Part shown: positions 1-64,000 of the stretch, in pieces
Numbering within the stretch: position 1 is the first letter of the stretch
How the letters are laid out: every line of letters begins with the position of its first letter
NCBI GenBank assembly: GCA_964019135.1
Contig: OZ025257.1
Location: 22,428,352 to 22,492,351, forward strand
DNA from: Arenicola marina
Lineage: Eukaryota; Annelida; Polychaeta; Arenicolidae
DNA length: 64,000 nt
Direction of reading: 5' to 3'
Position numbers and translations under genes: made by a program
Notes under the pieces: generated by a model
The model's database searches: none
Seen by the model: only the letters and a program-made list of their open reading frames with translations
Told to the model about the DNA's origin: nothing

Positions 1-100
1 GCGTGATCAAAATGTTACCTTTCTTGCACCACTCACGCCACGCTATACATCATTGTAAAGTAATTGCAGGAGACAGCACATAAAGACATAAGAAACTTAC

Positions 101-187
101 CCAGGCAGACGGAGCCACTGTACTCGTAACCGGTGGCGCATTGGGTACAGCTAAAAGCGTTGCATTCGTCACAGTGGGCATCGCAAC
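101..187 (-). CDS. Cys-rich gene, exon 11 (module, last visible)
   Basis: This exon of 87 nt encodes CDAHCDEC, CTQCATGYE and a final C. The acceptor is CGCAG and the donor GTAAGT at 100. It has no stop codon and ends at a strong donor, so at least one more exon lies left of the window. Confidence 0.82.
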
Positions 188-3100
188 CTGCGGAAGAAGC
201 CATTGATGTGGTGATGCCAAACCAAATGCATGGATGAAGTACGTACTGAGACATGTTTAGCATGAATCATGATTTGATTTGCATTATACCATATCTAGAT
301 GGAAAAAGTATCCCTTGAATGGACGAGTTGAAATCACATCTACTCACTTGTACAGACTCCGTTGTCAGTTCTATAGCCGGTGGAGCACGCTAGACAAAAT
401 CCTTGCGAGTTGCATGACGTGCAGTATTCAGGGCAAACTGCAAGCCACCGAGGGAATAGAGCGTTACCCATGTGCATTGTAACGGGGAATATGCAACAGT
501 ATCTCCTTCGTTCATCTTAAACATATATTTTGGGTTAAAGGAATTCGAGACCAATAAAACTTTTCATCGCGTGTTAGAAAAAGCTCAAATCGTAAGGTTT
601 CTTCTCCGAAATAAAGGCCTTATGTAAACCTAACATAAGATTGACGCGATTGGCAGTGACGTATGCGGTTCAAGTCTCACTGCAGATTGGCAGTGACACA
701 TGGGATTGCGGTCTCGTTGTTCCGTGCTATGTGTTATAATATTAAGTTAACGTAGGATTCTTACCGTCGCAGGTAACGCCTGTCTTTACACCGAACTCCT
801 CATCGCACGTCTTACAAACGACGTTCACGCCATCGTCATGGCACTCCTCACAGACGCTGCTCGGACACGCTGATTGGACAATGGAAACAGCCAATCAGCG
901 CACGAATTCATTCCTCTGATTCGGTTCGACAAACGCTTACGAGAAAAAGCAGAGTTGCTTTTCAACATGTGCTAAATCCAATATGGCAATTGGGCCTCTT
1001 ATCCCGACATCGCGGTGAGTCATAAGAAGACAACTGGTGAAGAACCATTTAAAAAAGTACATGGCAGTCAAAACAGACCCCAGGGAGCTTCCGAGATATA
1101 TAATAAAGCGAAAATATGTGGAACAATCCATTGCAAGTACAGTTTCAACTTTCATAAAATCCAAATACCCCAGTGCGGTCTTAACCAGGTAAAATTACAG
1201 AAGTGAGTATTGCAATGTGGGGATAACATTTTATAAACTCAATAATCGGTTTCAAAATTCCTAACAGAATATATATCCTAATACCGTATTCAGGAGTATG
1301 AGATTAAAGGGGAAAAGGCCCTCATGGTATCGATGCAGAATGAGTGAGTTTGGCAATGTTGGGAGCCATGGATTTTATAATTTTATAAACTCCATAGCCA
1401 CAGCTCAGTTTCAAATTCATGAAAAAAATATATATCCTAATACCGTATTCAGGAATGTGAGACTAAAGGGAGAATGGCATGGCGAAGAATGGAGACGTTA
1501 TGGATACCTACCTGTACAGGTGCCGGTAGTAAGGTAGAAGCCAGCCGTACACGTCTTGCAGGTGGACGCGGTGTCACACACATCACATTTGGCAGTGCAT
1601 GCTGAATGATCCCAATATGAACAAAGCTTTTATTTCAATAATAACGACATTATTATGTCATCTTATCCGAAATTGGATACTTTTTATTGGCGAAACAAAC
1701 GTGTATGTATTAGAAAATAAAGAAAAACGTAGTAAGAGTATTATCAGAATGAGAAACGAAAAATGTAGTAAGAGTATGTATGAGAATAATAAAGATACTT
1801 TATCTCTAAAACGACAACGTATCTACGGACATGAAATCCATATGGAGCATTGCCAGAAATGCTGCTTTTAATTACTTACCATGTATTTAATTACATGGAG
1901 TTCACCAAATATAACAAAATGTTGAGACATTTTATGCCACGCGCATCTCGTATATACTTCTACCATTCGTTGAAATAAATATTTTACAGAATGCAAATAT
2001 ATATGAACAAATCAGTGTGCTGGTCTGACTCCACTTACCGAGGCATTCAAAGGTTCCGGACAACGAATACCCCCCGGCGCATTCAGTGCACTGAGCAAAT
2101 TCGGTGGTGGCACGCTGGTTTTCGTTACATTTCGTGCAGGAGGCGGGGCACGCTGTAGAAAGCCAGATAAATATAATTAGCGTTCACTGGAAATAACTTA
2201 GTTACAATCATTCTATATTCTGTTAAATTAAGCGTTCACTGGAAATAACTTAGTTACAATCATTCTATATTCTGTTAAATTAAGCGTTCACTGGAAATAA
2301 CTTAGTTACAATCATTCTATATTCTGTTAAATTACTGCCCTTAACGCCTCAAGTACGGAAAAAGATCTATTGATATAATATGGTCAATTATTGGGTCAGT
2401 TATAATAGTAAATCAAATAAAATCATAGCTAATCAAACCAATAGGAGGAAGGACTATCTGGTTTGTGTCTTTTATCTGTCTGAATCAGCTTCTTATATCT
2501 ATTGAAATTAAACTTCCTTCTCTCAATAACATTTAGGTTCATGTATTTATTGTACATATCGTAGCCGGTTAACGCTATATGGCGTTCGGTCACAACTATT
2601 GACAATTGTATGAGGGTTGTTGTTTTATTGTCCATTTAGTGGTGAAATTTGTCTACGTAAAATAAGACGGCTGGCCGTTGGCCTGGGGAGCAGGGCCGGT
2701 GTGAGGTGTGTTCATACCGAGACAGGCCGCCGTGGGGTCGGAACTGCGGACCTTGTAGCCGTCAGCACAGACCGAACAGCTCTGGTCTCCGTTGCCGTTC
2801 TCAGCACATGTGTCGCAGTGGAGCGGGCAAGCTGAAGTAGATATATACATATATAAACAAAGATATAACGATCGTCATCATTGAAACTGACTCTATGGCG
2901 TTTCATGGACAAATCGGGAGCGGGGGGACTTGAAAGTGACGTATGCAGGGACGTAGGAAGTAAAATTACATTATTGTGGGGATGTGGGCCGATGGGGGAG
3001 AGGGTTAAGGGGGGTGGGGTGGGGGTAGCACATTGTGTGTTCTCGCTGACTGGATAATCTTGCGAAGACGTTATGACGTTATTTACAGTTGTTGGAGTAG

Positions 3101-6100
3101 TTCTCCAGAGGGAGGGGGGGGGGGGGGGGGAGGGGCTCATTTTAAGTGCTTCTAATCCTAGTCAATGTTAGGCGTAAATCCCTGCTTCCCCTGTTTTCGG
3201 TGCGACCCCCGCCCACCCCTCGAGGAGAAGTGATATTTGCAAGAGCCTCAACCCCCACCCGCGCGCCGCTCTAGCCCTTACTCTCTCTGCGTTCAGCTTC
3301 CAGTATGATCCACCTTTGCGACATCACCATTACACCGAAGACATAGATGCAAATAATCCTATTTTGAAAATAAAAATGCCGACATAATCGTTAATACTAT
3401 TTCACGAGCGATAATCGGGGGAATGGTCACGGGTGGGCGAGGGTTGGCGTTTGATTCCCTCTAATGTGGCACTCTCACTGCACTCACCGACACATGTCTT
3501 GTCTGAGGGGCGTATGCCATAGCCATCGGCACACGCGGTGCAACCCGTGGTGCCATCCTTGTTGTCCACACAATCCTCGCAGTGAATGGGACATGCTGGG
3601 GAAATAACGGAAATATAACACAGACATAAGACACAATGCGTGGCATACGATAAATAATGTTAAAAAAATTATGCATAGCGTCTAATATCAGAGCAAAGTG
3701 GTCATTTTGTGAGGGTAAGCTTGGTTGTATATTCAGGACGCTTTAACCACTTTTAGTCATATTGGGTCAATGAGAGAAGGAAGGGAGAGTGGAGCCATGT
3801 CCCCGCGGGAGACCACCTACTCTTTGCGAAGAAAGACATGGGATGGGGGTAAGGACATGAAGTTCTAGTGCGAGTAGTTTAACCAGATGACATAATGTCA
3901 GTTATGGTTCCTACAGCATTCAGCACAGAAATAAAAATCTGCACCCCTCTACATATTGGCCGTTATCATGTAGTCGTGCCGCATTGCGGATTTTGTCGGT
4001 AAGATATCTTAAACAATGCTCATAAAATAAGTAAAATGAAGCTAACAATCATTATTTTAAAGCCGGAAAAATTTAGGCAATCAGCATCGTTATGATACCA
4101 AAAACGAACCAATTACAATTTAAGGACCAATTAGGCTCCGCCCTCAACTATTACCCAATGGTCGGCCTGTGATGCATTCAGCCAATTATCATACAGAAAT
4201 CATGACTGACTATTTGTGATCATAAGAGGCTGGCTGCAGTTTTTCCTGTACCTACCCATGCAAGAGGCCTTGTTGTCACTGAGGACGTAGTATGTGGCTC
4301 CGTCCTTGTCCATACAGTCGTCACACTGGGTTGTGGTGCCAGTGGTGACATGGCATTCCTCGCACTTGCTCACACAAGCTGAAAATAACCCGCCCAAAAC
4401 AGTCAAAGGCATAATTCAAAGCAACGTTGACCAAATCTGCAGTTTCACTGATGAATCAACTAGCAGTACCAGCGGTGTGAATCGTGAATGTTGGAGATAA
4501 GCAGTATGAAACATGGCTATAATGGTATGGAGAATGAGTTGCAGAAGAATATGAAGGGATCGCCGATGTTTTCACTCCAGCCATCAATAAAGGTTTGATG
4601 ATAATGTTGCTCAAAGACCCCATGCGAAGGAAAATAAAAATACACATAAGACCAAATATGGCCTCTTGTTGGTCTAAGATGTCTGCAACAACCAATGCCC
4701 CAATTCAAGAATGATTAAAAATATGGTTTTCTTAGTTGTTGTCAAAATGAGGAAAATAAACGGTTTAGGAAAGTGGAACTTTCCAGATCTGTCAAGTAGT
4801 ATGCACGCTCTCATGGGACCATTAAACATTACATGCTTAAAGGAAGATTAACCTCTGTAGGTCATATCGGGACAATTCGAACTACGCACCGGCCGCTGGC
4901 ATTGACCAATCAGAGATTAAAGGAAGACGAACGGAAGCTAATGTCTCATGTTCAGATGTATCTGTGATATACGATGATACATATATACATATATTGAATG
5001 CTCGAGTTATCTGTGATTCATCGATAGACAATATTCCCACAATACGGCCTATATACGGATATGATGGATCCAAAGGACTCGGATCCCCCCGACACCCATA
5101 CCCTCCACCCCCCCCCCCCCCCACCCCCCCATCCACAAACACACACACATCCCTATCTGCAGGGGATGTCTCTCAATGGCAAAGACGAAGGGCGCAGAGC
5201 AAAATCATTTTGTCTTTCGAGTGGGTTGAATTGATAAGTTAAATACCGGAACATGGGTGGTAACTGCAACGCCACCTACCGAGACAGTTTCCGTTTGCAT
5301 TGAGAGTATATTTGGCGCCGCATTCATCGCACTTGGTTATGGCGCCAACGGCCGTGCACTTGGCGCAGTTCAGGTCGCAATCTGTGGAAAATTTACGGAG
5401 ATAATTATTACGTGATATCTCATATATTGCCACTACATTATTTCAATGATACACCAACTAACATCTGGACCAAAGATACGAAAATTAAACGATGCAAGAA
5501 GATCATCACAGTCGTTGATATCATAGTAGGTGTGTCAAAAATTATTATTCGATATGACCAGTTTAAATTAAGATAATGAAAAAAATTAGGACTTAATTAG
5601 AAAAATTCTACTAATGTATCTAACTACATTATTATGTGCTGCCTATCGAATTGTGGTCAACTCGAATGACTTGTTCGTTGTTCTCTTCCCAACATACGGC
5701 TTAATATACAAGTGACCATCCCAGGCTGATTATAGCTAATGCTTCTGGAGATTTTAAGCCCACGTTAGGGCTTTCATGCCGAAAATCTGAACTGAATGTT
5801 GAAATAAATTTAAGGTTAAGAAAAAAATAGCTTGTATTAGACTTACGCCAATAAATTACAAAAGATCATTGAACAAAAAAGAGACAGTGCGCCCCCACCC
5901 CCCACCCACACACACGCACAGACCCGCGCACACACACACCGCTAGGGGGCGTTAGCTACTTACTGACACATCCGGTTTGGTCAGTCTTCAAGGTCATTCC
6001 CGGCGCGCATGCGTAGCATTTAGCCACTGGGTTCTCGCAGGCATTGCAGCCCTCTAGGCCGTAGGACCCGCAGGTCTCCAAGGAAACGGCGTTGATGGTG

Positions 6101-6757
6101 GTGGCAGCTGCAACAGTCCAACAAATCATCAATTAAGCTATTGGTGGCAAATGTGAATATTATGGGTTCCAGTTTTGGAAGCACCGGTAGCGAAACTCAG
6201 GTTTTAGGAGATAATAGCGCATCTTATTATAGTTTCCACTGAACGCTGAGCAAATCTTTGGTTAAACTAAGGTGAAAGATCTGGAGCCAAAACACGTAAG
6301 TAAATATTAAGTCGAAATTATGAATATAACCGCCACGAGGGCAAAGAAGAACGTTTAATTTGCGTAGGGCGGAGTTGTCAATACGGACGCAGGTCCCATC
6401 GCATACATATATTCGACGCTTACTTGGTTAAATCATTTAAATCACTGCTAACTAGTATGCCGCATACTGTACCATCGCGCGTCAACGTAGGGCGCTTTGC
6501 AATTCGAGAAAGGGACTAGATTTCTGTCGCCTAAACATAATCCTCCATGCAAAACCCTTGTTATTTTACTTCACTGGTCATTTTGTTAAATTTATATTGG
6601 CGCTTATAAGATACAATGGCACTAATTGAGAAGGTGCTCTGTACATGCAAATGCGGAATAGCGTTATGTGGCTTTAATTGCTCGGAGAGCGTTGATGACG
6701 TCACTTACCCAAACTTCTTCCGGCCACTGCCAGGATACACAGCACGATGGTCAACAT
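101..6757 (-). CDS. Secreted multi-module cysteine-rich protein (furin-like Cys repeats), 11 exons, 3' end outside window
   Basis: The gene is read on the minus strand. Eleven exons can be joined into one open frame of about 375 codons: 6709-6757, 5964-6107, 5280-5381, 4256-4378, 3488-3595, 2718-2831, 2039-2152, 1512-1601, 765-869, 348-437 and 101-187. Each has a consensus AG acceptor and GT donor, and every intron is phase 1. The first exon encodes a signal peptide (MLTIVLCILAVAGRSLG). Each later exon encodes one module with six cysteines, C-x(3-7)-C-x2-C-x(4-12)-C-x2-C-x(10-17)-C, often with a GY or GF after the fifth cysteine. This resembles the furin-like cysteine-rich repeats of proprotein convertases and growth-factor receptors. 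The product is probably secreted or an ectodomain with disulfide-bonded modules. Function is unknown. No protease or transmembrane domain is visible, but the 3' end is missing. Introns are 160-901 bp. Confidence 0.85.
348..437 (-). CDS. Cys-rich gene, exon 10 (module)
   Basis: This exon of 90 nt encodes CPEYCTSC, CLACSTGYR and a final C. The acceptor is TTGCAG and the donor GTGAGT. It ends with a single A, so the codon across the junction to the next exon is AGT (Ser). Confidence 0.82.
765..869 (-). CDS. Cys-rich gene, exon 9 (module)
   Basis: This exon of 105 nt encodes a module with spacing C-x4-C-x2-C-x8-C-x2-C-x11-C. The acceptor is ATCAG and the donor GTAAGA. The Gly/Tyr after the fifth cysteine is replaced by EEFG, so this module is more divergent. 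Confidence 0.8.
1204..1500. repeat. Degenerate direct duplication in intron (about 140-157 bp unit)
   Basis: Two diverged copies share ATATATATCCTAATACCG (near 1269 and 1427) and TTTTATAAACTC, and both are followed by a related AAAGGGA segment. They lie between exons 8 and 9 of the Cys-rich gene. Confidence 0.6.
1512..1601 (-). CDS. Cys-rich gene, exon 8 (module)
   Basis: This exon of 90 nt encodes CTAKCDVC, CKTCTAGFY and a final C. The acceptor is TTCAG and the donor GTAGGT. It lies immediately left of the start of a minisatellite-free intron that holds only AT-rich DNA. Confidence 0.82.
2039..2152 (-). CDS. Cys-rich gene, exon 7 (module)
   Basis: This exon of 114 nt encodes CPASCTKC, a 12-residue loop, CTECAGGYS and a final C. 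The acceptor is CTACAG and the donor GTAAGT. Confidence 0.83.
2179..2334. repeat. Three tandem copies of a 52-bp unit
   Basis: Copies starting AGCGTTCACTGGAAATAACT are at 2179, 2231 and 2283 and appear identical. They sit in the intron just upstream of exon 7 of the Cys-rich gene. Confidence 0.9.
2718..2831 (-). CDS. Cys-rich gene, exon 6 (module)
   Basis: This exon of 114 nt encodes CPLHCDTC, then CSVCADGYK and a final C after 14 residues. The acceptor is CTTCAG and the donor GTATGA. It shares the CP.HC..C and C..CADGY pattern with exon 5. Confidence 0.83.
3488..3595 (-). CDS. Cys-rich gene, exon 5 (module)
   Basis: This exon of 108 nt encodes CPIHCEDC, then CTACADGYG and a final C (spacing x3, x2, x9, x2, x12). 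The acceptor is CCCCAG and the donor GTGAGT. It is close in sequence to the next module (exon 6), suggesting local duplication. Confidence 0.83.
3721..3850 (-). mobile_element. SINE fragment, 3' half (family A)
   Basis: Read on the minus strand this matches the tail half of the SINE at 58911-59167, including CCCATGTCTTTCTTCG, the CTCCACTCTCCCTTCC block and the terminal TTAAAGCGTCCTGAATATAC. The tRNA-like head is absent. It lies in an intron of the Cys-rich gene. Confidence 0.75.
4256..4378 (-). CDS. Cys-rich gene, exon 4 (module)
   Basis: This exon of 123 nt encodes CVSKCEEC, then CDDC and a final C after 17 residues, the longest last loop in the series. The acceptor is TTTTCAG and the donor GTAGGT. 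Confidence 0.82.
5280..5381 (-). CDS. Cys-rich gene, exon 3 (module)
   Basis: This exon of 102 nt encodes CDLNCAKC, then CDEC and a final C, with spacing x3, x2, x8, x2, x11. The acceptor is CACAG and the donor GTAGGT. Confidence 0.82.
5939..5953 (+). promoter_or_regulatory. CTCF-like motif
   Basis: CCGCTAGGGGGCGTT matches the CTCF core CCGC-N-AGGGGGCG. It lies in the second coding intron of the Cys-rich gene, next to the exon 2 donor. Confidence 0.35.
5964..6107 (-). CDS. Cys-rich gene, exon 2 (N-terminal module)
   Basis: This exon of 144 nt encodes an 11-residue spacer and then a divergent module with spacing C-x7-C-x2-C-x6-C-x2-C-x12-C. The acceptor is GCAG and the donor GTAAGT. It is the longest module exon and the only one with a widened first cysteine gap, so it may be an N-terminal cap. 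Confidence 0.78.
6709..6757 (-). CDS. Cys-rich gene, exon 1 (signal peptide)
   Basis: The ATG is at 6757-6755. The exon encodes MLTIVLCILAVAGRSL plus the first base of a Gly codon and ends at a GTAAGT donor at 6708. The short hydrophobic stretch TIVLCILAVAG fits a signal peptide core with cleavage just before the first module. A CAG acceptor at 6779-6777 would extend this exon into about 19 bp of 5' UTR. Joining to exon 2 keeps the frame (G+CT gives Ala). Confidence 0.8.
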
Positions 6758-7181
6758 TCTCAGCCGTTGGGGGGCGCTGCAAGCGGTGGTGTTTTGTGCC
6801 ACTAGGAAGAGCTGAGTGTAGAGGAAGAATGCAGTTAACGATACTTTATTCGGGTTTCGTGCTAAATTGGGGGAACATTCGCCATCTCATAAGTTTAAAA
6901 AGCGAGGTGACATTTGACGCATGCGTGTACTGACGACAGGCATATTTTGACACAAACATTTATTATCGTAGCCTAGCATCTTGTTTAGTATAGTATTGAG
7001 AACACAAATGCTGAAGAGAAAATGTATGTTCTACGAAACAAAAACCTATATGTTAGAAACGTCGCTTGAGCGTCACTAGCAACGAACGCTCACGTGAAAC
7101 CGTCATGTGACTACACGCGTGACAAGAAAAATAACTTATAATAATGATAAAAATGATAATGCGAATATTAAGGATAATTAC

Positions 7182-7300
7182 CGTAGTGGACAGAATGCTT
7201 GTTGACCTAGGGACGATGCTGGTGGACTTCTCGGTGGTGTCTCTGGGTCGCGTCTCCGGAGGTGCTCTGTCCCGGTGACTGCTGGGGTGTCTTATATATG
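7182..7300 (-). promoter_or_regulatory. Putative TATA box and non-coding first exon of the Cys-rich gene
   Basis: On the minus strand a CATATATAAG box lies at 7300-7291. A start about 30 bp downstream would fall near 7265. A GT donor at 7181 (GTAATT) can pair with the CAG acceptor at 6779-6777 just before the signal-peptide ATG. This would give a first exon of about 80 bp that is wholly untranslated and a UTR intron of about 405 bp. The placement is inferred and the donor is weak. Confidence 0.35.
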
Positions 7301-10300
7301 TGAACGCCCAGCATGGCGCGGGTGGAGCCAGGGGTCACAGAGAACCACCAGGGTGGGGGGTAGAGGTCCGAATATACCCTGCCCCATGCCAGACCAGTGC
7401 CGTGGCGGACAGGGTGGCGGGAGCAGGTATAGCGAGAACTTACCGTCTCCACAACAAATAACGCTAAGACCTTCCAGAGATAATTTGCAATTCGTTATTT
7501 CTTAACCGGAGCCCACCTTTGTAACCAATACCCCCCCCCCCCCCCCCAACCCTCCAAACTCCCGCCACCCTCTTCACACTTCACGGCTTATGCATGTTTT
7601 CGCGTAAGGCATGATGATTTGATTTCAATCGATCCGATACCTGCTGATACAGATGTCGTCTGCTTTGGCATTGACGGACCGCGACCGGCACAGTTTGGCG
7701 GGAATCGAGTTGATATGGCTGTTGCCATAGCGCCACGGGCCAGTGATTCTCAATGACAATTGCGTTCACCGTTACTCAAGTCGGCTCTGCATACATCTCT
7801 TTGCAAATGATCAAAATAACTAAATAACGAAATTGTGCATGCTGTGCTGCCGAAGAAAGAAATATGAATCTTCTGCATTTTTGTTAGTTTAGCAAAAACT
7901 ATAATTATAATCGCGAATAATACATGTATCAGTGTCACTTCGACTTCAGCTTTATATAGCAATTTTTATGTCTTGAATGGGAGTCCATGATACTGCCCAC
8001 AAATCATCAAAACGTTGCCTCTATTTGCATTGAGAACAAACTTGCGTGACATTCGAATTCAATTATCTCTATGGAAACGGCGGCATTACGTGATTTACCC
8101 GGTTAGAGCAGCTACATAATATATTGCCTGGGCCATGCTTCACTTCAACATCACATGTATGATTGATTTGGTTCCTGATTGTTTTTGCAACCACTAAAAG
8201 TGTCTCGCAAACCGTATGATCAGTGCAGAAAAACCTAATTTATCTAGGGGGGTGCACTAAATATAGTGAGGTGTATATATATACGTGCCTCCCAAATGAC
8301 CCTCTTTTTTCGCCATTTCTTTCTCAATCTCAGAAGTAGAAATCTACATTTTTCTCGATATGCCCATCTGAGACTCCAGTATTTTCAAAATTTTCAAGCT
8401 CTTGACTATTTATTCCAGTTGATGTTGAAAGTATTCAAATAATTAACCTCAATAAGCTGTCCAATGACTGTCAGTGTATTTGAATGCCTTTTTGTAACCA
8501 AACATTCTGTCTCAATGATCACAAAATTTCGCAATTTTCAATCGTTCTCAATATGTCCCATATGGCCCCCACTATTGTAGTAATGTGGTGCCTGCTCCCC
8601 CCTCCCCCCCCCCCTCGGGAATGAAGCCTTAGGCGTTGCTGTAATTGACTGTAATTGGTTGTAATTGACTGTAATTGGCTGTAGTTGGCTGTACTTGGCT
8701 GTCTGTTGTATCATTACATAATTACATTACAACAAGTGGAATATTTCAGCCCATGACGGTTAAGCTCCTTGTCAGTAGAGTAGGATTTATTAGCAAGGCA
8801 ACAATTTGTTTGCAAATATAATTGTAAGTATACAAAATTATTACTTTGTGGGGTATAGAAAGTAACCTAAAACATTGCAGAACGCGCGTAATCAATGAAG
8901 TTTCAACCATTCAGCTAATTAATGTACTAAAGCACTAAGGACAGTATTTATAACAGCATGGTTATCTTAACATGGATGTTGTATGTTACAATTATATTGT
9001 AGCTAAAGTTACTTTTTCAAAAAATATGAGCGCAAAAGCGGCAGAATTTAAACAGTAACAGTCCTTCATTTGATCTTCCCCGTGGTAGTCAATTTCTGAA
9101 TAAAAATCATCGAACATAAAGAACTTTATTATTAGACCAAAAAACGAGTTATATGTAATGCATGCATATATATATGGCAAATATATATTGATGAAAATGC
9201 GCAGACAATGTTGAACGCATGAGTTTGTTTACCACCAGACCAACTTCCAAATGCGATTGCCTGGGGTAACAGGATAACAACCAAGTCACTGTTTACCAAA
9301 CCGCATGCTGCAATGACAGTGATAGAAGCGGTCTTGCTCCAATGGTTGGTCATTGATACAGGAAAATACCCTGAGATACCCCCCCTCCCTGCCATCACAC
9401 AGCCCCACGGCTCTTGGTTTATGCAATTAATTACCATTGCCCATTCAAGTATTCATCGGGCCCGAATAATTTCTATCAACGCGCGATGGGGGTGTTTACA
9501 CAAGCGAGCCTTTAATTGTTGACAGTTGGACTTAAAGTGACATTGTCTGGTAATAAATACGCCCATTGAGCGAAGAATGCGAGGCGCGATTTTGCGCGAG
9601 AGAACGAGAGAATTGGTGCTCGTCGTTCTCGGCGTCTGATGTAACAAACGTCACCTTCGGTTTGACCATGCCACGTTTTGACTTGTCCCGCGGCGTAACT
9701 GAATTCGATGGAGCGATGATCCTACATTGAGGCCGCTAGACCCAGTCAACTTTGGGGCGCCCTCTATCAACCGGCATTCGCTGCTCATGGCTGACAAAGC
9801 TAGTTTTGTAAACTACGAAGTTGTGTTTCTCTTACTGGTCATATATGGGTCCTGTCCTGAGACGCAAATCTCGCTGTATAACAAATTCATTAGAGCAACA
9901 ACCTAAACAACTTACTGAAACAACTTCATACAGAAACGTGTCTTTAATGGAGATGACGACATTTGCAAAAATGTCACAACACATAGAAATTCCTGGATCA
10001 CGCAATGGTAGGTGAAGTTGTTGATCATTTACGGCTCTAAAATTAGGGACACACTCGAGATATTCTTCACAAATATTTTATTAGTTTTACGTGACGATAT
10101 TTTACAAACCATTTAGTAAGAATAAATACAGTTCGCGCTTTCACAAGCATTTTTTTGGCTTAAAACACAGGTAAACAGCACCACAGGTAAACAACAACAC
10201 GGGTAAAGTGGTCGTTTTATTATTATTAGTCTAAGTGTGAACCTAAAAATCATAATATGTGACACCTTCTTCAGAATGACGAGACAATTTTTAACAAATG

Positions 10301-11262
10301 TAACGTTTTTTTCATTTACATCAGTTTCGCTGTGGCTATGAAACATCGCTTTTACCCTTCCCAATCGCTTGCCCCTTACCACTTTGGGTGAGTTCGGGCA
10401 GGCGATACTACTAAATCCTACTCCCCACCCAGAGGAGGATCACGAGGATTTCCAACATGGCGTCCAGGCCCCACAATACGTTAAATATTTTTAACGTGGT
10501 ATTTCGACCTGTAAAATATCTGGAAAACATATTATAACAAAGAGAATAAAATATGTAAGACCACACGTATCCGTTGATTTATGGTTATGGTACTATTTAA
10601 CGATATTCGTGATTTGTGCAGTTCAATAAATGCAACATTCACGCGGACCGCGGATTTTGCGTTCGCTTTATCTTGATCTGTACACGAGCGGAAAGTATGA
10701 GTGCGCATGCGCTAAATATCTGCGCCGATTACTCTGATCGCATATCCGAACTCACCATTTGTTTTGCCCGGTAAACACTTTTCCGGTAATTTTTTTTTTT
10801 ACAAGATTCGTCATATCATTTGTCTATCAGTATATAATTCATAATTCAGCCTTGCTTATGCATTTCTATGTTTCATATGAATATCAAAGATTAACCTCAG
10901 TTTAATTGTCGGTATCCGCCACTATTTGCCACAGGGGAGTGAAATATCGCGATTATCTAAAATATGCAGCTGCCCTGTCACGTGGTGAATACTTCTTATC
11001 CGTTGTCACAGGGTCGGATCGGTCAGTGATTCCCTCTAGCGAGCCATCTCTTAGCTAACTGGTGATTCGTGTTACCATCATGTAAGCCATGTGAGAACCG
11101 CAACGGTACGATTTAGTTAAATGAATTAGTTAAATGGTGATTTGTGCTTCTGTCAAGCGAGACTTGTGGTAAGTATATAGCTGTGGGGTGACGAGAAGAA
11201 AACGTCTGATGCAGATAGATCTTTTAGGTGCTTCGCCAGGAATGGCCCACTGGCCTTATAGG
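7301..11262. other. Unassigned intergenic DNA
   Basis: No gene was recognised on either strand. The stretch holds a poly-C run near 7532, an 11-bp repeat (TGTAATTGACT-like) at 8637-8705, AT-rich segments and short open frames without recognisable domains. Confidence 0.5.
8637..8705. repeat. Short 11-bp tandem repeat
   Basis: About six copies of TGTAATTGACT and variants (TGTAATTGGCT, TGTAGTTGGCT) are directly repeated. Confidence 0.8.
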
Positions 11263-11274
11263 CACTAGGAATGG

Positions 11275-11536
11275 TTGGTTGGTTGGTTGTTTATTCAGGA
11301 GGCTTTAACCACTTTCGGTCATATCGCGTCAATGGGAGAAGGAAGGGAGAGTGGAGCCATGTCTACGGGGGTAACCCGCTACTCTTTACGAAGAAAGACA
11401 TGGGACCTATATCCTGCGACCACACTGACATGGCCACAGCATGGCTCGAACCACCGATCCACGTGCCGTTAGGCTCTCAGGTGGCTAGAGCACTCAATGC
11501 GAGCGCTCTAGCCCACTGAGCTATCGCGCCGGCCCC
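11275..11536 (-). mobile_element. tRNA-derived SINE (family A), full length with target-site duplication
   Basis: The right end reads, on the minus strand, GGGCCGGCGCGATAGCTCAG, followed by a tRNA-like head with an A box (TAGCTCAGTGG) and a B box (GGTTCGAGCC). The body contains CCCATGTCTTTCTTCG, and the tail is TGAATAAACAACCAACCAAC. Flanks CACTAGGAATGG (11263-11274) and CACTAGAAATGG (11537-11548) form a 12-bp target-site duplication with one mismatch. Confidence 0.88.
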
Positions 11537-12909
11537 CACTAGAAATGGAAACGAGCATAGAAATGACCCACTAGAACACAATTCACCAGTGAACTATAAA
11601 ATGACTCACTAGACGGCAGCACACAATGTTGTGCAGCTTTGACTGCATTTAGCTGTTATAAATGCGAAAATATTATTTAGTGTTTTGTTATGAAAATCCT
11701 TGCCGTGAAAGCCACAATCATTATTTGTCAGGACTATTTAATATAAATTGTGGTAGCGGTCGTCATAACGTACTCCACAGGCTGTCCACCAGGACCGGGG
11801 AAATGGAATGTAGCCCGCTCGTTATAAAATGGAGAATACCGCAATACTACACTCGAAACCTCCGCAAGCATTGCAGAGAAATGCGGAAAAAAAATCGTTT
11901 CTTATCCCATAATGTTTTATTTATATCGGGAGCAATATAATGGGAATAATCCTGAATGCAACTTCTGAAGTCCGACCTATCTCGACCTCGAAGCATGTAT
12001 GGTCGCATGCACATGTATCTTCTGACTATAATTCTCATCGGTTCGTAATCATTCAGACAAAAAATCTGATGAGATAGGTGCATTAGTAAATACTAACTGA
12101 CATAGTGTAGCAGTATTGACTTTTGTGTGAGCCATTACGGAAATTCCCGACCACGTGCCGAAGGTGCGCCGAGTGCGCTATGACGTCACAAGTAGCAGTC
12201 ACACTGTTGATGTCAAGTAGCAGTTAAGCATGGCGTCACGTACTCGGCCATGCAACAGTAATGTGTTCACGTCTCAATACCGGTACACTCTCCTTGATAC
12301 ACGTGTCCGGACATGGGGCTCAATAAGGGTTATCACCCCCATGTCACACCCCGGCCACCACCTGACCCCCATTCCCGCAGTATAGCCACACACAAAAAAA
12401 GAGATATTTCCGAGTCCGTTATGAATGGAATAATAAATATGATCATAACGTTCGGCCGTCTGTGCTAGATCAGTGAATGACAGGACGTGGCGGCCGCACA
12501 AAAGATTCTTTCGATTCACGATGCCCCAGTAATTTAAATGAAAACCATACTAAACTCTCCCTGACACCACTCGCTGTCTTCGACTCAAGCCGCTGGGGAA
12601 TGCGTCGCATGCTAATATTACACTCTGGACGACGATTCTTCTCAAATAAGTGGGGATAACCCGTAAATATCGATGCTTTATAATTATCTTTATTTATCAA
12701 TATTTGACACCATTTAGTTTGTGCTGCTATTTCCAAAATAAGTATAATTATTTAGTGGATATCCCGGCAAAAAATGGCAATAGTTTGAGGTGACCAATGT
12801 CGTTGCATAGCGAGCTCCGAGTGACCAAAAATGTTCGCGGCGGTCGACCGTGCTCTGCAACTCAATCCAGTTGTCGGCTTAGCCTGGTTCCGCGGCCCCA
12901 ACTTCGCTC

Positions 12910-13277
12910 GCTCAGCAAGTGTATGAGTTTGAGCGGCAGTACCAGCTTATTGTCGGCTCCTTGCTCAATACGTTCGCACTCTCTCCCACCAGGGCGGCGC
13001 TGTGCAAATGAATCGGACAAATGCACCGCGGACTGCTACACATGAACCTCAAGGACCCGGCTTGTGTTTAATAACATCAGGTGAACGAAGGAAGGAATTC
13101 ACGCTTAGTTATCGCTATTTCTATATGGAATATTGCGACATTTGTCCTTACTCAGGAAGCGGTAATATTAAGATCACTCGAATTGAGTGATTTAATATAG
13201 GAGGGGGGGCGGGGGGGGGGGAGGGGGGGGCGGGGGGGGGGGGGCTGAGCGCGCTCAAACTCATACACTTGCTGAGC
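12910..13277. repeat. Perfect 26-bp inverted repeat enclosing about 316 bp
   Basis: The arm at 12910-12935 (starting GCTCAGCAAGTGTATGAG) is the exact reverse complement of 13252-13277. A G-rich block lies just inside the right arm. There is no clear target-site duplication, so it may be a short inverted-repeat element or a local inversion duplication. Confidence 0.7.
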
Positions 13278-13545
13278 GCCTTAAATGTGATATCGCGAAT
13301 ATCGAGGAATTCACAAACTGCTATAACGGATAGCGGTAAATAGGGAAAGGGTCTTAGCGTTGGACCAGGAATTGTACCGATGACGATCCCCATAATTTGC
13401 CAACAGCTGATCGCGAATCTCCAAGAATACCTGGAGGCCAATAGCGGAGGTCAGAAAATGTATTCCCCACCTTCATATAATTGATTTGATGACCATTTTT
13501 CACCCATCTGGAAATATCACCCTGGCGATCGGAGCGGGGGAACGG

Positions 13546-13560
13546 AGCGCCACCTAGCGA
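13546..13560 (-). promoter_or_regulatory. CTCF-like motif
   Basis: The minus strand reads CGCTAGGTGGCGCT, a close match to the CTCF core. Confidence 0.35.
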
Positions 13561-13997
13561 ATACAGGCACCAAACTACCAACCTTCATTCACAAATCCAA
13601 TTCCTACCCGAGGAACGCCCCCGCTGCGAACAACTCGAGCCAGGTTTACCAATGCATTGGTAATGTCCTTGAGTTGGCATTGATAGAACACATTCATTCA
13701 GGTCATCGTTTTGTCGGCCGTCGCGGCACTGACAGCGCCCTCTGACGGATAAGGGTAGCACCGTGGCGGCCATGCACAAATCCTCCCAAGGACATATTTA
13801 ATTAAGTGTCCTATCGATTGGCCGAAAAGACAACGCAGTTGCACGATAAATGGTGTGCGCGTTGTAAGACAACATGTTAATTGCGTGTCGGTTGATGTGT
13901 ACGACACTTGCTGTACAAACGGTGTGTACATGTTACGTATAGAATACGTCATATGACATATGCAACACGTGGATGCATATAATTACATGTCACTTGT

Positions 13998-14442
13998 ACA
14001 TGTACACATTTGATATGTATCACATCGTATGATGTAAACACAACATATGATATATAAATACACCACGCTTGTTGTAAGCACGACATTAATGTAGAAATCG
14101 CACGATGTAGACAATATATTTGATATACACAGCACTTGATGTAAACACGACATTTGATATGCACAGCACTTGATGTAAACACGACATTTGTTATGCACAG
14201 CACTTGATGTAAACACGACATTTGATATGCACAGCACTTGATGTAAACACGACATTTGATATGCACAGCACTTGATGTAAACACGACATTTGATATGCAC
14301 AGCACTTGATGTAAAAACGACATTTGATACACACATCGCTTGATGTAAACAGGACAGTTGATATACACATCGCTTGATGTAAACACGATATCTGATATAC
14401 ACATCGCTTGATGTAAACAAGATATCTGATATACACATCACC
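13998..14442. repeat. 34-bp minisatellite, left part (interrupted by the LINE)
   Basis: The tandem unit contains GATGTAAACACGACATTTG and GCACAGCACTT. About twelve copies are present, degenerate at the left and nearly identical at 14130-14330. The array stops at the LINE and resumes at 20210. Long minus-strand open frames here (VYIKCC-type repeats) are a by-product of the repeat. Confidence 0.9.
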
Positions 14443-15381
14443 CTTCTTAAAAACTTTGCCATAAAGCAGGATATTCAGATAAAGGAGCTGAAAGTGGAGT
14501 GTACTGACTTGAAATATAGGTCAATGCGAAACAACATCCTGATCCACAACGTGCCAGAAGACAACGCTGGTCAGCTTTCAGAGCACTGCGAAGGGAAAGT
14601 CATGGAACTGCTCATGAGCAAAGGCTATGATGGGGCACCACACTTTGAGCGCTGCCATAGACTGGGATCGTATAACACCAACAACAAATCCCGTCCAAGG
14701 CCAATCGTGGCGAAACTACTTTCGTACAAGGACATTGAATATATGCTAAAGTTTTCTCGCACACGTCTGCCAAAAGGCAAGGACACACTCAGGATTACCC
14801 CACAATATCCGGTTGAAATCCTAGAGCGTCGCAGGGGGTACGGCGAGAGGGCGCAGGCGGCCAGGGATCTCGCAGCCCCGCAGCGAATACAAACCCGTGT
14901 CACCAATGATGGCTTATATGTCAACAACCAGAAGCAAAGTGATCCCTTACCTGTGAGTTCCGCGAACAACATACTCGCCTTGACCGTCAGAGAGAGGGAC
15001 GATGAGATGCTGGACTCAGAACAATTCACCGTGGGGGAAGTTGCCACATCACTGGGTTCGAAGGCATGCGCAACAATTATCAAAGCCCAGACCCTTAAGG
15101 ACGTCCGAACAGCGTACCGGCGCCTACTGATGGACCCTGTGAGGGCCGGAGCCAGACACAACATCGCTGCGTATCGCCTCTCGGACAACCAAGAAGGCTG
15201 GCAGGACGACGGGGATTTTGGCGCCGGACGACATGTCCGCTACCTCTTGAGGCGACACAATCTGACCAACGCCGTTGTCGTCATCACCAAACGCTACGCG
15301 AGCCGATTACCCGGAAGTGAGAGATTCAAACTTCTGGAATCGGCCTTGACAACCGCGCTACGTAAGTTCCAGACTACATGA
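14443..15381 (+). CDS. LINE ORF1 (RRM-type RNA-binding protein with C-terminal IMPACT/YigZ-like domain), 5'-truncated
   Basis: The frame is open from the insertion junction, and no ATG is available before the conserved region. In order it shows the end of a coiled coil (QDIQIKELKVEC), then an L1-ORF1-like RRM segment (RNNILIHNVPED, HRLG, RPRPIVAKLL) over about residues 13-100 counted from the GTG at 14494. Next is a basic helix region (ERRRGYGERAQAARDL). The last 110 residues (about 180-293) resemble the IMPACT N-terminal/YigZ fold: AGARHNIAAYRL, then QDDGDFGAGRHVRYLL, then NAVVVITKRY and SERFKLLESAL, against A-HN-AYR, DDGE-AG, VVVSRWYGG and DRFKHI in IMPACT. ORF1 proteins normally bind LINE RNA as trimers. 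The role of the added domain is unknown. Codon use is more GC-rich than ORF2. Confidence 0.8.
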   Translation, partial: LLKNFAIKQDIQIKELKVECTDLKYRSMRNNILIHNVPEDNAGQLSEHCEGKVMELLMSKGYDGAPHFERCHRLGSYNTNNKSRPRPIVAKLLSYKDIEYMLKFSRTRLPKGKDTLRITPQYPVEILERRRGYGERAQAARDLAAPQRIQTRVTNDGLYVNNQKQSDPLPVSSANNILALTVRERDDEMLDSEQFTVGEVATSLGSKACATIIKAQTLKDVRTAYRRLLMDPVRAGARHNIAAYRLSDNQEGWQDDGDFGAGRHVRYLLRRHNLTNAVVVITKRYASRLPGSERFKLLESALTTALRKFQTT

Positions 15382-16664
15382 GCTCTCTTCATCGTACAAG
15401 AACAACAATGGCCTGATTAACAGCCAGGACCGGGTTCAATTAGCCAGGTGTGTAGCATCTTACCGGCGGTATGGGTCCACGGAATAATGGCATCCTATTA
15501 TGGCTTGTAAAACAAACATATAAATAGGCCAAGGGGCATGTTAATGTTGATGTACGGCAAGTGTATTGACAATTGCACGACCCTCTCCCCACCCCCCTCC
15601 CCATCCACTTTCTGTTGTGCACGGTTCAGTGGTAATGAAGCTGGTGAAACAATAAGAGTGGTTCTAGGTAAAGAGTGCATATTAATTGTTGCTCAGAGAA
15701 CGTTCTGTTATTATTGATATCGAGAACATGTATACTTTGCATCCATCCATGCCTGCTTTCATGCATTGCCTGTAGTTTATTTTTGGAGGAGTCGATCTGA
15801 GAAACGTAATTGCAATTACAAGAGGTGTTAATCTGGTTCTCAGGACCACAACTGAAATCTGCGACATGCACTCGATTTCTCAGCATATGTTAAGACCCTA
15901 TCTGCTCACGTTATATCCGCTCAAGCAGCTTGCCTTCGCTTAACATGTCAGTGCTTACTATAGGCCGTTGCTGGGAGCGATATTGGCGGGACAATAGTTT
16001 GTCCTTTCTTTAACAAGTTTGTACCCTATCGGCACCGGGAACTATTGAGTCGATCACACTGTGTTGGTCGCTATATTAGCGCTACTGTTTAACTCCAAGC
16101 ATTGTGAATAGCAAGGCTTGTTCCATTCTTTACTCTTTACTCCATCGTAGTACCTTCCTACCCCTATACTGTCTCATAACTTCGCCCTACACCTGAATTC
16201 CTCCCTCCCGAAGGAGTCCTCTCCACCCGCTAGAGAGAGGAGTCCTAGTCAACTGCCCACGTGGCACTGCCTCCAGAGTCCCTAGGGTTTTTATCCGGGT
16301 CACTGAGGCCGTGTGACGAAGTGGGTGGTTGGCCAGGCGTCGGCTAATATTAGCGGCGTCGAAGCGTAGAGGGAGATGAACATAACAATTTACTACAGTC
16401 TGCTGTTTTTTATTCCTTAAGCTATTGCCGGCGATTAGTCAATGCATAGCAATCGGTTTCTTCCCATTGTAATTTGTAATATATAAATATGTCGTCACTC
16501 TCGATATTCGTCATTGTGCTACCCTGATGTGCCACCAGTGTTAGCTCACGTAATGAACCATGACAGAACTGTTTGTATAAAAGTTTGGTTCAATGTTTTT
16601 GTTCGTTCGATGTTCAAGTTTGCGGAGATTCATGTTGATATAGCATCTGGTTTATGCATAGAAC
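15382..16664 (+). other. LINE region between ORF1 and ORF2
   Basis: This spacer of about 1.28 kb has no long open frame and no recognised motif. It is long for the inter-ORF gap of a single element. It could include the 3' UTR of one element and the 5' UTR of another if two LINEs are nested. Confidence 0.4.
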
Positions 16665-19496
16665 ATGGGTAACAATATAGATGATGACATCTTAAAACAT
16701 ATTGGGGGCCTAAATTTTAATTCATTAAATGAGACGTTACAACAGAAATATTATGACAATGTTGCCAATGCTTGTACGGATGAAATTACTATTGAGCACT
16801 CACCTTATTGTGAAGTGGAACAGTTTATTAATGTTATTGAACGTCACCGACACAAGTTTACTATACTCAGCTTAAATATTGCCTCAATTCGTTCCAAGAT
16901 TGACCAACTGAAAGTGTTTCTAAGTGTTTTACATGCTGGTAATGTGGTGTTAAGTGCAATATGTTTACAGGAAACCTGGTTATCCGATAATGATGATGTC
17001 GGTCTGTATGAACTCGAGGATTATGTATTAATATCCCAGGGTAAATACTGTAGCGCGCGTGGAGGCCTGTTGATATATCTCCATAAATCATATGGGTTTA
17101 CTTGCATAGAAAACCCGGTCAAATCTGACATTTGGGAAGCGCAATTTATTGAAGTGTTTGGACGGCCCACTGACAGAAAAATGTTGCTAGGTAATATATA
17201 TCGACCTCCATGTGACATAAACGAAAATTATGCGACGTTTTCTCAAGAATTATCTGAGGTTATACTTTCATTTGAAGGGAGTAAACCACATAGGGAATGT
17301 ATCCTAGCAGGTGATTTTAATATAGACCTTTTAAAGATTTGCGAAAAACCAGCCATTAGCGACTACTTCGACACCATTGTAGCTTGCAGTTTTCTTCCAA
17401 AAATTACTTTGCCGACTAGACTGTCGCGTCATAGGGGTACGCTAATTGATAATTTTCTGTGTAAGTTAACATCCAGTTCACTGAATACAACAGCTGGAAT
17501 TATATTGAAGGCTATCTCAGACCATCTCCCGTATTACTTATCTCTAGACATTGATATGCGACGTACAAACAAAGCGCCCGCATATATTACCATAAATACC
17601 AATGATCCACAATCAGTAGAAAACTTCAAAAAGCATATTGCCAACGCAGACGTACTAGGTAAACTCGACATAGACCCATGTGCTGATCCTAACAGTAACT
17701 ATAAGATACTCGAGGATATAATTACACATGCCAGGGATGTATTTTTACCAAGCAAAACAGTAAAATTTAACAAGAGAAAGCACAAAAAGGCAAACTGGAT
17801 CACCAATGGTATTATTAAGTCCATAGCATTTAAAGACAAACTTTATAAAAAGCTTAAAATGACGGAACCAAATTCTCGTCAATACGACATCCTAAGGACC
17901 AACCTGAGAACCTATGAAAATATTTTAAAGAACAGTATTCGGGTAGCAAAAAGATTGTATTATTCCAATGCTTTTGAGAAATGTAAAGGTGACCTAAAGG
18001 AAACCTGGAAAGCAATAAAATCCGTTATTCATAAATCAAAGAGAAAGGACAAATTTCCTGAAGTATTTAACATTAATGGCAAAATGACTTCCGATCGACC
18101 GGCTATAGCTAATGGCTTCAATGATTTTTTCAGCACTATCGGAGCAAAACTTGCTAGCAAAATCCTCCCAGATCCCAGCCAAACTTACGCCAGCTTTCTT
18201 GGGGACCCTTGTGATACAAAGATGGAGTTTCACTTAATTAACCACACTGTCACGGAAAAAATAATCGATCAGCTTAAACCAAAAATTAGTTCTGGGCATG
18301 ATAAGATGTCCATGAAAACACTGAAGCTATTGAAAGTAGAATTGAGCAAAGCAATTACTCACATAATTAACCAATCTATTACAACGGGCACTTTTCCAGA
18401 TAAATTGAAGCTTGCTAAAGTAGTACCAGTGTTCAAGAAGGGTGAAAAGTCTAACGTCGATAACTATAGGCCAATATCAATTTTACCAGCTTTATCTAAA
18501 GTTTTTGAAAGAGTAATTTATGATCAGATGTATGAACATTTTGATCACGAGAAACTGTTTAACAGCGGTCAGTATGGTTTTCGGAAAAAACATTCCACTC
18601 AACTTGCAACATTGGAATTAATAGATAGAACAATACAAAAACTGGACGAAGGCCAGATCCCAATAAGTATATTCCTAGATTTGTCAAAGGCCTTTGACAC
18701 CATTAACCATGATATACTGTTATTTAAACTAAAACACTATGGGGTGTGTGGGGCTGCGCTTAGTTTAATAACCAATTATCTTCATAACCGAAAACAGTAC
18801 GTAAGCCTAGATAATGATATATCAGAAGAAACCCCCGTTTCCCGAGGGGTTCCACAGGGATCCATACTTGGCCCATTACTTTTTATAATCTATATAAACG
18901 ACATATCTAGGGCGAGTGCGATATTTAGTGCAATTATATATGCTGATGATACAACCCTTTCCAGCACACTTAGCGCTTGCGCCTCCAAGACTAACATACA
19001 ACGTAGTGCTGATATACTGAACAATGAACTGTCTTTGGTAAATAATTGGCTTAAACTAAACCAACTATCTCTTAACATCACAAAAACCAAGTTTATGATT
19101 TTCTATATGCCGCAAAAACGAGTAATAATGCCAGAACTCTATATTGACCATACCAAGCTAGAATGTGTTGATCAATTTGATTTCCTTGGACTGACCATAC
19201 AGAAAAATCTGAAATGGTCCAGTCATAGCGATAAAATTGCTTTCAAGATATCTAAAGTGGTTGGAATCATGCAGCAACTAAAATACGTCCTTCCTCAGAA
19301 CATTCTCCTGACTATATACAACTCACTAATACTATCACATTTTCACTATTGTATACTAGCCTGGGGGTACCAAAGTAATCGACTGAAAAACATCCAGAAG
19401 AAAGCTGTACGTATCATTACAAGGAGTAATTACATGGCCCACACCGACCGCTTATTTAAACATCTGAATGTCCTTAAAATCGACGACAGGCGCTAA
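16665..19496 (+). CDS. LINE ORF2: AP-type endonuclease and reverse transcriptase
   Basis: The ORF has 943 codons from the ATG at 16665. The endonuclease covers about residues 65-295, with QETWL (Glu103), GDFNID (Asp217) and SDHLP (Asp286, His287). The reverse transcriptase covers about 520-850, with NYRPISILP, QYGFRKKHST, FLDLSKAFD (Asp672), RGVPQGSILGPLLF and YADD (759-762), so the catalytic residues are present. It ends early at a TAA at 19494. The expected C-terminal extension continues in the frame starting at 19493, showing a single frameshift. It would nick the target DNA and copy the element RNA by target-primed reverse transcription. The frame is otherwise open, suggesting a fairly young insertion. 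Confidence 0.93.
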   Translation: MGNNIDDDILKHIGGLNFNSLNETLQQKYYDNVANACTDEITIEHSPYCEVEQFINVIERHRHKFTILSLNIASIRSKIDQLKVFLSVLHAGNVVLSAICLQETWLSDNDDVGLYELEDYVLISQGKYCSARGGLLIYLHKSYGFTCIENPVKSDIWEAQFIEVFGRPTDRKMLLGNIYRPPCDINENYATFSQELSEVILSFEGSKPHRECILAGDFNIDLLKICEKPAISDYFDTIVACSFLPKITLPTRLSRHRGTLIDNFLCKLTSSSLNTTAGIILKAISDHLPYYLSLDIDMRRTNKAPAYITINTNDPQSVENFKKHIANADVLGKLDIDPCADPNSNYKILEDIITHARDVFLPSKTVKFNKRKHKKANWITNGIIKSIAFKDKLYKKLKMTEPNSRQYDILRTNLRTYENILKNSIRVAKRLYYSNAFEKCKGDLKETWKAIKSVIHKSKRKDKFPEVFNINGKMTSDRPAIANGFNDFFSTIGAKLASKILPDPSQTYASFLGDPCDTKMEFHLINHTVTEKIIDQLKPKISSGHDKMSMKTLKLLKVELSKAITHIINQSITTGTFPDKLKLAKVVPVFKKGEKSNVDNYRPISILPALSKVFERVIYDQMYEHFDHEKLFNSGQYGFRKKHSTQLATLELIDRTIQKLDEGQIPISIFLDLSKAFDTINHDILLFKLKHYGVCGAALSLITNYLHNRKQYVSLDNDISEETPVSRGVPQGSILGPLLFIIYINDISRASAIFSAIIYADDTTLSSTLSACASKTNIQRSADILNNELSLVNNWLKLNQLSLNITKTKFMIFYMPQKRVIMPELYIDHTKLECVDQFDFLGLTIQKNLKWSSHSDKIAFKISKVVGIMQQLKYVLPQNILLTIYNSLILSHFHYCILAWGYQSNRLKNIQKKAVRIITRSNYMAHTDRLFKHLNVLKIDDRR

Positions 19497-19828
19497 AGTT
19501 TTATTACAGGTTAAAGCATAATGATCTCCCCGCATACTTTCTGAATACATTCGACTTACCTCGAATACTTGACAGACATAACTACAACACTAGACAAAAA
19601 TACAATACTATTATCCCTAGAACAAAACACAAGTTTGCAGAAAGTTGCATTAGATATTATCTTACGCATTTAATAAACGAATTACCTCAAGACATAATCA
19701 CGAAGATTTTTACTCATAGCCAAGCCGGATATACCCGATATACCCGACATATCAAACAGAGATTTATAGACTCGTATAGAATTGACTGCTTAATAGTAAA
19801 TTGTTATGTGTGTCAACTCAATTACTAA
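19493..19828 (+). pseudogene. Frameshifted C-terminal end of LINE ORF2
   Basis: The reading frame shifted by one base continues the family's typical end: LKFYYRLKHNDLPAYF, YNTRQ and LINELP motifs, then a TAA stop at 19826-19828. A single base loss near 19491 (or an insertion of two) explains the premature stop of the upstream ORF. Confidence 0.8.
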
Positions 19829-20210
19829 TTATTTTGCCATACATACATGTATATTGGTTCTTTCGGTATCTCATGTTCCTTAGGCCCCAAAACGTTGATG
19901 ATCGTGCATATACTTAATAATTTTAATGTATTGATAACGATGATGTTTCTCGCTTTTTTATTTATTTATTTTTTTTTTAATTTTGCCTGTTTCTTTAATT
20001 GTTTTTAACGACATCAAGTTAGATACATTTATTCTTGTTGATTGTCTCGCTTTGTTTTTTGTTTTTTTTGCCAAGGTGGACTCCATGCTAGCGACCACAG
20101 GTCATAATGGAGGTCTCCTGGACCAGTCACCACTTCACCATGCATATCTAGCACATTGTTTGTATTCTTACTGTGTTCTGGTCTGAATAAACGATTATTC
20201 TTCTTCTTCT
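19829..20210 (+). other. LINE 3' UTR and tail
   Basis: This region is AT-rich with T-runs. It contains a GC-richer block (GGACCAGTCACCACTTCACC) and ends TCTGAATAAACGATTATTC followed by TTC repeats. AATAAA at 20186 could serve as a poly(A) signal. Confidence 0.7.
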
Positions 20211-20250
20211 TGATGTAAACGCGATATATCGACACATCGATTGACTAATT
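20211..20250. repeat. 34-bp minisatellite, right remnant beyond the LINE
   Basis: GATGTAAACGCGATATATCG and CACATCGATTGAC continue the array seen at 13998-14442. Confidence 0.8.
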
Positions 20251-20924
20251 ATCTTCTACTAACCACCATCATCCCTCCTACCCACCACCTACAGCTAGAT
20301 ACATACAGCCTGCCCCCATCCACGGTGACGCCCCCTCCCCCACCTCCGCGACCCCAACCCGCTCTCCTAGCCCCAGCCATACTTCCTCCCTTACGCGACA
20401 GCGCCCACTAATCCCAACATCCCGTTAATCCTTGATTCACATCTCTTCTCCCCCAACATGTCATCTGGCCTCAGCTCGTATCGATCTAACGATGAACATG
20501 TCTTCGCCAAATTAACCCACTTTTCCTCGTACACCCCTCTCCGGGAGCCTCATTCACTGACAGCCTGTTTGTTTTCCAAGGTCGGGAGAATGTACTTTAA
20601 TATTACCGCCTCTGCCGTCTTTCCTGCCCATCAATCCCACACCTCCTTCCCCGCCCTGTATTCCCCTCCCGGAATGACAATACCCTCCTGCTGAAGTCTC
20701 GCCTCGTAGGGGGCTTCTCTTCAATGCTAGCCGCTCGGTCGTCTTCATCAAGGGAATCACCACCTTGCCGGCAGCTGCAGATGGGGGCAGCGGGGGTTGG
20801 TGGCGGTAGGGCTGATGGTGTGGGGGCGGAGGACAATGAGCCCGCCACTGTTGAAGTCCCTCTCCCTCTCCCTCATATGGTGTACGGCGAATGGCAGGAT
20901 GACAATCTCATAAAGAAATGTGAT
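20251..20924. other. Unassigned C-rich DNA
   Basis: This is a pyrimidine-rich stretch, especially 20260-20460 and 20620-20700. No gene was recognised. Confidence 0.5.
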
Positions 20925-20926
20925 CC

Positions 20927-21262
20927 GTGGCCTTCGAAGCACTCGATTTTTAAGGCCGTGGCCTTTGAAGCACTTGATTTTAAGGCCGTGGCCTTTGAAG
21001 CACTTGATTTTTTTAAGGCCGCGGCCTTTGAAGCACTTGATTTTAAGGCCGTGGCCTTTGAAGCACTTGATTTTTTAAGGCCGTGGCCTTCGAAGCACTC
21101 GATTTTTAAGGCCGTCGCTATTGAGGCACTTGATTTTAAGGCCGTGGCCTTTGAAGCACTTGATTTTTAAGGCCGTGGCCTTTAAAGCACTTGATTTTTA
21201 AGGCCGTGGCCTTTGAAGCACTTGATTTTTAAGGCCCTGGACTTTGAAGCACGTGATCTTCA
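20927..21262. repeat. About 30-33-bp tandem repeat containing a GC palindrome
   Basis: About ten copies of AAGGCCGTGGCCTT followed by GAAGCACTTGATTT are present. AAGGCC-GT-GGCCTT is itself an inverted repeat. Copies lose the pattern after 21240. An open frame encoding FKAVAFEALD repeats is a by-product of the array. Confidence 0.9.
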
Positions 21263-21534
21263 TGCTGGTAGCCTTTGAAGCATGCGATCCTCGAATACGT
21301 GACTCTGAAGGCACGAGAATTTCTCTGACGCGGCTGGTCTATTTAAAATAAACACCAATCTCCCTTCATCGCTGCCGTAATTATTGTTGATAGGGGGTTT
21401 CTATTCATCTTCGGATTCTGTGACTGTCGAATATTGGTTTTCCTACATTCCCCATGTCATTCCGCTTCCAATTTCATGTAATCATAATGTGAAGCATGAA
21501 TGAAATGAAATGTTAATATTTTAGGCCGTTTTTG

Positions 21535-21690
21535 GCACACACAAAGGGTAACTGTAGGAAATGAACCTCTTTGTATCCCCGTGAAGGATGAAACATGCCC
21601 CGCGGCTCGGATGCGAACCCAAGACCCACTAATTTGCGATGTAGTGTGCTAACCATTACACCAGGAGGGCCCTCCCTATGCGAATATGTA
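21535..21690 (-). mobile_element. tRNA-derived SINE or tRNA pseudogene (family B)
   Basis: On the minus strand, GGTGTAATGGTTAGCAC (A-box-like) is followed about 35 bp later by GGGTTCGCATCC (B-box-like, near 21609-21620). The acceptor-stem halves do not pair well and downstream sequence follows without a tRNA end, so this is not an intact tRNA gene. The head differs from SINE family A. Confidence 0.55.
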
Positions 21691-21840
21691 ACCCTATTAT
21701 TTGCAACCAAACCTTGGCGACAGTTCAACATCATAATTGTATCTTTGCTTCACGCCGACATCAGATTGATCTTTAAATAGTGTTGAAATAAACTGGTGCG
21801 TCCAGGGTGGTTCAGAACCACAACCATTCCCCCTCCCCCA

Positions 21841-22104
21841 GGGGGCCGGCTCGGTAGCTCAGTGGGTTAGAACGCTCTCCTTGAGTGCTCTGGCCACATG
21901 AGAGCCTAACGTGGGGTCGGTGATTTGAGCCCCGCTGTGGCCATGTATGTGTGGTCGCAGGATAAAGATCTCATGCCCCTCTTCGCAGAGAGTAGGGGTT
22001 TACCTTCGGGGACATGGCGCCACTATCCATTTCTTCTCCCATTGACGCGATATAACCAAATTTGGTTAAAGCGTCCTGAATATACAACCAACAAACCAAC
22101 CAAC
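21841..22104 (+). mobile_element. tRNA-derived SINE (family A), full length with target-site duplication
   Basis: The head is GGGGCCGGCTCGGTAGCTCAG with A and B boxes. The body has the CGCAGGATAAAGATC and ATTGACGCGATAT blocks, and the tail is CCTGAATATACAACCAAC. A 12-bp direct repeat, CCCCCTCCCCCA, flanks it at 21829-21840 and 22105-22116. Confidence 0.87.
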
Positions 22105-22352
22105 CCCCCTCCCCCACTATCGCCCCACATTTTTTTTGACGTAGGCACGTTTTTAGTGACTTCTTCTTCAGCACTCCAGTATCTCAATCTTTTTGGCCCC
22201 GTCCAGCTTTTGGGTACAATCCACGGTCACTCCAATCAAAGCTAAAGTGAACTCCTCCCTCCCACACACACTTTCTTCACAAATGCCATCGCATCTAACA
22301 TGGAACACTGCCCTGGTCAGAATCTCAGGTCCCCTCTTTCAACGCCCCTCCT

Positions 22353-22501
22353 GTGGTCGCAGGATAAAAATCCCATGTCTTTCTTCGTAAAGAGTAGGGG
22401 GTTACCCTCGGGGACATGGCTCCACTCTCCCTTCCTTCCCCCATTGACGCGATATGACCAAAATTGGTTAAAGCGTCCTGACTATACAACCAACCAACCA
22501 A
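22353..22501 (+). mobile_element. 5'-truncated SINE (family A) with a 14-bp target-site duplication
   Basis: It starts within the body (GTGGTCGCAGGATAAAAATC) and ends CCTGACTATACAACCAACC. The flanks at 22339-22352 and 22502-22515 are both TCAACGCCCCTCCT. The perfect duplication shows that the truncated copy was itself inserted by target-primed reverse transcription. Confidence 0.92.
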
Positions 22502-22849
22502 TCAACGCCCCTCCTTGGCACTCTACTCGCATATGATGCTGTGGAAGGTAGGAACTCACACCTATCGGAAATGTCACAGACAAAATAAACATTTCGCAAT
22601 AGAAAGAAATTCGCTGCGCGTTTAATGTTTGTTGATGTGTCACGGCTGATCTCAAGAAAACCGCTAAGAAGGCTTGCCCCGTGTAGTATATCGCCATTGT
22701 AAGCCATGGCATAGACCGGAGTGGGGGGGAGGGGGGGTGTCGCAGTGACGCCCGAGATAAGGAATACGCAAAGCCTTGTGTCAATTCATCAGTTATCAGT
22801 AGATAGCGAGGCAGCATGCGAGTGTGCTCACCAAAAATACATCTCTGGA

Positions 22850-23475
22850 ACCAAGTATGGTTCACACACCAAGTGTGGTTCACCCACCAAGTATGGTTCA
22901 CCCACCAAGTATGGTTCACCCACCAAGTATGGTTCACCCACCAAGTATGGTTCACCCACCAAGTATGGTTCACACACCAAGTATGGTATGGTTCACCTAC
23001 CAAGTGTGGTTCACCCACCAAGTATGGTTCACTCACCAAGTATGGTTCACCCACCAAGTATGGTTCACCCACCAAGTATGGTTCACCCACCAAGTATGGT
23101 TCACCCACCAAGTATGGTTCACACACCAAGTATGGTATGGTTCACCCACCAAGTATGGTTCACCCACCAAGTATGGTTCGCCCACCAAGTATGGTTCACC
23201 CACTAAGTATGGTTCACCCACCAAGTATGGTTCACCCACCAAGTATCGTTCACCCACTAAGAATGATTCACCCACCAAGTATCGTTCACCCAACAAGTAT
23301 GGTTCACCCACCAAGGATGGTTCACCCACCAAGTATGGTTCACCCACCAAGTATGGTTCACCCACCAAGTATCGTTCGCCCACCAAGTATGGTTCACCGA
23401 CCAAGTATGGTTCACCCACCAAGTATGGTTCACCCAACAAGTATCGTTCACCCACTAAGAATGATTTAACTACCA
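22850..23475. repeat. 18-bp minisatellite (about 34 copies)
   Basis: The unit CAAGTATGGTTCACCCAC is repeated with few variants. Because 18 is a multiple of three, most frames on both strands stay open (PSMVHP, TKYGSP, VWFTHQ, VGEPYL), and none is likely to be a gene. Confidence 0.95.
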
Positions 23476-23524
23476 AGTATGGTTCCCTAAACTCGACGAG
23501 CACCCTTATCTCTTGCCACATTAC

Positions 23525-23745
23525 CGTTTCACCCAGTCACATCCAACCACACCCAGCCACATTCAGCCACATCCAGCCACATCCAGCCACATTCAGCCAC
23601 ATCCAGCTACGTGCAGCCACGTCCAGCCACGTAAAGTCAAATCCATCCACATCCAATCATATCCAGTCATATCCAGCGACGTCCAATCATACCCAGCCCC
23701 ATACAGTCATATCCAGCCACATCCAGTCACACCCGCTCAAAAACG
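23525..23745. repeat. 10-bp tandem repeat CACATCCAGC
   Basis: About 20 copies with variation (CACATTCAGC, CATATCCAGT) follow the 18-bp array after a gap of about 50 bp. Confidence 0.85.
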
Positions 23746-26655
23746 ATGCAGACCCTTCATGACATGAATGCCGCGACCACAACATTAAAGTAGGGCAGAA
23801 GAAGCCATGGTTCTTGGGGTTGAGCTGGAGCACCGCATAATTAAGGCCATTAGCGATGTGTGGGAGGGGGTGGCGGGGGTGGCCGGGGGTAGAGGGTGGC
23901 GGTGCGTGGGATGGGGTGGGGGTGGGGGGGGGGGTCGAAGGCGGGGAGACCGGTGCCGGCGTCTGGTGACCAGGGCGGAGCGACGCCGGTGGCGGGAAGA
24001 AATCGACAAAGGAAAGGGCGATGGATGCGTACGTCACTGCGACCGGTCACGTGGACGAATACGTCACTCTGACGTCACTAACCGGATGCCCCCGCCCCGC
24101 CAGCCCCCTTCTCACCCCTCGGCTCGCCACGGGGTTTCGGGCATTAGTATTTCCGGCTGGCTGGACAGTACTCGCCATAGGTCATCACTTCGTAAATGAC
24201 TACCGTATAGCTGGGAACAGTCAGAAAAGACGAAGAACGGTGCCCCAAATCGGACGAATATTAATTTCCCGCAGTTAATAATCACATATTTTTCTTACCG
24301 TCTCAACGCCTGCAAGGATACCTTAGTAGCATGTTACATAGTAATGCATAGAACCAACTGACAGAACTCACCAGAATGGGTTGACCTGTCGTCGCAATTG
24401 CACTCCCACCTGCCCGCCCCCCCCCCTCCCCCCCACACACACCCTTCACCACACACGGACATATACTCGGGGGGACCTACGGCGGTTACTTCTTCAACGC
24501 ATCCTTCCCAACCTCACTAACCCCACCCCCCTCACCCCACCACCCCCGTCACCCCGCAGGCTCTAGACGTCGTGTGGGCGGTTTTTTGTCGCCGAGGCGT
24601 GCTTTAGGTTTATTACGGTAATAAGGTTTCAAAGGAGTGCTGGTTGAAATGGCGACCCGTCGGGAAAATGCATGGTTTCAGCACCCCGCCATTGGCATCC
24701 ACGAGTTTCAGCCTGGGGTAATGAAAGAGAGGCTGCACCCCTGCTGTGTGCATGGGAAGGGATCGAGGTTGGGGGGGGGGGGTCAACCCCGGGGCTAGGA
24801 GAATCCAAACATGGGCTACCCCCCCCCCCGTCCTCCCCCCAACCCACCCACTTCTCCACCCACCCCACCTTCTCTCTCAACCGCATGACCTGCTAAGGTA
24901 TGAACAAAACCTCAGAGGCATGACACGCAGAAGGCTAGTTCCTGGGGGTTAGTTCCGCATGACACAGACACGCGACGGGACAAACAGCGTTATTTACATG
25001 CTTGGCCGTGTCCCGTATATATGTCAATGTCCCCAGCAAAAACATATTCCCCGAACGCATTGTAAAAAATACCGGATAGCGCCCTCTGTTGTACGAATTC
25101 TGATGCAATACCGGCACAAACACTTTTAGGTAAATATCCGCACCCATGTGCTTGCACGTGACGGCTTAATTATTTCCAACCAGAGAACAGGTATTTAAAA
25201 TCCACACATCTCAGACATGATTCAAACTGTCACGCTGAAATATATCCCGACAATATCCCGACAATTATGGCTGCCATTACAACAAATTGTCCGGGGGAGA
25301 ATTCTGTATCTGCAGAGGGTGGCGCTTCGCTCGTTGGAACGGCAGCAAGCAGTAATTATCGTAACGAAACTTGTCCCTTTGTCGATGTCCAAGGACAGTT
25401 TACCGCCCTCGTGCGAAGTGACTACGTCGCCTGTTTTTATCCTAATCCTCCCCGACTGCGTGAATCCCAGACGTTTCGTTCTGAAGTTTGACATAAACTT
25501 CGGTTTTTCGGTCCTTCGGTTAATCACCACAATATAAAGACGAGATGAAATCTCGATAAGACTAGTTCAAGGTTAAATTTGACTTGGGGCAGAGGGACTA
25601 TTATGGCGTAACCGGAGCGCTCTCTGCCGGGAGATCGGGGGATATATAGCCCTCCTGGGACTCCTGAGGCGTTGTGCCATGTCTGACCGGTTTCCGTGGG
25701 TGGTTAAAATAATCGGGTGAGTTGGTGGGGGAGGGGCGGGGGGGGGCGGCTTGAGGATATGACGTGCGAACGGCCATCGTGAATTAAAAAACATTTTTAT
25801 GTATACAAAGGCAAATTGCATATGTTGAAAGTGATGAACTTGCACAAAGGGACATGACCTATGTTAGCCATTATGAACTCATATAAGGGCAAATGGCATA
25901 TATGTTAGCAACTATGTACTGATCTCAGGAAACTTGAAGAATAAGAAAACGGTATCAGGACGCAGCCACGTACTGATCACATCAGAGAAAACTTACACTC
26001 AAAAAAACGTTTAATGTCGGACCTTTCTCCATGCCCGTAATACATGATTGTCCCGTACCTTGACCTAAAGCGGGAAATGTATGTGAAAATATCGATCAAT
26101 CGCTCTTCGGCTTTAATATAAGTTTCACTGTCTTCACGACATGCAGTGATACTCAGGCCTCTCAAGCTCATATGGATAGTCGAGTTTTAGTGGCGCAGTG
26201 AAGATTGTTTCCCTTTGATTGACTCGTCGGGATGAACCGCATCAAAATCCCATGAACGAATATGGAGACGATCAGCCAGGGTGCTAGTGACAGCTCACTC
26301 GCTGCTCGCACCAACACGAGTACAGCAACGATCGATTGACTGACAGCGTGGGATGAGAAGCGAGTTTGGCATCGCGGCGAGAGGCGAAACGAGCCTTATG
26401 CTGCGTGATAAACAAGTGCAATTTATTTTAGGATATCGAACGTTACAATTACGTCATAGATGTTAGATATCCGATAGAGCTCTGTCCGTCAAAGGTTTCA
26501 CCAGACGCAGTGTTACTAAAAATTGACCGTGCAATGTAATGTAGCAGTGTGTACTCCAGCCGAGTCCAGATCCCGGTCCCCACTGGACATCAACCCGTCC
26601 CCAGCCCGTTACGCAACCCAGTAAAATGATCAGGGATTCCAATAATATGCATTTT
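23746..26655. other. Unassigned DNA
   Basis: No gene was recognised. There is G-rich DNA at 23860-23950 and C-rich DNA at 24410-24560 and 24815-24880. The segment 25200-25540 is open in several frames on both strands but has no recognised domain. CRE-like TGACGTCA lies at 24070-24077. Confidence 0.45.
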
Positions 26656-26659
26656 CTCG

Positions 26660-26855
26660 CAGTTTACCCTGAAACGTGATAAATCGTAGGTCGTTTGCAG
26701 TAGGCTAGTCGCAGAGTGCGGCGTCGGTTTGCTCCGGGCTTTGTGTCACAAACCTTAGTACAGTTTACCCTGAAACGTGACAAGTAGGTTGTTAGAAGTA
26801 GTCAGTCGCAGAATGAGGGATGGGTTTATTCCGGACCTGGTGTCGGAAAGAGCCG
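26660..26855. repeat. Direct duplication of an approximately 101-bp unit
   Basis: CAGTTTACCCTGAAACGTGA occurs at about 26660 and again at 26761. The following 80 bp are related (AGTCGCAGA, CCGG and TGTCRNA blocks). Confidence 0.75.
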
Positions 26856-28319
26856 GAGTGAGTTTGAAAACTCTCACAATGCCTGATAATCTCAGCTATA
26901 ACTGAAGGAAGGGATTATATCGCTGGGTCAGAGGATGTCTTCTAGGACACTACGCTGAGCACGGGTTGGCGAATGTTCTGGATCAGAGACATTTTCTTCC
27001 GGAGTGCCTACCGGATCACCCGATTGCGGAGCACTACTGAGGAAAAATAACTAGTTTTGATATGGATCCATCACCCCAAAAACAGAAACAGTCGAGAAGA
27101 GGCCAAGTTCAGGAGCGGTAGTGGCCTATTTATACCCCAACTGAAACAAACAAAGCTATTACACGTGTTGCCGCTAGGTTTCGCTAGGTTGGAGCTATAT
27201 GTTGTAGGGGTGGAGTGTTGGGGTGGGGGTGGGGGTGTTGGGAGGGGGGTGCCATCACCTTTGAAAGTGAAAGCCGACAATCATTAGGCATTGGACGGCG
27301 TATAAAACTGAAAGCCATGTATGAATGGCGTTTATTTTTCTATAATGATATAATGATATTTACACCTTCCACATTTAGGCAGCTGGCTCCATTATAACGT
27401 TTGTATGCCTGGTCTAAACCACGCACTATGACCAATGAAGCTCAACACTTTTTGCAAAATTTACATCAATTTTCCACGCATTCTTCACATTAAAGCAGTA
27501 ACATCAAATCCCACATAATTCCTATGTGGTGTTGATTATATCGAGTGCAGGGTGTGTGCATTAGGAAAGTGGGCTAAAGCACCAGTTGCTCCGTCCACAC
27601 CAATGAAAGTCATACCACCAGATAAGTTAACGCCAGCTGGCCCGATAGACCCCTTAACAACAGGTTGCACCCTTGCCGGGTAATGTAGGACAGACACGAG
27701 TTACACTCGAGGGGGCGATTTTGTTTTATCTTGTTTTTTAAATAAATAGAATGCCATATTCTTCAAAAGAAGTAATTATTATCTCACTAATGGTATATAT
27801 ACCGAAAGTCCGAAAAGAGAATACAGATTTTTATTGATGTCATAGGATGGTTTCGATGTGTTGTACATAGTTCATATTTCCCGCTCTCCTTATGCACAGT
27901 TTGCTTGTACTAGGCCATATGATAAAAGGTGCGTCTAGAAAATGCTCTCTTGTATGTTGCTTCGCGAAAGTACCATTGGGTGAAAACTAACCGAAATAAA
28001 TCTACCAGGGCGCGAACCCACGACGTACTGGTCAAGCTGCCGCCCAATGTGCATAGACAACTAGCTGTGGGGGCTTCCCCTTGAAGCAGTTGACCTGGAG
28101 CTTGTTTTAAATACAGTATTGACATCATTTGCGCCATGGTGAAGAGCGAAAAACTGCAATGACAAGAGAAGCTCGGCAGATGGTACGACGATTTATAGCA
28201 AAATAATGTATTCCTATGCAAATCATGTCCCAGATAAAAGATTCGTCCGGTTATATATACCGTAGTCTCACTAAGAATTTGACCCAATGACAGCAATCGT
28301 TGCATGCACGCGTCAACGA
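26856..28319. other. Unassigned DNA with a possible degraded tRNA-like SINE head
   Basis: No gene was recognised. Minus-strand GGGTTCGCGCCC near 28006-28018 is B-box-like, with a weak A-box about 50 bp upstream. G-rich DNA lies at 27210-27250. Confidence 0.35.
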
Positions 28320-28580
28320 CGATTGTTTGGTTGTATATTCAGGACGCTTTAACTACTGTCGATCATATCGCGTCAATGGGGGAAGGAAGGGAGAATGGAG
28401 CCATATCCCGGGGGTTACCCTCTACTCTTTGCAAAGAAGGACTTGGTATCTCTGTATCTACGACCACACCGACATGGCCACAGCATGGCTCGAACCACCG
28501 ATCCACGTGCCGTTAGGCTCTCGGGTAGCCAGAGCACTCAATGCGAGCGCTCCAACCCACTGAGCTACCGGGCCGGCCCC
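28320..28580 (-). mobile_element. tRNA-derived SINE (family A), full length with target-site duplication
   Basis: On the minus strand it runs from GGGGCCGGCCCGGTAGCTCA to a tail reading TTAAAGCGTCCTGAATATAC. CGTCAACGA at 28311-28319 and 28581-28589 forms the duplication. Confidence 0.87.
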
Positions 28581-28799
28581 CGTCAACGATGAAGCGCGCG
28601 ATGGAGCGCACAATACAACCTACATAGACAGGTTGATGGTCTGTGCTGTCACCATCGGGTACTTCCGGCGTTCGTAGATGACTTACTGAGCACGCACCAT
28701 GTTAGAATATGTTATACTTATTTTGCATTTTTGGCATTTTAAGTTTACGTTTAACGGCGATTATTACATTACTTTTTATTGAAGCATATGACAAAATAC

Positions 28800-28945
28800 A
28801 ATAACACTTTATATATTAGTATATTATATATTATTATATTATTATGCCAGCATATATATATATTTGCATGTATATATGTATGTATATATGTACATATATA
28901 CATATATATACATATATATGTATACATATATATATGTCTTGCGTC
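28800..28945. repeat. AT-rich microsatellite (TA / TATATG)
   Basis: Runs of TATATA, TATATG and TGTATA are followed by unique DNA. Confidence 0.9.
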
Positions 28946-29809
28946 CTAGAGTTGAACTACATAGTTCAGTTGGTAGCGGATATAGTTTCAGACCACTGGA
29001 CCTGCCTTCGACGCTCAAGCATGGACCGGCCTGGGGGATAGCTACAGCTGGGACACTCCACTGATTTCATTCTCATTAATACGCCAATAGTGCATTCATT
29101 CCTCCTATCCTTTAACACATCTGCCATACTGTCCCCAACCAATGCGCAAAAGTCCGTGCATGTATATTTGTCTGCTACACCCGTGACCCAGATATCTGCG
29201 TTCCTTGCTCACCCTTAATGCACCGTTATGAATGCCCCCACTCTCTGCCCTCGACACCCCCCCCCCCCCCGCTGTAGGGCCAGGTCATATCTCGGTTGCA
29301 ATCTCGTTGGCCGGGGTGGCGCTGGGTTAAATCAATGCGGACAGATGCGCTGCGGATTTATACAAATGGATGCCAGGGAGCCAGCTTGGGTCTCATCACC
29401 CACATATCAGGTGAGCGAAGAAAATAGTTCCCATGTTAGGTATCGCTAATTCAACTCCTCAGATGATTCGTGTCTACATTTGACGAAACGCTCACTCGAT
29501 ATTCAAGTAGAGAATAATTTAGATAAAAAGAGAAGAAGAATTGATTTGATCATTTTGTAAAGAATCCTGAACCCCGCCGTAGGGCGACGGCAGCGGTCTA
29601 TGCGGAGTGACGGCGCGCCCCCTAGCGAATGGCGGTGGAACCTGTAATGTACTCTTCGCGGCCACCATACATCACAGTCCCGGGCAATACCATTGATGAA
29701 TCTGATCGCTGGGACCCCCGCGACGCTGCCTGTGACGAATCAGAGGGACGAGGACGAGGATTTCTATTTACAGTGTCCCCGAAGGCGATTCACAACGCCC
29801 CGGCCGCTG
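28946..29809. other. Unassigned DNA
   Basis: No gene was recognised. TAGTTCAGTTGGTAGCGG at about 28961 is A-box-like, but no convincing B box follows. A CTCF-like motif is at 29615-29627. Confidence 0.4.
29615..29627 (-). promoter_or_regulatory. CTCF-like motif
   Basis: The minus strand reads CGCTAGGGGGCGC, a near-exact CTCF core. Confidence 0.38.
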
Positions 29810-30343
29810 TCCCTCCTCTTTCTCCTCCTGCTCCCCCTCCTCTCCGTCCTACTTCTCTCCCTCCTCCCCCCCCCCCGCTCCTCCTCCTCCTCCTCCTCCC
29901 CCTCCTCCTCCTCCTCCTGTTCCTCCTTCTCCCCCTCCTCCTCCTCCTCCTCTCCCCTTCTCAATCTCCTTCTCCTCTTCCTCCTCCTCCTCCTCCTCCT
30001 CCTCTTCCTCCTCCTTCTCCTCTTGTTCCTCCTCCTCCCCCTCCCCCTCCTCCTCCTCCTCCTCCTCTCCCCTTCTCCATCTCCTTCTCCTCCTCCTCCT
30101 CCTTCTCCCCTTCCTTCTCCTTCTCCCCCTCCTTCCCTTCCTCCTACCCCTCCTCCTCCTCCTCCTCCTCCTCGTCCTCCTCCCTCTCCCCCTTCTCCTT
30201 CTGCCCCTCCTCCTATCCTCCTTCTCCTCCTCCTCGTCCTCCTCCTCCTCCCCTTCCACCTCCTCCGCCTCCCCTTCCTCCTCCTCCTCGTCCTCCTCCT
30301 CCTCCTCTTCCTCCTCTTCCTCTTCTTCCTCCTCTTCCCCGTT
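29810..30343. repeat. Polypyrimidine (CCT)n tract
   Basis: About 530 bp is almost purely C and T on the plus strand, dominated by CTC/CCT triplets. The long open frames on both strands (poly-Pro/Leu/Ser; poly-Glu/Gly/Arg) are compositional. Confidence 0.95.
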
Positions 30344-30994
30344 AGCCGCAACCTTATTTAAATCAATCAATTATCGCTCAACGCCTTATTGAGTCCGTGG
30401 TTTATGGGTTGATGAAAGCTTGGTTGGAGGCCGAGTCGCCTTCGACGCGGGTGCCCCGGACTCAGCAGTCGGCAAGGGCGGATTTCTTCGTCTTTCTAGC
30501 GAGTTGTAATCACACTCAATCATGCGTAATGAACAAAACGAAACGCGCTTTTCTTCATCGCTGCCCTCGCCGTGTTCTTTTGTGAAGGCAGCTTGTGGAG
30601 TAGGGGGAAAGAAGTCCAGACTGTCCTTGGCGGAAACGCGATGGCATTTTCCCTCTGATGCGAGCCAGTCGTATTTCTCGCATCAATATGAGCCGTTATG
30701 CCCAATAGGTAATCCGGCGAAATGGTTCGTTTCTCCTCGTACATCATACAGAGTTCGCTCTTAGAGGGTGTGTGAAGTCATGCGGTGGGAAGACCTCTAG
30801 GATTGTGTCCCCGACATGTCAGGTTAAGATACTCCGTCTCACCAAGAATAAAGCTAAATGATGGCATGCACAGTTACTGTAACAATGGTATGTTGATGTG
30901 GATGTGGCAGCAATGGTGTTTTCACTGTGGCTCTATCGATATTAGACAAAATCAGTCTAAGGCGGAGGAAAAAATTGGGCATATATATTGGTCA

Positions 30995-33096
30995 TAATAC
31001 GCTAAGGCGTTACCCAAAGCGTGACATGACCGGTGAATTTTTTTTTTGTCCGAAAACTAATCAAATGTAATGAAAAATATGAAGGTTATCATCTTAAATT
31101 TACAATAATATAGCACAGAAAATAGCTTAGATAGTAGTTTACTGGGAATTAATGATTTTCCTGGAGGTGGTGGTGCTTGGAGTCGAACGAACAGAAACAT
31201 AAATGCGTTTTTCTGCATTATATTGTATGACTTTTAAATTGAAATGGAATGTTAATGAAGGCAAATAACGTTCAATGCTGTAATTGATTGCAAAATATAT
31301 CTGAAGCTATATATAATAGGTATAAATGAAGAAAGATAACCCAAAGTGTCCGACGAACAAGACAGACATAGGTAATTACAGACGAATTTTCCCTTCCTAA
31401 TATTTCCCGCAGCCAACAGCGGAAGAGTTGCATACGTTCACTGTAATGAAAAGACAATTTCCGAAAATACTAAGCTAGCTTTGAATCCATAAATATTCAG
31501 TGAGGCAAATTGAAAAGTTTGTGAAAAAACAGTTGTTTTGTGTACGGCATTATTATGAAAAAATCTATTTACTTTTTTTTTTTTGTTCTTTTGCACGAGC
31601 ATATAAACACCGCTTCTACTCAGTTTGCACATGAAAATGTAATGTACATGTTTTTTTAGATGCAATAAACCTATAACAATAAAAGTGTTGAACGAACATA
31701 GGACCGACATGAGGGTAATATCGCAAGTTTTTGGTAAACACCGGACAGAACTCCGGTATTGACCATAGTATATTGCTTGTGCTTTACATCAAGATGCAAA
31801 TAGAGAAAGATACAAGCATATACATTGAGTTTTTCTTGCCTCTAGCTGATTTCTTGAAATATACCTTGCTAGCGTAATGTGTTTTATGTATGTTATAAGA
31901 ACTTAGAGTGACAAGATATAGACCCTGGTAGGTTTTCCTCCATACTGGAATAGTTTCTAGGGCCAGCTTTGAGTCAATAATATATAGAATAGGATCCAAG
32001 ATGAAACGTGTCGTCTCATCTGATTTGTCTGTCTCAATGTTACGTCCAACCCCTGTCTGTCTGCCTCATATGTTACGGGCGACACCTGACATGTCTGTAT
32101 CAATCATACATTAAACGCCCGTCTGTCGGTCTCGTGTTACGGGCGACACCTGTCTGTCGATCCGGTATAATACATTATCAACCATTTGCTTAATATCATC
32201 CATGTCTATCAAGAGGTTGTGCGTAGGCTTATGTTACATGGCTCTCCCATAGAAAATGCTTACGTTGACACATTTTGGTGTCACGATGGTAGCCGTAATC
32301 TGCCAGTGAGGGGTCGGACGTAACATAATGTCGGACGTAACATACCAGGACAGATAGCCTTGTCCGTGGTGTGGTCATTTATTACTGCTTCCAAGAGGAT
32401 TTTCCCGCGTGTACAAACATGTCACGGACAAAGACGAATCCAGCGGTATTCTTTCCCTTTGCGTTTTAGAGCATGCTGTGAGAAATATGCGACGTTGGTG
32501 TCGGACGTAACATTTGGACAGACAATGCTATGCCATTTTTTTGTCGCTCATTTATTATTGAAAAAAAGTGTCTATAGTAGCATTATACGGCATAAACTAT
32601 AAACTAAATCTTGGAGCAACCAAGGTGTGCCATCTGATAAATAATGCGCCAAAACTGGAGCAAAAGGGAATACAGTCAATGTTGCATACCCAGAGGAGAG
32701 ACAGCGTTCGTCCGACACCATTGATAGCGAGACGTTTTATTTATCAGCAAGAAATGCTTAATTATCATTATGTTTATTCAATTTGCAAGTTCCAACTATG
32801 TTCTTTGAGAAATTGCAATTGTTTCTGTAATTGACTTCCACATAATATAACAATCTTCATCCGATGTCATGCACCCTACCTATATCACAAATGGGTTCTC
32901 CCAAAACACTACATTTTCGTATTCAACTCGCATATTTTCTATTTTACTTTATGTTAATAATGTGAAATTATCCATACTATATCTTTGATATATACTCTTT
33001 ACGGTGCACAAGATGATTTATACTCCCCGTTCTTTCAAATAAGTTTTTTTTTACTTGACCTGACCATACCCCAAAATGTAACGCCTTAGCGTATTA
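30995..33096. mobile_element. Non-autonomous DNA transposon-like element, 19-bp terminal inverted repeats
   Basis: TAATACGCTAAGGCGTTAC at 30995-31013 is the exact reverse complement of 33078-33096. Similar but diverged DNA extends inward (a T-run or A-run about 35 bp in). The ends can be read as TA target-site duplications flanking ATACGC, as in Tc1/mariner-like elements. The interior is AT-rich and has no transposase-sized open frame. Internal TGTTACG-type motifs occur in both orientations. Confidence 0.65.
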
Positions 33097-33505
33097 CGAA
33101 CCATATGCCTGCTGGTCCCAATAATATTCGCTAGTATTATTTATATTCCCTTTGCAATATGAGGAATGTTGGTTTATGCCACGTTCCTACACGAAAAACC
33201 GGAAATGAGCCATAAACCTTCCCGGGGCGAGGAAATGGGGTTTGGGTGACACATGCCACAGATGTTGGAAGCCAAGTTTCGAACTGCTATTTAATGATCT
33301 GTTAATCTGCACATTTCTTTTCCATGTACGTTCACGATATATAGGAATGTAGCATGACCAGATGGTGAGGGAAGCTGCCTCTAAGTCTTCATTATATGGA
33401 CGAACAATTGGCTGAGACCCAGGATAGGTAAATTTTACAAATTCAGGAACTGCGGTGGATGGAACCAAGCAATTAATAACGGCTCAGTTTGAATGAATTA
33501 GGGGC
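33097..33505. other. Unassigned DNA
   Basis: Nothing was recognised. The 93-codon minus-strand frame here has no identifiable domain. Confidence 0.5.
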
Positions 33506-33735
33506 CACCCGAATTGTCGAGTGGTTAGCGCATTAGGCATGGTCCAGTGAGCTCTACCAGATCCAGTCATCGCGCCGGAGTTTCAGGGTTTGCGCCCCAC
33601 AATGTCAATGTCCACGTTTGTGCAGGGTAAACATTCCATGTCCTCTCTCAAAAAGAGTAGGGGGTGTCCTTGGCGTCGTGGCTCCTCTCTACCTTTTTAG
33701 TTGTTTAAGACGCCCTTCATAAACTAACGAGCCAA
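33506..33735 (+). mobile_element. SINE with a different tRNA-like head but a family A-type body
   Basis: The head, ACCCGAATTGTCGAGTGGTT, resembles the A-box region of tRNA-Ser/Leu. The downstream part is related to family A in order: GCAGGGTAAACATTCC, CATGTCCTCTCTC, AAAGAGTAGGGGG, GTGGCTCCTCTC and TTTAAGACGCCCTTCATAAA. No clear target-site duplication was found. Confidence 0.6.
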
Positions 33736-34016
33736 TTCCAATGAATGATTTGGTGTTTTATACCACTTACCTCCACACATGGGTTAAGAGCGGTCGATGG
33801 ACCAATGGCGGAGAGGTAATGAAACCCGAGTGATTTATTGGGTCATGGTTGTCACCGTTTATTGGCCTATGCAAATGGTATCACTGGAAACGCCAGGCAC
33901 ACATGGCGTCATGACGACTAATAGCATTATCGGGTTAAGAAATATACCGACTGGCGATATTAGTAGTCTGAAGGCGGCTTAGTCCGACCAGCCACCACGT
34001 CACCTGATCGACCACG

Positions 34017-35150
34017 GTGCCTATGTCCGTCCACAGTGTCTATGTCCGACCTATGTGCCTATGTCCGACCACAGTGCCTATGTCCGACCTATGTGTCTAT
34101 GTCCGACCACGGTGTCTATGTCTGACCTATGTGTCTATGTCCGACCACAGTGCCTATGTCCGACCTATGTGTCTATGTCCGACCACAGTGCCTATGTCCG
34201 ACCTATGTGTCTATGTCCGACCACGGTGCCTATGTCCGACCTATGTGTCTATGTCCGACCACGGTGTCTATGTCCGACCACGGTGTCTATGTCCGACCAC
34301 CGTGTCTATGTCCGACCTATGTGCCTATGTCCCACCACGGTGTCTATGTCGGACCACGGTACCTATGTCCGACCTATGTGTCTATCTCCCACCACGGTGT
34401 CTATGTCCGACCACGGTGTCTATGTCCGACCACCGTGTCTATGTCCGACCACGGTGTCTATGTCCGACCACGGTGCCTATGTCCGACCTATGTGTCTATC
34501 TCCCACCACGGTGTCTATGTCCGACCACGGTGCCTATGTCCGACCTATGTGTCTATGTCCCACCACGGTGTCTATGTCCGACCACGGTGCCTATGTCCGA
34601 CCACCGTGCCTATGTCCGACCACGGTGCCTATGGCCGACCACGGTGCCTATGTGCGACGACGGTGCTTATGTCCGACCATGGTGTCTGAGTCCGACCTAT
34701 GTGTCTGTCCCACCACGGTGTCTATGTCTGACCACGGTGCCTATGTCCGACCTATGTGTCTATGTCCGACCACGGTGCCTATGTCCGAACTATGTGTCTA
34801 TGTCCCACCACGGTGTCTATGTCCCACCACGGTGCCTATGTCCGACCTATGTGTCTATGTCACACCACGGTGTCTATGTCCGACCACGGTGCCTATGTCC
34901 GAACTATGTGTCTATGTCCCACCACGATGTCTATGTCCCACCACGGTGCCTATGTCCGACCTATGTGCCTATGTCCGACCACGATGCCTATGTCCGACCA
35001 CGAAGCCTATGTCCGATCATGGTGTCTATGACCGATCACCGTGTGTATGGTCTAACTTGGGTGTCCAAGTCAGAACTATATGTCTATATCCGACCACTGT
35101 GCCTAAGTCCGACCGCGGTGGCTATGTGTGACCTGGGCGTCCAAATTCGA
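34017..35150. repeat. 19-bp minisatellite (about 58 copies, two alternating variants)
   Basis: The units are CTATGTCCGACCACGGTGT and CTATGTCCGACCTATGTGT, differing mainly in the last seven bases. They are interspersed and degrade to the right. Because 19 is not a multiple of three, all three plus frames stay open across the array. The 412- and 358-codon frames are repeat by-products. Confidence 0.95.
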
Positions 35151-37630
35151 CAACGGTATATAATTATATATATATCCAGCTGCCATGGCTTGGACTGTCC
35201 ATATCAGCGTGCGATCAGATCAAAGAAAACAGATAAACCTCTGCTCCACTTTTAGGAGGGTTTGAAATTGAGCTTCACTGAGGGTTTGTACCACTTCCTG
35301 TCTGCCACTCAAACTGCACACCATCGACTAGATCCAAATTTTTGCCTACATTATGGGGTCTGCACTCGAGCTTTACCGGTCGTTTTTTTTAACGGTCAAC
35401 GGCGCATCGCCAGGGTTCGGTGGGTGGGTGGGGAAAGGGTAGGATGTCTTCACAATAAAGCGGACCTGAAGCAAAACAAAGTTTTACGAATTTCGTCCGC
35501 TAAATTACACTGGCACATAGCGCAGGTAATGAAGGCATCTTGGAGTGAGCACTGTTTTATGCCAACGTCCTATTTTACTGGTTGCATCTGTCGCCCCCCC
35601 CCCCCACCAACCACCCACCCATTCCTCAACCTGAGAGAAAGGAGGGCTGGTCGCTTATTAGGTTTTCATCGGTAGCCCGCCATCTTTAAGGCAAAACATG
35701 TCTCCAGTGTTGTTGTACCCGTCTTATCGTCACGGTGTTTACTTTGTAGCATTTCAAGGTCTTCGCTCTATGTAGCTAAACGTGAGGCCTAACAGGTCAA
35801 AATACGCCGGAAATAATATCATCAAGGGCCACTTACTTCCGGTTTCTCGACCCGACAGCCGTTGAGTGCCGCGTTAGCCGAGCCAGACACCTAACGGCCC
35901 CTCGCCCCAACACCCCCACCCTCCACCCCTTGCCCACTGCTTCCCATTGACAGAAACAATCTTCAGGGTCTACGGGAGAGGGAGCCGGGGCTGGGGGAGG
36001 GGAGGGGCACATATACAAGTGCAAGCTGATCCTTTGCTTGACAGATATCGAAGGCAGCCTTTAAATCATATTGGCAAGTCTGAGCCTTTAACAAGAAACA
36101 CACCTCAAACGGAAACGAATCTGGTCATTTCGGCGGCATTCTGCGTGGACTTCAAACTGCATCCGTTTGAATGAGCCCGAACAACTTTTCAAAACTCAAG
36201 ATTAGGTACAATATTAAGATTATTTGAGCAGTTAAAGCACTGGCCAATCATTCAGAATGCGGGTATCTAACGGTTTCCGACAACTTTGCAACAAACCTTG
36301 TAATACAAACCAAGCCATTTTTTTTGTTCTGTACGGTTTATCTCAATAATTTCCTTGGTTTTTTACTCAAATGTAACTTTTCGTTTTTCAAAAAAACAAA
36401 AAAACACAAGAAACGACCTCACACCAAGCAGTCCTAATCCTTGACTACCGACAGTTTGAAGTTAATACGAAGCCGCACCCCCAGATTCCCTACTCCCCCC
36501 TCCCCCCACCCCCTAGCCCGCTCCCATCACCCAGCCCCCGCCAACCCCATGCCTACCCCCACCCATCCCCCAAAGCCGCACTATGCCAGATCCTGCTTCA
36601 AACCCTCCTATAATAATAAAAACAAAGAGGTGTATAACAGCGGGGGGGGGGGGGGGGGGGGGCCGTTAGGCCGATTTTCCCACAATGCCTTGCGAAACAT
36701 GCTTCCTCATCACTCCTCGCGGCGAAGATTCCCATCACTGTACGCACGTGGCCGCTGGAAACGCACGTGCCATTGGCTGCTGTTTTGGTCTTTGCCGCTC
36801 AGAGATGGCTAGAACGCCTAGGATACCAGGCCCACTCGCTCTAAAGTTAACTGAGGCCCCAATTATCAAACAACGCTGACCTCTATCCCAGAGCCTCTTT
36901 CTTTCGCCATGGTTTTAACTCCCGGGTTTTCTCTTCGCCTCATTGTGTTTTTTTTTGTAATAATACTTTTTTTTAGCGAAGTAATTTGTATAAGATTTTC
37001 AAATAGATCTGTACACGATACTTAATTATAGAAAAAAGAAAAATATTCTTGGCATTTACACCAACACGGCCAGCGAGCCGCCCTATGGGCGCAAGAAGCT
37101 GAGCCACAATTGCTAAATATGCCAGCCTTGTATCATTCGGAAACAAAGAAGATTATGGTTGAGAAAAAAGTCCGCACGGCCTGCGGCATAGTAGCCCACC
37201 GCTGAATGATATATTGGCTTCCGTTGGAAGCAAAATGTCAGCTCCCCGAGAGAAAATGAAGGATAATTTGTTCGAATACAAAAATAGCCCCCGGCTTCGT
37301 ATGCCTGCTGCTCCACTGACACCATCAGCGGGGTGATAAGAAACAATTATGCCCTTGTAATCGGCTAGCCTGGGAAATGGTGGTCTATTACATCCAAGCC
37401 CTGTGTGTCCGGTAGATGGGTGGAGAGGTGGGGGGAGGGGAAGCGGGGGGAGGAGGAGAGTGTGTCGAGTTGGAAGGCAAGGGTGATGGAGGAGAGAGGG
37501 GGTGGGAGGTGGGGGTTGGGGGGGGGGGGCGAGCTCCTGGCACCCCCCCGTGTTACTCTGGGGGCCTGTAACAAATGGGTGTGAGACGCCCGGGTCGCGT
37601 AACATCGCGCATGTAGGGGTTAGGCAGCCT
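35151..37630. other. Unassigned DNA upstream of the receptor gene
   Basis: No gene was recognised. There are poly-C and poly-G runs (35597-35608, 36641-36662), a C-rich block (36480-36600) and a G-rich block (37410-37560). Confidence 0.5.
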
Positions 37631-38300
37631 TTTTGGCCTCGCTAACTCGCGCCGCGCTGATGAATGCGTTCAGCGCCGGCTGTCTGGCTGGGATGGGCGA
37701 GCCGTCTCGGGGGGCGAGGGGTTGGTGGCTACGGGGGGCGGGGGGCTGGTGGAGGGTACTACTGACTGGGGCCCGCCTGAGTAGGGCTGTCTGCGTTGTG
37801 AGGCGTGGCGTGGCATGGCGTGGCGAGACCGGCGGTCGGCATCTCTTGTGCTTTTAGTTCTGCCGAATGCTCGACTCTCTGGCCCGTTATCGCCGCCGAG
37901 CGCTGAGGCCGGCTGGATGTCGGCAGGCTTGAAGCTTACGTACGGGCGGCGGCGTGAGACTGCGAGGGCCGGTCGATTGGGTGGGTGGCGGCGGTACCCA
38001 GCCTCCTCCTCCTCCTCCTGCCTGAGTCAGCCCGGACGACGGACGGCAGTTCGACCCCTGGCGGTGGCGGTGGCGGTGGCGGCGTGCGACTGACTTGACT
38101 TGACTTGACTGCGGGACGGGGCTAGAGTGGGCGGCACAGAGAGCGGGAGGACCAGAGAGGAGGAAGAGAGGGAGGGAGGGAGGCTGGTCTGGTCTGGTCT
38201 GGCCTGGCCTGGCTCATGTAGTGGTGAGCGGCCGCGGAGCCGGCACAAGGTGTAGCCACCACGTGGTTGGAAGCAACCTGCCGGGCGGCGAGTGTGAGAC
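37631..38300 (+). promoter_or_regulatory. GC- and CpG-rich promoter-like segment of the receptor gene
   Basis: This segment has many CG dinucleotides and short GC-rich direct repeats (GGCGGT near 38060, GACTT at 38092-38111, GGTCT/GGCCT at 38187-38212). It lies 290-950 bp upstream of the receptor ATG. Composition then drops to AT-rich at 38330-38380. No TATA box was seen. The start site cannot be placed. Confidence 0.4.
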
Positions 38301-38585
38301 CGGTTGTAGTAGGATTATAAGTCAGCGGGACGTAGCATCAGTATTAATTAATATCGCTAGTTAATCCGTAATATTTAGCCTTGGTTAAAGCGGCCTGACA
38401 TCGCCGATTGAGTGTCTGTTAATTGGCGACGGGTCTTTACACCATGTCAGTGAATTCCGGATAGGCATTCTCGGAGACAGGATTTTAATGAGAGGTGTTG
38501 GAGTAGCGGCAGCCTTTATGATGCTTCGGGCAGCATTTATTTCTTGACGCCGAGACTTTGGCTGTCGGTCGGTAAGTTGTTTACT

Positions 38586-40817
38586 ATGAGGGCGGTGTGT
38601 GAGTGGCGGAAGTGGCTAGGGTGGTGGGGCCTGACGCTAGGGGCCAGTCTCATCCTCCCCGGGACCCCCAACCCCGTGACCGGGCTCCATTCATCGGGGG
38701 GGCGCAGCTTACCTTGGATCCAGGGTCCCGAGGCAGGTGATCCCCGGGGGGCGGATCTGGCGTACCGTATCGATGGCGACCTGACGGTGGGGGCCATCTT
38801 GCCCGTGCGAGACTATGACGAGATCCTGCCTTGCGGGGAGCGGCTGCGCTACCCGGGTGTGGTGCAGACCGTAGAGGCTCTGGCCTACGCCATCCGGATG
38901 ATCAACCAAGACCCGGATGTCCTGCCCCACGTGACCCTAGGGCTGGTCCTCCTTGACGACTGCTCCAAGGCGGTGACGGCGCTGGGGCAGGCGCTCCACT
39001 TCATGCCGGTTCCCTACCAGCGCTCGCAGCAGTGCACGCGACACTGCCAGCCGCGCGATCAGAATTTCCCCTTCTATGACGTCATCGGGGTGATCGGCTC
39101 GGAGAGCACGCCCTCCAGCATGATGATCGCCAACGTCTTGGGGATGTTCGGCATCCCGCAGATCAGCCCGCTGTCGACGAGCGACCTGCTCAGCGACAAG
39201 AACAAGTACCCGTACCTGCTGCGCATGGTGCCTCCGGACAAGTACCAGGTGCGCGCTATGCTGAGCGTCATCCTCCGCTTTAACTGGACCTACGTGTCGG
39301 CGGTGTGCTCCCAGGGCGGCTACGGGGAAAGCGCCATGCGGGAGTTCAAGAAAGAGGCTCAGACCCACGGGGTGTGCGTCGGGATCTCCCTGACCGTCGC
39401 CCAGGGCGCCAGGGATCAAGACTTCGACGAGGTGGCGGCGTCCCTCAAGGACAGCAAATCCCGGGTGGTGCTCCTGTACACGGATCAGGAAGAGACGCTA
39501 GGGGTTCTTGGCGCCATCCACCGAGCGGGACTCGCCGGACACTTCACCTGGCTCGGCAGCGACGGCGTCGGATTCAATCTGGATCTGGCGCGCTACGGGG
39601 ATGTCGCCGCCGGGGCGTTGATCTTCCGGAGCGTCACGGCCCCGATGCCCGGATTCCAGCGCTACTTCGAGTCGCTGACGCCGGGGAACTCCTCCAACCC
39701 GTGGCTGCCGAGCCTGTGGCGGGATCTCTTCGGCTGCTCGTGGACAGACCCGGATGTGGCAGACACGGCGCGAGGTAGACACAAAAATGCGGACGGGACA
39801 ACTCCGACGAATTGCCGAGATCGCCACAGTATCGGCGACGCCGACGCCTACAAACCGGAAGTGAAAGTTTCCATCATAACGGACGCCGTTAACGTGTACG
39901 CGCGCGCGTTGCATCGCATCTTGGCGGACGAGTGTCCCTGGGCGCATCGCTTCCACACTCGCGACAAGCAGGATCTGCGAGAGTGCGTGCGGGGTCCCGT
40001 TTTCCTGGAGTACCTGCGCAACACGACGATGACCGGCATCAGCGGTCGCATCGCATTCGACCAAAATGGCGACCTTCTGGGTAAATACGAGATCCTGAAC
40101 TACCGCCGGAACTCCACCGGTTACGAGTCGGCGCGCGTTGCAGTCTGGGACGTGACCACGGGGAATTTCACCATGACTGACCAACACATCTCGTGGAACG
40201 TGCGAGACATGAAAGAGAACCAAACGCACCCGGAATCCCGCTGCGGCGAGATTTGCAAATTAAGCGAGATTTATAGTTATTTCAAAGGGACTTGTTGCTG
40301 GGAATGTCGGGCGTGCAACAAGAATGAAATCACGGCCAGTAACAGGACCAAGTGCGTCTCGTGCTCCAAGTTCACCTGGCCGGACCAGGAAAATTTCACC
40401 ACGTGCTTACCGCTCTACCAGGACTTCGTCCGCTGGGAGGAGCCAGTGGTCATCGTCTTCGTGCTCTTGGCCTCGCTGGGAATTATATACTGTACTGTAG
40501 TCTTCTTCATTTACGTGACGCACCACCACGCGCGCCTGATTAAGGCGACAAGCCGGGAGTTGTCTTACCTCCTGCTGGGCGGTGTCAGCCTTCAGTACGT
40601 ACTCCTCTTCGGCGTCGTGGCCAAACCCTCCGTCTTCGTCTGTTGTTTCTATTACGTGGGATTTAATGTCAGCTTCACGGTGGTCTACGCGGCCATTCTG
40701 ACGCGCACCAACCGTATTTACCGCATCTTTCACGCCGGCAAGAGGACCAAGAAAGTTCCCGCATTCATCAGCCCAGTGTCTCAAGTAATAATCTCCCTCT
40801 TACTCATCCTCATCCAG
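38586..40817 (+). CDS. Metabotropic glutamate receptor-like class C GPCR, first coding exon (744 codons, gene incomplete)
   Basis: The ATG at 38586 opens a signal peptide (hydrophobic LGWWGLTLGASLIL). A Venus-flytrap ligand-binding domain covers about residues 60-540 (ILPVRDYDEILPCGERLRY; VIGSESTPSS; GIPQIS; NWTYVSAVCSQGGYGES; WLGSDG). A nine-cysteine domain follows (about 553-607, with TCCWECRAC), then TM1-TM3 and part of TM4 (from about 620). The exon ends at CAG|GTGAGT (40817/40818), phase 0, inside TM4. Compared with rat mGluR1, these are conserved: Tyr74 as Y89, Thr188 as T198, Asp208 as D218, Tyr236 as Y246, Asp318 as D326 and Lys409 as K427. These differ: Ser165 is T175, Arg78 is T95 and Arg323 is N331. 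The distal-carboxylate site is therefore weakened, so the ligand may be another amino acid. The protein would be a plasma-membrane G-protein-coupled receptor. No later exon was found to 64000. Confidence 0.95.
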
Positions 40818-43490
40818 GTGAGTACCGCTTCCGCTACATCACTGGGGCAACCATGTCTTTCAGGTCTCCTATAGCACGAATTCGGACAATACCCACTTGG
40901 GTCCGTTGCATTGGAACATCATTATTACATCGTTGTCTTTCATGTCTTTCGGGTCCGTTACATTACGATATTATCTTACTTTCTTTTGAGAATACGCCAT
41001 GGTAAATTATGATCATATAAATGGATTTTCTCCTGCCCATGTCACGGTATCTTCTCGTTCTGACTTTCATATTCATTTCATTTGATATATGCAGAGCATA
41101 TGCATATGCCGAATACGCCGCTGGATTATATCCTTCACTGAGTATACTGCCACCTAGCGAAATGCTACAATATGTTTTATTTCATGCGGGCGTGCATTCC
41201 TGTGTCCAAGAAGCGTCTCACTAGATTCAAAGTGAACTGTTAAGATTTATGAATGCGTGATGATGCATTTGCAGTGTTTTACTTTAACTCGAGACTCCTG
41301 TTAATCGCCACGTGTTGTAACAGAAGTGGGCAACTCGCCATCATAAAGTCGTGGGCCAGGAAAAAGTGACAAAACATTCAGTTGATGTCAAGATTACACG
41401 TCAGTAGGGGAAATTACGTCTGACAAGATAAAAACATGCAGGTCAATTTTAGATGCATTCTTTCGTGACGCGCCGAAAAAAAACTGACGGATAAGTTATG
41501 AACGGTCTGCCCAGCGCGCTCTGTTTAATGGGTCCTTGGAACAGTTTCGACGGTCCTTGGGATCGCGTCTCGCGTGCACTTATCTCGCCGCGCGAGATTT
41601 GTACGGCGTTGACGGATAGCGCCGCCAGTCTGCCATGATGGAGGTTGAAATTCAATGTTGGTTTTTAATGTTATTACCAGAGCATCACAGAATGGCGCTG
41701 AAAGATAGTTGTTTAAAAAATAAAACTTCGCAGTGGCAATGACTTCCCGTAGAGTGATGTCGCCTTCCTGGCTGGTAAAACTCCGGAAAACTCCTCCGAA
41801 GGTGCTGCCGTGGCGATGGTTCAGGGATTTGTTGAGAACAGTTACGCCATCATAGCCCCATTACAATGCCGAGCGCGCAATGCACATGGAGCCCTTATGG
41901 GTTTATCGGAAGGTATCATACCCCCTACAGCCGTGGTTTATGGGCCATAGAGACCAGGCCGTGTGGAGAGGGGAGGGGAGCGGAGAGGGGCGTGAGGCAT
42001 GGGGCGAGAAGGGGGGTGGGGGGGTGGGGGCAGGAGGGCCGAAAAAAACTGCTTGAGTTGCCACTATCATTGGCCAGCCAGGCCACACAGGGTCGACCAC
42101 CCAGTCCGACACATACACCCCCCCCCCACCCCACCCCCAGTTCGCTCTCCTCAACCTAAAAGCACTGATAAGAGGCGGTGTCTTCTCATGCGTGCGACGA
42201 AGCCGTGAGGTTCGGTGCCAGTAAAAGTCAATGAGATCCTTACCGCCTCCCACACCCACCACACCCACCACACCCAGAACCGCACACTACCCCATTATAC
42301 CCCCCCCCCCCACCCACCGCCACCCCCTCGATGCTGGCTTACCCCGTCCCACCGCCAATTACGGGCCTCCTGAAGGTACAGCCCTCCCGACGCGAGCGAC
42401 CTCTGAGCGACCTGAGCGCCCCCTATATGATAGAATGATCCACGGATCGAGGTCGGGGACGCCTTGTGGATGGGAGGGGGGAAGGCCAACTCCCCATTCC
42501 TAATTCCGACTTTTACTTGGCCGATGGGGTGGGCGGAAGTGGGAAGGGGGGGGGAGGGGAGGGGGTGGTGGGGGGGGGGAGGGGGGCTGCACCACCGGGA
42601 GAACTGCGGCGATTGGCTTAAGGTCCGGTATTTCCAGCCCAGCGCCCCTCCAGGTTATCACAGTCATTCTGCTGTGCAAATGACGTTTATCTGCAATTGA
42701 ACGAGGTGCTATCGGATTCCGACTCGCCAGTTCCCCCCCCCCCTTCCCCCCTCTTCCTCCCCTCCATACCACCAACACCTTTACGCTGTCTCAGGCTCCC
42801 CAACACGGGCGACCCTGAGTTAGGTGAGTTGGGTGCGGGACTAAGCCCGGCATTTAAAGCTTCCGGTCCCCGCGAGTGTGGCCCAGATGGCGAGTAATAA
42901 CGCTTTACAACATACCCAGCCGAAAGGTCTTTATGTGGAGCTTGATATCTTGATGGCTTGGTTCCCCGATGAATACCTATTGCGGTTGTGTTTGAGTTTG
43001 AAAGCCTTGTATGGATGTGTTTATGGAAGTTAAAGTTGCATGTCGAGTTCTTTCCCGCGGAAAACTAAGCCCAGGCGAAATTTATATAAAAATTTGCAGA
43101 AAACTCGATTGTTTCATTCCATAAATTCAGAAACCTGATGAACATCGATGTTTTGGCTGTGATATGGTAAACGTGTCTATCCCGTGACACCACATACCTC
43201 GGTCGCGGCACTGATACTTATACCACAGCATCGCGAAGCACATAAACTGATGACGTTCATCATTAAAATGAAAACTTGTGGTAAATTGATACCAAGGGCA
43301 AGGCTAAGAGACACTATTTGGCAGTTTGGCATGGGTGGAGTATAGACAAAAGAAGTGTTGAATGATTCAAGGACTGATTCTTATTTGTAGTTTGATCTCT
43401 TTAATTTTGGCGGGAAAGAGCTCGACTTGCAACTTTAATACTTAATATCAATAGGCGTAAACGACTAAATGACGAGTTGTGATGACTACT
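40818..43490. other. Presumed intron of the receptor gene, unassigned
   Basis: No exon was recognised. There are poly-C/G blocks at 41990-42030, 42110-42140, 42300-42330 and 42540-42590, and CTCF-like motifs at 41147-41159 and 42414-42427. Confidence 0.45.
41147..41159 (-). promoter_or_regulatory. CTCF-like motif
   Basis: The minus strand reads CGCTAGGTGGCAG, matching the CTCF core CCGC-N-AGGTGGCAG except at the first base. Confidence 0.38.
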
Positions 43491-43494
43491 TAAG

Positions 43495-44098
43495 ATGAAT
43501 ATGTAATGAAGGCGAATTCAGATGAATATGTAATGAAGGCGAATTCAGATGAATATGTAATGAGAACGAATTAAGTTGAATATGTAATGAGGACGTATTA
43601 GGATGAATATGCAGTGAGGACAACTTGAGATGGAGTTAAGATGAATCTGTAATGAGGACGAGTTGAGACGAATATATAATGAGGTCGAGTTAAGATGAAA
43701 GTATAACGAGCACGAGTTGACATGAATATATAATGAGGACTAGTTGAGATGAGTATGTAACGAAGACGAGTTGCGATGAATGTGTAATGAGAACGAGTTG
43801 AGATGAATATGTAATAAGGACGAGTTAAGGTGAAAATATAACGAGGACGAGTTGAGATAAATATGTAATGAGGACGAGTTGAGATTAAAATGTAACGAAG
43901 ACGAGTTGAGATGAATATGTAATGAAAACGTGTTGAGATGAATATATAATGATTTCGAGTTAAAAGGAATATGCAATGAAGAAGAGTTGAGATGAATGTG
44001 TAATAAGGACGAGTTCAAGTGAATATGTAATGAGGAGGAGTTGAAAATGAATATGTAATAAAGACGAGTTCAGATGAATATGTAATGAAGACGTGCAT
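43495..44098. repeat. Degenerate 27-bp minisatellite (about 22 copies)
   Basis: The unit contains GATGAATATGTAATGAGGAC and GAGTTGA. Copies are diverged, with a nearly identical pair at 43500-43560. Confidence 0.9.
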
Positions 44099-45340
44099 CT
44101 ATGATATGAGTTCGAATTAGTTCGAATTAGTGGTATGTTTTGTTGAGGTGAATGATCGTACATTGAGATGACAATGTGATAAGGATACTTTGATATTCAT
44201 ATCGGTACGGTTGATGAAACAATATTATAAGAAGATATATTGAGTGTAATTAGGCTGTGCGTACTCATGATATGCATGATATGATATGCCAAGTTAAGTG
44301 CATAACAATAAGTCTTCGGAGATCGCTATATAAAATTGCTACCGGAATAACGACAACTTGCTTTCAACAAAACACCAAGGAGGAGACCAGTCGCGTAAAA
44401 TCTCGCCGCACAGCGTCACGTGGTTAACGAGACTTGCTGACGTAAGCCATAAGGCCTCCATTTTCAGTGGCGCGGTCTTAGCCTTCTGCCCTGTTTGTCG
44501 GGTCGCGGGCTCAGGATGTGTTGGGGCGGGGGCGGGGGGGGGCGGGGTGATCGGGAGGGCGGGGGGGGGGGGGGCGGGCATGGAGGGATAGGTAGTAAAG
44601 ACGGGTATGGCTTCGGGGATGCCCCTCGACCTTGATCTGTTAATAGCCTGTTTGCCGGACATGGTCAGCGTCGGTCAGATATTGATGGGCAATTGCATTA
44701 CCAGACTTCTGGGGTCTTTCATCCTCGCTCGCCAGTCTCGTTCTAGCTGTCGTTTGCCGCGGGTCTTTTTTCTTCTCTGCTTTCTCGGCCAAGTTTTCCT
44801 TGATCTGTCTTCTCTGACCCTTGTTTTCATGTACTCTTTTGATGTATCTCAGTCGCAGTCTTTGCTCTCTCTTACTCGTAGTGTTGCCCCTTCTTTCGCT
44901 TGCTCGCCATATCTTGCAATCTTTGTCTCGTAATCTCTTCCTTTCCTCGTCTTTCTGGACATCTCGCTCTCTCTGTTCTCCCACCAATTCTCCCCGTCTC
45001 TCGCCCTCTTTTGATCATTCTCTTTCCTGTTCCCTGTTCCTTTGTGTGGCTTGTCTCAATGTTCCATCAGTGCGTACTTCCTCTTCCTGTTTAACTCTGT
45101 ACATGTCCCAGGTAGGTCCGGTCGAACCCATGCCTCGCCCCCCCCCCCCCCACGTCCCTCCACTACCCGTGGAGTACGCCACCTTTGATCATCTGATTCG
45201 TGATTCGCCATGCTTACTGCCACACAATATTGGGTTCTCAACGAGCTCCAGATGCGCGGTGACGTCATAGGCAGCGGCGGCGGCACCGACCGATGACGGC
45301 ATTACAAGCTTAAGCATGGCCCCACTCGCCCGCCGCCGGA
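44099..45340. other. Unassigned DNA, partly pyrimidine-rich
   Basis: There is a G-rich block at 44520-44580 and a CT-rich stretch at 44740-45060. CRE-like TGACGTCA lies at 45260-45267. No gene was recognised. Confidence 0.45.
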
Positions 45341-45695
45341 CTGTACCTGCCCGCCAGTCCGCCAGCCGCCCGCCATCCGCCCGCCTACACCCGCCCGCCT
45401 ATACCCGCCCGTCTATACCCCCCCGCCTATACCCGCCCGTCTATGCCCGCCGCCTATACCCGCCCGGCTATACCCGCCCGCCTATACCCGCCCGCCTACA
45501 CCCGCCCGCCTATACCCGTCCGCCTATACCCGCCCGCCAGCCCGCCCTTCTATACCCGCCCGCCTATACCCGTCCGCCTATACCCGCCCGCCAGCCCGCC
45601 CTTCTATACCCGCCCGCCTATACCCGCCGCCGACCTATGCCCGCACGCCTATACCCGCCCGCCTATACCCCCATCCCCGCGCCAACCGCCGACCT
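45341..45695. repeat. 14-bp minisatellite CGCCTATACCCGCC
   Basis: About 24 copies are present with variants (TACACC, GTCCGCC, CCAGCCCGCC). A C-rich, Pro-coding stretch without a regular period follows to about 46000. Confidence 0.9.
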
Positions 45696-46317
45696 AACGC
45701 CCGCCTGCCGCCACACAGAACATCCATCACCCCCTCCCTGCACCACCACCACCCCCACTCCACCACTCATTCCAGCCCCATGCGCTCAATTCCTCCTCCA
45801 CACATCACCTCCCCACCCCCCACCCCGCACCCCCCGACCCACACCCCATATCCAGCATAACCCCGCACCTCCACATCCTGCCGCACACGTCTTCACATCC
45901 TGTCCCAGACGATCACCTCTGGCCCCCACCGCCCCCCCCACCCCACCTCCCCCACACGCACAACCCACCCCCACATTTCCGTTTCTCGCCGCCAACTACA
46001 TTAGCCTCCATGTTCACCTTTCCCCGCTGCTCTTTCCGGGCGATTCTGACCCAAGCTGACGGGGCTGACCTTCCGCGGCAGCTAGGGGCACCCCGCCCAG
46101 GTCACATGTTAGAGCCACGTCTGATTACCTTGTAAACATACGGGAGCCAGCGTTACGCATCCATCACGCTGCAATTCCCGTCCCGAATTATAACACGAAA
46201 CTGATGGAGTAAATAACACCGTGAGATAAATGGGTCCCAAATATCGTTATTCAGAATATCAGTCATAGGAATGATGTATGGTTATGTTATCATGTGGCTC
46301 CGCAGTCCAAGTAAAAC

Positions 46318-48265
46318 AGCCCAATTCCACACGATTCCACCCCCATTCCACCCCCATTCCATCCCCATTCCACCCCCATTCCACCCCCATTCCACCCCCA
46401 TTCCACCCCCATTCCACCCAATTCAAATACACTCTACCCCTTTCTATCGCCATTTCACCTTCATTCCACCCCTTTTTACCACCATTGCATTCTCATTCCA
46501 CCCTGTCTACCACGATTTAACCCTCATTCCTCCCCAGTCCATTTACCCTCATTCCCCCAGTCCATTCTACACCATTCCATCCCAGTCCATTCCAATCTCA
46601 TTCCCCCCAGTCCATTCCGATCTCATTCCCCCCAGTCCATTCCAATCTCATTCCCCCTCAGTCCATTCTACACCATTCCATCCCAGTCTATTCTACACCA
46701 TTTCCCCCAGTCCATTCTACCCTCATTCCCCCCAGTCCATTCTACACCATCCCCCCCAGTCCATTCTACACCATTCCCCCCAGTCCATTCTACCCTCATT
46801 CCATCCCAGTCCATTCCAATGTCATTTCCACCAGTCCATTCTACCCTCATTCCATCCCAGTCCGTTCTACCCTCATTCCCCCCAGTCCATTCTACACCAT
46901 TTCCCCCAGTCCATTCTACACCATTCCCCCCAGTCCATTCTACACCATTCCCCCCAGTCCATTCTACACCATTCCCCCCAGTCCATTCTACACCATTCCC
47001 CCCAGTCCATTCTACACCATTTCCCCCAGTCCATTCTACACCATTCCCCCCAGTCCATTCTACACCATTCCCCCCAGTCCATTCTACACCATTCCCCCCA
47101 GTCCATTCTACACCATTCCCCCCAGTCCATTCTACACCATTCCCCCCAGTCCATTCTACACCATTCCCCCCAGTCCATTCTACACCATTCCCCCCAGTCC
47201 ATTCTACACCATTCCCCCCAGTCCATTCTACCCTCATTCCATCCCAGTCCATTCCAATGTCATTTCCACCAGTCCATTCTACCCTCATTCCATCCCAGTC
47301 CGTTCTACCCTCATTCCCCCCAGTCCATTCTACACCATTCCCCCCAGTCCATTCTACCCTCATTCCATCCCAGTCCATTCCAATGTCATTTCCACCAGTC
47401 CATTCTACCCTCATTCCATCCCAGTCCATTCCAATGTCATTTCCACCAGTCCATTCTACCTTCATGCCATCCCAGTCCGTTCTACCCTCATTCCCCCCAG
47501 TCCATTCTACACCATCCCCCCCAGTCCATTCTACACCATTCCCCCCAGTCCATTCTACCCTCATTCCATCCCAGTCCATTCCAATGTCATTTCCACCAGT
47601 CCATTCTACCCTCATTCCATCCCAGTCCGTTCTACCCTCATTCCCCCCAGTCCATTCTACACCATTTCCCCCAGTCCATTCTACACCATTCCCCCCAGTC
47701 CATTCTACACCATTCCCCCCAGTCCATTCTACACCATTCCCCCCAGTCCATTCTACACCATTCCCCCCAGTCCATTCTACACCATTTCCCCCAGTCCATT
47801 CTACACCATTCCCCCCAGTCCATTCTACACCATTCCCCCCAGTCCATTCTACACCATTCCCCCCAGTCCATTCTACACCATTCCCCCCAGTCCATTCTAC
47901 ACCATTCCCCCCAGTCCATTCTACACCATTCCCCCCAGTCCATTCTACACCATTCCCCCCAGTCCATTCTACACCATTCCCCCCAGTCCATTCTACCCTC
48001 ATTCCATCCCAGTCCATTCCAATGTCATTTCCACCAGTCCATTCTACCCTCATTCCATCCCAGTCCGTTCTACCCTCATTCCCCCCAGTCCATTCTACAC
48101 CATTCCCCCCAGTCCATTCTACCCTCATTCCATCCCAGTCCATTCCAATGTCATTTCCACCAGTCCATTCTACCCTCATTCCATCCCAGTCCATTCCAAT
48201 GTCATTTCCACCAGTCCATTCTACCTTCATGCCATCCCAGTCCGTTCTACCCTCATTCCACCCCA
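46318..48265. repeat. 24-bp minisatellite with a 765-bp higher-order repeat
   Basis: The array begins with an 11-bp CCATTCCACCC-like run (46320-46430). It then becomes 24-bp units (CCATTCTACACCATTCCCCC plus CAGT) and variants. Two consecutive 765-bp blocks (about 46729-47493 and 47494-48258) are nearly identical, including variant order. Open frames of 724, 520 and 505 codons are repeat by-products. Confidence 0.95.
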
Positions 48266-48384
48266 GTCCATCCTACCCCATTAGACCACCATACCACTCC
48301 CCTCCTATCCCTATTTCAGCCACAATTTATCCGTGACGCATTACGTGACGTGTACTCTGGCCTCCAAGCAGATATCAGCCTCCA

Positions 48385-48650
48385 TATCGCACACCGTGGC
48401 CCAAAGCGCGTGGATCCCGTGGACCACGTGGCCCAACACACGTGAATCCCGTGGGTCACGTGGCCAAAAGCCACCGGGATCCCGTGGACCACGTGGCCCA
48501 ACACACGTGAATCCCGTGGGCCACGTGGCCAAAACACACGTGGATCCCGTGGACCACGTGGCCAAAACACACGTGGATCCCGTGGCCCAACACACGTGAA
48601 TCCCGTGGCCCAAACACACGTGAATCCCTTGGCTCACGTGGTCGGCTAGG
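48385..48650. repeat. About 30-33-bp tandem repeat rich in CACGTG
   Basis: The units combine ATCCCGTGGACCACGTGGCC and AAAACACACGTG. Most units carry one or two CACGTG palindromes. Confidence 0.9.
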
Positions 48651-50814
48651 TGTCAGTGCAGGTCGCGGCCGGGTCGTAGTACACACCACCATATGGCAGC
48701 CGCAAACAAGTCCAACATCCACGTGGCTTTTATTCCGCGGTTGGAGTGTTTCCCTAAATATCGCCCGCTCCTTGAATACCATCAATCTACTTTGGCGACT
48801 GAAGGGCTGTGGACGATGCCCATTACTATACGTGGGTACATGTTATAATGAAGGCCTAATGCGCACCCCACCTCCACCCCCCTCTCCTTTCCCCATGCCC
48901 CTCCCTCCTCCTGTTCCGCCCGCCAAATATCACCCGCACCCCCCACCCCCGCCAGACCCCTCTCAAAGCCATGTCCTCAAGGGACCCAGTTGAAGTTGCG
49001 AGTGACGGAAGCAGCTAAGAGGCGGTGCTCCCCCCCCCCCTTCCGCCACCACCACTCATAACACCCCCACCACAACCTCGACTCCGCCCTGGCTCCACAC
49101 AGAAGCCGCACGAGGGGCCATGTTGGGGGGCCCTGTTTGGTCTGTGTTTGGGATACGAGAGGCGGAAAGAGTCGACGAAAGTCTGCGAACGCCGAAAGTG
49201 GGTCTCCCCCCACCCCAGGCCCACGCGGCCATCACTCCGGAAGAAAGCTATTGACCGCCACAGGTTGTCACGACGAGAAGGGTGTGTGTGTGTCGGGGGG
49301 GGGGGGGGGAGGTGGGGGTAGTGGAGTGCAAGGGTGGGTTGGTTGGGGTGGTTGGGGAAAGGTAAGGTACGGGTTGAAGTGGGTTGCGGGGGAGTGGCGG
49401 GTAAGGGGATGGATGGGGGTTGAAAATAGGGGGGGGGGGCGGGATGGAGGGTAGTGGCGGGCAGATGGATGGAGGGTGGGTGGGGCTCGGGAAGTAGGGG
49501 GTAGAGCGACACAAACCAAGTGGACGTGTAGTGGCGTCTCGAGGCACTGGCTTTACTGTCCCGCGGGGTCGAGGTGAAGGCGAGGTAACCGGGCCCCGAG
49601 ACTGAACACCAGTATTTCACCCGCTCACGAAAGCAATTCGTCGGCATTAATTCCCTGCTATTTTCGTGTGATTTGTGCTGGAAGAGAAGGCAGGCGAGGT
49701 CGACGTAAATAGACCAGTAAAAATCAATGGAACCGAACGTCACGGTAGAAAATGCAGCGCTTCTATTTTTGTCTTTGTGTGTAATCATCATTTATATCTA
49801 GGGATTGGCAATAACGAATTCACATGTCAATGCACCTCCACATCTTTCAGTCTCTTTCCTTTGATGATTATCATATAGCACTTCTGAATCAGGCGATATT
49901 TATTATATGTCATTTTCTCTTGCTTCACCTATCACTTCTTAAATCAGCCTAGCGTATTAATTAAACATATTTATAAAGTTCGCGTCTACTACTAGGTTTT
50001 CACATATATCTGCTGCAGCAGTACCTCCGCTAGATAAAAAACAAGCTGCAGTGCGTTCAGTTTAAATCCACGGTCGCTTTATCAGCAACATCTTTCAGCA
50101 TGTCCACCCCTCTCCATCACGCCCACCCCCCCCCCCAACAACCCCCACATTCCCCACTCCACCCCCACCCCCCGCCTACATGAAGCAGACGCCTGGACGT
50201 TCCACCAGGGCCCTTATCGAATAGAATCCCTACAACGGCTCCACATGTGGGTGCTCCACGTTGGGTTGACTCCTGCAGCCGTTCCCACGGCGCAGGCTAA
50301 TTATCCGCCATATTTACTGCCCCGGCTGTTTGGCGCGAATGGAGTCTCGCAGACGATTTCCGGTCCTCTTTACATGCGGTTCGCGTTCGTTCACGTGACT
50401 TCGTCGCGTGGGTCCCTGGTTCGGCGAGGTTCCGGCAAGTAACTTGAGTGCCCCATATCCAGGCCTGGGCGGATGATAATCACCGGTGTCTGCTTTTAAC
50501 TGGATTAGAAGTTCATCAGAAGGACACGTCGTTCCGTTGTCGAGCCTGGATGGTGTGATTTACACGAAGGCCATCGCCAGCGAACACAGCAAAACAATTA
50601 TCGTCTACATTTAAGCACAAAAAACAGCAAGCTCTCTTTCTTTCTGCATTTAAAGCTGGTCCTAAAAAGCTGATCTTATGGTTTAAAAGATGAAAAATGT
50701 CCTTAATGCATTGCCCTTAGTGTCGTAGTCCTATGATGAGGCTAAAACTTGGCTGAGATACCATTGGCACATAGGGGGCACAGGCACGTTCTTCAGTATG
50801 GTATTCATCACGTT
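48651..50814. other. Unassigned DNA
   Basis: There are C-rich blocks at 48860-48960 and 50105-50175 and a G-rich block at 49280-49500. The 258-codon minus-strand frame over the G-rich block is low-complexity. No exon was recognised. Confidence 0.45.
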
Positions 50815-51360
50815 CATGTGACAGTGCCTTGGTGGTCTTCATGTGACCGTGCCTTCGCGGTCTTTTATGTGACCGTGCCTTCGCGGTCTTCATGTGACCG
50901 TGCCTTCATGGTCTTCATGTGACCGTGCCTTCATGGTCTTCATGTGACCGTGTCTTCGCGGTGTTCATGTGACCGTGCCTTCGCGTGGTCTCCATGTGCC
51001 CGTGCCTTCGCGGTCTTAATGTGACCGTGCCTTCGTGGTCTCCATGTGCCCGTGCCTTCGTGGACTTCATGTGACCGTGCCTTCGCGGTCTTTGATGTGA
51101 CCGTGCTTTCGTGGTCTTCATGTGACCGTGCCTTCGTGGTCTTCATGTGACCGTGCCTTCGCGGTCTTCATGTGACCGTGCTTTCGTGGATTTCATGTGA
51201 CCGTGCCTTTGCGGTCTTCATGTGACCGTGCCTTCGTGGTCTCCATGTGCCCGTGCCTTCGCGGTGTTCGTGTGACCGTGCCTTCGTGGTCTCCATGTGC
51301 CCGTGCCTTCGTGGACTTCATGTGACCGTGCCTTCGTGGTCTTTATGTGACCGTCCCTGG
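50815..51360. repeat. 25-bp minisatellite (about 22 copies)
   Basis: The unit contains CATGTGACCGTGCCTTCG and TGGTCTT. Variants swap CGTGG/CGCGG and CTTCATGTGA/CTCCATGTGC. Confidence 0.95.
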
Positions 51361-52256
51361 CGTGCTCATTTCTCTTACTCCTTAGCGCTTATTAAAACGC
51401 CAATTTATGACTCATTTATGAAGGAATGTTGAGCAGGTACCTAATGCATGCTTTTCCCCTAACGGCAAGCGAATCTTTTGCATTTAGAGTGGTATGCCTT
51501 AGCTAGGGGTTGAAGCAATATACTTACACGCGCCATCTTAGATTTTTTACATTTTAGAATCAAGACTAAAAGTAACTGAATAAACACAGAACGCTGCCTA
51601 AAATACCGATATTAATATTGATAGTTAATATCGGTATTTAGTCGTACGCACGCTCACGTGTGGCAATATGACAGGTGTGGTGCATTGTTCTTACCACGTA
51701 CCATCCTGTTAACCCAGCTGGCTCGGGCGGGTAACGACGTGGAAGCAAATGTTGAAGCAGATTGGTCTGTACGGATGCGAGGGCGGTGGTCTAGTGCGGG
51801 ATTGGTCTGTACGGATACGAGGGCGGTGGTCTAGGGCGGGATTTACAAATTCCCAAAAATAGTGGGCGGAAGCAGGAAGGCAAGGCGAGGCAAGGGAAGA
51901 CAACTAACCGTGCGCCGGTGTATTAAATGAATATTCCATAGTTGTATTTTTGTCGAACATTATGGTCGAATAAACTTCACATTGGACTTTATACATGAAG
52001 TTGTCTTTTTAGCTCTGGCGAGCGGTTCCAACACTTTCGTCGACGTCATAAAACTGATAGAAACATCATTGTTCTGATATTGTGTTTACCCCAATATAAC
52101 TGGATTTCCTAATGGGCTTCAGTTTACTAACATTATCAGACTCCGCAGAACGAAGCGATAACATTACAATACGGATTCATGATACATGATTCATGATACA
52201 GGTACCACTGTGATACGGAGTCTCAGTAGAGATAGGCAAAGCAAAGCAAGAGGGGC
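51361..52256. other. Unassigned DNA with a two-copy 45-bp repeat
   Basis: GATTGGTCTGTACGGATGCG and the following 25 bp occur twice at 51757-51846. TACCGATATTAATATTGATA and AATATCGGTATT form a small inverted repeat near 51605-51640. No gene was recognised. Confidence 0.5.
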
Positions 52257-52261
52257 TAGTG

Positions 52262-52615
52262 CAGCGGCGGATCCAGGGGGGGGGGTGGGCACAGGGGGCA
52301 AGTGCCCTCCCCTTTCGCTGGAAAATAGTGGAAAAAAAGGCAGGTGCCCCCCCCCCCCTTTCGCTAAAGAAGAGTGCACAAGGAGCACAGTCCCTATTCT
52401 TTCGGCACAACCTCACCAGCAGCCCCCCCCCCCCCCTCCCCTCGCACACCTCTCAGTTCGTTGCAAGTTACTCGCTGGATCCGCGCCTGGATATTACCCC
52501 ACCAGTATCTCCCCGCCGGTCGCACCTTTCTCATTAGATCCGCGCCTGGATAGCATAAATGGTGCCCCCCCCCCTCCTCTCCCTCATCTTCCGTAAATTC
52601 CTGGATCCGCCAGTG
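52262..52615. mobile_element. Short inverted-repeat transposon (MITE-like), complete copy
   Basis: The left end CAGCGGCGGATCCAGG mirrors the right end CCTGGATCCGCCAGTG. TAGTG flanks both sides (52257-52261 and 52616-52620). The interior has poly-C runs, TTTCGCT blocks and two inner GGATCCGCGCCTGGATA motifs. There is no coding capacity. Confidence 0.6.
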
Positions 52616-52620
52616 TAGTG

Positions 52621-54195
52621 TGCAGTATGCCAGGCACCACATACCTGGCTCATCTTTTTGCCGAACTTCAGACGCATTGGAGCTGGGCGCTTAAGGTGTA
52701 CACGCGACGAGTTAAGAGGAACAAAAATATCAATAAAACTTGGGGAGAGGTACTTGCCTGATTGATATTGCTACTGTGGGAACCCACTCAGCTGGCACCG
52801 CCGGGATCTCAAGCCTAAGGGGCCGGGAACCTTCTCAACGGCAGTATATTATGTAAAAGATACAATGAACAGTGTATATAAAGCTTAACGCTGAGAGCTC
52901 TGCCACGGAGTAGGCCACGGGTGGCATGATATGATGTAGGTAGAGCTCTCAATTTATGAAGAGGGCAGTGTGAAAAAATGGCGTCTGCCTGATGTGGGGG
53001 AAACTGTAAAGACGGTGCTTCATGCACGTATTTCATTACTCCTTTACTCGTAAGTTACTCGTAAGCTAATATTTTCAGACTCGCCGGGGATGTCCCGCAG
53101 ATGCTGTGTGGGGTGCTCGCGTAGGCAGTCCTGGCCCCCCTGTTCACACTCTCACCCTCCCACCCCTCGCCACCGATTCATCCATCCGTCCACCCACACA
53201 CACCATCCATCGTTGTGTGTCTGTCTGTCGGGGCTGTTATAGGGGGGTCGAGAAAATTTCGCTTCGGCAAAGTCTATAGATGCAGGTTACGTGTCCGGTT
53301 TGCATAGGGTTTTGGGGTTTGTCTTTGGTGGTGGTGGGGTGGTGGGTGCCTTGGGGGGGGGGAGGGGGGGATAGCGGTATATGAGCGCGATGGTGTGGGG
53401 TGGGGGGGGGGGTCGGGGGTGGATGGGGGATGATGTTCTATGGCTGTTGTGTGAGGATGTGTGCGTTGGACATGGCAAGCACCTCTGGTTTCTGATGAGG
53501 GTGTGCTAAACCCAATACGTATTTCCTCCCCCCTATCTCTCCCCCCCCTCCCAGTCCCTCGCCCCCTCCCTCGGCCTCCCCCCTTCTTTTAGTCCTCGCC
53601 CTCTCCCTTGGCCTCCCCCTCCCCGCCCTCGCCCCCGCCTCCCTCCAGAACACACGCACTCACTTGATGAGAGGAGAATCCACAGACATGTGCCCGCCTC
53701 TTCCTCTTCCCGGAGGCCTACTCTGTCGCGCATGTCATCGCTGGCATAACGGGTTGTATTCAGGCCATATCACCGACTCGTGGGACTGGCCAACTAGGCT
53801 AAGGAACCGACAGAGTTAGGGAAATGGACGGTATGTGAAACATCCCTCACATAACCAGTTTCGGGATCCATGTGTTCATCCGAGCCTCTGCGCTGCCGAC
53901 TAAGCTACGGAGATCCATGGAAAATCAATGTCAAGACCAGTAAACGTACGCCTCGGATTATCATTTGGTGGAAAGCTGACAAATCCGTTTCAATTGTGAA
54001 AATGCCATATTATTTTTTATGAGATGCAACATGTCTGCAGAACTGTTATGGTAATTAACAAAATGTCTGATTGGATGATGTGAGGTTGGCTTGGCCGATT
54101 GTTAATGGACAACAAATGATTTTTCGATTGATTGTGTTGCAGAAAAAAATATACTGTTTAGGGTGAGCTTATTATTTGAAGCCCAGTTTACAAGC
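52621..54195. other. Unassigned DNA
   Basis: There is G-rich DNA at 53320-53425 and C-rich DNA at 53525-53645. A minus-strand A-box-like TAGCTTAGTCGG lies near 53905-53916, without a clear B box. No exon was recognised. Confidence 0.45.
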
Positions 54196-54337
54196 CTCAA
54201 GGGCGGATCCGGGGAAGGGAGGTCCATGGGGTCCCCCCCCTGTTTTGAGGAAGAACGCTACCTGAGACGTCTGAAGCGGTGTGACCCCCCCCCCCCCTCC
54301 CCTGTCTCCTCGCAAGTCTTCAGGTCGCAATTTTGTT
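54196..54337. mobile_element. Partial copy of the MITE-like family, cut by the assembly gap
   Basis: GGGCGGATCCGGGGAAGGG, then TTTTGAGGAAGAACGC, then a poly-C run and a CTCCTCGCAAG segment follow the layout of 52262-52615. The right part is missing in the N run. Confidence 0.4.
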
Positions 54338-54537
54338 NNNNNNNNNNNNNNNNNNNNNNNNNNNNNNNNNNNNNNNNNNNNNNNNNNNNNNNNNNNNNNN
54401 NNNNNNNNNNNNNNNNNNNNNNNNNNNNNNNNNNNNNNNNNNNNNNNNNNNNNNNNNNNNNNNNNNNNNNNNNNNNNNNNNNNNNNNNNNNNNNNNNNNN
54501 NNNNNNNNNNNNNNNNNNNNNNNNNNNNNNNNNNNNN
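54338..54537. other. Assembly gap (200 N)
   Basis: Exactly 200 unknown bases. Real length is unknown, and a receptor exon could be hidden here. Confidence 0.99.
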
Positions 54538-54656
54538 CGAAGCTCGGCCTGTGCTGTGATGGTGAGGATCTGGCACCAGCCTTGTCAGCAGGGTGGACGC
54601 AGCAACATCTCGGTCCAAGCACACCACGACCAAGCCCCATGTTCATCCCAATATGC

Positions 54657-54945
54657 AAGTGGCGGATCCCGGGGGGGGGGGGGGGTGCCACGGGGGGGGG
54701 GCCACCCCCCCCCCCTCTTTCTCTGAGGAAGGGGGCACAGTGGGCACAGTCACAACCACCTCGCCAGCCTCCGCCCCCTCCTCCGGTCGCAAGCTTCTCA
54801 CTGGATCAGCGCCTGGAAAGTACCTCAGCAGGACAATCCCCTCCGATGGCAAGTTTCGGTCTGGGTCCGCGCCTGGATAGTACTTAAATAAATGGTGCCC
54901 TCCCCCCCCCCCCCCATTAGTAAATTCCTGTATGCGTCACTGTAT
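54657..54945. mobile_element. MITE-like family, second near-complete copy
   Basis: The left end is AAGTGGCGGATCCCGGGG. The right end is TAAATTCCTGTATGCGTCAC with several differences from the 52615 end. Internal blocks CTCTGAGGAAGGGGGCACAG and GCGCCTGGATAGTAC match the copy at 52262. Confidence 0.55.
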
Positions 54946-56021
54946 TCGTCTGTCTACGTTCTTTCAGGATGCAGATCCCATGTCCTTCTTCGAATAGGTG
55001 GGGAGGGCTACCTTCCTATGATATAACTCCGCTGTACTATTTCCCGAATATTTTCCGCGACTCGTTGTGTTAGCCAGGCTTTTTCCAACGATATCTGCCA
55101 AATCATTTATGACGCGGTATGTCCTTCATCTGTACAACAGTCCTTCTCGACGTAACCAGAGGCTGCAGCTTAGGAAGGTGAACGTGTGACGTGAGATGTG
55201 GTTTGTTTGTTTGCTACCAACTTGGTTGACAGCCTGCCTGGCTGCAGTCAACTAAAAAACACCAGATAAAAGAGGCCCGTCGGAAGCGGGGATGGGGGGA
55301 GGGGCGAGTGCAAATCCCTCCTCCGCCCCCCACCTTTTGCTGTTCCCAAAAAATGCATGGTTGCACGTTAAGACATGTCAACGGTGGTGTTTAGCGGTGT
55401 TCAGCCCCCCCCCCCCCGGGATAAGTTACAGCTACAGTCTATTAACCCTGCTTAACTTAGCGTCATTGTTAATGTGGGCGATAATAGAGGGGCTGAGCGC
55501 GAACGGATGGCTGGTGGCAACGAATCGTTCCTCATATGGGTAAAACACTAACAAGACTTGCCTAGCGCTGTCTGATACTGCCGAGCCTTCAGTGCTGATA
55601 GGGGATGGCAAAACATTCAGATAAGAGTAAACTCCAGTAGCTCAATTAATGGCAGCAAAAAATGCAAGAACCCAGTACTACGTATTCAACCGCTAGATGG
55701 CGCTTACATCGGGAGCATGTTTCAGCCAGCCCCATATTGGTTTTTCCCGGGGGGATTCATGGCTCACTTTTTTATGACCCTTACGAAGTACATTTTATTT
55801 CACTTCATTTAAAAATATAAATATCAGATTTAATACGTTATTTGGTACGCAGTCTCTAAATAGTAAACCTGGAGCTACACCATTTTAAAATCCAAAATGG
55901 CATAGAGACCGAGGGAGGTAACTCTCAATGCCCCTCAAGTTCGTTTGATTATTCGTCCGAGTTGTCCGAACTTTTTTGTATCATTCCATGTTGACTGCTG
56001 ATATATTACCTCTGCGCGACG
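54946..56021. other. Unassigned DNA with a short SINE body fragment
   Basis: GCAGATCCCATGTCCTTCTT near 54971-54990 and the following 30 bp match the SINE family A body (plus strand). The CTCF-like site at 55690-55704 is annotated separately. No exon was recognised. Confidence 0.4.
55690..55704 (+). promoter_or_regulatory. CTCF-like motif
   Basis: CCGCTAGATGGCGCT is a strong match to the AGATGGCGC form of the CTCF core. Confidence 0.38.
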
Positions 56022-56166
56022 GGGGCCGCGCCGATAGCTCAGTGGGTTAGAGCGCGCGGGTCAGGGGGTCACGCCGGGGATATGTTTCCGCTCTTCCCTT
56101 TCTTCTCCGATTGACGCGATATGACTAGAATTGATTAAATTGTCCTGAATATATAATCAATCAACC
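56022..56166 (+). mobile_element. SINE (family A) with internal deletion
   Basis: GGGGGCCGCGCCGATAGCTC and GTGGGTTAGAGCGC form the head. It then jumps to the CTTCTCCGATTGACGCGATA block and the CCTGAATATATAATC tail. About half of the body is missing. Confidence 0.78.
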
Positions 56167-56483
56167 TTTGACGATGCCATTTGGCGGACTTTACCACTGC
56201 TTACTTAGCGTTGTCTGCCTCTTGTGTGTGAGATGGAAGAAGAATATATGTCTTCTAGTATCATAACTGATAATATGGTTTTAGAGTCAATGCGAGATCA
56301 CTCGTGGTTTATTTACCTGTCGTGCTCATATACTAAGTATAAACTATACTAGGTACATACGTTCAACAAACCGGTATAGGTTTTGTAATTGTCCTGCTCC
56401 GAAAGCAAATCTTTAAGAAATGAAATTTATTTTCAAGTATGCCGATCCGCCACCCCACGCCACCCCTTTCGCCCTCACGTACC

Positions 56484-56545
56484 AGTGGCGGATCCAGGAA
56501 TTTACGAAAGGGGGGGGGGGCACCGTTTATTTAAGTAGTTTCTGG
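56484..56545 (-). mobile_element. MITE-like family, terminal fragment
   Basis: CAGTGGCGGATCCAGGAATT followed by a G-run and CACCGTTTATTTAAGTA is the reverse complement of the right end of the copy at 54657-54945. No matching second end lies within about 500 bp. Confidence 0.5.
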
Positions 56546-58910
56546 TCATTCTGCTTGACATACTGTGCAGAAAAACAGGAGGCAGAAGCTCATGTTTAAC
56601 TAGATTAATGAAATACCGGGTCTTTCCTGCCGTGTGAAGGTAGTGGTTATGTGGTGACGTATGCCCTGCTGTCGTGTAGAAATTGTCTAGACACTACAAA
56701 AATAACCTAGTTTTTTTAGTTAAATTGTAGTTAAATGAGCGACCCCGGTGTAAAATGAAAAAAAACCCCAGCAAAACCGGAAGCGCAATAGGCTCCAGGG
56801 TGCCTTGTCCAGCAGATGCGACGGTGCAGGTCATGATCCTAACCTGGTCGTCAACCACAATGAAATGCGAATGGTGACCTCCGGACAAAGGTTGTCGCCC
56901 ACTAGGCACAAGACCCCCTCCCCTGTCCTCCAGTCCCCCCCCCCCCGTCATCTGCCATCCAGCCTCCCCCCTTCCCCCGCCCTCGACCTACCACCATCTA
57001 GTCCCCCCCCATCCCCCAACATCCTGTTTCCCCTCACCCGCTCTCCATTCCCCCCCCCCCCTTCACCCGCCCACCCACCCAGGGAGACGGCCACGGCGGG
57101 CATCTTTATGTCTGAAAGTCTGGGGCGAGAGCGAATGTATGACGTCATCCCGACATCAGCACACGTGATCGCGCCGTCATTGTGGTCATAATGTTGTCAG
57201 GACGACAGCGACCAGGCGATATCCCTGCGCCCCCCCCCCCCACCCTCTCCTCTCAGCCATCCCTCCGTCCTTCCACCTCCCTCCACACAGCCGCACCCTC
57301 CATCTGACCTGCAGACGCTGGCAGACGGAGAAGATGGGATGTCAGATGTTGGCTTATGGCGGGGCCGTCACGTCTCTCTCGAGAGGTCTTGATCTAGGGG
57401 AGGCGGGAGGGGGAATGGGTGGGGACGGAAGAGAGAGTGGGGGAGGGGGGGTGGAGTAGGGAAGCCGGCAAATTCGATTGAATTTATCTTGTACGGAAGC
57501 AGACGACATTACGTAATAGGTGTCATGGCTGCCACGATCTATCAACTGTAAAACGAAAATTGAATACCCGGTACATCCGTTATTAATCCTTTCATGTTAA
57601 CAATAAGTCCTTTCCGTTTTTCCTCTGCTACCCTACCCCACCCCCTCTCCCTTCCTACCCCAAATGGGGAATGGACCTATATCATTTCCTTGTAAACCAA
57701 TTATATAATGCTGACCTTCAAAAGACTATATTTAAGTCTTTAATTTAACGCCTACAAAGCTGGGGGAAAAAGCTAAAGATAATTTCCCACCCGGTTGTCT
57801 TAGTGAGTCGCTTTACATTTTGTCTACAATTATTGTCAGAGCTCCGTTGATAGAATCCACAACTGCTGGCAAAAAAAACCTGATTTCGAGCCTCAGCCAT
57901 CGCTCTTGGTATCTGAAATGTTGACATATGTGGTTCAACACTTGGCTACGAACCTTTGTGGGATCAGTTCGGGCACAAACAACCACTCAGCCTTACCAGA
58001 AGCATTACCCATGTTTATACAAGAAAATGTACATGACATCGCTGCTCCAACCATATGGTTTGTCTTATAGTGTTACCATGTTATCGCATTTCCTCAGCCC
58101 TGCCGCAATTTATGACACTCAACGCTGATCTAAAACACCTATTCATTCATTTATGTACTCTACCGCCCCGTTTTATCCTGTAACCTGTGGTCTAACCTTT
58201 GACGCCGTCAGCTGCAATGTCTACTCTTCCTTCGATGAGATTCATCACGCCACCCATGTCCTATGCGGGCAGAGTCCCCCCTGTGTCAACATGGGCAAGA
58301 CGAGGTGATTTACGGCCAGCCCTAGTACCATCGGGAACGAATCGCACGGGACGCAGAGCTGGACGACAGAGAGGCTAGAACGGGTTGGTCAGGTGGGCGG
58401 GGCGGGGCGGTGCGGTGCGGTGCGGTAAGGATGGGGTTAAAGGCAAGCATATATATCGCTACGTTAGGGAGGGCAAAATGCCCTAAAAGATTTACCCTTT
58501 GTTTGCCAAGCAGGTTGCATTGTGGGTAGAGCCGGCGAGGAAGCCTAGACGCCGGCTTACTTCGATCGTGTCGAGCGCTGTAGTCGATCAATTAACCCCC
58601 CCCCCCCCACCAACAGTTCCGGTTTCTAAATGCCGAAAACAATCACGCAACAGGTGCATAACCAACCCAACAGTAAATCAGTGTCGAAGTGTTTTTTTAT
58701 GAAAACATATTGATCCTAAGGTACCCCTAAGTTAATATAATTGCAATGACATATAAACCATGCACATATGCCGCATTTATATACTTGAATATGATTATCA
58801 AATATGTTATAAAGTATTTGGCATGTCTACGAGGGATTCATAGGTAATGTTTTATAATGTGCCATCCATATGAGAGGAAGTTGATTTACGTGTGTATTGC
58901 CCTTAAAAAA
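56546..58910. other. Unassigned DNA
   Basis: There is C-rich DNA at 56930-57075 and poly-C runs at 57231 and 58597. GGTGCGGTGC repeats lie at 58408-58425. CRE-like TGACGTCA is at 57140-57147. No exon was recognised. Confidence 0.45.
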
Positions 58911-59167
58911 GGGGCCGGCGCGACAGCTCAGTGGGCTAGAGCGCTCGCCTTGAGTGTTCTGGTCACCTGAGAGCCTAACGGCGCGTGGATCGATGATTCG
59001 AGCCCTGCTGTGGCCATGCCTGTGTGGTCGCAGGATAAAGATCCCATGTCTTTCTTCGTAAAGGGTAGGGGGGTGCCCCCCGGAGACATGGCTCCACTCT
59101 CCCTTCCTTCTCCCATTGACGCGATATGACCAAAAGTGGTTAAAGCGTCCAAATAACCAACCAACCC
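58911..59167 (+). mobile_element. tRNA-derived SINE (family A), best-preserved copy
   Basis: It starts GGGGCCGGCGCGACAGCTCA. The A box is near 58922-58934 and the B box (GATTCGAGCCC) near 58994-59004, followed by the family body. It ends GGTTAAAGCGTCCAAATAAC and CAACCAACC. The tRNA relation is to the Ala/Ile/Lys-type TAGCTCAGTGG head, and the source tRNA is not certain. Confidence 0.88.
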
Positions 59168-61990
59168 TCAAAAGATGATTTATTCACCATAGACAACGCA
59201 TATGTTACCGAACGAAAAATGGCCATTGGACAACTGAATGGGGGTTTATCCGTACTGGTGCATATTATAAGCTTTTCGCGTTTAGTTAGGCGCATTTTAT
59301 TCTTGCTCAAAAGCGTTGCGCGATTCTTGAACAGAGTTCAATTAGTGCAATGACATTACACTTCCCAGGTCACAGTAGACCTTATGGGACATTACCCAAC
59401 GGCTGATACCCCCTCTAGCGATGTTTCGCACCGAGAGAGAGTGTCTCAAGTCTCGTATCTGGCGAGACTACGTCTTGGTACGGGGTGATGTGGTGGATGT
59501 GGCTGTGGGGGGAAGGGGGTACCCATCGCAGTATGCCAGGATCGTCTCCAGCAAATACAGAAAGGGAACCTCGAATTTTGCCAAACGATTTCCACATGAA
59601 AGTCGAGATCGATGCTTCAGCATGTGCATCGATCCACAGGCTCGCGACTGACAATGCATCAAAGTGTTGAGGGAGAGGCGCGGGAGGGGAGGGGAGTGGG
59701 GGGTGGAGCCAGGATTTATTTTCCATTTGAAGATATGCCTCGCAAGTTTTTAGAGACACCTGGCAAACGCATCCAACGCCTCTGTCGTGTGCCCCCCCCC
59801 CCCACCCCTACCTCCCTCCTTCCTTCCCCGCCCCTCCATCCGGCTGCCCCAGCAAGCCCCGCCCCGCTCCACTGTCAGACCCCACATTTTGTCTCATCGT
59901 TGGCTGTAACGATAACGGGCTGAGCACAAGGCCAATTACGCAAGTCGTGCAGCAGGATCAGCTGATTTGATTTGGTTGCGGAACAGCAAGTTATTAATAA
60001 TATATATATATATACACCGACATAAAATTATACATGGTTGCAGCAGTCAGTGCAGACCATGGATCAGTATTCATTAAGCGGAATCAGTTCGCCTATCCCC
60101 CTCGCCACCACGGCCACTCCTCGCCTCCCACCATCCCCTACCACACCCCACACCCCACATCCTACGACACCCCGTCCACCCACAGATCCCGGGCGCCACT
60201 GCCGAGATCACAAAATACGCGACCTGTTGTCGCTTATATTATCGTCCATTCATTAGACCGGACCTGTCTCAACACGGTAGGGGGCGCCTCTTGATGTTGA
60301 CTGATGGGCTGAAACAACACTATAACCATCCACCAGGCTGAGTTAGTGACACCGCGGTGAATAGAACCAGTCCAGCCATGGGTCATATATTGTCGTAACG
60401 AATAACGTGCCCTGTGTGGAGATCATCATTTTTTTTTTACTTCCATCTTCAAGCAAGTCAAGTCAAGCAAGACACATCAGCAGCTGGAGTCGCATGTTAT
60501 TTTTGGTACTTTTGAACTTCTTTCTGTGATTTTTTCTGATAAATACTTCTCAGGATGCCCCATAAGGGTTGAATACAAAACGAAGCATTTGACGAATGAT
60601 ATAGATTGGTATTTACTTGGTATTGCAATTACCGGCAAGTTATTCATCGTGCATATTGCATTTAAATCAAATGTACGTTAAAACTAGGCTATCGACGGAC
60701 CACTAACGTGCGATACACATATAAAGCAGTCTGGAAGGGGTAAATGGCGACACAGGCATATTTGAAAAATCGACATTCGACATTGATCCCCAAATTTCGT
60801 CACTGAGGCTCTGTAAAAGCGACATCGACACAGATTGTGGCATTTCTTTTTTAAACGACACTGAACAAAAAACGAGGTCGCGAAAAATCGACATTCGACA
60901 CTGAACATTTTGAAAAATGGACGCTAGAGACTGAATCTCCCTTTCCAGACCACCACAAATGACGCCAAATTCACAAAGTGGTGAATGTTGTAGCTGTCCA
61001 GAGAACATTGAGGCCCAGTAACCACCATAAGAAACGCCAAAACATATATCCACATTCCTATTTTATAAATACAACTATACTTAAATTCTATTTTCGTGAA
61101 TTAAACACATTTTTTTTCAAATGATTGAGGTTAGAATTTTATGATTTTTTTTATTTCATTATTTCTTTTATTCCACACGTTTTATTCCCAGCATTGCATA
61201 TTGAATTGGTCCATGACCTTTATGAAGGTCATACCACTTGGCGGATCTAACAAGCCGTTGGCACCTTAATTACCTTGCTGTCAAACCTCGTTAGACAAGC
61301 TTCTAATATTACGCCACGGAAAAAAAAGACACAGTAAAGGGTTACTGGATTGTCCATACCAAAACTAGTCCACAATTTGACCTTGAACCTTTGGCTCACC
61401 TCCGTCATACGCTTTGTCTCAAGTCGCCGCTTTCTGACACGTGGCCCACATTTTTTTCACGTGGATATATGAGAAAAAAGGGCAGGCACTTAGCCTCTGG
61501 ATGGAAGCCACTTAAGCCGGAAGAGAGGGACAAGGAGAGAGAGAGAGAGACAGAGAGCGTGAGGACTAGGTTGATTTGGCAGGTAGGGCGGACCGCTTGC
61601 CGACTGCGAGGCACCATACGTCTTAAGCTGTCTGTTGAATGACGAGATGGGGAAAAAATACAAAGCACGAAATGCAAGTCGAAGGTTGACACCTAATAAA
61701 GATCATGTCAAGGACGTGTTGACAGCTGGCTACGAGCAAAATCGATGAAGCGGTTTTCCTTGGTTAGAAGTGAAATTGGACCAGACGATTAGATATCCTC
61801 GTCGGGTGGCGAGGAGCCTCACAAGGCAAACATGAGACTGCTTTGGGATTCTACCAAGCAACTCACCATCTCCATTCCCTTTAATGATAAAGCACAAGTA
61901 ATAGCGGAAATACCTTATTTTATAATAAATTAGTTGAAATGATTGATATATATGCAAAATGATCCATCGGCGTGGCGTCGTGACCCACTT
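59168..61990. other. Unassigned DNA
   Basis: ATCGACATTCGACA motifs recur at 60768-60785 and 60887-60903. A TA microsatellite lies at 60000-60014 and a GA microsatellite at 61530-61550. A CTCF-like motif is at 60276-60288. No exon was recognised. Confidence 0.45.
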
Positions 61991-61991
61991 G

Positions 61992-62275
61992 ACTTTCAAA
62001 TTAAATATGTTAAATCCTCTTGAGGTTCAAAGTAAATATGTTAAATCTTACTGAGGTTCAAAGTAAATATGTTAAATCCTACTGAGGTTCAAAGTAAATA
62101 TGTTAAATACTACTGAGGATAAAAGTAAATATGTTAAATCCTACTGAGGTTCAAAGTAAATATGTTAAATACTACTGAGGTTAAAAGTAAACATGTTAAA
62201 ACCTATTGAGGTTCCAAGGAAATTCTGTTCAATCCTATGGAAGTTCAAAGTAATTATGTTAAATGCTATCAGGCC
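61992..62275. repeat. 31-bp minisatellite (about 9 copies)
   Basis: The unit contains GAGGTTCAAAGTAAATATGT and TAAATCCTACT. The last three copies are degraded. Confidence 0.92.
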
Positions 62276-62637
62276 GCGCACATTAGGTTTGTTTCCTCGC
62301 CTACTCCTACTATGCTACTAGAATTGTAGAACGTATAGAACCCATTTGCTAATAAATCTATAAGGCGAGAAACATTTTCTTCTAAAAGGGCATCCGAGCC
62401 ACCTCAATGCAGAAGACACGACATTGGTCAATGATACTTTAATTAAAAACGCCCCTCGAAGGCTGAGGTCTTTTCAATTGTTTCCATAAAGCTATTTTGA
62501 AGGTACCGATAAATTAACACCGGATAAAATAGTCCTTTACTCTTATTGCTCTTTATTTTCTTATTATGGCACTATATCTGGATCGAGCGACATTATCGTT
62601 TGCTTCGGCTAGTGCCGCAATTTAGTGCCAATAAAAT
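62276..62637. other. Unassigned AT-rich DNA
   Basis: Nothing was recognised. Confidence 0.5.
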
Positions 62638-62895
62638 AAAAGTGGTTTAATGCTATGCGTCACAGGCCACCATAATAAATGATTAGTTAATCCGAGTCAA
62701 ATGAAAGTGGTTGAATTTCATGTGTTTAGGTGACAGTAATGAATTATCAGTTAGACCCAGTAAAAAGAAATTGGTTGAATTTTATGGGCTTATGTGGCAA
62801 TAATAAATTATAAGTTAGTCCCAGAATTATGAAATTGGTTAAATTTGCACAATTTCTTTTTAAATGTGTTAATTTTACATCGGTTGGAAACAAAT
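62638..62895. repeat. Degenerate 64-bp tandem repeat (about four copies)
   Basis: Copies start near 62639, 62703, 62767 and 62831 with AAAGTGGTTGAATTT or AAATTGGTTGAATTT, followed by an AATAATAAATTAT block. Confidence 0.75.
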
Positions 62896-63514
62896 GGTTT
62901 AAATCTGAATTTGAATCTAAACTTGATGTGTTTAGGTGACAATAATAAGTTATTTGTATTAACCCCCAGATGAATATTACTGTTAATTTCCACGCCAGGA
63001 ACTCCGTAGAGAAAGTAACGAGCTCATCAAGATGACTTCGCACCGCGTGACTGGACAGCTATTTAAGGTATCAGTGACGCAATCTTCGGCGTCCGCATGG
63101 GTAGTTAGGGGAAATGCGGCGTCAACGCTTTTCCTTAGGGGAGATTAGACGCTAACACCTGGGATGGTAACCAGTGGAGGCAGGACAAATAAGCCGTAAA
63201 GGCTACTTATGTGTGAGGGACATACTGGCATCAAACAAACTACAATCCCGAAGGGGATTCTGTCACATACATGTCTTCATCTTTTTTGTTTTGTTTTTTT
63301 GTTTTTTTGTTTTTTCCCACCCCTTTCCCCATCAAAAAGGAGACCCGCACCTCTTTGTCAGCTGGCTTTCATTTCTTGGAACAAGCTGCTCGCATCGCGC
63401 TGTTGCTTTGTTCTCATATTTTTATCCTATTATTAGAATTTTTGCTCTCATGTTCTAATCTCGTTTTAGACTGCCTTTAATGCTTGGTAAAGCTGTGGCG
63501 TACTTGCTATCGTT
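62896..63514. other. Unassigned DNA
   Basis: A T-rich run with GTTTTTTTG repeats lies at 63283-63316. No exon was recognised. Confidence 0.5.
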
Positions 63515-64000
63515 GTTCTCACCTTGGTGTAGACGTGTTCTCATCTCGGTGTAGACGTGTTCTCTCCTCGGTGTAGACGTGTTCTCTCCTCGGTGTAGAC
63601 GTGTTGTCACCTCGGTGTAGACGTGTTCTTACCTCGGTATAGACGTGTTGTCACATCAGTGTAGACGTGTTCTCATCTCGGCGTAGACGTGTTGTCACCT
63701 CGGTGTAGACGTGTTGTCACCTCGGTGTATACGTGTTCTTACCTCGGTATAGACGTGTTGTCACATCAGTGTAGACGTGTTCTCATCTCGGTGTAGACGT
63801 GTTGTCACATCAGTGTAGACGTGTTCTCATCTCGGTGTAGAGGTGTTCTCTCCTCGGTGTAGACGTGTTGTCACCTCGGTGTAGACGTGTTCTCATCTCG
63901 GTGTAGACGTGTTCTAACCTCGGTGTAGACGTGTTGTCACATCAGTGTAGACGTGTTCTCATCTCGGTGTAGACGTGTTGTCACATCAGTGTAGACGTGT
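63515..64000. repeat. 22-bp minisatellite running off the right edge
   Basis: About 22 copies of TCGGTGTAGACGTGTTCTCA plus CC are present. A second variant has TTGTCACATCAG in place of TTCTCACCTCGG. The two variants recur in a partly regular order. Confidence 0.95.

Follow-up and report, generated by a model that had tools for sequence, protein, structure and literature searches.

A LINE of Arenicola marina carries at the C-terminus of its first open reading frame (ORF1) what is, judging by profile comparisons, almost certainly a real UPF0029/IMPACT-type domain. The copy in question lies in the window, i.e., the whole stretch of 64,000 nucleotides analysed here (contig OZ025257.1, positions 22,428,352 to 22,492,351), and is a non-LTR retrotransposon by its ORF2 with endonuclease and reverse transcriptase (RT), its 5' truncation and its short 3' repeat tail. 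The best explanation overall, which we consider somewhat probable from the sequences compared, is a LINE family with a UPF0029-bearing ORF1 in which the domain would act as an accessory RNA-binding module.

The Element and Its Boundaries

The minisatellite array on the left of the element ends at 14441 and, by eye, a unit-like stretch resumes in phase on the 3' side, after (TTC)4 near 20209, so that the intervening block most likely came as one insertion (Table 1). Two copies at other loci, with different flanks, are 98.8-98.9% identical to that of the window over 5.8 kb. These two are longer, align mutually over 6.25 kb (99.0%) and share both ends, which shows that the window copy has lost its 5' end; its truncation point is at about 14442, within the 34-bp minisatellite. 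Its ORF1 is incomplete; in full copies (L009 and L010), ORF1 starts with MGK and has 439 aa. The spacer between ORF1 and ORF2 is about 99% identical among L009, L010 and the window, and has been found whole, at 98-100%, in 18 places. In the window, ORF2 matches the Pfam models RVT_1 (E=1.2e-34) and Exo_endo_phos (2.1e-7) and ends about 110 codons short of the 1,056-codon frame present in L009. The (TTC)n repeat closes the element in the window and in L009, L010 having just one TTC there, and no target-site duplication was evident by eye in the flanks of these three copies.

Table 1. Features of the element and its left flank (positions in the window)
Feature	Position	Strand	Evidence or detail
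34-bp minisatellite, left flank and insertion site of the element	14104..14441	.	Tandem Repeats Finder, 9.9 copies, 92%
5'-truncated LINE copy: ORF1 fragment, spacer, ORF2, 3' end with TTC repeats	14442..20209	+	
ORF1 without N-terminus: coiled-coil end, L1-like RRM/CTD, UPF0029 domain	14446..15381	+	open frame; stop TGA 15379-15381
L1 ORF1p RRM-like region and CTD start, limits approximate	14527..14875	+	profile vs PDB 2ykp/2yko, E=1.4e-4
UPF0029/IMPACT-type domain	15058..15357	+	Pfam PF01205, E=4.5e-12; family profile vs PDB 6bqi, E=1.4e-8
ORF1-ORF2 spacer, part of the mobile unit	15382..16664	+	1,283 nt, AUG-rich (24 ATG)
ORF2	16665..19496	+	endonuclease ~16866-17525, reverse transcriptase ~18447-19199
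3' end, (TTC)4	20198..20209	+	

The UPF0029 Domain and the Architecture of ORF1

An initial annotation of the window had proposed an IMPACT/YigZ-like domain fused to the C-terminus of a LINE ORF1, on account of four motifs (ARHNIAAYRL, QDDGDFGAGR, VVVITKRY, and SERFKLLESAL). All four are there, in the order stated, and profile searches bear the proposal out. In a Pfam scan of the frame 14467-15381, UPF0029 (PF01205) was the sole family up to E=10, with E=4.5e-12 and 46.4 bits against a cut-off of 27, residues 198-297 being aligned to positions 3-106 of the 107 in the profile; this E-value rules out a chance match of motifs. With a profile of 13 LINE domains, PDB 6bqi ('Protein IMPACT homolog') was the single chain retrieved up to E=1, at E=1.4e-8; the window sequence by itself gave a weaker match to it (E=0.017) and stayed below the cut-off of the NCBIfam YigZ model (E=0.091, 12.2 bits against 168). 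The UPF0029 cut-off was passed by all 21 ORF1s scanned, that of the window and those of 20 other loci (E 1.2e-15 to 1.4e-7 for the 20). Among the latter, L019, L020, L022, L023, and L027 have no MGK/R/N start and their frames were taken from the preceding stop; the C-terminal part of the L022 ORF1 is aberrant.

The LINE domains keep the H...AYR and DDG..G.GR loops, the invariant residues of the 13-row alignment including H44, R50, D61, G62, G65, G67, and R68, and the sequence following DDG is basic (GRHVRYLLRRH). Another motif, GG..LG, which is read off YIH1, host IMPACT and YigZ before the last helix, is missing in the window and in 14 of the 15 aligned LINE rows, and part of the ancestral binding face would thus be gone from the window domain. 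The motif is present in L044 (TGGNTHLGQRRF) and also in L043, of the same subgroup. RWD was matched by neither the window ORF1 (searched up to E=10) nor any of the other 20 (up to E=0.1 or 0.01).

Apparently complete ORF1s are 435-466 aa long and are composed, in this order, of a basic N-terminus, a coiled coil, an L1-like RRM/CTD and UPF0029. The L1-type RRM that had been placed before the domain finds support in the profile of the upstream part, which matched L1 ORF1p (2ykp/2yko) at E=1.4e-4 over the RRM and the start of the CTD; the Pfam L1 ORF1 model gave no match in the window ORF1 or the 20 others. A designed helical barrel outscored L1 ORF1p for the same profile (3.9e-5), but with no single stretch that was significant. 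The heptad pattern of the coiled coil, examined in five copies, was equalled by 107, 7, 25, 4, and 0 of 5000 shuffles. With these predicted parts (coiled coil, RRM, and CTD), ORF1 belongs to type II (L1-like).

Copies in the Genome and Mobility

The fusion is fixed in a large family, a prospect that the initial annotation had raised: all 21 ORF1s exceed the cut-off, 18 copies are whole and near-identical, and ORF1 is co-mobile with ORF2. A search of the 867-Mb genome with the window ORF1 yielded at least 133 matches (133 scored of 1,236 candidates), at 45-100% identity; among those scored, 122 extend to residue 290 or beyond of the 295-aa query and 82 sit in frames of at least 400 codons. The PF01205 search of the same genome yielded at least 150 matches (150 scored of 289 candidates), all 150 passing the cut-off and at least one of them being an exon of host IMPACT. 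Translations were inspected for 20, 6, 8, and 2 loci, each proving to be a LINE ORF1 of the UPF0029 kind or a fragment; in L031, the frame is broken upstream of the domain.

When a 1.9-kb query running from ORF1 through the spacer into ORF2 was searched as DNA, 46 matches were found in the genome. Eighteen, the window included, span the query whole (1-1901) at 98-100%, and 12 further copies at 98-100% have starts scattered at 600-1620 and all end at 1901; the remainder consists of one match that spans 61-1901 at 96% and 15 pieces at 75-91%. The shared end and scattered starts of the 12 copies make up a 5'-truncation ladder, which is a mark of retrotransposition by target-primed reverse transcription, and the near-identity of the copies suggests recent activity of the family. 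At C19 (G000), near-identical copies of the window family, with the same 424-codon frame, stand at 19134873, 19181784, 19228845, and 19307192; spaced about 47, 47, and 78 kb, these four are probably a segmental duplication.

An artefact, with ORF1 and ORF2 as unrelated adjacent repeats or with the domain as an exon that a single copy took from the host, might be read from the length of the spacer and from the approximately 3 kb that separate ORF1 and ORF2 in L022. However, chance neighbourhood is ruled out by the 18 near-identical contiguous copies, by the truncation ladder, and by the full units at two loci that share both ends. Capture by one copy is ruled out as well, by the genome-wide ORF1 and PF01205 matches and the same contiguous copies; moreover, IMPACT of the host is a different gene, made up of several exons. 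The probability left to such an artefact is negligible. Copies of the window-family ORF2 that have no ORF1 were likewise rejected as domain-less elements, since 12 copies are cut off at query positions 600-1620, a few less similar ORF2 copies (e.g., C14:40330718 and C12:13657386) being left aside. No sister element devoid of UPF0029 was identified among 48 scored of 10,354 ORF2 candidates, and the gain of the domain is therefore not polarised by a sister group.

Probable Exchange of ORF1 between ORF2 Lineages

The trees of ORF1 and ORF2 are in strong conflict, from which we infer that the whole ORF1 moved between two ORF2 lineages. In the ORF2 tree, 17 of the 20 rows stand in one lineage against L012, L013, and L026 in the other. 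The ORF1 tree rejects L012, L013, and L026 together (AU p 8e-9), as well as L022, L023, and L024 together (AU 1e-9). In the RT tree, it is the grouping of L026 with L023 and L024 that is rejected (AU 4e-11). All these groups were picked after the trees had been seen. The ORF2 of L026 has at its N-terminus a PHD match under the Pfam cut-off (E=0.0014, 19.0 bits against 24); that of L012 matched another PHD model at 0.06 and that of L013 none, both starting with a Cys-rich stretch. L012 and L013 are 93% identical in the RT and 60% in ORF1. Their DNA is about 91% identical from a point some 135 bp ahead of the first ORF2 ATG onwards, blastn (E 1e-8) showing no match in the spacer before it, and this sharp limit is likely a recombination boundary between ORF1 and ORF2 cassettes. 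A pattern like that of L012/L013 is seen in L022, but its spacer is of 3 kb and this locus may be compound.

The two halves of ORF1, on the other hand, share their history, since the identities of the ORF1 core and of UPF0029 correlate with each other (Spearman rho 0.77) and neither does with those of the RT (0.20 and 0.12; 66 pairs among 12 copies, with L022 and near-duplicates omitted). A reticulate evolution of ORF1 has been described in the available part of PMC4120745, and the exchange seen here fits it. Regarding the spacers, comparison between subfamilies by blastn gave short matches near ORF2 only, and near copies are about 99% alike.

Origin of the Domain

The LINE domains suggest one old acquisition from an IMPACT-type gene. 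In the domain tree, 15 of them group together in a single long-stemmed clade (97/99), apart from three non-LINE sequences, which are few and one of which, YigZ, is a very long branch (program warning). The three are host IMPACT (three exons joined), the PDB IMPACT homolog and E. coli YigZ; near-duplicates (L010, L016, L017, L018, L020, and L024) and the damaged L022 were omitted, and L044 was added. The LINE domains have no counterpart of the insert of two residues that follows DDG in YigZ, and the L044-type subgroup keeps GGNTHLGQRRF, close to GGIHLGPDRF in host IMPACT. L044 and L043 form a divergent ORF1 subgroup whose UPF0029 domain is nearer cellular IMPACT.

The host IMPACT gene has two more exons, 5.2 and 5.6 kb upstream of the exon that matches PF01205; its DDGE exon matched YIH1 at 7.5e-4, and the other was accepted by eye and by its place, its match being weak (E 0.79). 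A large tandem array, with repeated weak matches 41 bp apart, lies between two exons of this locus (L045). Among prokaryotes, the Pfam UPF0029 family has matches in 10 of 14 control genomes. No close prokaryotic or viral relative appeared in viral contigs or genome contigs scanned with short exact patterns, which distant kin could escape.

Relation to Known Proteins

As in L1 ORF1p (2yko/2ykp), the coiled coil stands before the RRM and the CTD follows it. L1 ORF1p stops after the CTD, whereas here about 110 further residues, those of UPF0029, extend past it. IMPACT/Yih1 (6bqi) and E. coli YigZ share with the LINE domain the H...A(Y/F/W)R and DDG motifs; the LINE domain shares RF(K) with IMPACT and, unlike YigZ, has no insert after DDG. 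It differs from them in being fused to a LINE ORF1, free of RWD and basic after DDG, with GG..LG lost outside the L044-type subgroup.

Among LINEs, the closest likeness is to the type II ORF1 of the CR1/L2 lineage, in which a coiled coil and an L1-like RRM/CTD precede an endonuclease-RT ORF2, some elements have a PHD, and ORF1 has been shuffled among ORF2 lineages (available part of PMC4120745). In the analysis of 448 elements by Metcalfe and Casane (2014), the ORF1 domains listed in Table 1, the part of PMC4120745 relevant here, do not include UPF0029, which is added here at the C-terminus. A precedent is the esterase-type ORF1 of CR1/L2 elements, where another domain occurs in LINE ORF1s of two lineages, although both the domain and the ORF1 type are different (accessible parts of PMC4120745 and PMC3905857). 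The initial annotation knew of no description of the fusion, in agreement with the outcome of our search: among the papers listed from the accessible open-licence literature, no published UPF0029/IMPACT-type domain in a LINE ORF1 was found, papers on UPF0029 were, by title and start of abstract, not about retrotransposons, and UPF0029 is not mentioned in PMC11203168 or PMC10294476 (mollusc/LINE literature).

The fusion is of significance because ORF1 is the less understood LINE protein, and an extra conserved domain with cellular kin offers a natural experiment on the roles of ORF1 other than RNA coating. UPF0029 occurs in prokaryotes and eukaryotes with a biochemical role described as unknown, to which a basic, RWD-less LINE version could point. 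In addition, the conflict of the ORF1 and ORF2 trees and the similarity boundary near ORF2 make a clear case of modular LINE evolution.

Conservation, Charge, and Possible Function

Of 13 pairs compared, 9 gave a finite dN/dS for the UPF0029 part and four were saturated. The finite ratios, 0.074-0.257, are rough since dS is high and near saturation; being well under 1 across the domain, they indicate purifying selection. For the pair of the window and L011, the ratio is 0.037 in the RRM and 0.58 in a 24-codon linker meant as control. The linker gave 0.17-0.31 in the other finite pairs and was no looser than the domain in L012-L013 (0.17 vs 0.26) and L015-L019 (0.22 vs 0.23); finite ratios for the N-terminal tail lie between 0.20 and 1.14. 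In all 21 LINE rows the domain has a positive net charge (+1 to +9), whereas that of the solved IMPACT homolog is -3. Over the 27 residues following DDG, the LINE rows have +2 to +7, compared with three yardstick sequences: 0 in the IMPACT homolog, 0 in host IMPACT and -1 in E. coli YigZ.

This basic character relative to the IMPACT/YigZ yardsticks is the reason why an RNA-binding role is preferred, and we give about an even chance to the UPF0029 domain serving the ORF1 particle as an accessory RNA-binding module. With the H...AYR and DDG..G.GR loops kept and the stretch past DDG turned basic, the basic face of the domain would form a second surface, next to the RRM/CTD, that holds the RNA of the element. 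In the accessible parts of PMC7140605 and PMC4503747, the invariant loops of the ancient domain are reported to cluster on one face; on the other side, its function is described there as unknown and RNA binding is not established in them, and the loss of GG..LG has removed part of the ancestral face. The conservation of the domain shows that it matters whatever its role, and would also suit a module that serves multimerisation or spacing and gives the ORF1 particle its shape, with no nucleic-acid contact of its own. This structural role is nevertheless unlikely, as the loops conserve polar and basic residues (H, DDG, and GR) that point to a binding face.

Alternatively, the domain might take ORF1p to translating ribosomes and aid cis-preference, or an unusual initiation of ORF2 past a spacer of 0.5-1.3 kb. 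IMPACT and Yih1 associate with ribosomes (accessible part of PMC7140605), and the spacers, measured in 15 of the 21 copies, are of 472-1,284 nt and hold 13-39 ATGs, which makes plain scanning to ORF2 unlikely. However, the major ribosome-binding region of Yih1 has been placed around the linker that joins RWD to the ancient domain, and the region sufficient for binding overlaps RWD/linker determinants (available part of PMC4503747), so that a tether of this kind is possible but doubtful. A broader version would have ORF1p act on the translation machinery through the recruited ancient domain, either by helping ribosomes to reach ORF2 over the AUG-rich spacer or by holding the particle on its own ribosome, and would regard the domain as part of a portable cassette taken up repeatedly by ORF2 lineages for that ability; judged from sequence, we find it improbable. 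More specific is the suggestion of the initial annotation that ORF1 blunts a host stress response, i.e., that ORF1p mimics IMPACT and, by interfering with GCN1/GCN2, dampens the eIF2alpha response. The homology of the domain to the C-terminal domain of IMPACT speaks for it, but IMPACT and Yih1 inhibit GCN2 through RWD, which competes for Gcn1 (accessible parts of PMC7140605 and PMC4503747), and that Gcn1-binding part was not found in any of the 21 ORF1s scanned; the loss of GG..LG in the aligned rows except L044 also tells against it. The suggestion is thus not supported, and interference with the stress response is very unlikely.

Other Repeats in the Window

No Rfam family reached its gathering score in the window. 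More minisatellite arrays are present at 22850-23485, 34009-35127, 46525-48282, and 63514-64000. The first of them, an 18-bp array, contains long open frames on both strands which, by the evidence of the array, are not genes.
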